A DNA stretch of 25,097 nt from the IMG/VR virus record IMGVR_UViG_3300007510_000067, positions 1 to 25,097 of that record; one strand, 5' to 3'. Made by a program: the position numbers and the translations under genes. Source of the DNA: a virus. Below are positions 1 through 25,097 of this stretch, in pieces (positions within the stretch are counted from its first letter, which is position 1; each line of letters opens with the position of its first letter). The notes under the pieces were generated by a model, which saw only the letters and a program-made list of their open reading frames with translations, searched no databases and had not been told where the DNA came from.

Positions 1-1
1 A

Positions 2-241
2 ATTAGAAAGACTTTTGAAGATGGTGGTGTTGATGAGATTGTTTCTACTCGTAGATTATGTCACATTGTACAGACGTATTCAATCTTTGGTAAGAGAGAC
101 AAGGCAATTGCTTTATGTGTTAACAGATTTGATGATGACACTAAAGAGGCTTTCCTTGATTTATACACAAAGGTAGATGCTACTGTGTCAGGAACAGGTG
201 AATACCCAAATGCATCTTCAACTGATGACTTTAATATTTAA
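2..241 (+). CDS. cobS: C-terminal end of a CobS-like AAA+ ATPase (partial)
   Basis: The open frame enters from the left edge and ends at TAA 239-241, so only the last 79 residues are visible. The stretch with EIVSTRRLCHIV followed by KRDKAIALCVNRF resembles the C-terminal lid region of the MoxR/CobS-type AAA+ ATPases carried by many T4-like cyanophages and pelagiphages. In bacteria CobS is part of the aerobic cobaltochelatase; the role of the phage form is not settled. The Walker motifs lie outside the window, so the call rests on this tail and on the usual phage context. It could be another MoxR-type ATPase. Confidence 0.5.
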   Translation: MRKTFEDGGVDEIVSTRRLCHIVQTYSIFGKRDKAIALCVNRFDDDTKEAFLDLYTKVDATVSGTGEYPNASSTDDFNI

Positions 242-267
242 ACTAATTTGAAAAATAATCCGTTTAG

Positions 268-299
268 GGGTTTACTTTTGCTCCTAAATGTGTTATAAT
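268..299 (+). promoter_or_regulatory. Promoter P1, shared phage promoter family
   Basis: The core GGGTTTACTTTTG is at 268-280. The -35-like TTTACT (271-276) is 17 bp from TATAAT (294-299), which is preceded by TGT, an extended -10 element. Four other sites share the whole 13-mer. The expected start is near 306, exactly at the ATG of the next gene. This looks like a promoter read by the host sigma-70-type polymerase, probably early or middle class; the class is inferred. Confidence 0.85.
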
Positions 300-305
300 A
301 TACAT

Positions 306-608
306 ATGAACGAAATAAATTACAAATACAATGAAGATAAACTACTTAACGAATTTATCTTATATATAAATAAAACGTACGGTGAGCACTATGCTTCTGA
401 AGATGGTGTACAAACGATGGATTTAATATCATCGACGAATAAAGGCCTAGACTATAGTTTAGGTAACGTCATTAAATATGCTGCACGATATGGCAAGAAG
501 GCTGGTTACAACCGGAAAGATCTTGTCAAGATTATGCACTATGCTTTATTGGCATTGAATGAACATGATTTAAATAATGAAAAGGAGTTAGTGAATGAAA
601 CTAAGTAA
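306..608 (+). CDS. DUF3310-like small protein
   Basis: This 100-residue protein has a central GNVIKYAARYGKKAG (residues 53-67) followed by KDLVKIMHY (71-79), the pattern of DUF3310-type phage proteins, which are sometimes annotated as nucleotide-kinase-like without firm biochemistry. The frame can be extended to 288, but that would read through the -10 box, so I start at ATG 306. There is no Shine-Dalgarno sequence, and the ATG is 7 nt after TATAAT, so the message is probably leaderless. The 3' end overlaps the sliding clamp gene by 14 nt, which suggests translational coupling. Function unknown. Confidence 0.7.
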   Translation: MNEINYKYNEDKLLNEFILYINKTYGEHYASEDGVQTMDLISSTNKGLDYSLGNVIKYAARYGKKAGYNRKDLVKIMHYALLALNEHDLNNEKELVNETK

Positions 609-1278
609 TAATACAATTGAAGTCTTAAAAAACTTCTCGGCAATCAATAGCAATATTGCTTTTGGCACTGAATCAAAAGTGCTACGTACAGTGGCAATTT
701 CAAAAAATCTGATGGCAAAATCAAATGTGGAAGAAGATTTTCCATATAAATTTGGTGTATATGACCTACCACAATTCTTAAGTTGTCTTGGTATGTTTGA
801 AAATCCTGATTTAGAATTTGATGATTCTCAAAAGTTTGCTCTTATCTCGGATGGTAATTCTACAATTAAATATTACTTCTCTGATATTGAGAACTTGGTT
901 ACAACAGATAAAGATCTAAATATGCCAAACATTGATGTAACATTTACAATCACTGACTCTCAGTTAGGTGCAATTAGAAAAGCCTCAGGTGCATTAAGTG
1001 GTGATAATCTTGTTATTACTAAGAAAGATGATGGTAACATTAAGCTTACTGTAACCGACATTGATGATCCAACATCAAATGAATATAGTTTAGATATTAC
1101 TGATTGTAATATTGATACTGAAGCAACATTTGAATTTATCTTTAACATTGGTAACTTCAAATTTAACACAGCAGATAAATATGTCTTTGGAATTTCTTCC
1201 AAGATGATTTCATCTGTGGTGGCAGGTGATACCAATTACTGGGTTGCCTTAGATAAAAATTCTAAATACGGAGTATAA
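595..1278 (+). CDS. 45: Sliding clamp (T4 gp45-like processivity factor)
   Basis: The 227-residue product nearly matches the length of T4 gp45 (228). The N-terminus MKLSNNTIEVLKNFSAINS parallels the T4 clamp start, and the FGVYDLPQFLSCLGMF segment corresponds to the first-domain YDL..FL region. Near the C-terminus, FEFIFNIGNFKF and NYWVALDKNS match the end of the clamp fold. The protein forms the trimeric ring that holds DNA polymerase on DNA and, in T4, also activates late transcription. AAAGGAG at 581-587 is a good ribosome site. The clamp loader genes 44 and 62 lie about 1 kb downstream. Confidence 0.93.
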   Translation: MKLSNNTIEVLKNFSAINSNIAFGTESKVLRTVAISKNLMAKSNVEEDFPYKFGVYDLPQFLSCLGMFENPDLEFDDSQKFALISDGNSTIKYYFSDIENLVTTDKDLNMPNIDVTFTITDSQLGAIRKASGALSGDNLVITKKDDGNIKLTVTDIDDPTSNEYSLDITDCNIDTEATFEFIFNIGNFKFNTADKYVFGISSKMISSVVAGDTNYWVALDKNSKYGV

Positions 1279-1280
1279 AA

Positions 1281-1505
1281 ATGAGTGAAAAAGTAAAAGA
1301 AGCAGTAACAGAAGAAGCACCAGGTATTGGTTTACAGGACATCGCGGCTTGTGTACAAATTATTGACATTGTAACCAAACGTGGAGCATTTGAAGGTGCT
1401 GAATTAGGTGATGTTGGTACTATTCGCAATCGTCTTTCAGCATTCTTAGAGGCTAATAAGCCAGCGGAAGAAGCTACAGATGGCGGAGATGCTAGTGATG
1501 ATTGA
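1281..1505 (+). CDS. Small conserved protein downstream of the clamp
   Basis: This 74-residue acidic protein starts 2 nt after the clamp stop. A helical core (GLQDIAACVQIIDIVTKRGAFEGAELGDVGTIRN is the region at residues 16-50, in parts) ends in LSAFLEANK and then a disordered acidic tail. Proteins of this kind, with a ...RGAF...EL.DVG.....L..FLE pattern, are familiar to me next to gene 45 in T4-like cyanophages. No function is known to me. The position suggests a clamp- or replication-linked accessory role, which is inference. Confidence 0.65.
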   Translation: MSEKVKEAVTEEAPGIGLQDIAACVQIIDIVTKRGAFEGAELGDVGTIRNRLSAFLEANKPAEEATDGGDASDD

Positions 1506-1689
1506 TAATAACGAGAAGTGGAAGTTCGTTATCCACCAGAACGAAAATGGTTTATATCATGTTGCTGAAGAGTACTATGATGATAACAATGCAGTTACTG
1601 GTTGGAGTGAAGGTGAAATTTTAATTACTACCGAGAAAGATGACCTTATTCCTTTATTGGAAAAAGCTCTTAATGATCTTAGAGGCTAG
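1498..1689 (+). CDS. Hypothetical small protein
   Basis: I do not recognise this protein. The frame opens at ATG 1480, but I prefer ATG 1498 because GGAG at 1485-1488 sits about 9 nt before it; the product is then 63 residues. It overlaps the end of the preceding gene by 8 nt. The sequence alternates aromatic and acidic residues (KWKFVIHQ, YHVAEEYYDD, GEILITTEKDDLIPLLEKAL), which suggests a small beta-strand fold ending in a helix. It is the last protein gene before the tRNA pair. Confidence 0.6.
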   Translation: MIDNNEKWKFVIHQNENGLYHVAEEYYDDNNAVTGWSEGEILITTEKDDLIPLLEKALNDLRG

Positions 1690-1697
1690 TTAGACTC

Positions 1698-1773
1698 GGG
1701 CCTGTAGCATAACGGTTAATGCAGTGAACTCATAATTCATTGAGTCCTGGTTCAAATCCAGGCAGGCCCACCA
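1698..1773 (+). tRNA. tRNA with CAT anticodon (elongator Met or Ile2)
   Basis: The cloverleaf folds fully. The acceptor stem GGGCCTG (1698-1704) pairs with CAGGCCC (1763-1769), the discriminator is A1770, and CCA is encoded at 1771-1773. The D stem is GCAT/ATGC, the T arm is CCTGG-TTCAAAT-CCAGG, and the anticodon stem GTGAA/TTCAT (one G-U pair) holds loop CTCATAA with anticodon CAT at 1731-1733. The G1-C72 pair and the lack of three G-C pairs in the anticodon stem argue against initiator tRNA. Met versus lysidine-modified Ile(CAT) cannot be decided by eye. Confidence 0.93.
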
Positions 1774-1774
1774 A

Positions 1775-1851
1775 GTCTCGGTAGCTCAACTGGATAGAGC
1801 AACGGCCTTCTAAGCCGTAGGTTAAAGGTTCAAGTCCTCTCCGGGACACCA
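1775..1851 (+). tRNA. tRNA-Arg (TCT anticodon)
   Basis: The acceptor GTCTCGG (1775-1781) pairs with CCGGGAC (1841-1847) with one G-T wobble; the discriminator is A1848 and CCA is encoded at 1849-1851. The anticodon stem ACGGC/GCCGT closes loop CTTCTAA with anticodon TCT at 1809-1811. The T stem has one A-C mismatch (1825/1839). It reads AGA, an arginine codon used heavily throughout this window, which fits the usual view that phage tRNAs match phage codon bias. Only one base separates it from the previous tRNA. Confidence 0.93.
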
Positions 1852-1873
1852 AATTTTATTAAAGGATTATATT

Positions 1874-2113
1874 ATGTTAGAAAGTGAAGTGAAAGATGTA
1901 AAAAGTGTTATGCAAGATGTTTTAGATTCAATGATTAGAATTGACTCTGAAAAAGATTTTATTAAAGAAACTATTAATGCGCTTGCCGAGAAATATACAC
2001 TAGACAAAAAGGTACTTAAAAAGGTAGCATCTATTTTGTATAAATCAAACATGGCAGAAGTTCAAGCCAACAATAATGATGTTGAAGAACTTTATGAAGA
2101 TTTAACGAAATAG
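1874..2113 (+). CDS. dsbA: DsbA-like double-stranded DNA-binding protein
   Basis: This 79-residue, highly helical and charged protein resembles T4 DsbA, a small dsDNA-binding protein that stimulates late promoters. The C-terminal part (KKVLKKVASILYKSN, then NDVEELYEDLTK) lines up by eye with the T4 segment that ends in a similar V.ELYD motif; the T4 protein is 89 residues. AAAGGA (1860-1865) precedes the ATG by 8 nt. The gene lies between the tRNAs and promoter P2, and its TAG stop abuts that promoter. The call is from remembered similarity, so moderate. Confidence 0.55.
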   Translation: MLESEVKDVKSVMQDVLDSMIRIDSEKDFIKETINALAEKYTLDKKVLKKVASILYKSNMAEVQANNNDVEELYEDLTK

Positions 2114-2145
2114 GGGTTTACTTTTGGCCTGTTTTGTGTTATAAT
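2114..2145 (+). promoter_or_regulatory. Promoter P2, shared phage promoter family
   Basis: GGGTTTACTTTTG is at 2114-2126, directly after the TAG stop of the DsbA-like gene. TTTACT (2117-2122) and TATAAT (2140-2145, preceded by TGT) are 17 bp apart. It should drive the 44-dexA-62-regA operon. An ATG at 2152 sits 7 nt after the -10 box, as at P1. Confidence 0.85.
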
Positions 2146-2257
2146 AGTATTATGAAGCACGGGTTAACTGATTAATATTTTAATCACCTCCGCCTTTTTA
2201 GCACTCCGGGAGTAGTGTGTGCGAAAACTCCCCCTAATTTAAATAATGGAGACGTAA
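2146..2257 (+). promoter_or_regulatory. Structured leader upstream of gene 44
   Basis: This 112-nt leader has no long gene. A possible 7-codon leaderless ORF (MKHGLTD) runs 2152-2175. TGATTAA (2169-2175) and TTAATCA (2180-2186) form a perfect 7-bp hairpin with loop TATT. ACTC (2203-2206) can pair with GAGT (2210-2213), while GGGAGT (2208-2213) can pair instead with ACTCCC (2227-2232), and CTCC (2228-2231) can also pair with the gene 44 ribosome site GGAG (2248-2251). These pairings exclude each other, so a translational switch is possible. Regulation is inferred. Confidence 0.45.
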
Positions 2258-3190
2258 ATGAGAAATGACTTTTTATGGGTAGAAAAATATCGCCCAACCA
2301 CTGTAAACGATTGTATTTTAGATACATCATTAAAAGATACATTTAATGAGATAATCAAAGGTGGAGAGTTACCTAATATGATGTTTACTGGTACTGCAGG
2401 TGTAGGAAAAACAACTGTTGCCAGAGCATTATGTAATGAATTAGGACTCGATCATATTATCATTAACGGTTCCGAGGATGGCAACATCGATACCCTTAGG
2501 GGTAAAATTAAACAGTTCGCTTCGACTGTTTCACTTATGGGAGGATATAAAGTAGTCATTCTTGATGAAGCAGACTACCTAAACCCCCAATCAACTCAAC
2601 CAGCGTTACGTGGTTTCATTGAAGAGTTTTCTAACAATTGTCGATTCATTCTAACTTGTAACTTCAAGAATAGAATCATTGAACCATTACACTCTAGATG
2701 TTCTGTGTATGAATTCAATGTTGGCTCAAAGGCTACTCTTGCAGGCCAGTTTATGGAAAGGTTACAATTTATCCTATCAGAGGAAAAAGTAACTGCGGAA
2801 CCAGCAGTGTTAGCCGAATTGATTATGAAGTATATCCCTGACTGGCGTAGAGTTATTAACGAATGCCAACGATATGGTATTGGTGGTTCTATTGACTCGG
2901 GTATTCTTACTACACTATCAGAGACATCTATTAAAGAACTTATGGAAGACTTAAAGAAAAAGAACTTTAAAGGTATGCGTAAATGGGTAACTAATAATAT
3001 TGATATGGAATCTGCTAAACTATTTAGAATGATTTATGATAATATGTTAGAATATGTAGAGCCTAATTATATCCCTCAACTGGTAATGACTCTTGCTGAC
3101 TACTCATATAAAGATGCATTCGTCGCAGATCATGAACTTAACACTGTTGCTTGTCTCACGGAGATTATGGCACAAGGTAGCTTCAAATGA
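2258..3190 (+). CDS. 44: Clamp loader large subunit (T4 gp44-like AAA+ ATPase)
   Basis: The 310-residue product (T4 gp44 is 319) is an AAA+ clamp-loader ATPase. WVEKYRPTTVNDCI is the classic RFC-type start. Walker A is GTAGVGKT (45-52), Walker B is VVILDEAD (99-106), and the SRC arginine-finger motif is at 146-148 (HSRCSV). With gp62 it opens the gp45 ring and loads it at primer ends. The GGAG ribosome site is at 2248-2251, 6 nt before ATG, inside a leader that could hide it. The gene overlaps dexA by 4 nt. In T4 its translation is repressed by RegA, also encoded in this operon. Confidence 0.95.
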   Translation: MRNDFLWVEKYRPTTVNDCILDTSLKDTFNEIIKGGELPNMMFTGTAGVGKTTVARALCNELGLDHIIINGSEDGNIDTLRGKIKQFASTVSLMGGYKVVILDEADYLNPQSTQPALRGFIEEFSNNCRFILTCNFKNRIIEPLHSRCSVYEFNVGSKATLAGQFMERLQFILSEEKVTAEPAVLAELIMKYIPDWRRVINECQRYGIGGSIDSGILTTLSETSIKELMEDLKKKNFKGMRKWVTNNIDMESAKLFRMIYDNMLEYVEPNYIPQLVMTLADYSYKDAFVADHELNTVACLTEIMAQGSFK

Positions 3191-3777
3191 TGGATTCATT
3201 TATCTTTGACTTTGAAACATTAGGTACCGACGTACAAAAGTTACCTGTTCTTTCTATTGCTTGTTATGCTTTCGACACAAAACGCTTTAAGGATAATCCA
3301 TACACAATGGGTGAGATTATTAAAGATGCAAAGTTTATGAAATTTGATGTTGCAGACCAGGTAAAGAATTACAATAGAGTTATTGATCCGTCTACACTTG
3401 AATGGTGGAATTCACTAGGCCCAGAAATTGTAGAGGCTAATTTGAAGCCTACTGAAAATGATAAGCCACTTGTTGATCTTCATAATTTAATTGTTGCTGA
3501 ATATCCTGCCAATGCATATGTATATACAAGAGGTAATACATTTGATCCTATGATTATCACAGCATTATGTAAGCAACTTAATATGGTTGAACCATACCCT
3601 TGGTGGAAAGTTAGAGATATGAGATCACTTATTGATGGTCTTACTTGGGGGTATGATGTAAATACTTCTTTCATTCCGGATGGAGTCGATGAAGCATCAT
3701 TACAATTACATGACCCAAGAACAGATATTGCTCTTGACATTATTAGATTCCAATCAATCATTCAAGCAACAACATGA
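3187..3777 (+). CDS. dexA: DexA-like 3'-5' exonuclease (DnaQ fold)
   Basis: This 196-residue protein has DEDDh exonuclease motifs: FDFETLG near the start (residues 7-13, D and E for metal binding), YTRGNTFDPMI in the middle, and LHDPRTDIALDI near the end with the catalytic His-Asp and last Asp. The segment PSTLEWWNSLGPE also matches T4 DexA, which degrades host DNA and trims ends. T4 DexA is 227 residues, so this form is shorter. The gene sits between the two clamp-loader genes and overlaps both by 4 nt. Confidence 0.85.
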   Translation: MMDSFIFDFETLGTDVQKLPVLSIACYAFDTKRFKDNPYTMGEIIKDAKFMKFDVADQVKNYNRVIDPSTLEWWNSLGPEIVEANLKPTENDKPLVDLHNLIVAEYPANAYVYTRGNTFDPMIITALCKQLNMVEPYPWWKVRDMRSLIDGLTWGYDVNTSFIPDGVDEASLQLHDPRTDIALDIIRFQSIIQATT

Positions 3778-4151
3778 GTAAAAATCCATTCGACTATTTA
3801 AACTCGATTAATAATACAAAGAAACATATCCTGGAAGAGGAAAAGAATTATGCACCATTTATGATTAACCGTGGTCTTTCTTACTTCCCAGATACGGTCT
3901 TATTCGCCAATGAAATGAATATCAACCACCATTTGGATAACGAGCTCCAGTATAATTTTCTTATAAATATTGTTAGGAAACGAAAACGTTTCTCGAAGTG
4001 GAACAAAGTTTCTGAATCCGATGATATTAATGCCATCAAAAAGTACTATGGCTATTCTAATGAAAAGGCCAGAGATGTTCTTTCGCTTCTTACTAATAAT
4101 GAATTGAAGCAAATTAAGGAAAGAATAGATCATGGTGGAAACAAACGATGA
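3774..4151 (+). CDS. 62: Clamp loader small subunit (gp62-like)
   Basis: The 125-residue protein resembles the short gp62 of T4-like cyanophages rather than the 187-residue T4 form. Recognisable stretches are NPFDYLNSINN at the start, APFMINRGLSYFPDTVLFANEMN, and NIVRKRKRFSKW (T4 has a similar YGKW after basic residues). It has no ATPase motif and acts structurally with gp44 in the loader complex. Its start overlaps the dexA stop (ATGA), supporting coupled translation. Confidence 0.88.
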   Translation: MSKNPFDYLNSINNTKKHILEEEKNYAPFMINRGLSYFPDTVLFANEMNINHHLDNELQYNFLINIVRKRKRFSKWNKVSESDDINAIKKYYGYSNEKARDVLSLLTNNELKQIKERIDHGGNKR

Positions 4152-4176
4152 ACTGGTAGATTGGAACCCTGATATG

Positions 4177-4542
4177 ATGTTAGAGGTTATTTTAGGTCAA
4201 CCAGATGACTTCTTAAAGATCAGAGAAACCCTAACGAGAATGGGTGTGGCATCTAAAAAAGACTCAAAATTATATCAATCTTGCCACATATTACATAAGC
4301 AAGGTAGATATTTCATAACACATTTTAAAGAATTATTTTTATTGGATGGTAAGCCTTCCAATTTAACTACTAATGATTTAGGTAGACGAAATACAATTGT
4401 CCAGTTAATGAGCGATTGGGGTTTATTAGAAACCGTAACATCAATAGGCGAGACTGCTCCATTAAATCAAATTAAAATAATTTCACATAAGGATAAACAT
4501 AACTGGGAATTATGTCCTAAGTATAATATTGGTGTAAAATGA
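4177..4542 (+). CDS. regA: RegA translational repressor
   Basis: The protein carries the RegA core: PDDFLKIRETLTRMGVASKK, then LYQSCHILHKQGRYFITHFKE, RRNTIVQLMSDWGL and the end HNWELCPKYNIG. RegA binds the initiation region of early phage messages, including 44 and 45 in T4, and blocks translation. The frame can start at 4132, but ATG 4177 gives 121 residues, close to T4 RegA (122), and the aligned T4 protein starts with a similar MIEI; TGGA at 4162-4165 is a suitable ribosome site. ATG 4174 is also possible. Confidence 0.9.
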   Translation: MLEVILGQPDDFLKIRETLTRMGVASKKDSKLYQSCHILHKQGRYFITHFKELFLLDGKPSNLTTNDLGRRNTIVQLMSDWGLLETVTSIGETAPLNQIKIISHKDKHNWELCPKYNIGVK

Positions 4543-5246
4543 ATATATTTAAAAGCCCTTGGCACTTCGATAAATTTAAAGAAGATAAAGAAGGTGAATA
4601 TGTAAAAGTAGTTGGAAGATTTTCTAATGATGTATCTGATGAAATTAAATTATTAAGATCAGGTCTTAAAGATAAATTTACTTCTAAAACATATAATACA
4701 CAAGGTTATGGCCATGCCGCTAATAAACCGAGTGAAGGCCATGAGAAAGAGGATGCATTAAATCCTGATGGTGATCCATCAGCAAAGATTTTTAGTCATT
4801 TCAAATTTAAAGGTTTTGAAGATCAACTTCCTATTATACAAAAAATGACAGACTTCTTTGAATTTAATATGGATAAACCATTTACAAAGAAGTTGGATGA
4901 TCAAATGCCTAATGATCAATTGATGTGGCATATAGATAATTATCCGGGTAATCCAACAAAAGAAGTTGTACATAGTCCTGATTTTAAATATCAAGACAAT
5001 GATAAAATTAGATTTTTAATTATGTTAGAGGACCATCAACCCGGTCAGATTATACAATTTGGTAATATAGTATATACCCAATGGAAAGCTGGTACAATAT
5101 ATACTTGGGATTGGTCGACTTTACCACATGTTACATGGAATGGAAGTTGGCATAAAAGAATGGCATTACAATTAACTGGGTCTGGAAGTAAAAAAACTTG
5201 GGATATAGTTAAGAAAGGAAGTAAAGAAAAGATATATATACTATAA
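4539..5246 (+). CDS. 2OG-Fe(II) oxygenase-like protein (Asp/Asn hydroxylase type)
   Basis: In this 235-residue protein the metal triad HxD...H is visible: H131-I-D133 in LMWHIDNYPGN and H197 in STLPHVTWNG, followed by R207 as a likely 2-oxoglutarate ligand. RFLIMLEDHQPGQIIQFGN is the core barrel strand region and matches the aspartyl/asparaginyl-hydroxylase-like oxygenases found in T4-like marine phages. Its substrate is unknown; such enzymes hydroxylate proteins, small molecules or nucleobases. The start overlaps the regA stop, so it is read from the replication operon, and it leads into the transporter genes. Confidence 0.75.
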   Translation: MNIFKSPWHFDKFKEDKEGEYVKVVGRFSNDVSDEIKLLRSGLKDKFTSKTYNTQGYGHAANKPSEGHEKEDALNPDGDPSAKIFSHFKFKGFEDQLPIIQKMTDFFEFNMDKPFTKKLDDQMPNDQLMWHIDNYPGNPTKEVVHSPDFKYQDNDKIRFLIMLEDHQPGQIIQFGNIVYTQWKAGTIYTWDWSTLPHVTWNGSWHKRMALQLTGSGSKKTWDIVKKGSKEKIYIL

Positions 5247-5267
5247 CATTTACATTATTTTTATATT

Positions 5268-6725
5268 ATGGATTTTGATTTAAACGCAATACTGGCTTTA
5301 TTGTCCGGTACTATCTATGGATTAATAGTTGGTATTATCCCGGGTGCTGGTGCAACAACAGGCCTAATTGCAATATATGGATTCATTTACATGTTTCCAG
5401 ATCCCTACTTAGCAGTAATCTTTTGTATGGCGGTAGTAGCTGCTTCAACCACTGCTGACACCTATACATCAGTTTTATTGGGAATTCCTGGAGCTAATTC
5501 TGCAGCGGCAACAATGGTAGATGGCTTTCCTCTTGCCCAACAAGGTAAAGCAACATATGCAATCTCTGCAGCAATAACAACATCAACCATTAATGGTTTA
5601 TTATGGGGAATTCCGGTATTCTTGTTCTTCCCATATTACGCAGAAATAATGCTATTCTTTGGTACACCTGAATTGTGGATGTTTACTATTTTAGCTATGG
5701 CAACAGTAGTATTTGTATCAAATAGACATTTTGTTAGAGGCATAATTGCTTTAGCTACTGGTATCTTTATTGGATTAATTGGTATTGATCCTCAAACAGC
5801 TACAGATCGATATACATTTGGCTGGGACTACTTAGCAGATGGGGTACAATTAATTACATTAGTGGCAGGATTATTTGCTGTTCCTGAAATGTTAGATGGT
5901 CTTAGAGATTCGCAAGTAAGGGCAAAGGCTAGTAAAGATGGATATAAACAAACAATAGATGGTATAAAGGCTGTTTGGAAACATAGATGGTTAGCCTTAA
6001 GAGGTGGTATAATTGGAGCATTAGTTGGAGCTTTACCTGGACTAGGAGGTGCAGTATCTGATTGGATGGCTTATGGTCAAGCAGTAGCAACTACTAAGAA
6101 CCCTAAACCAGAATTTGGTAAAGGTAATATCATTGGAGTTATTGGGCCGGAGGGATCTAATAATGCTCAGAAAGCAACAAGCATGGTACCTACAGTTTTA
6201 TTTGGAATTCCCGGTGCATCTTTTGCTGCTATCTTACTCGGGTTATTTGGAATGCTTGATTTTGAACTTGGGTCTATGGATCTATTAGCAGATACAAAGT
6301 TCTTTGAAAGTATGACTTATGGATTTTTATGGGCAACTGTACTAATAGCTATTATTGGTTTCTTCATCACGAAGTACGTCACAGCTGTTGTCAATGTCCC
6401 ATATAAATATTATTTTCCTATACTACTTACTATTATTGTAGCAGCTTCTGTGCAATATACTGGTGGTTGGGAGGATTATGCAATGTTTATCATTGCAACA
6501 ATCTTGGGTGTTTCTTGTAAGCATTTCAAGTTTAACAGAGCGGCTTTACTCATAGGTTTTATATTAGCTGAACGGGTAGAAGCTTTAACTTTGCAAACGT
6601 TTTCATTATATAATGTTGGTGATTTATTTACTAGGGTTACATTTGATATACTATTTGCTATGACCGTCGTAGTTTTAGTTTACGGCATTAAAAAGGGGTG
6701 GAACTCAAAACTTGAGTTCTCTTAA
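5268..6725 (+). CDS. tctA: TctA: large membrane subunit of a tripartite tricarboxylate transporter
   Basis: The 485-residue product is rich in hydrophobic segments (about a dozen) and has the two repeated signature loops of the TctA family: GIIPGAGATTG (around P25) and GALPGLGGAVSDW (around P257), plus TSVLLGIPG and PTVLFGIPGASFA. TctA forms the sodium-driven channel of TTT systems, which take up citrate or other carboxylates with a periplasmic binding protein (TctC) and a small membrane subunit (TctB). It appears full length and intact. No Shine-Dalgarno sequence is visible in the 21-nt gap before ATG. A tctC-like gene follows; no clear tctB is present. Confidence 0.93.
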   Translation: MDFDLNAILALLSGTIYGLIVGIIPGAGATTGLIAIYGFIYMFPDPYLAVIFCMAVVAASTTADTYTSVLLGIPGANSAAATMVDGFPLAQQGKATYAISAAITTSTINGLLWGIPVFLFFPYYAEIMLFFGTPELWMFTILAMATVVFVSNRHFVRGIIALATGIFIGLIGIDPQTATDRYTFGWDYLADGVQLITLVAGLFAVPEMLDGLRDSQVRAKASKDGYKQTIDGIKAVWKHRWLALRGGIIGALVGALPGLGGAVSDWMAYGQAVATTKNPKPEFGKGNIIGVIGPEGSNNAQKATSMVPTVLFGIPGASFAAILLGLFGMLDFELGSMDLLADTKFFESMTYGFLWATVLIAIIGFFITKYVTAVVNVPYKYYFPILLTIIVAASVQYTGGWEDYAMFIIATILGVSCKHFKFNRAALLIGFILAERVEALTLQTFSLYNVGDLFTRVTFDILFAMTVVVLVYGIKKGWNSKLEFS

Positions 6726-6750
6726 ACAATTATTCTATATAAGGAAAAAA

Positions 6751-7827
6751 ATGAATAAAAAAATAATTGCATTAGGTTTAATGCTATCATCGTCAATTGC
6801 ATTAGCAGACACTTTTACATTTATCTCGCCACAGAAGCCAGGTTCTGGTACATCTCAGTGGACTGATATTGTTGTTAAGGAGTTAAGAAAGCATATGCCA
6901 GGAGATACTTTAAATGTACGTTACTTCCCAGGAGCTAGAGATATTCCTGCAATTAACGCATTTCAAGAAGAGCTTAGATATGATAACAATAACATCGTAG
7001 TATCACATGGCGGTAATGGTGTTAGTTTCTTACAAGAACCTACAGCCAAATACAAGTATGGTGATTGGGATTCAATTGGTATGATGAATTTAAATATTAT
7101 TAATGCTAAATCAAAGGACTTTAATCCATATGAAAAGAGTTTCTGGTCTAGTAATAAAGTAAAATTTGCTGCTTCATCTGGTAGAGTTCCAGATGCAATG
7201 GGTATGACATTATTACTTTGTGGTCCTGGTAAATCAGTTGAAGAATACGGTGCTTGCTTCAAAGAGAATGTTAATTGGGTTAAGGGTATGAAGAACGGTG
7301 AACGTCGTTTAGCTTTTAAGAGAGGCGAGTTAAATGCTGATAGAGAAAATCCAGCAGCATACAAAAAACATATTATGCCTAATGAAAAATCTGAACTATG
7401 GTTCCATCATGGTATCCTTCAAGCAGATGGCTCACATGGTGATGATATTAACTTCCCAGGTTATCAAGTAGAAATTCTATTCGAAAAGATGTATGGGGTT
7501 AAACCAGAAGGTGATTTTTACAATGCATATAAGCTAGTTAAATCATTTAGAGATTCACTACAAAAAGCAATGTGGGTAAATAAAAATAACCCTAATCGTG
7601 ATAAGTTAGTGGCGGCTCTTACTAAGATGTCAAATGACGCGGAAAGTATTAAGGCTATTCAGAAGAAAGTTGGTAAATATGATTGGGTAATTGGTGATGC
7701 TGGTAATAAGCAACGTGATACTCTAATGTCATTTATCACTGAAGATGCCTTAACAGATCTAGTTAAATTCTCTAAAGAAACATTAGATGTTAATGCAACC
7801 GTGAAATCTGATCTTATCAATAAGTAA
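6751..7827 (+). CDS. tctC: TctC-like periplasmic solute-binding protein
   Basis: Starting at ATG 6751 (AAGGAA at 6741-6746), the 358-residue product opens with a textbook signal peptide: MNKK, a hydrophobic core, then ALA before D20. The mature start FTFISPQKPGSGTSQWTDIVV and RYFPGARDIPAIN resembles TctC proteins, which begin with a PG.G.D.. loop and a PGAGG-type loop. The rest is divergent and somewhat longer than the usual 320 or so residues. It presumably captures a substrate in the host periplasm for TctA. It lies 25 nt after tctA and abuts the next gene without a gap. Substrate unknown. Confidence 0.75.
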   Translation: MNKKIIALGLMLSSSIALADTFTFISPQKPGSGTSQWTDIVVKELRKHMPGDTLNVRYFPGARDIPAINAFQEELRYDNNNIVVSHGGNGVSFLQEPTAKYKYGDWDSIGMMNLNIINAKSKDFNPYEKSFWSSNKVKFAASSGRVPDAMGMTLLLCGPGKSVEEYGACFKENVNWVKGMKNGERRLAFKRGELNADRENPAAYKKHIMPNEKSELWFHHGILQADGSHGDDINFPGYQVEILFEKMYGVKPEGDFYNAYKLVKSFRDSLQKAMWVNKNNPNRDKLVAALTKMSNDAESIKAIQKKVGKYDWVIGDAGNKQRDTLMSFITEDALTDLVKFSKETLDVNATVKSDLINK

Positions 7828-8493
7828 ATGACTCCGAAGATTTTACTAATTACCGGGCCGCAAGGCTCGGGAAATCATGTATTTTCTAAGATCATGGCCC
7901 TCCATCCAGAAGTAAATGGGTGGGAGGCCCTTAACAGAGAATATTGGGTTAATCATGAATTAGAACCATTTAAAGATATTTGGTCAAATCCTGAATTAAT
8001 TTCTCAAATTGATTGGTCTGAAAATGAATATTGGGTTATTAGTATTAGTAGTCCCTATGTTGATTTTTGTAGAGAAGGTACTAAAACTTTTTACCCAAAA
8101 TACAAAGAGGTAATTGCTGAGTTAAAAGAACAATGTCAAGTTCAGGTTGGTATTATTGGAAGAGATACTACAATAATGTCGATGGAACAATTGAGAAAAA
8201 GAGGGGTTAAAAGCTACCACAATTTCTTAAATAAGATAGAAGATATAACAGGGGATAATGATGTTGTATTTTTAAGTCAGGAATTACTATTTTTATATAG
8301 GCATGAATATTTAAAGAATATCAATAATCAACTAATTGTTCCTATTGACTATAACAACAATAAATTGCATTATATTCTAAATGAAGATTATAATGAAAAA
8401 TTTATACAGTATATAGATCAGTCTTGGTTGGACACAAGAATAGGACCTGATGGTAAATTAAAGGATGGATCTTTACCGCATGACATTGACTAA
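7828..8493 (+). CDS. P-loop sulfotransferase-like protein
   Basis: This 221-residue protein starts with a strand and a GPQGSGNH loop (residues 10-17), followed by FSKIMALHPEVNGW. That layout is typical of sulfotransferase-type P-loops, which bind PAPS phosphate and lack the GK(S/T) lysine of normal ATPases; here the lysine is replaced by N. A later VGIIGRDTTIMSMEQLRKRG segment could hold a 3'-phosphate-binding Arg/Ser pair. It is directly joined to tctC (ATG follows TAA). The acceptor is unknown; a P-loop nucleotide kinase relative is an alternative. Confidence 0.55.
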   Translation: MTPKILLITGPQGSGNHVFSKIMALHPEVNGWEALNREYWVNHELEPFKDIWSNPELISQIDWSENEYWVISISSPYVDFCREGTKTFYPKYKEVIAELKEQCQVQVGIIGRDTTIMSMEQLRKRGVKSYHNFLNKIEDITGDNDVVFLSQELLFLYRHEYLKNINNQLIVPIDYNNNKLHYILNEDYNEKFIQYIDQSWLDTRIGPDGKLKDGSLPHDID

Positions 8494-8710
8494 ACGTGAT
8501 CATGTCTGGTATGTAAAATACCTAAGCGCCATAGTAATTCTTATTGCCATGGTGTTTCATGTTAAAGGCTGGACTCCCTACAACAGTTACATACAGATTA
8601 TAGGGGCTTTAGGCTGGATATATGTAGGATACAAATGGGATGAAAGGTCCCTAATACTTAATTTTTTACCTCAACTTTTTATTATAGGAATAGTGTTATG
8701 GACGAGCTAA
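8480..8710 (+). CDS. Small membrane protein, three hydrophobic segments
   Basis: From ATG 8480 (GGAT at 8467-8470 upstream; the frame is open from ATG 8465) the product is 76 residues. After TKRDHVWYVKY come three hydrophobic segments: LSAIVILIAMVFHV, IQIIGALGWIYVGY and ILNFLPQLFIIGIVLW. The pattern RDHVWY.KY...I and a WIYVGYKWDERSLI turn recall a small conserved membrane protein of T4-like marine phages. In this setting it is also the only candidate for a TctB-like small subunit, but TctB is about twice as long with four segments, so I do not make that call. Confidence 0.6.
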   Translation: MTLTKRDHVWYVKYLSAIVILIAMVFHVKGWTPYNSYIQIIGALGWIYVGYKWDERSLILNFLPQLFIIGIVLWTS

Positions 8711-8725
8711 GACCGAGTGAATATA

Positions 8726-9310
8726 ATGATTCATAATTTAGCTTTTTCAGGTGGTGTTGATTCATCTTTATTATTATATCTTTTAGCAGAGCAGGCCAGT
8801 GATGGTATAATTATTAATACTCGGACCATTGACGTAAAAAGAAGACCAGCTGTTAAAATGCAGGTTGAAAAAATTATTGAATTTATATTAAATGAATTTC
8901 CCAATGCAACTATTTTAAGCTCATTTAAAGAGATTCCCAATGAATTAGATTTATCTCAGAAAGAATTTCAGAAGGCTAAAGCTATATTATCGAAAGAATA
9001 TTTTAAAGGGTGTTTGTCCGGTATAACTAACCAAATGCCTAAAGATTATTATATAGGTAGATACCATCCCAAGTCTGATATGACATATGCTGAAGATGCA
9101 GTTATGTCTTTAAGAAAGAATATTAAAGGTGTTTATGCTAATATGGATAAAAGGGATATTGCTTTAATATATAAAGAAAGAGGCTTATTACAGACTTTAT
9201 TTCCTTTAACTATATCATGCACATTCCCTATTAATTTAACTGATCCTTGTAACAAATGCATTGGTTGTAAAGAAACTTACGCGGCTTTTTATGACTACCT
9301 ATATAAATAA
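8726..9310 (+). CDS. QueC-like 7-cyano-7-deazaguanine synthase (PP-loop ATPase)
   Basis: SGGVDSS (residues 8-14 from ATG 8726) is the PP-loop ATP pyrophosphatase motif. The C-terminus holds C165, C175, C178 and C181 (DPCNKCIGCKE), the zinc-binding spacing typical of QueC, which converts 7-carboxy-7-deazaguanine to preQ0. The middle is divergent and shorter than cellular QueC (194 versus about 220-230 residues). The start could also be GTG 8717; GAG at 8715-8717 favours ATG 8726. Phage QueC is known from preQ0-type DNA modification pathways, but no QueD, QueE, FolE or DpdA is in this window. Confidence 0.65.
   Translation: MIHNLAFSGGVDSSLLLYLLAEQASDGIIINTRTIDVKRRPAVKMQVEKIIEFILNEFPNATILSSFKEIPNELDLSQKEFQKAKAILSKEYFKGCLSGITNQMPKDYYIGRYHPKSDMTYAEDAVMSLRKNIKGVYANMDKRDIALIYKERGLLQTLFPLTISCTFPINLTDPCNKCIGCKETYAAFYDYLYK
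9302..9309 (+). promoter_or_regulatory. T4-type late promoter element TATAAATA upstream of hsp20
   Basis: An exact TATAAATA, the T4 late promoter consensus, overlaps the stop codon of the QueC-like gene and lies about 85 nt before hsp20. The motif is all A/T and occurs several times by chance in this DNA, so the support is mainly its position before a gene that lacks a copy of the GGGTTTACTTTTG promoter. Confidence 0.5.
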
Positions 9311-9341
9311 ATATGTAAGTGCTTCGGGCTTATAAACAGGA

Positions 9342-9361
9342 AGTGATCCAAGAGGATCACT
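9342..9361 (+). promoter_or_regulatory. Perfect 8-bp hairpin in the hsp20 leader
   Basis: AGTGATCC (9342-9349) and GGATCACT (9354-9361) form a perfect stem with loop AAGA. No T-run follows, so it is not a standard terminator. It lies 33 nt before the hsp20 ATG, upstream of the AGGAG ribosome site, and would be in the 5' leader of a message from the late promoter. It may stabilise or process the mRNA. Confidence 0.55.
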
Positions 9362-9394
9362 ATAATTACAACTCGCTTAACAGGAGAAAACACT

Positions 9395-9826
9395 ATGGCA
9401 AACTTTAATCAAGATTTGTTCTTCGGCTTCGATTCATTATTTGATTCGATCAATCAACCTCAAAAACAACAGTCGTACCCACCATATAACGTAATCAAGA
9501 AAGGTGATAATCATTACTTTATTGAAATCGCAGTGGCTGGCTTTAAATCAGAACATATCAATTTGACTTTAGAGAAGGGTATATTAACAGTAGAAGGTAC
9601 AAGACCTCTTACTGATGAAGCAACGGACTATGTTCATAAGGGCATTTCAACAAGAGACTTTACAAGATCATTTACATTAGCAGAAACCATTAAAGTGGTT
9701 GGCGCAGATATTGTGGATGGATTGTTATTGATTGGTCTTGAAAATGAAGTACCAGAGGCAGAAAAGCCACAAACTATTAACCTTGGTGAATTTAGTAAAA
9801 AAGCTAAAGAACTACTACTAGGTTAA
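9395..9826 (+). CDS. hsp20: Hsp20 / alpha-crystallin small heat shock protein
   Basis: The 143-residue protein has the IbpA-like alpha-crystallin domain: YPPYNVIKKGDNHYFIEIAVAGFKSEHI at the start of the fold, LTVEG, HKGISTRDFTRSFTLAE, and the GLL.IGLENEVPE strand, ending with KPQTI that supplies the IxI-type tail. Small Hsps hold unfolding proteins and are common in T4-like marine phages, where they may protect virion or replication proteins. AGGAG lies just upstream of ATG. A TATAAATA element and a hairpin in the leader suggest late expression. Confidence 0.92.
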   Translation: MANFNQDLFFGFDSLFDSINQPQKQQSYPPYNVIKKGDNHYFIEIAVAGFKSEHINLTLEKGILTVEGTRPLTDEATDYVHKGISTRDFTRSFTLAETIKVVGADIVDGLLLIGLENEVPEAEKPQTINLGEFSKKAKELLLG

Positions 9827-9834
9827 ATTTGTAA

Positions 9835-9866
9835 TATACAGTATACATTAACACGTGTACTGTATA
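9835..9866 (+). repeat. 12-bp inverted repeat between hsp20 and the next gene
   Basis: TATACAGTATAC (9835-9846) pairs with GTGTACTGTATA (9855-9866) at 11 of 12 positions plus one G-T wobble, with an 8-nt loop. It begins 9 nt after the hsp20 stop and ends 23 nt before the next ATG. No T-run follows. It could be an RNA hairpin separating the two messages or a two-fold operator for a DNA-binding protein. Confidence 0.65.
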
Positions 9867-9889
9867 CCACACTATACAATGGAGACATT

Positions 9890-10177
9890 ATGATACAACT
9901 AGTAAGATTAACAACAGGTGAAGAAATTCTTTGCAAAATTGAAAAGGACACTGCAACACTAATTACTGTTACAGATCCGGTCCAACTTATTCCAACCCAA
10001 GAAGGCACTATTGCTTTTGCTCCTTATATGGCTTATTGTGAAATTGATAAGTTACATATTAAGGTAGAACATATTATGTTTATTGTCCAGCCTGAGCCGG
10101 GTTTGGTAGATAAGTATAAATCTATGATTGGTGATGCACCAACTATTGATACTGGAGAGCAAAAAATAATCGTATAA
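9890..10177 (+). CDS. Conserved small phage protein of unknown function
   Basis: The 95-residue protein starts MIQLVRLTTGEEILCKIE and continues with ITVTDPVQLIPTQEG.IAFAPYMAY and VEHIMFIVQPEPGL. I recognise this as a protein widespread in T4-like cyanophages, usually next to hsp20 or gene 43. The short strand-rich layout with a TGEE.. turn suggests a small LSm/SH3-like barrel, which is inference. GGAG at 9881-9884 precedes the ATG. The next promoter starts just after the stop. Confidence 0.7.
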   Translation: MIQLVRLTTGEEILCKIEKDTATLITVTDPVQLIPTQEGTIAFAPYMAYCEIDKLHIKVEHIMFIVQPEPGLVDKYKSMIGDAPTIDTGEQKIIV

Positions 10178-10178
10178 A

Positions 10179-10210
10179 GGGTTTACTTTTGGTGCTAAGT
10201 ATGTTATAAT
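10179..10210 (+). promoter_or_regulatory. Promoter P3, for DNA polymerase
   Basis: GGGTTTACTTTTG at 10179-10191 is followed by TATAAT at 10205-10210 with a 17-bp spacer from TTTACT (10182-10187). TGT precedes the -10 box. The polymerase ATG at 10217 is 7 nt after the -10 box, so transcription should begin on or next to the start codon. Confidence 0.87.
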
Positions 10211-10216
10211 ATACTT

Positions 10217-12721
10217 ATGAATCAAAAAATGTATACGAATGCCTATCGGTTTGGCAAAAATATCCGATACCTTGGTTATGAAAATGGGAAGCGTGTGCAA
10301 CGCACAATTCCTTTTAAACCAACACTTTATGTCACCTCCCAAGATCCTAAGTCTACCTGGAAATCTCTAGAAGGATCACCCGTGGAACCAATTGTCTTTG
10401 GCTCTATGAGGGAGGCTTCTGACTTCTCAAAGCAATATGCTAATGTCAATAAGTTTAAGATATATGGTAACACCAACTATGTTGCTCAATATCTTAATCA
10501 GGAGTTCCCCGGAAAAATTAAGTGGGATCCGAAACATATTAACATAACATCTGTCGATATTGAAACTAAATTCGATGATGGCTTTCCATATCCGGAAGTT
10601 GCTGACCAAGAAGTAACTGCCATTACATGTAAGAATAACATTGATGATATTTACTATGTCTTTGGGTGTGGTGAATATGATGTAGAAAAATCTATCATGC
10701 AAGATAATCAGGTGAAGTATATCAAATGTAATGATGAAAAGGAGTTGTTACTTCGTTATACATTACATATGCAAACCGTGGATATTATTACTGGCTGGAA
10801 TGTCCGCTTCTTTGATATACCATACCTTGTTAATAGAATTGAAAAGATATGTGGTAAAGAGATAATGAAAAAGTTATCTCCTTGGGGTGATGTAACATTA
10901 AGAGAAATTGAATCATTTGGATCTAAAAAGCAAACATTCAATCTTAAAGGTGTTGCTATATTAGACTACATTGAGTTATATAAGAAATTTACATACACTG
11001 CCCAAGAATCATATAAGTTAGATCATATTGCACACGTTGAATTAGGTGATAGTAAAATATCATATGAAGAACATGGTGACCTTATGGATCTATATACTAA
11101 TGACTACCAAAAGTTTATTGACTACAATATTAAAGACGTAGAGATTGTGGATAGACTCGAAGATAAAATGGGTCTTATTACTCTCGCAATGACTATGGCT
11201 TACAAAGGTGGTGTAAATTTTGAGGAAGTACTAGGCACTGTGGCTATTTGGGACTCAATTATTTACCGAGATCTATCAGACGGTCATGTGGCAATCCCAC
11301 AAAACAATGAGTCGGTAAAGGGTGATTATCCTGGTGGTTATGTTAAGGATCCTATGGTAGGAATGCATGATTGGGTTGTATCCTTTGACTTAAACTCACT
11401 ATATCCATCTCTTATTATGCAATACAATATGTCTCCTGAGACTATTCTATCTAATACTGAGGTTGGTGTAACACCCGATGGCATTTTAAATGAGACAATC
11501 ACTAATAAAGTCCCAGACACTGCTATGGCTGCTAATGGTGTTAGGTTTGATACTAAAAAGATTGGAGTACTACCTAGAATTGTAGAAGAACTATATGCTG
11601 AACGTGTAGGTGTTAAAGAGGAGATGTTGAAGGCCCAACAGGAAATGGAAGGGGCTAAAGATAAATCTAAAACAGAACAATACGCTATTGAAAAACGAAT
11701 AGCAATTGCCAAGAACAAACAAATGGCTATTAAGATTCTACTCAACTCTTTGTATGGTGCAATGGGAAACAAATGGTTTAGGTACTTTGATATGAGGATT
11801 GCCGAGGGTATCACATTATCCGGCCAGACTACTATTAAGTGGGCAGAGAAACATCTTAATAAATTTTTAAATAAAACTCTGGAGAGTGATGGAAACACTG
11901 ATTATGTCATTGCTATTGATACTGATTCTGTTTATGTTAACTTGGGTCCTCTTATACATAAGCTTAACCCTAATAAACCTATTGATTTTCTTGATCAAGT
12001 TTGTGGTACAACATTGGAAGATGTCCTTACTAACGCTTATGATGATTTATACAATAGGTTGGGTGGCAGATCTAATAAAATGGTCATGGGTAGAGAAGTT
12101 ATTGCTGATCGAGGTATTTGGACAGCTAAGAAACGGTATATCTTAAATGTACATGATAATGAGGGAGTTAGATATACTAAACCTAAGTTAAAGATTATGG
12201 GTATTGAAGCAATCAAATCCTCGACTCCAGCGATATGCAGACAAGCTCTTAAGGATATGTTTACTACAATTATTACTAAGAATGAAAGTGCTGTTCAGGA
12301 TGAAATAGCATCATTTAAAGATATATTTCTAAAGTCATCAGCAGAGGAAGTATCATTTCCTAGGGGAATACATGAACTCAAAAAGTGGGAAGATGAAAAG
12401 ACTATATACTCTAAAGGAACACCAATTCATGTTAGAGGTGCTATAATGCATAACCATGCTGTTAAAGAAAAGAAACTATCGAGAAAGATTAATGCTATTG
12501 AGTCAGGAGATAAAGTAAAATTTACATATCTTAAAATGCCTAATCCAATAAAGAGTAACGTTATCTCGTTTGTGGATTATCTTCCCAGACAGTTTAAATT
12601 AGATGACTATATAGATTATAATACACAATTTGAAAAGACTTTTGTATCTGTTATTAAACCTATATTAACATCTATTGGATGGGAAATAGAAAAGACTGTA
12701 TCTCTTGAAGACTTTTTTTAA
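10217..12721 (+). CDS. 43: DNA polymerase (family B, T4 gp43-like)
   Basis: The 834-residue enzyme (T4 gp43 is 898) has the proofreading domain with DIE at 114-116 (SVDIETKFD), GWNVRFFDIPYL (193-204) and YNIKDVEIVD (303 onward). The polymerase motifs follow: motif A SFDLNSLYPS (D391), motif B KILLNSLYGAMGN (from K506) and motif C IDTDSVY (D568, D570). The chain appears complete, with a C-terminal LEDFF end resembling a clamp-binding tail. There is no Shine-Dalgarno sequence before the ATG, and promoter P3 places the transcript start at the ATG, so leaderless translation is likely, at odds with the classic T4 pattern. Confidence 0.97.
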   Translation: MNQKMYTNAYRFGKNIRYLGYENGKRVQRTIPFKPTLYVTSQDPKSTWKSLEGSPVEPIVFGSMREASDFSKQYANVNKFKIYGNTNYVAQYLNQEFPGKIKWDPKHINITSVDIETKFDDGFPYPEVADQEVTAITCKNNIDDIYYVFGCGEYDVEKSIMQDNQVKYIKCNDEKELLLRYTLHMQTVDIITGWNVRFFDIPYLVNRIEKICGKEIMKKLSPWGDVTLREIESFGSKKQTFNLKGVAILDYIELYKKFTYTAQESYKLDHIAHVELGDSKISYEEHGDLMDLYTNDYQKFIDYNIKDVEIVDRLEDKMGLITLAMTMAYKGGVNFEEVLGTVAIWDSIIYRDLSDGHVAIPQNNESVKGDYPGGYVKDPMVGMHDWVVSFDLNSLYPSLIMQYNMSPETILSNTEVGVTPDGILNETITNKVPDTAMAANGVRFDTKKIGVLPRIVEELYAERVGVKEEMLKAQQEMEGAKDKSKTEQYAIEKRIAIAKNKQMAIKILLNSLYGAMGNKWFRYFDMRIAEGITLSGQTTIKWAEKHLNKFLNKTLESDGNTDYVIAIDTDSVYVNLGPLIHKLNPNKPIDFLDQVCGTTLEDVLTNAYDDLYNRLGGRSNKMVMGREVIADRGIWTAKKRYILNVHDNEGVRYTKPKLKIMGIEAIKSSTPAICRQALKDMFTTIITKNESAVQDEIASFKDIFLKSSAEEVSFPRGIHELKKWEDEKTIYSKGTPIHVRGAIMHNHAVKEKKLSRKINAIESGDKVKFTYLKMPNPIKSNVISFVDYLPRQFKLDDYIDYNTQFEKTFVSVIKPILTSIGWEIEKTVSLEDFF

Positions 12722-12727
12722 TAAAAA

Positions 12728-12759
12728 GGGTTTACTTTTGACAAGAAATGTGTTATAAT
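12728..12759 (+). promoter_or_regulatory. Promoter P4, shared phage promoter family
   Basis: GGGTTTACTTTTG at 12728-12740; TTTACT (12731-12736) and TATAAT (12754-12759, TGT before it) are 17 bp apart. The spacer start ACAAGAAAT is identical to that in P5. Unlike P1, P2, P3 and P5 there is no ATG at +7; a short leader with AGGA (12774-12777) precedes the glycosyltransferase. Confidence 0.87.
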
Positions 12760-12786
12760 ATATTATATAAATCAGGAAAATAAATT

Positions 12787-13674
12787 ATGAATCCAAAATA
12801 TCCAGTTTACATCATCTCGAAAGGCAGAGCTGATAGTAGAATGACTTCCAAGACTCTAGAAGAGATTGGAGTGCCTTATAGAATTGTTATTGAAAAATCA
12901 GAGTATGAAGACTACGCTGCTGTAATTGACCCGGCTAAAATTCTAACTCTCCCAGAAGGATTTAGAGATGATCCAGAGCTTGCCTTCCCAGATGTAGATG
13001 GAAGACTTGGTGGTTCTATTCCAGTTCGTAATTGGGTTTGGAAACACTCTATGGAAGAAGGACATAAGAAGCATTGGATTTTAGATGATAACATTCGTCA
13101 CTTCTATAGACTAAATAGAAATTTAAAGGTACGTGTAACATCAGGAACTACTTTTAGACTATGTGAAATTTTTACTGACAGATATAAAGACATTGGAATG
13201 TCTGGTATGAACTATGCGTTCTTTGCTCCTAGGTCTCAAAAGAAAGCTCCATTCTATGTTAATACTAGAATTTATTCATGTATCCTTATTAACAATGAGG
13301 TTGAACATAGATGGAGAGGCAAGTACAATGAGGATACAGATTTAAGTTTACGAGTACTTAAGTCTGGGTATAGAACTATTCTATTCAATGCTTATTTATG
13401 TGGTAAAGCAGCAACTCACTCGATGAAGGGTGGTAATACGGAAGAAGTATATGAAGTTAAAGATGGCCAAAGCTCTGATAACCGTAGAGAGTTTGCTGAG
13501 TCTCTTAAGGCTCAACACCCAGATGTGGTTGAAGTAATTATGAGATGGGGAAGATGCCATCACTTAGTTAACTATCGAGTCTTTAAGCAACCACTCGAAT
13601 ATAAAGATGACTATATACCTAAGTATGGTGTAAACGAATACGGATTAAAAATGATAACAATGGAGGAAGAATAA
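12787..13674 (+). CDS. Glycosyltransferase of the TET-associated (TAGT-like) type
   Basis: This 295-residue protein begins YPVYIISKGRADSRMT, then has GVPYRIVIEKSEYEDY, IPVRNWVWKHS, a metal-binding-type WILDDNI (D100, D101) and KYNEDTDLSLRV (E182, D183, D185), the acidic motifs of GT-A glycosyltransferases. The overall pattern matches the phage family described as TET-associated glycosyltransferases, thought to glycosylate hypermodified DNA bases. It lies right after DNA polymerase and before an epimerase and an NDP-sugar dehydrogenase. No TET/JBP dioxygenase is in this window, so DNA as acceptor is inference; a virion or surface glycan is the alternative. Confidence 0.65.
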   Translation: MNPKYPVYIISKGRADSRMTSKTLEEIGVPYRIVIEKSEYEDYAAVIDPAKILTLPEGFRDDPELAFPDVDGRLGGSIPVRNWVWKHSMEEGHKKHWILDDNIRHFYRLNRNLKVRVTSGTTFRLCEIFTDRYKDIGMSGMNYAFFAPRSQKKAPFYVNTRIYSCILINNEVEHRWRGKYNEDTDLSLRVLKSGYRTILFNAYLCGKAATHSMKGGNTEEVYEVKDGQSSDNRREFAESLKAQHPDVVEVIMRWGRCHHLVNYRVFKQPLEYKDDYIPKYGVNEYGLKMITMEEE

Positions 13675-13943
13675 TGAGTGATAATTTATTTGTAATTACC
13701 GAACAAGAAGAAGAAAGAAATAAGTGGGATGGTTGGGAAGATATGCCTGAGTATGTCCAGGAAAATGATGAAGCATATCATATGATGAAGGTGAGATTTA
13801 GAAACGATGAAGACATTGCAGAGTTTGCTAAGTTAATTGGACAACCTCACATCACTAAGAAGTCTAAGTACACTTGGTTCCCTCGAGTAGATACTACCGA
13901 AAATACACTTTTAAGATGGATTGATGAAGATGATCAAAAATAA
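13674..13943 (+). CDS. Small conserved phage protein of unknown function
   Basis: The 89-residue protein overlaps the preceding stop by one base. It is acidic at both ends, with a core RFRNDEDIAEFAKLIGQPHITKKSKYTWFP that resembles a short domain seen in many phage proteins (F...ED...FA.LIGQ.IT.KTK..W.P). I know of no function. Its tight coupling to the glycosyltransferase suggests it works in the same process, perhaps as a DNA or partner-binding module; that is inference. Confidence 0.6.
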   Translation: MSDNLFVITEQEEERNKWDGWEDMPEYVQENDEAYHMMKVRFRNDEDIAEFAKLIGQPHITKKSKYTWFPRVDTTENTLLRWIDEDDQK

Positions 13944-14808
13944 AACTATACTTGTCACCGGAGGTGCCGGTTTTATTGGGAGTCATTTATGTGAGGAACT
14001 AGTAAAGAATAATATTGTGTGGAGTTTAGATAATTATTTTACTGGTTCTGTAATGAATCATGTTACAGGTGTTAATTACGTTAAAGGCCATACAAAAGAT
14101 ATAGAAGATCGAATTGCTATTATTCCAGATATTGTATACCACCTTGGTGAATACTCTCGTGTTGAACAAAGCTTTGATGATATTATGACTGTGTGGGATT
14201 CAAATAAGAATGGTACATTTGCCGTACTTGAATTTGTTAGAAAGACTGGTGCAAAACTAATTTACTCTGGTTCATCTACTAAGTTTGCCGATGATGGTAT
14301 TGGTAAAAATCAAAGTCCCTATGCTTGGACTAAATCAACCAATACAGAACTTGTTAATAATTATTCTAACTGGTTTGGTCTCAACTTTGCAATTACATAT
14401 TTCTATAATGTGTATGGAGATAGAGAAATATCTACTGGTAAGTATGCAACTCTTATTGCTCTTTTTAAAGAAAAGCTTAAGAATAAAGAACCATTCACGG
14501 TAGTTTCTCCTGGCACACAACACAGAAACTTTACACATATTAAAGATATTATTAATGGTCTATTAATTGTTGGTGAAAAAGGTGAGGGTGATGGTTTTGG
14601 TATTGGAGCTCAACAGAGTTACTCTATCAATGAAGTTGCAGAGATGTTTGCAACTAAAGCTCATTTGTCAACCATTAAATATTTACCTGAACGACCTGGT
14701 AATAGAATGGGTGGTACTGTTCTATCTGATAAAACAAAAGAACTTGGTTGGAAAGAAGAACACAATTTGAAGGATTATATCAATGAACTATTCATTAACA
14801 CTCTTTAA
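13930..14808 (+). CDS. NAD-dependent sugar epimerase/dehydratase (extended SDR)
   Basis: The N-terminus TILVTGGAGFIGSHL has the NAD-binding GxxGxxG (GGAGFIG at 11-17 from ATG 13930). The catalytic pair is in SPYAWTKS (Y131, K135), with IYSGSS (113-116) supplying the serine. HRNFTHIKDIINGL is the usual C-terminal substrate-region motif of UDP-glucose 4-epimerase relatives. Upstream ATG 13924 and TTG 13921 are alternative starts; none has a strong ribosome site. The gene overlaps both neighbours, so it is coupled to the glycosyltransferase unit. The exact sugar is not decidable. Confidence 0.85.
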   Translation: MIKNKTILVTGGAGFIGSHLCEELVKNNIVWSLDNYFTGSVMNHVTGVNYVKGHTKDIEDRIAIIPDIVYHLGEYSRVEQSFDDIMTVWDSNKNGTFAVLEFVRKTGAKLIYSGSSTKFADDGIGKNQSPYAWTKSTNTELVNNYSNWFGLNFAITYFYNVYGDREISTGKYATLIALFKEKLKNKEPFTVVSPGTQHRNFTHIKDIINGLLIVGEKGEGDGFGIGAQQSYSINEVAEMFATKAHLSTIKYLPERPGNRMGGTVLSDKTKELGWKEEHNLKDYINELFINTL

Positions 14809-15709
14809 ATCTCTATACGATAATAAGACTAACAAGACAATGACCTTTGATGATTTTCAAGGGCTTGAGGATCTTCTATATAGTTTAGCCAAAGAGCCTA
14901 AAGAAACAAAGAAGGATGCTCAACTAATTTCCCCTGCTTCATATAAGAAAGGTACAACACGTGCTAATCTAAATGTAACTGCCTGGGAAGGATGGGCTGC
15001 GGTGGATGTAGATTCTCATAAGTTTGAAGGTGATTTACAGGCAGAATTGAAGGCTAGATATGGTAAGTATTACTTTGTATGTTACTCAACAGCTTCCTCT
15101 ACGGTAGAACATCCTAAGTTTAGACTTGTGTTCCCTCTAACGAATGAAGTATTAACGGAGAAGATATCTCATTTTTGGTTTGCTTTAAATACTGAGCTTG
15201 GCGAGATTGGAGACATTCAAACAAAGGATTTAAGTAGGATGTTCTATATTCCAGGTAAGTATAAAGATGCATACAACTTTATTTTTACTAATGAAGCTGA
15301 ATATATGAATCCATTTGATTTAATAAATAAACATCCATACGTTGAAAAGTCAAAGAGTTTATTTGATAATTTACCACCGGCTATACGTGATGCAATTGTT
15401 AAAGAGAGAAAGGCTAAGTTGACCAATACAGATATCTCTTGGACTAACTATACAGATTGTCCATTCGTATCTAAGAAGATGATAAAAGATTATAATAGCA
15501 TCTCTGATACTGGGTGGTATCATAAGATGTATCAGATTATGGTATCGATTGCGTATGCTGCAACTAAAATGAATTATCCTATTTCCGTATTGGAGATAGT
15601 AAGACTATGTAAAGACATAGATCAGGCCACGGGTGACTGGTATAAGAAACGACCCCTTGAAACTGAAGCCGCTAGAGCTTTAGAATATGTAATGAATAAT
15701 AATTTATAG
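14783..15709 (+). CDS. Primase-like protein (archaeo-eukaryotic primase fold)
   Basis: The 308-residue protein shows three AEP-type motifs: WAAVDVDSHKF with the metal-binding DxD, YFVCYSTASS...HPKFRLVFPL resembling motif II plus the FRLV.PL strand, and TKDLSRMFYIPGK, the D.SR..Y.P motif III seen in phage and plasmid primases. A C-terminal helical part follows (ISVLEIVRLCKDID..., PLETEAARALEYV). Lying two kilobases before the DnaB-type helicase, it may make primers; T4 uses the unrelated TOPRIM primase gp61, which is not in this window. It overlaps the epimerase by 26 nt. Confidence 0.6.
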   Translation: MNYSLTLFKSLYDNKTNKTMTFDDFQGLEDLLYSLAKEPKETKKDAQLISPASYKKGTTRANLNVTAWEGWAAVDVDSHKFEGDLQAELKARYGKYYFVCYSTASSTVEHPKFRLVFPLTNEVLTEKISHFWFALNTELGEIGDIQTKDLSRMFYIPGKYKDAYNFIFTNEAEYMNPFDLINKHPYVEKSKSLFDNLPPAIRDAIVKERKAKLTNTDISWTNYTDCPFVSKKMIKDYNSISDTGWYHKMYQIMVSIAYAATKMNYPISVLEIVRLCKDIDQATGDWYKKRPLETEAARALEYVMNNNL

Positions 15710-15717
15710 GAATAGAT

Positions 15718-16542
15718 ATGAAAAAGATAAAAGTTGGAATAATTGGATATGGTTTTGTTGGTAAAGCAGCAGCCTATGGTTTTACTACGGATGATAATGA
15801 AATTATTATCTCAGACCCACTATTGGGAACTACTACACAGGACGTCATAGATGCTGAGCCAGCAGTGACTTTCATTTGTGTGCCTACTCCTATGGGTAAT
15901 GATGGAGCAATTGATGCATCAATCGTTAAGACTGTGATGGATGAGATTAATGGTAAATATAAGACTATTACTGTACTTAAATCAACTGTGACTCCTGCTA
16001 TTGTGGATGAACTATATAAATCACATAACAATTTTGTATATAACCCAGAGTTCTTAACAGAGGCTAATGCCAAGCATGACTTTGAATATGCAACACATCA
16101 TGTATTTGGTGGTGATATAAAAGATACAAAAGAGCTTGAGCAATACTATTTAAATAATTCAATTTGTAAACCTGCACCAAAGTTTCATATGACACCAAAG
16201 GAAGCTTCATTTGTTAAGTATGGTATGAATTCTTTCCTTGCTACTAAAGTATTATTCTTTAATCAATTCTATGATATGTGTAAAAATCATGGAGTATCAT
16301 TTAATAATATTACACAAGCTATTGGTGCTGACCCACGAATTACATATTCACATATGCAGGTTCCAGGACCAGATGGTAGACGAGGTTATGGTGGTGCATG
16401 TTTCCCTAAGGATACTACTGCTTTACTTGATTTTTCAAAGGGTAAATTTACTCAATTAGATACTACAATCAAAGCTAATAATGCATATAGATCTTTATAT
16501 GAATTAGATGCCAGAGAAAAAGAACAAAAAGTTCAATTTTAG
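15718..16542 (+). CDS. NDP-sugar dehydrogenase (UDP-glucose 6-dehydrogenase-like, short form)
   Basis: KVGIIGYGFVGKA is the NAD fold start, followed by FICVPTPM, KSTVTP, VYNPEFLTE, K167 and N171 in FVKYGMNSFLA, and the catalytic cysteine C228 in RRGYGGACFPKD. These are diagnostic of UDP-glucose or GDP-mannose dehydrogenases. At 274 residues it lacks most of the C-terminal nucleotide-sugar-binding domain of cellular enzymes (about 390-440). The frame ends cleanly at TAG, whose last G begins promoter P5, so the short length looks natural. AGGAA lies just upstream of ATG. Confidence 0.85.
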   Translation: MKKIKVGIIGYGFVGKAAAYGFTTDDNEIIISDPLLGTTTQDVIDAEPAVTFICVPTPMGNDGAIDASIVKTVMDEINGKYKTITVLKSTVTPAIVDELYKSHNNFVYNPEFLTEANAKHDFEYATHHVFGGDIKDTKELEQYYLNNSICKPAPKFHMTPKEASFVKYGMNSFLATKVLFFNQFYDMCKNHGVSFNNITQAIGADPRITYSHMQVPGPDGRRGYGGACFPKDTTALLDFSKGKFTQLDTTIKANNAYRSLYELDAREKEQKVQF

Positions 16543-16573
16543 GGTTTACTTTTGACAAGAAATATGTTATAAT
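16542..16573 (+). promoter_or_regulatory. Promoter P5, shared phage promoter family
   Basis: GGGTTTACTTTTG at 16542-16554 overlaps the last base of the previous stop codon. TTTACT (16545-16550) and TATAAT (16568-16573, TGT before it) are 17 bp apart. It should drive mazG-uvsX-41-thyX. An ATG is 7 nt after the -10 box (16580). Confidence 0.87.
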
Positions 16574-16579
16574 ATACAT

Positions 16580-16609
16580 ATGTATTTAATATTATGGAGA
16601 AATAAATGA
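16580..16609 (+). CDS. Possible leaderless 9-codon upstream ORF before mazG
   Basis: ATG 16580 lies exactly 7 nt after the P5 -10 box and opens a 9-codon frame (MYLILWRNK) whose TGA stop (16607-16609) overlaps the mazG start codon as ATGA. That layout could couple mazG translation to the uORF. The mazG start also has its own GGAG at 16595-16598, so the uORF may simply be a by-product of the conserved promoter spacing. Confidence 0.3.
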   Translation: MYLILWRNK

Positions 16610-16905
16610 GCAATAAAAATATGCATATTGATAAGTGGTTTGATGATAGAGGCATTACTGAAAATGGTAAACCAATGGCTCAAGCAATTAAGACATTAGA
16701 AGAAGTTACTGAACTCTTTGATGCTTTAAATAAGAATGATGAGCATGAAGTAATGGATGCTATTGGTGATATTTATGTAACATTAAGAGGGGTTTGTTTA
16801 ACGTATGGTATCAAAATGGAAGATTGTATCGATCAAGCATATAATGAAATTAAAGACCGGAAAGGGCATTTGACTCCTGAAGGAACATTTGTGAAGGAGA
16901 AGTAA
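16606..16905 (+). CDS. mazG: MazG-like nucleotide pyrophosphohydrolase
   Basis: The 99-residue protein carries the MazG metal-binding pattern: LEEVTELFDAL (E32, E33, E36) and EVMDAIGDIYVTL (E48, D51, D55), then AYNEIKDRKG near the end. MazG-type enzymes cleave NTPs, dNTPs or signalling nucleotides to monophosphates. Phage versions are proposed to clean up damaged or unusual dNTPs or shift host nucleotide pools. It sits at the head of the uvsX operon and joins uvsX without a gap. A second MazG-like gene occurs at 21740. Confidence 0.88.
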   Translation: MSNKNMHIDKWFDDRGITENGKPMAQAIKTLEEVTELFDALNKNDEHEVMDAIGDIYVTLRGVCLTYGIKMEDCIDQAYNEIKDRKGHLTPEGTFVKEK

Positions 16906-17940
16906 ATGAGCATAATGGATAAATTAAAGAAGAATAGTAGAATTAAAGATACAGCAATTCTATCTAAATCTAAACTATTCTCTGGTAAGGATATGGTACC
17001 CACAAAGGTACCGATGATTAACGTTGCATTATCAGGTGATCCTGATGGTGGACTAAGTTCCGGACTAACAGTGCTAGCAGGGCCTTCGAAGCATTTTAAG
17101 ACTTCGTTTGCCTTACTAATGGCCGCAGCCTACTTAGATAAGTATGAAGATGCTGTTTTGTTATTCTATGACTCAGAGTTTGGTTCTCCGCAACAATATT
17201 TTCAAAGCTTTGGTATTGATACCAATCGTGTACTTCATACACCTATTAAGAATGTAGAAGAACTTAAGTTTGATGTTATTAATCAAATGGAGAATATCGA
17301 AAAAGATGAAAAAGTAATTGTTGTTATTGACTCTATTGGTAACCTTGCTTCTAAGAAAGAATTAGATGATGCAATGGCAGAGAAATCTGTTGCTGATATG
17401 ACACGTGCTAAAGCCCTTAAAGGTTTATTTAGAATGGTTACACCTTATTTAACTATGAGTGATATCCCACTTATTGCTATTAATCATACTTACCAAGAAA
17501 TTGGATTATTCCCTAAGGCTATTGTATCAGGTGGAACAGGAATTTACTATTCAGCCGACAATATCTGGATTCTTGGTAGACAACAAGAGAAGAAAGGTAC
17601 TGAGATTAAAGGTTATAACTTTATTATCAATGTAGAGAAGTCAAGATTTGTTAAAGAGAAGAGTAAGATTCCAATTTCTGTAACTTGGGAAGGTGGTATT
17701 GCCCCTTACTCTGGGCTACTCGGCGCTGCTATGGAAGGTGGGTTTGTTGTTAAGCCTACAATGGGTTGGTATGCAAGAGTTGATACAAGCACAGGTGAAG
17801 TTGAAGATCAAAAAGTTAGGGAAAAGGATACTCTTACTAAAGAATTCTGGGAACCTGTATTTAATAATACTGGATTTAAAGATTATTTAAAGGAGAAGTA
17901 CCAAGTAGGCCATGCTGAAATGATTAAGGGCACTGAATGA
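16906..17940 (+). CDS. uvsX: UvsX recombinase (RecA family)
   Basis: The 344-residue protein is a RecA-type strand-exchange ATPase. Walker A is AGPSKHFKTS (58-67), the same unusual GPSK.FKS form as T4 UvsX. LLFYDSEFG and VIVVIDSIGNLASKKE are the Walker B region, and IPLIAINHTYQEIG plus GGTGIYYSADNIWILGR complete the core. It coats single-stranded DNA for recombination-dependent replication and repair. GGAG just before the ATG, 1035 bp without disruption, and a 4-nt overlap with the helicase gene point to an intact, coupled unit. Confidence 0.94.
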   Translation: MSIMDKLKKNSRIKDTAILSKSKLFSGKDMVPTKVPMINVALSGDPDGGLSSGLTVLAGPSKHFKTSFALLMAAAYLDKYEDAVLLFYDSEFGSPQQYFQSFGIDTNRVLHTPIKNVEELKFDVINQMENIEKDEKVIVVIDSIGNLASKKELDDAMAEKSVADMTRAKALKGLFRMVTPYLTMSDIPLIAINHTYQEIGLFPKAIVSGGTGIYYSADNIWILGRQQEKKGTEIKGYNFIINVEKSRFVKEKSKIPISVTWEGGIAPYSGLLGAAMEGGFVVKPTMGWYARVDTSTGEVEDQKVREKDTLTKEFWEPVFNNTGFKDYLKEKYQVGHAEMIKGTE

Positions 17941-19295
17941 ATTTAGAGACTTTAATATTACGTAACTTAATTCATGATGACAATTATACAAGTACTGTAA
18001 TACCACATTTAAAGCCTCATTATTTTGATGTCCCTCATAGGATAATCTTTAAAGAGATTGTCAATTTTGTGGCTCAATATGAGAAACTTCCTAATTCTGA
18101 AGCATTATCTATTGAACTTCAAAAGAATACGGATATACCTCAAGCATCAGTTGGGGAAGTGTTTTCTATTGTAGGTACTTTAAATGATGATATTAAGGAT
18201 ACCAATAAGGATTGGTTAATTGCTCAAACAGAGAAGTGGTGCCAGGATAGATCTATCTATTTGGCTATCATGGAATCAATTGAAATTATTGATGGTAAGC
18301 ATGATACACTTCAAAAGAATGCATTACCTGAGTTATTGAGTGATGCTTTATCTGTGTCATTTGATACTAATATTGGTCATGACTATATTGATAACTCTGA
18401 TGAGCGATATGACTTCTACCATAGAGAAGAAGAACATTTACCATTTGACCTAGAAATGTTTAATAAGATCACTAAAGGTGGATTAGTCAATAAGAGTTTA
18501 AATATTGCTCTTGCTGGCACAGGTGTTGGTAAATCTCTCTTTATGTGTCATGTTGCAGCAGGTGCTTTAACACAGATGAAAAATGTGTTATATATATCTA
18601 TGGAAATGTCTGAAGAAAGAGTAGCAGAGCGTATTGATGCTAATCTAATGAATGTTCCTATTGACCAACTTGAAAACTTAAGTAAAGATATGTTTGATAA
18701 GAAACTTCATAAGATAACAAATGGTGGTATTGGTAAGTTAATTGTTAAAGAATACCCTACTGGGGCTGCTAATGCATCTCACTTTAGGGCATTGCTTAAT
18801 GAGTTAAAGTTAAAGAAGGACTTTGTGCCTGAATTAATTTGTGTAGACTATTTAAATATTTGTGCATCTAGTAGAATGAAAGCAGATGGTGCTGGTGGTT
18901 CTTATCAATATGTTAAGGCAATTGCTGAAGAGTTACGAGGCTTGGCTATTGAGAATAACCTACCTATCCTATCAGCAACTCAAACAACAAGAGGTGGTTA
19001 TGGTAACTCTGATGTAGGACTCGAAGATACTTCTGAGTCATTTGGTTTACCTGCCACGGCTGACTTAATGTTTGCTCTTATTTCTACCGAGGAGTTAGAA
19101 AATATGAACCAGATGATGGTGAAACAATTGAAGAATAGATATAATGATCCAACAGGAGCTACTAAAAAGTTTGTCGTTGGAATTGACAGAGCCAAGATGA
19201 GACTATATGATGTTGAAGACTCTGCCCAGTCTCTAAACTTAGGCACTACAACAGGTAGTAACAATGATAATAATTTTGAAGGATTTAGTGTATAA
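17937..19295 (+). CDS. 41: Replicative helicase (T4 gp41 / DnaB-like)
   Basis: The 452-residue product (T4 gp41 is 475) has a helical N-terminal domain and a RecA-like motor with Walker A AGTGVGKS (193-200), VLYISMEMSEERVAERI (motif H1a region), ICVDYLNIC (Walker B) and LPILSATQTTRGG (motif 3), followed by DTSESFGLPATADLMF and a late KNRYNDPTGATKKFVVGIDRAKM arginine-finger region. It unwinds DNA ahead of the polymerase as a hexamer. The start overlaps the uvsX stop by 4 nt. Confidence 0.94.
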   Translation: MNLETLILRNLIHDDNYTSTVIPHLKPHYFDVPHRIIFKEIVNFVAQYEKLPNSEALSIELQKNTDIPQASVGEVFSIVGTLNDDIKDTNKDWLIAQTEKWCQDRSIYLAIMESIEIIDGKHDTLQKNALPELLSDALSVSFDTNIGHDYIDNSDERYDFYHREEEHLPFDLEMFNKITKGGLVNKSLNIALAGTGVGKSLFMCHVAAGALTQMKNVLYISMEMSEERVAERIDANLMNVPIDQLENLSKDMFDKKLHKITNGGIGKLIVKEYPTGAANASHFRALLNELKLKKDFVPELICVDYLNICASSRMKADGAGGSYQYVKAIAEELRGLAIENNLPILSATQTTRGGYGNSDVGLEDTSESFGLPATADLMFALISTEELENMNQMMVKQLKNRYNDPTGATKKFVVGIDRAKMRLYDVEDSAQSLNLGTTTGSNNDNNFEGFSV

Positions 19296-20005
19296 TGAAA
19301 AGTAATAATATAAAAGGAAGTGTGAAGAACCCAAGTGTAGAACATCAGGATTCTTTTACCAGGGCTAGATTGGTTAGTTTCTCTCAACCAAGTGATGAAT
19401 TTAAAGATGAAGGTCTTGATGATGTAATGGATTTAGTAGCATTCTGTGCTAGGGTAAGTAATCCATCGAATCAGTTTAATAAAGAAACTGCCGAGCAGCT
19501 TATTAAGTATTTGGTAAAACATCAACATTGGTCTCCTCTTGAAATGGCAAGTGCTTGCATTGAAATTGAAACAACAAGAGATATTGCTCGTCAAATCTTA
19601 AGACACCGATCATTTTCTTTCCAAGAGTTCTCTCAACGATATGCTGATCCTACTAAGGACTTATCATTTATGTTACGTGAGGCAAGGTTACAAGATACAA
19701 AGAATAGACAAAACTCTATTGAAAATGATGATGAAACATTAAGTGCTATGTGGAGAATTAAGCAAGAGAAGGTTATTAAAGCTGCTCTTGAAGCTTATGA
19801 CTTTGCCATTAATAATGGTATTGCCAAGGAACAAGCTAGATGTGTGCTCCCAGAAGGTAACACTATGTCAAGAATGTATATGAATGGAACCATCAGAAGC
19901 TGGATTCACTATATTGATTTAAGAAGTTCACACGGAACCCAAAAAGAACATATTGAAGTTGCTCGTGAATGTGCTAAAGCTATTGCGGAGATTTTTAAGT
20001 TATGA
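19295..20005 (+). CDS. thyX: Flavin-dependent thymidylate synthase ThyX
   Basis: The ThyX signature RHRx7S is exact: R103-H-R then seven residues to S113 (RHRSFSFQEFSQR). HWSPLEMASACIEIE and the C-terminal YIDLRSSHGTQKEH catalytic region are also present. ThyX makes dTMP from dUMP using FAD and folate, and many marine phages carry it to supply thymidine for AT-rich genomes. The 236-residue form has about 20 extra N-terminal residues before the usual start of the fold. TAATG overlap with the helicase stop supports the chosen start. Confidence 0.95.
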   Translation: MKSNNIKGSVKNPSVEHQDSFTRARLVSFSQPSDEFKDEGLDDVMDLVAFCARVSNPSNQFNKETAEQLIKYLVKHQHWSPLEMASACIEIETTRDIARQILRHRSFSFQEFSQRYADPTKDLSFMLREARLQDTKNRQNSIENDDETLSAMWRIKQEKVIKAALEAYDFAINNGIAKEQARCVLPEGNTMSRMYMNGTIRSWIHYIDLRSSHGTQKEHIEVARECAKAIAEIFKL

Positions 20006-20169
20006 ATATTATTGGTAAATATAAAGAAAAGGTAAAATCATTATTAAAACCTAAGCCTGATTATGAAAAAATGTATAATGAAGAAAGAAAGAATGCTGAA
20101 CACTGGGAGTTTAAATACAATAAGCTATATAGACAATTAGGTGCTATCATTAAAGAAAGTAATCAATAA
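20002..20169 (+). CDS. Hypothetical 55-residue protein
   Basis: An ATG overlapping the thyX TGA (ATGA) opens a 55-residue frame that starts MNIIGKYKEKVKSLLKPKP and ends RQLGAIIKESNQ. It is very basic and mostly helical, with a possible short coiled coil (YEKMYNEERKNAEHWEFKYNKLYR, residues 22-45 in outline). I do not recognise it. The tight overlap with thyX and the clean codon pattern support it as a real gene. Confidence 0.55.
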   Translation: MNIIGKYKEKVKSLLKPKPDYEKMYNEERKNAEHWEFKYNKLYRQLGAIIKESNQ

Positions 20170-20183
20170 TTATTGCAAAATGG

Positions 20184-20213
20184 TTAACATATTCCTGCTA
20201 GTTGTGTTATAAT
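20184..20213 (+). promoter_or_regulatory. Promoter P6, divergent family member before the lipoprotein gene
   Basis: TGTTATAATATACAT is identical to P1 and TATAAT is at 20208-20213, but the upstream part is TTAACA (20184-20189) with an 18-bp spacer rather than GGGTTTACTTTTG. It therefore keeps the extended -10 and has a nearer-consensus -35. The +7 position reads ATA, not ATG, and the next gene has a normal AAGGAG. Confidence 0.75.
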
Positions 20214-20243
20214 ATACATATAAACAATAAAAAGGAGTTAAAA

Positions 20244-21074
20244 ATGAAAAAACTAATATTATTAACATCAATTGCTTTACTAGCATCTTGTAGTTCAACT
20301 GGTGGCAATTATTATGCAACTGATAACTATGGTTTAATTAGCAATGTTGGTAATTCATTAAGTGCCAATAAGTCTTATTCATATCAACATGTTGAAATGG
20401 ATGGTGAGTTAGTAGAGAGATTTGAATTAAGACATGGTGATTGTGGTACTGATTATAAATCTGACTATACTGATTGTGGTAGAGGCAAGGGTAGACAAGA
20501 AGTAGACACCCAAACAACCGAACATGAAGTTATTGAAGTATTAGACTATACAAAACCTAATATAGTATGGTATTCATACTCAATTTACTTCCCTAAAGAT
20601 TATGAAAATTATCAAAGGGATTATAATGGAATATCCACTATTTATGGTCAGGTTAAGTTGTATGGATGGGATATGCCAATGTGGAGTGTAAAGGGTGTGG
20701 AAGATGGACTTATGTTTGAAGCAGATACCTCAGGTGGTACATGTATCATTGCCCCTTGGGAAGAGGTTAAAGGAAGATGGACTAATATTACAGTAAGGGC
20801 AGATTATGATACTAAACATCGTGTTAATGCTCCTAACGGGTATATGTTTGATCCAAAAACAGACTATTCATATGCTGATGTTTGGGTAAATGGTGAACAA
20901 GTACCGGGGTGTATTACCTTTCAACCACTACTCAATAGTTGGACTCCAGGTCAATCCAGAAAACCTGATATGAGCAATAGAGTTCACTTTAAGCATGGTA
21001 TCTATAGTACATTTGCTGATAAATATTTTCCACCACAAGTGGTGTATTACAAGGATATTAAAATACATAAATGA
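20244..21074 (+). CDS. Exported lipoprotein, polysaccharide-lyase-like
   Basis: From ATG 20244 (AAGGAG at 20232-20237) the 276-residue product has a lipoprotein signal: KK, a hydrophobic run, and lipobox LLASC with C16 as the lipid-carrying cysteine. The mature part has RFELRHGDCG..., IVWYSYSIYFPKDY, YGQVKLYGWDMPMW, ADVWVNGEQVPG and a final VVYYKDIKIHK. This is the strand pattern of jelly-roll polysaccharide lyases of the heparin-lyase/PL20 sort. It would sit in the host envelope. An early-type promoter argues against a tail protein. The substrate is unknown, and activity could be lost. Confidence 0.65.
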   Translation: MKKLILLTSIALLASCSSTGGNYYATDNYGLISNVGNSLSANKSYSYQHVEMDGELVERFELRHGDCGTDYKSDYTDCGRGKGRQEVDTQTTEHEVIEVLDYTKPNIVWYSYSIYFPKDYENYQRDYNGISTIYGQVKLYGWDMPMWSVKGVEDGLMFEADTSGGTCIIAPWEEVKGRWTNITVRADYDTKHRVNAPNGYMFDPKTDYSYADVWVNGEQVPGCITFQPLLNSWTPGQSRKPDMSNRVHFKHGIYSTFADKYFPPQVVYYKDIKIHK

Positions 21075-21202
21075 TAATGAAACAATGGTGTGTGTTATTC
21101 CATGATGGCTCAGGTAAAGTTGTCTTGGGTCATTCAAAAGAACATATTAGACAAAAATTTAACAACGTGAAAAGCGTATTTGAAATGGGAAGGAAAACAT
21201 GA
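21071..21202 (+). CDS. Hypothetical 43-residue protein
   Basis: This frame starts at an ATG that overlaps the lipoprotein stop (ATGA) and encodes 43 residues: MIMKQWCVLFHDGSGKVVLG, then HSKEHIRQKFNNVKSVFEMGRKT. It reads like a small beta-hairpin followed by a basic helix. The stop overlaps the next ATG. I do not recognise it; support is the overlap chain and a normal codon pattern. Confidence 0.45.
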   Translation: MIMKQWCVLFHDGSGKVVLGHSKEHIRQKFNNVKSVFEMGRKT

Positions 21203-21342
21203 GCAAAACAATGATTGATGGCATCGTATCAAGAGGCCAAAAGAGTAGAGATTTGAATGGTAATAGAATTGTAAAGAAATCTATGTCGCACGGTACATAT
21301 AGATGTAAGCGACATCCAAATTCAAAAAGATGTCAGAGTTAG
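21199..21342 (+). CDS. Hypothetical 47-residue basic protein
   Basis: Starting with an ATGA overlap, this 47-residue frame (MSKTMIDGIVSRGQKSRDLN, then a Lys/Arg-rich tail with CKRH and KRCQS) has two cysteines in the last 13 residues (C36 and C45). GGAAGG just upstream of ATG is a good ribosome site. It overlaps the following membrane protein gene by 13 nt. Function unknown; nucleic-acid binding is possible from the charge. Confidence 0.45.
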   Translation: MSKTMIDGIVSRGQKSRDLNGNRIVKKSMSHGTYRCKRHPNSKRCQS

Positions 21343-21485
21343 TTGATTGGTTAAACATTATTGCAATTATTATACTACTTGGTATAGTAGGTATAGTAAT
21401 GGCAGTATTTATTTTATTATGGACACCATTTCTTTTATTAGGAATGGCATTGGATTATTATGACAGCAGAAAAACTATACGATAA
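21330..21485 (+). CDS. Small single- or double-pass membrane protein
   Basis: This 51-residue frame encodes SELVDWLN followed by a long hydrophobic stretch from about residue 9 to 40 (IIAIIILLGIVGIVMAVFIL..., then WTPFLLLGMAL) and a charged end DYYDSRKTIR. It is long enough for one or two membrane passes. It overlaps the genes on both sides by 13 and 26 nt. Small phage membrane proteins of this kind include holin-like, exclusion and lysis-timing proteins, but nothing here identifies one. Confidence 0.5.
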   Translation: MSELVDWLNIIAIIILLGIVGIVMAVFILLWTPFLLLGMALDYYDSRKTIR

Positions 21486-21780
21486 GTGGTCATTCGTAGA
21501 AAAAGATTTAGATCAAGACCAGTGGTATGTTAAATTAACCGGTGGTAAATATCATGGGGTTGTATATAACTATAACTCTATTAAAGCAAATGAAACCACA
21601 GAGTCAATTGACTTTGATTATGAAGTTGTTGATTGGTTAGATGATAACCCTCACGGTGAACCTGAGTTTAATCAAGTAGCAGGTGATATACTTCAACTTG
21701 TGTTGAAAGATGCAATGGAAGCAGGTGATTATGTATTAGGTGATAAAGGTGAATCAAGAAGCACTGATAATACTAGCTGA
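21460..21780 (+). CDS. Hypothetical acidic protein
   Basis: The 106-residue protein (MTAEKLYDKWSFVEKDLDQD...) is strongly acidic with a strand-like first half (QWYVKLTGGKYHGVVYNYNSI) and an acidic second half with VVDWLDDNPHGEPEFNQVAGDILQLVLKDAMEAGDY. It is unknown to me but looks like a typical small conserved phage protein. Its end overlaps the next gene by 41 nt in another frame, which is more than most overlaps in this window. Confidence 0.6.
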   Translation: MTAEKLYDKWSFVEKDLDQDQWYVKLTGGKYHGVVYNYNSIKANETTESIDFDYEVVDWLDDNPHGEPEFNQVAGDILQLVLKDAMEAGDYVLGDKGESRSTDNTS

Positions 21781-22015
21781 AGAGTGTGCTGAAATCCAGC
21801 AAGCCGTTGCTAAGATTCAGCGATTTGGTGATGATGACAAGAACGTTAGACAATTAGAAAATGAAATTGGTGATGTTCTTGCCATGATTGCTATTCTTGG
21901 TCATGAACATGATATAGACCATGACGTAGTTCTGCGACGTGTTCCTGCTAAACTTCGTAAATTAAAGAAATGGAGTTCCATTAATGATCTTGATGACATA
22001 ATCAAAAGTTTATAA
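21740..22015 (+). CDS. Second MazG-like nucleotide pyrophosphohydrolase
   Basis: The 91-residue frame has the MazG core motifs ILAEECAEIQQAV (E14, E15, E18) and LENEIGDVLAMIAIL (E42, D45), followed by a helix and a basic tail (PAKLRKLKKW). This is the single-domain all-alpha NTP pyrophosphohydrolase layout. The start is GTG 21740; no strong ribosome site is visible and GTG 21749 is an alternative. It differs clearly from the mazG at 16606, so the two are not recent duplicates. Substrate unknown. Confidence 0.78.
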   Translation: MIKVNQEALIILAEECAEIQQAVAKIQRFGDDDKNVRQLENEIGDVLAMIAILGHEHDIDHDVVLRRVPAKLRKLKKWSSINDLDDIIKSL

Positions 22016-22018
22016 ATA
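22011..22018 (+). promoter_or_regulatory. T4-type late promoter element TATAAATA
   Basis: An exact TATAAATA overlaps the end of the second MazG-like gene and lies 28 nt before the ATG of the first capsid-tagged gene. The downstream block encodes proteins that need to be made during head assembly, which fits late expression. The motif alone is weak evidence because it is pure A/T, but position and content support it. Confidence 0.6.
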
Positions 22019-22045
22019 ACACTATAAGTATTAATAATAAAATAT

Positions 22046-23116
22046 ATGAAATCATTTAAGCATCATTATTTAACCGAAGGTAATACATCAAAGGCCTTTG
22101 ATATGGAGCATGTAATTGTTTCTAGTGCTGGAGGCCCTTCATTTAAATCTAAATCTATTAAACCTGAGATTGGCGATAAGATTGTTAGCTCTTTGAAATT
22201 AATAGGTAAAGGATCATTCCCTGCCAATAGTTATCCGGCATCTAAAAGATGGAATGAACATTTCCCATCAGGTGCAAAAGGGTCAACACTCACACCAAAG
22301 ACTGATTTTATTATTGGTAAGAAAAAGATATCTTTAAAAACAGGTGATGCACAACTAATGAGTGGTGGGAAAAATGAAGCATCAGCTACATTTTCTGTTG
22401 CGGCAGAAATGTCAGGTACTCAATTAGATAAAGCCATTATGGATATGCAAAAGCATATCGAAAATTTATTACCTAATACTGATATGACTAAATTAGATAT
22501 TAAAGGTAGTAAAACAGAATTAACAAAGAAAGGTATGTTTAAAGACATTGATATTCTTAAAAAAGCTGATGATGCACATCATGCGTTTAAAAATGATTTA
22601 AGAAAATTATTTGCTTCTAATGCAGCATTTGCAAATGCTTTTGTATTTGAAGCAATGACTGGCCAAGTTAAATTTGGTAATAATCCAGGTACTGCAGATA
22701 ACTTTTTAGTTACAGACTATGATGGTAATGCTACTATACATACTGTAACATCGATGGGGGATTCATATGTTAAGAAGATAGCCAAACAGGTTAAGCCTGA
22801 TGTTAAATTCAAATCATCTCAAAAGACTGCATCTGCTCATAAATCAATTGAAAACCCTAAAGGTAAGACTGGATATTATACATTTTGGAGTGCTGTAGGT
22901 ATTGGTATCAATATGGTAGTTAATGAAGCACTTGAGGATAGTAAAGATGATATGTTAACTGAAGGTTGGATTAAAGATGTAGTATCTAAAATTAAGAATT
23001 GGTTTAAGAAATTCTGGGCTAACATTAAGAAACAAATTGGGGACTCCTGGAGTAATCTAATGGAGTTCGCTGGGGTGTTACCAGAAGTTACTTTTAACAA
23101 TACACCAAAATGGTAA
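22046..23116 (+). CDS. Capsid-tagged protein with PD-(D/E)XK-like nuclease motif
   Basis: The 356-residue protein starts MKSFKHHYLTE-G, resembling a T4 capsid-targeting sequence with a gp21-type cleavage site after E11. Residues 84-98 read PKTD...ISLK, with D87 and K98 spaced as in PD-(D/E)XK nucleases (S96 in the acidic position). QLMSGG (103-108) and FVFEAMTGQVKFG (199-211) may add active-site residues such as E202. A second LTE-G (304-307) precedes a 50-residue tail rich in Lys and Trp. There is no clear Shine-Dalgarno sequence. I infer a DNA-cutting internal head protein; the nuclease call is from motif spacing only. Confidence 0.5.
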   Translation: MKSFKHHYLTEGNTSKAFDMEHVIVSSAGGPSFKSKSIKPEIGDKIVSSLKLIGKGSFPANSYPASKRWNEHFPSGAKGSTLTPKTDFIIGKKKISLKTGDAQLMSGGKNEASATFSVAAEMSGTQLDKAIMDMQKHIENLLPNTDMTKLDIKGSKTELTKKGMFKDIDILKKADDAHHAFKNDLRKLFASNAAFANAFVFEAMTGQVKFGNNPGTADNFLVTDYDGNATIHTVTSMGDSYVKKIAKQVKPDVKFKSSQKTASAHKSIENPKGKTGYYTFWSAVGIGINMVVNEALEDSKDDMLTEGWIKDVVSKIKNWFKKFWANIKKQIGDSWSNLMEFAGVLPEVTFNNTPKW

Positions 23117-23763
23117 CATTTAAATCATACATTACAGAAGGTAAAAACGACAAGGCCATATTCCATGTTGTCTTTATGGCAGGTGGCCCTGGTTCTGGTA
23201 AGTCTTATATCAATAAGAAACTAGGCCTTAGAGCTTTAAACTTTGTTGATATTAACTCAGATTCTGCATTTGAACATGCCATGAAGAAATCCCTATTAGA
23301 CCTTAACATGCCGAAAGGCCAAGACTATGCTAGGGATATTGTTAGGGGCCTTGCTAAGAAAACTACAATGAAAAAGAAAGGTCACGCACTCGATGGTAGA
23401 CTAGGTATGGTCATCGATGGTACTGGTGCAAAGGCTAATAAGATTCAACAAATGGTTGATGACTTTACTAAGTTAGGTTATGAATGTGCCATGGTGTTTG
23501 TAGATACTGATCAACAAACTGCTCTTGATAGAAATAACCAAAGGGAAAGATCATTAAGGGCTTCTCTTGTTACTAAGATGTGGAAGGAAGTACAAGACAA
23601 TAAGCCAACTTTTAAGAAATTATTCAAGGAACATTTTTATATTATTGATAATTCAGATGGTGCAGACGGCACAGATATAAATAAAGTTTATTCTAAACTA
23701 GCTACTTGGTCTAAGAAGTTACCAAACAATCCTCAAGTTAAAGCTTGGATGGACGCAAACTAA
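23110..23763 (+). CDS. Capsid-tagged P-loop kinase (polynucleotide kinase / zeta-toxin-like)
   Basis: The 217-residue protein begins MVTFKSYITE-G, a probable capsid-targeting tag cut after E10. FHVVFMAGGPGSGKSYINKKLG holds Walker A (G25-S32); FVDINSDSAFEHA and MVIDGTGAKANK (D103) are strand ends near the site; DRNNQRERSLR (140-150) is an arginine-rich lid. This order matches P-loop kinases such as T4-type polynucleotide 5'-kinase and zeta toxins. The phosphate acceptor cannot be told. It overlaps the previous gene by 7 nt and the next by one base. Confidence 0.72.
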   Translation: MVTFKSYITEGKNDKAIFHVVFMAGGPGSGKSYINKKLGLRALNFVDINSDSAFEHAMKKSLLDLNMPKGQDYARDIVRGLAKKTTMKKKGHALDGRLGMVIDGTGAKANKIQQMVDDFTKLGYECAMVFVDTDQQTALDRNNQRERSLRASLVTKMWKEVQDNKPTFKKLFKEHFYIIDNSDGADGTDINKVYSKLATWSKKLPNNPQVKAWMDAN

Positions 23764-24029
23764 TGAAATCATTTAAAGAACACTTAAACGAAAATGCACC
23801 GGCCCTTAGGTTTAAAGATTTATTACCTAAGAAGATTAAACATAAGCTTAACTTATTACTTAAGAAAGATAAGTATAAGGCAGCAATTAAAATGAAACAT
23901 GAGATACATCGAAAGTATCCAGATTATTCAGAGGCTAAGATACTGCGAATAGTTTCTGATTTTACCCACATTAAACTTAAAGAACTTAAAGCTGTATTAA
24001 ATAGAAAAACCAGATATGAAGAAGTTTAA
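23763..24029 (+). CDS. Small basic capsid-tagged protein (internal-protein-like)
   Basis: I start at ATG 23763, which overlaps the previous TAA; an earlier ATG 23745 would place the tag inside the chain. The 88-residue product begins MKSFKEHLNE-N and is then dominated by Lys, Arg and His (LLPKKIKHKLNLLLKKDKYK..., LKAVLNRKTRYEEV). Small size, high basic charge and the N-terminal tag recall T4 internal head proteins IPI-IPIII. The central part (KAAIKMKHEIHRKYPDYSEAKI) is helical. Function unknown; in T4 one such protein blocks a host restriction enzyme. Confidence 0.62.
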   Translation: MKSFKEHLNENAPALRFKDLLPKKIKHKLNLLLKKDKYKAAIKMKHEIHRKYPDYSEAKILRIVSDFTHIKLKELKAVLNRKTRYEEV

Positions 24030-25097
24030 AAGCTATATTACAGAAGCTAAGAATACCCACATGGGTCATATTGAAGATGCTGTTATCGATGGTGGTGTTG
24101 ACGGTACTAGAGCAGCTATTAACGCATTAAGAGACTTGAGGAATATGTTAGGAGGTCATACAAATGACACAAAAGCAGTCACAGTTAAATGGGATGGAGC
24201 CCCTGCAGTATTCTGTGGAATCGACCCGAGCGACGGAGAGTTTTTTGTCGCGAAAAAGGGAATTTTTAACAAAGAACCTAAAGTGTATAAGTCATTTAAT
24301 GATATTGATGATGATACTTCAGGTGACTTATCTGATAAGCTTAAAGTTGCTTATACTGAATTAAAGAAGTTAGGTATTAAGAAAGGTGTATATCAAGGTG
24401 ATATTATGTTCACCAAAAATGATTTAAAGAAGGCTACTATTGATGGAGAGAAATACATAACATTCCATCCAAATACTATTGTATATGCAGTACCAGTAGC
24501 TGATGCTAAAGAGATAACACAAGCTAAGATTGGTGTTGTATGGCATACGAAGTACACAGGGGCAACCTTTGATACTATGTCTGCTTCATTTGGAGTTAAA
24601 GGAAATGAGTTTAAAAAGGTATCATCAGTATGGAGTAAGAGTGCTGACCTTCCTGAAGTACCTATGGCAACACTCACAAAGAAAGAAACTGATGCAATAT
24701 CTAAACACATTTCTCTTGCAGGTAAGATATTTCAAAAGATATCAAGTGGTGTACTTAAGGATGTTTCAACCAATAAAGAGATTAATCTATATATTAATAC
24801 ATTTAGAAATACTAAGGTTAGAGCTCAATCAGAAATTAAGAACACAACAACCCACGTTAAGGAATTGATGACTTGGATACATAATAGGTACGATAAAGAA
24901 ATTGATAAACTTAAATCTGACAAGGGTAAAGCACGTAAGAATGCTAAGAAGATTGAAGCACTTGAATGGTTCAATAAAGAAAATACAAAGAATTTAATTC
25001 TTATGTTCGATATGCAAAATCATTTGGTTGATGCCAAAAGAGAATTACTTAAGCATCTTAATAAGATGGATAGTATAAATACCTTTGTGAAAACAAA
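24016..25097 (+). CDS. Capsid-tagged nucleotidyltransferase/ligase-like protein (partial)
   Basis: The frame starts at ATG 24016, overlaps the previous gene by 14 nt, and runs 360 codons to the right edge without a stop. It begins MKKFKSYITE-A, the fourth tag of the set. VKWDGAPAVF carries KxDG (K58, D60, G61), the covalent AMP-site motif of DNA and RNA ligases; FFVAKKGIF, GVYQGDIMF and KIGVVWHTKY follow in the order expected for motifs Ia, III and V. The second half is helical and highly charged. Ligase activity is inferred from motif I and the order of strands; it could be an inactive relative. Confidence 0.6.
   Translation, partial: MKKFKSYITEAKNTHMGHIEDAVIDGGVDGTRAAINALRDLRNMLGGHTNDTKAVTVKWDGAPAVFCGIDPSDGEFFVAKKGIFNKEPKVYKSFNDIDDDTSGDLSDKLKVAYTELKKLGIKKGVYQGDIMFTKNDLKKATIDGEKYITFHPNTIVYAVPVADAKEITQAKIGVVWHTKYTGATFDTMSASFGVKGNEFKKVSSVWSKSADLPEVPMATLTKKETDAISKHISLAGKIFQKISSGVLKDVSTNKEINLYINTFRNTKVRAQSEIKNTTTHVKELMTWIHNRYDKEIDKLKSDKGKARKNAKKIEALEWFNKENTKNLILMFDMQNHLVDAKRELLKHLNKMDSINTFVKT

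Follow-up and report, generated by a model that had tools for sequence, protein, structure and literature searches.

A block of tagged genes at the end of the window

At one end of a 25,097-nt stretch of viral DNA (IMG/VR record IMGVR_UViG_3300007510_000067; hereafter, the window), four consecutive ORFs (22046-25097) begin with a capsid-targeting sequence of the T4 IPIII type, raising the question of whether they encode proteins that are packed into the phage head and delivered with the DNA. The initial annotation, made from the letters alone, had proposed such a packed set, describing four proteins alike only in a T4-type N-terminus, with a glutamate at residue 10 or 11, and preceded by a late element. 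That description was borne out in each of these respects, although four genes proved too few: a fifth tagged gene, encoding a cytidylyltransferase, lies past the window end, as seen in near-identical records. The features are as follows (a slash marks a predicted cleavage junction).

22011-22018, + strand: late-promoter element TATAAATA, 27 bp ahead of the first tagged start codon
22046-23116, + strand: ORF1, 356 aa, composed of a tag, a conserved core and a cationic amphipathic tail
22046-22078, + strand: capsid-targeting tag of ORF1, MKSFKHHYLTE, with a predicted cut after E11 (pLDDT < 50 at residues 1-12)
22955-22963, + strand: second predicted prohead-protease site of ORF1, L304-T-E306/G, from homologue conservation and the structure model
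22964-23113, + strand: 50-residue cationic amphipathic tail of ORF1
23110-23763, + strand: ORF2, 217 aa, tagged P-loop kinase of AAA_33 / zeta-toxin / polynucleotide-kinase type, from Pfam and PHROG
23110-23139, + strand: capsid-targeting tag of ORF2, MVTFKSYITE, matching the strict regex, with a conserved junction
23182-23205, + strand: Walker A motif of ORF2, GGPGSGKS, from the translation
23763-24029, + strand: ORF3, 88 aa, small and basic (net +13) behind its tag, MKSFKEHLNE
24016-25095, + strand: ORF4, DUF6267 (PF19782), 360 aa in the window, running off its end, with the tag MKKFKSYITE at 24016-24045
24187-24198, + strand: K58-W-D-G motif of DUF6267, resembling motif I of covalent nucleotidyltransferases and ligases

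The glutamate is residue 11 in ORF1 and residue 10 in ORF2, ORF3 and ORF4, and is followed by G, G, N and A, respectively. Tags of the T4 IPIII type have aromatic residues at positions 4 and 7, an aliphatic residue at 8 and glutamate at 10; T4 genetics assigns targeting to residues 4 and 7 and processing to 8 and 10 (PMC9026906), and the tag positions in the block coincide with these. A strict regex, requiring an aromatic residue at 4, an aromatic residue or H at 7, one of I/L/V/M at 8 and E at 10, matched three of the 33 window ORFs, all three inside the block, while the ORF1 tag fell outside it through a one-residue insertion. Across ten related records, 23 of 1,246 ORF starts matched, compared with none of 5,093 internal methionines; the initial annotation had named such a search of related genomes as a check. 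In the controls, T4 gave two matches among 246 ORFs (IPII and IPIII only) and none at 845 internal methionines, and cyanophage S-SM1 gave one among 193 ORFs, a published virion protein, and none at 706 internal methionines. UvsW of C48C1 was a false positive, and the tag pattern alone is thus not proof of packaging; in HTVC008M, the tags are degenerate. The mature products of the block are all net basic (+7 to +13).

The TATAAATA octamer by itself showed no enrichment across the window (7 copies against an expectation of 5.8). Nonetheless, of 40 distinct ORF1 homologues, 20 had [TC]ATAAATA in the 100 bp upstream, where shuffles gave 1.1 ± 1.0, and this promoter element points to late expression of the block.

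Predicted functions of the tagged proteins

ORF1, which was most similar to proteins of HTVC008M and Melnitz phages, has the core motif TPKTD...ISLK.G.AQLMSGG. Its structure model fell below a pLDDT of 50 only at the tag and at residues 299-308, the region of the second site, where E306 was present in 36 of 36 homologues and L304 in at least 90% of them; the tail is thus predicted to come off as a separate head peptide. The protein is nuclease-like by motif (E21...D87...S96xK98). We did not assign it as a PD-(D/E)XK nuclease, as a fold search of the model against the PDB returned no match (best E 0.5, TM about 0.1).

ORF2 matched AAA_33 (1.4e-12; 48.5 bits against a cut-off of 27), Zeta_toxin (3.2e-12) and the polynucleotide kinase family phrog_505 (7.5e-11), and these profiles together with the Walker A motif indicate a P-loop kinase of the AAA_33 / polynucleotide-kinase type, the substrate class being putative. 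An E/G site at the domain junction was found in 30 of 30 distinct kinase homologues, fusions included, being retained even where it is internal to a fusion. In PADLOC, the kinase gave a single weak match, to VakA (E 0.0024).

ORF4 is 410 aa at full length (complete in L042, 6541-7773) and matched DUF6267 at E 4.3e-87 (293 bits against a curated cut-off of 27). In 37 homologues, K58, D60 and G61 of the KxDG motif were invariant, and the family also has QGD and EGYVA...K motifs that are invariant or nearly so, making it a putative covalent nucleotidyltransferase. We did not assign it to the RNA/DNA ligase type: KxDG is present, but no similarity to a ligase fold or profile was found. Specifically, a fold search of the model against the PDB gave helical noise only, one against BFVD recovered the DUF6267 family itself together with weak viral hits that included three RNA ligases (ranks 15, 16 and 31), and comparison of the DUF6267 profile with an Rnl1 alignment gave no significant match, with EGYVA alone aligned. 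A literature search on DUF6267 found nothing. The cyanophage versions (S-SM1, Syn9 and S-SZBM1) are without the tag, the S-SM1 protein being T4-GC71, and the untagged S-SZBM1 protein is not listed in the virion table of that phage, although its neighbour, the homologue of the fifth gene, was detected. DUF6267 is thus not necessarily packaged in every lineage.

The fifth gene product is predicted to be a cytidylyl/NMN-adenylyltransferase-like enzyme, with a CTP_transf_like match just under the cut-off.

Evidence for packaging and processing

For this fifth member, published data in effect supply the virion proteomics that the initial annotation had named as a check. Tagged cytidylyltransferases, homologous to the fifth gene, have been detected in purified virions of three cyanophages, starting MKKFSAFLNE/A in S-SM1 (T4-GC190; PMC3037559), MRFRQFIIE/A in S-SZBM1 (S-SZBM1_140; PMC9146016) and MKNFSSFLTE/A in S-CREM2 (gp154; PMC10665884). 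The fifth gene is 43% identical to the S-SM1 homologue over 272 aa, and the cyanophage gene adjoins DUF6267 in S-SM1 and S-SZBM1. The authors of the proteome papers interpreted the protein as NMNAT-like, and those papers relate it neither to the neighboring genes nor to gp21 processing or a targeting tag; phage authors have also cautioned that abundant proteins in virion data could be carry-over.

The same annotation had asked for a gp21-like protease in the genome, and the gp21 protease (PF03420) was encoded by all six complete relatives searched. Protease gene and block lie on the same contig in a 79.6 kb relative, whose DUF6267 is 76% identical, and such linkage is seen in G003, G004 and G007. 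The PF03420 search of the window record itself was negative, this record being a 25 kb fragment that ends short of the locus, and two near-identical longer records, also fragments, likewise lack the protease gene. The gp23 junctions of the relatives, placed with T4 gp23 as reference, read FLTE/T, FLSE/A, FITE/D, FLGE/I, LLGE/A and ILTE/T, with a less clear ALNE/T in G003, and the tag junctions are of the same type.

The tagged fifth-gene homologues in purified virions and gp21 in relatives render packaging well supported. For ORF1 to ORF4, we infer packaging from their tags and from this fifth member, and tag cleavage and injection from analogy with T4. The packed set proposed in the initial annotation is supported. 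Moreover, the kinase E/G junctions and the invariant second site of ORF1 suggest processing inside the head.

A proposed exchange slot in related phages

The block recurs in pelagiphage, methylophage, cyanophage and Stenotrophomonas phage genomes, and in cyanophages it adjoins head-associated genes. The position before DUF6267 was occupied by 14 blastp families of unrelated proteins, six of which had regex-tagged members and several more near-tagged ones. A D..SxK motif, present in strict form in 39 of 44 and 15 of 15 members of the two main slot families, was dropped as a common feature, being absent in other families and also found in 18 of 411 other ORFs. In relatives, cargo may be fused: an HxGH enzyme and a P-loop kinase form one 745-aa protein (L115), and both this type of fusion and that of an ART-like domain with the kinase have prohead-protease-type sites between the domains. 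What is new here is that the tagged cargo is enzymatic and exchangeable, along with the retained E/G site of the kinases and the second invariant site of ORF1.

Proposed pathway and alternatives

We consider it highly likely that the block, in a T4-like marine phage of the Kyanoviridae type, forms a late operon for capsid-targeted cargo proteins, which are cut, packed and delivered with the DNA. Late transcription would start from the TATAAATA element, with joint translation of the overlapping genes. Each product would dock on the prohead core by its first ten to twelve residues, and a gp21-type prohead protease would then cleave after (L/I)xE, leaving mature basic enzymes in the head that enter the next host along with the packed DNA. 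Five proteins would make up the cargo: a kinase, the putative covalent nucleotidyltransferase DUF6267, the small basic ORF3 product, the nuclease-like ORF1 product and the cytidylyl/NMN-adenylyltransferase-like enzyme. In relatives, some cargo would be made as polyproteins that have additional protease-type sites where domains join.

Low-GC starts rich in lysine and phenylalanine could resemble each other by composition, and the common N-terminus might then reflect chance or a functionless remnant of gene duplication. Yet none of 6,644 internal methionines in total matched the strict regex, an all-against-all blastp gave only chance-level similarity among the four protein bodies, with a best E of about 0.01, and the tags keep the glutamate and the hydrophobic residue two before it while the remaining letters change; the regex controls and the conservation of the kinase junction refute this extremely improbable reading for practical purposes. 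Alternatively, the tag could bring the proteins into the prohead to serve in head assembly or DNA packaging, with no delivery of enzymes. The T4 core is made of such proteins, most of them degraded by gp21 (PMC9026906), and the head-associated neighbors of the block in cyanophages would also fit, but we regard this as unlikely, since the cargo is exchanged between lineages and its catalytic motifs are intact (Walker A; GRFNPPTxGH; KxDG, the same in all 37 homologues), both of which fit effectors better than a scaffold, and T4 IPs and Alt, which follow the same tag logic, are injected.

Two further proposals concern the function of the same packaged set and do not compete with packaging. An NMN adenylyltransferase-like enzyme and a small-molecule kinase, in a layout resembling that of bacterial NadR, may raise NAD and nucleotide pools early in infection, as the NMNAT-like interpretation in the cyanophage papers, the near-threshold CTP_transf_like match and the fusion of HxGH enzyme and kinase in L115 would suggest. 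We hold this only tentatively, as the kinase scores with AAA_33, zeta and polynucleotide-kinase families and not with nicotinamide riboside kinases, and DUF6267 and ORF1 would be left unexplained. Rather less probable is an end-repair or counter-defence kit of 5′ kinase, ligase-like nucleotidyltransferase and nuclease-like protein, which would correspond to T4 Pnk/Rnl1 tRNA repair in preloaded form. The polynucleotide-kinase match, the K58xDG, QGD and EGYVA...K motifs (EGYVA being present in T4 Rnl1 also) and the RNA ligases among the weak viral fold hits are consistent with it; against it, DUF6267 has no significant fold or profile match to any ligase, and the nuclease assignment of ORF1 comes from motifs, with no PDB fold match.

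Comparison with known systems

Like T4 IPI, IPII and IPIII, the block proteins have an N-terminal tag of ten residues that agrees in its key positions, with glutamate at P1 and an aliphatic P3, and in both cases the mature proteins are basic, the genes late and the tagged cargo hypervariable. In contrast, the T4 IPs, which are processed by gp21 and injected, are small and not known as enzymes, whereas the block cargo includes proteins of 217-410 aa with kinase or nucleotidyltransferase motifs, lies in one operon and in some cases has internal protease-type sites. T4 Alt ADP-ribosyltransferase is an enzyme packaged via a cleaved N-terminal propeptide and injected, as the block proteins would be, and is processed by gp21 at both ends (PMC9026906); it differs in enzyme and propeptide and is encoded singly, whereas the tagged enzymes of the block share an operon. 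The polyvalent proteins described in phages and conjugative elements are similarly multidomain, predicted to be packaged and injected, and proposed to release their domains by proteolysis, but often carry their own peptidase domains (PMC5512222), in place of which the fusions in relatives of the block carry prohead-protease-type sites.

Implications for marine T4-like phages

The recurring NMNAT/cytidylyltransferase-like proteins of cyanophage virion proteomes are explained by a T4-type head-targeting tag, and tagged enzymes are very probably shipped in particles and delivered with the DNA. The tag provides a simple sequence rule for finding packaged effectors in ocean T4-like phages, DUF6267 included, and predicts exact new N-termini and internal cuts of fusion proteins that are testable in existing mass-spectrometry data. 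As a conjecture to which we give slightly less than even chances, marine T4-like phages may preload their heads with processed nucleotide and nucleic-acid enzymes, partly as polyproteins cut in the capsid, that act in the first minutes, ahead of all phage gene expression, for example by mending host-defence cuts or holding NAD and nucleotide pools. The position before DUF6267 would then be an exchange slot for tagged effectors, and it is a candidate place for early anti-defence or takeover proteins.

The tagged block and its genomic setting

The window, an entire 25,097-bp IMG/VR record, comes from a T4-like phage and carries recognisable genes of that type (sliding clamp, clamp loader, family-B DNA polymerase, UvsX, DnaB-like helicase, ThyX, and Hsp20). 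Confirming the initial annotation, four overlapping genes at its end open, in translation, with MKSFKHHYLTE-G, MVTFKSYITE-G, MKSFKEHLNE-N, and MKKFKSYITE-A, and the bodies of the four proteins are mutually unrelated. The block is longer than those four: in two near-identical longer records (G001, G002), which also give the full length of ORF4 (410 aa), a fifth tagged gene follows, beginning MIKGFKEHYLKE-AASEEIIITFGRFNPPTNGHEKLL....

22046-23116, ORF1
23110-23763, ORF2, P-loop kinase of the AAA_33/zeta/polynucleotide-kinase type
23763-24029, ORF3
24016-25095, ORF4, DUF6267 (PF19782, E 4e-87)
Just beyond the window end, fifth gene, HxGH nucleotidyltransferase closely resembling cytidylyl/NMN-adenylyltransferases

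The late element noted ahead of the block, TATAAATA, lies 27 bp 5′ of the first tagged ATG. Across the window the late-promoter octamer occurs at chance level, but of 40 distinct ORF1 homologues 20 have it upstream, versus 1.1 expected. Another TATAAATA (9302-9309) precedes the gene for Hsp20 (9395-9826), a core gene in cyanophages. Two genes sit immediately 5′ of the block (21460-22015), one for a conserved small protein and one for a MazG-type pyrophosphohydrolase; MazG is upstream of DUF6267 in cyanophages too.

Elsewhere, a gene of the TctA family of tripartite tricarboxylate transporters (E 8e-98) is followed by a TctC-like solute-binding protein recognized by eye (5268-7827), possibly an unusual auxiliary metabolic pair for a T4-like phage. 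A PP-loop protein with SGGVDSS and C-terminal cysteine motifs (8717-9310) had no Pfam match at 1e-5, and a predicted lipoprotein (signal MKKLILLTSIALLASCSS), polysaccharide-lyase-like by eye, lies between ThyX and small genes (20202-21074).

Tags, protease, and virion proteins

In the T4 IPIII tag, residues 4 and 7 serve mainly in targeting and residues 8 and 10 in processing (review of T4 head work, PMC9026906), from which we derived a strict pattern requiring an aromatic residue at 4, an aromatic or His at 7, an aliphatic at 8, and Glu at 10. Across ten related records it matched 23 of 1,246 ORF starts, a count containing repeats because two records overlap the window's own sequence, versus 0 of 5,093 internal methionines, which exceeds chance. 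In the positive controls, the pattern selected IPII and IPIII and nothing else in T4, and in cyanophage S-SM1 its sole match was the cytidylyltransferase adjoining DUF6267; UvsW of phage C48C1, identified from its sequence, was one clear false positive.

The expected gp21-type protease (S77 family) was found in all six complete relatives checked, and in G003, a related record whose DUF6267 is 76% identical, it shares a contig with the block. The predicted cut sites in gp23, the capsid protein of these phages, are of one kind with the tag ends (YITE, FITE, FLSE).

Table. gp23 cut sites (slash) inferred by comparison with T4 gp23 (SFLTE/A).
C48C1: GFLTE/T
Melnitz: AFLSE/A
G004 (related record): NFITE/D
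HTVC008M: AFLGE/I
DLP6: SLLGE/A
S-SM1: QILTE/T
G003: ALNE/T, less clear

Virion proteomics had detected fifth-gene homologues in S-SM1 (T4-GC190; PMC3037559), S-SZBM1 (S-SZBM1_140; PMC9146016), and S-CREM2 (ORF154; PMC10665884), and similar NMNAT-like proteins are reported for S-SCSM1 and S-CBWM1. The three detected homologues begin MKKFSAFLNE/A, MRFRQFIIE/A, and MKNFSSFLTE/A, respectively, a tag to which these reports did not tie the detection. In S-SZBM1 the tagged enzyme is in the virion list, while the adjoining DUF6267 has no tag and is missing from it. Packaging of the tagged proteins in the head, as initially proposed, is thus highly likely; tag cleavage and injection are predicted.

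Exchangeable cargo and its possible functions

DUF6267 occurs in 383 phage records, the majority cyanophages, and is tagged in IMG/VR relatives, C48C1, Melnitz, and DLP6. The tag letters vary but the Glu persists: in an alignment of 37 homologues, E10 is conserved in 90% or more. The position directly before DUF6267 is occupied by 14 blastp families, six with members fitting the tag pattern and several more with near-tags (for example, MLKFKEFLSISEA), as would be expected for an address label on exchangeable cargo. One occupant, SSM1_188 of S-SM1 (L264 2947-3780), contains EPKTDILF...CSMKWGDSFQLTSSG, strikingly similar to TPKTDFII...ISLKTGDAQLMSGG of ORF1; blastp found no link between the two.

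DUF6267 carries an invariant K58xDG as well as QGD and EGYVA...K motifs, and we read it as a putative covalent, ligase-like nucleotidyltransferase; we do not class it as a ligase because fold and profile searches gave no confirmation. The ORF1 motif E21...D87...S96xK98 is reminiscent of PD-(D/E)XK nucleases, a reading that received no support from fold search. PHROG 455 joins DUF6267 and cytidyltransferase in a single profile, and in BFVD DUF6267 matches a 591-aa S-PM2 protein annotated cytidyltransferase-like; therefore, the two may work together. For the probably packaged set as a whole, NAD/nucleotide supply and nucleic-acid repair or counter-defence are both tentative proposals, the second somewhat less likely.

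Predicted internal cut sites

Among 30 distinct kinase homologues, a Glu always stands immediately ahead of the conserved G..D..IF start, and nearly all of them have a hydrophobic residue two positions ahead of this Glu. The Glu is kept both in stand-alone tagged kinases and in kinases forming the second half of fusions, whether to the HxGH enzyme (L115, a related phage record; 745 aa) or, in Agrobacterium phage Atu_ph07, to an ART-like domain. All 36 homologues of ORF1 have E306, mostly with Gly after it, and at least 90% have L304. The AlphaFold model of ORF1 falls below pLDDT 50 in just two stretches, 1-12 and 299-308, which lie at the two predicted cuts. These extra E-G sites point strongly to processing in the head, although not conclusively, because a conserved E-G could instead be structural.

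The ORF1 tail past the second LxE site (22964-23113), GWIKDVVSKIKNWFKKFWANIKK..., is cationic, amphipathic, and conserved; after release it could act on membranes or bind DNA. In Atu_ph07 (L005 7-4611), three tandem proteins sharing YRGM(R/K) ART-like domains begin MRWEQLTE, MRWEQLNE, and MKWNDLNE, apparently an independent set of head-targeting tags in a jumbo phage; the third is joined to the block's kinase via TSEVTE/GVND.

Compared with T4, an operon of enzymatic, exchangeable, tag-bearing cargo in ocean phages is new, as is the probable processing of polyproteins within their heads.
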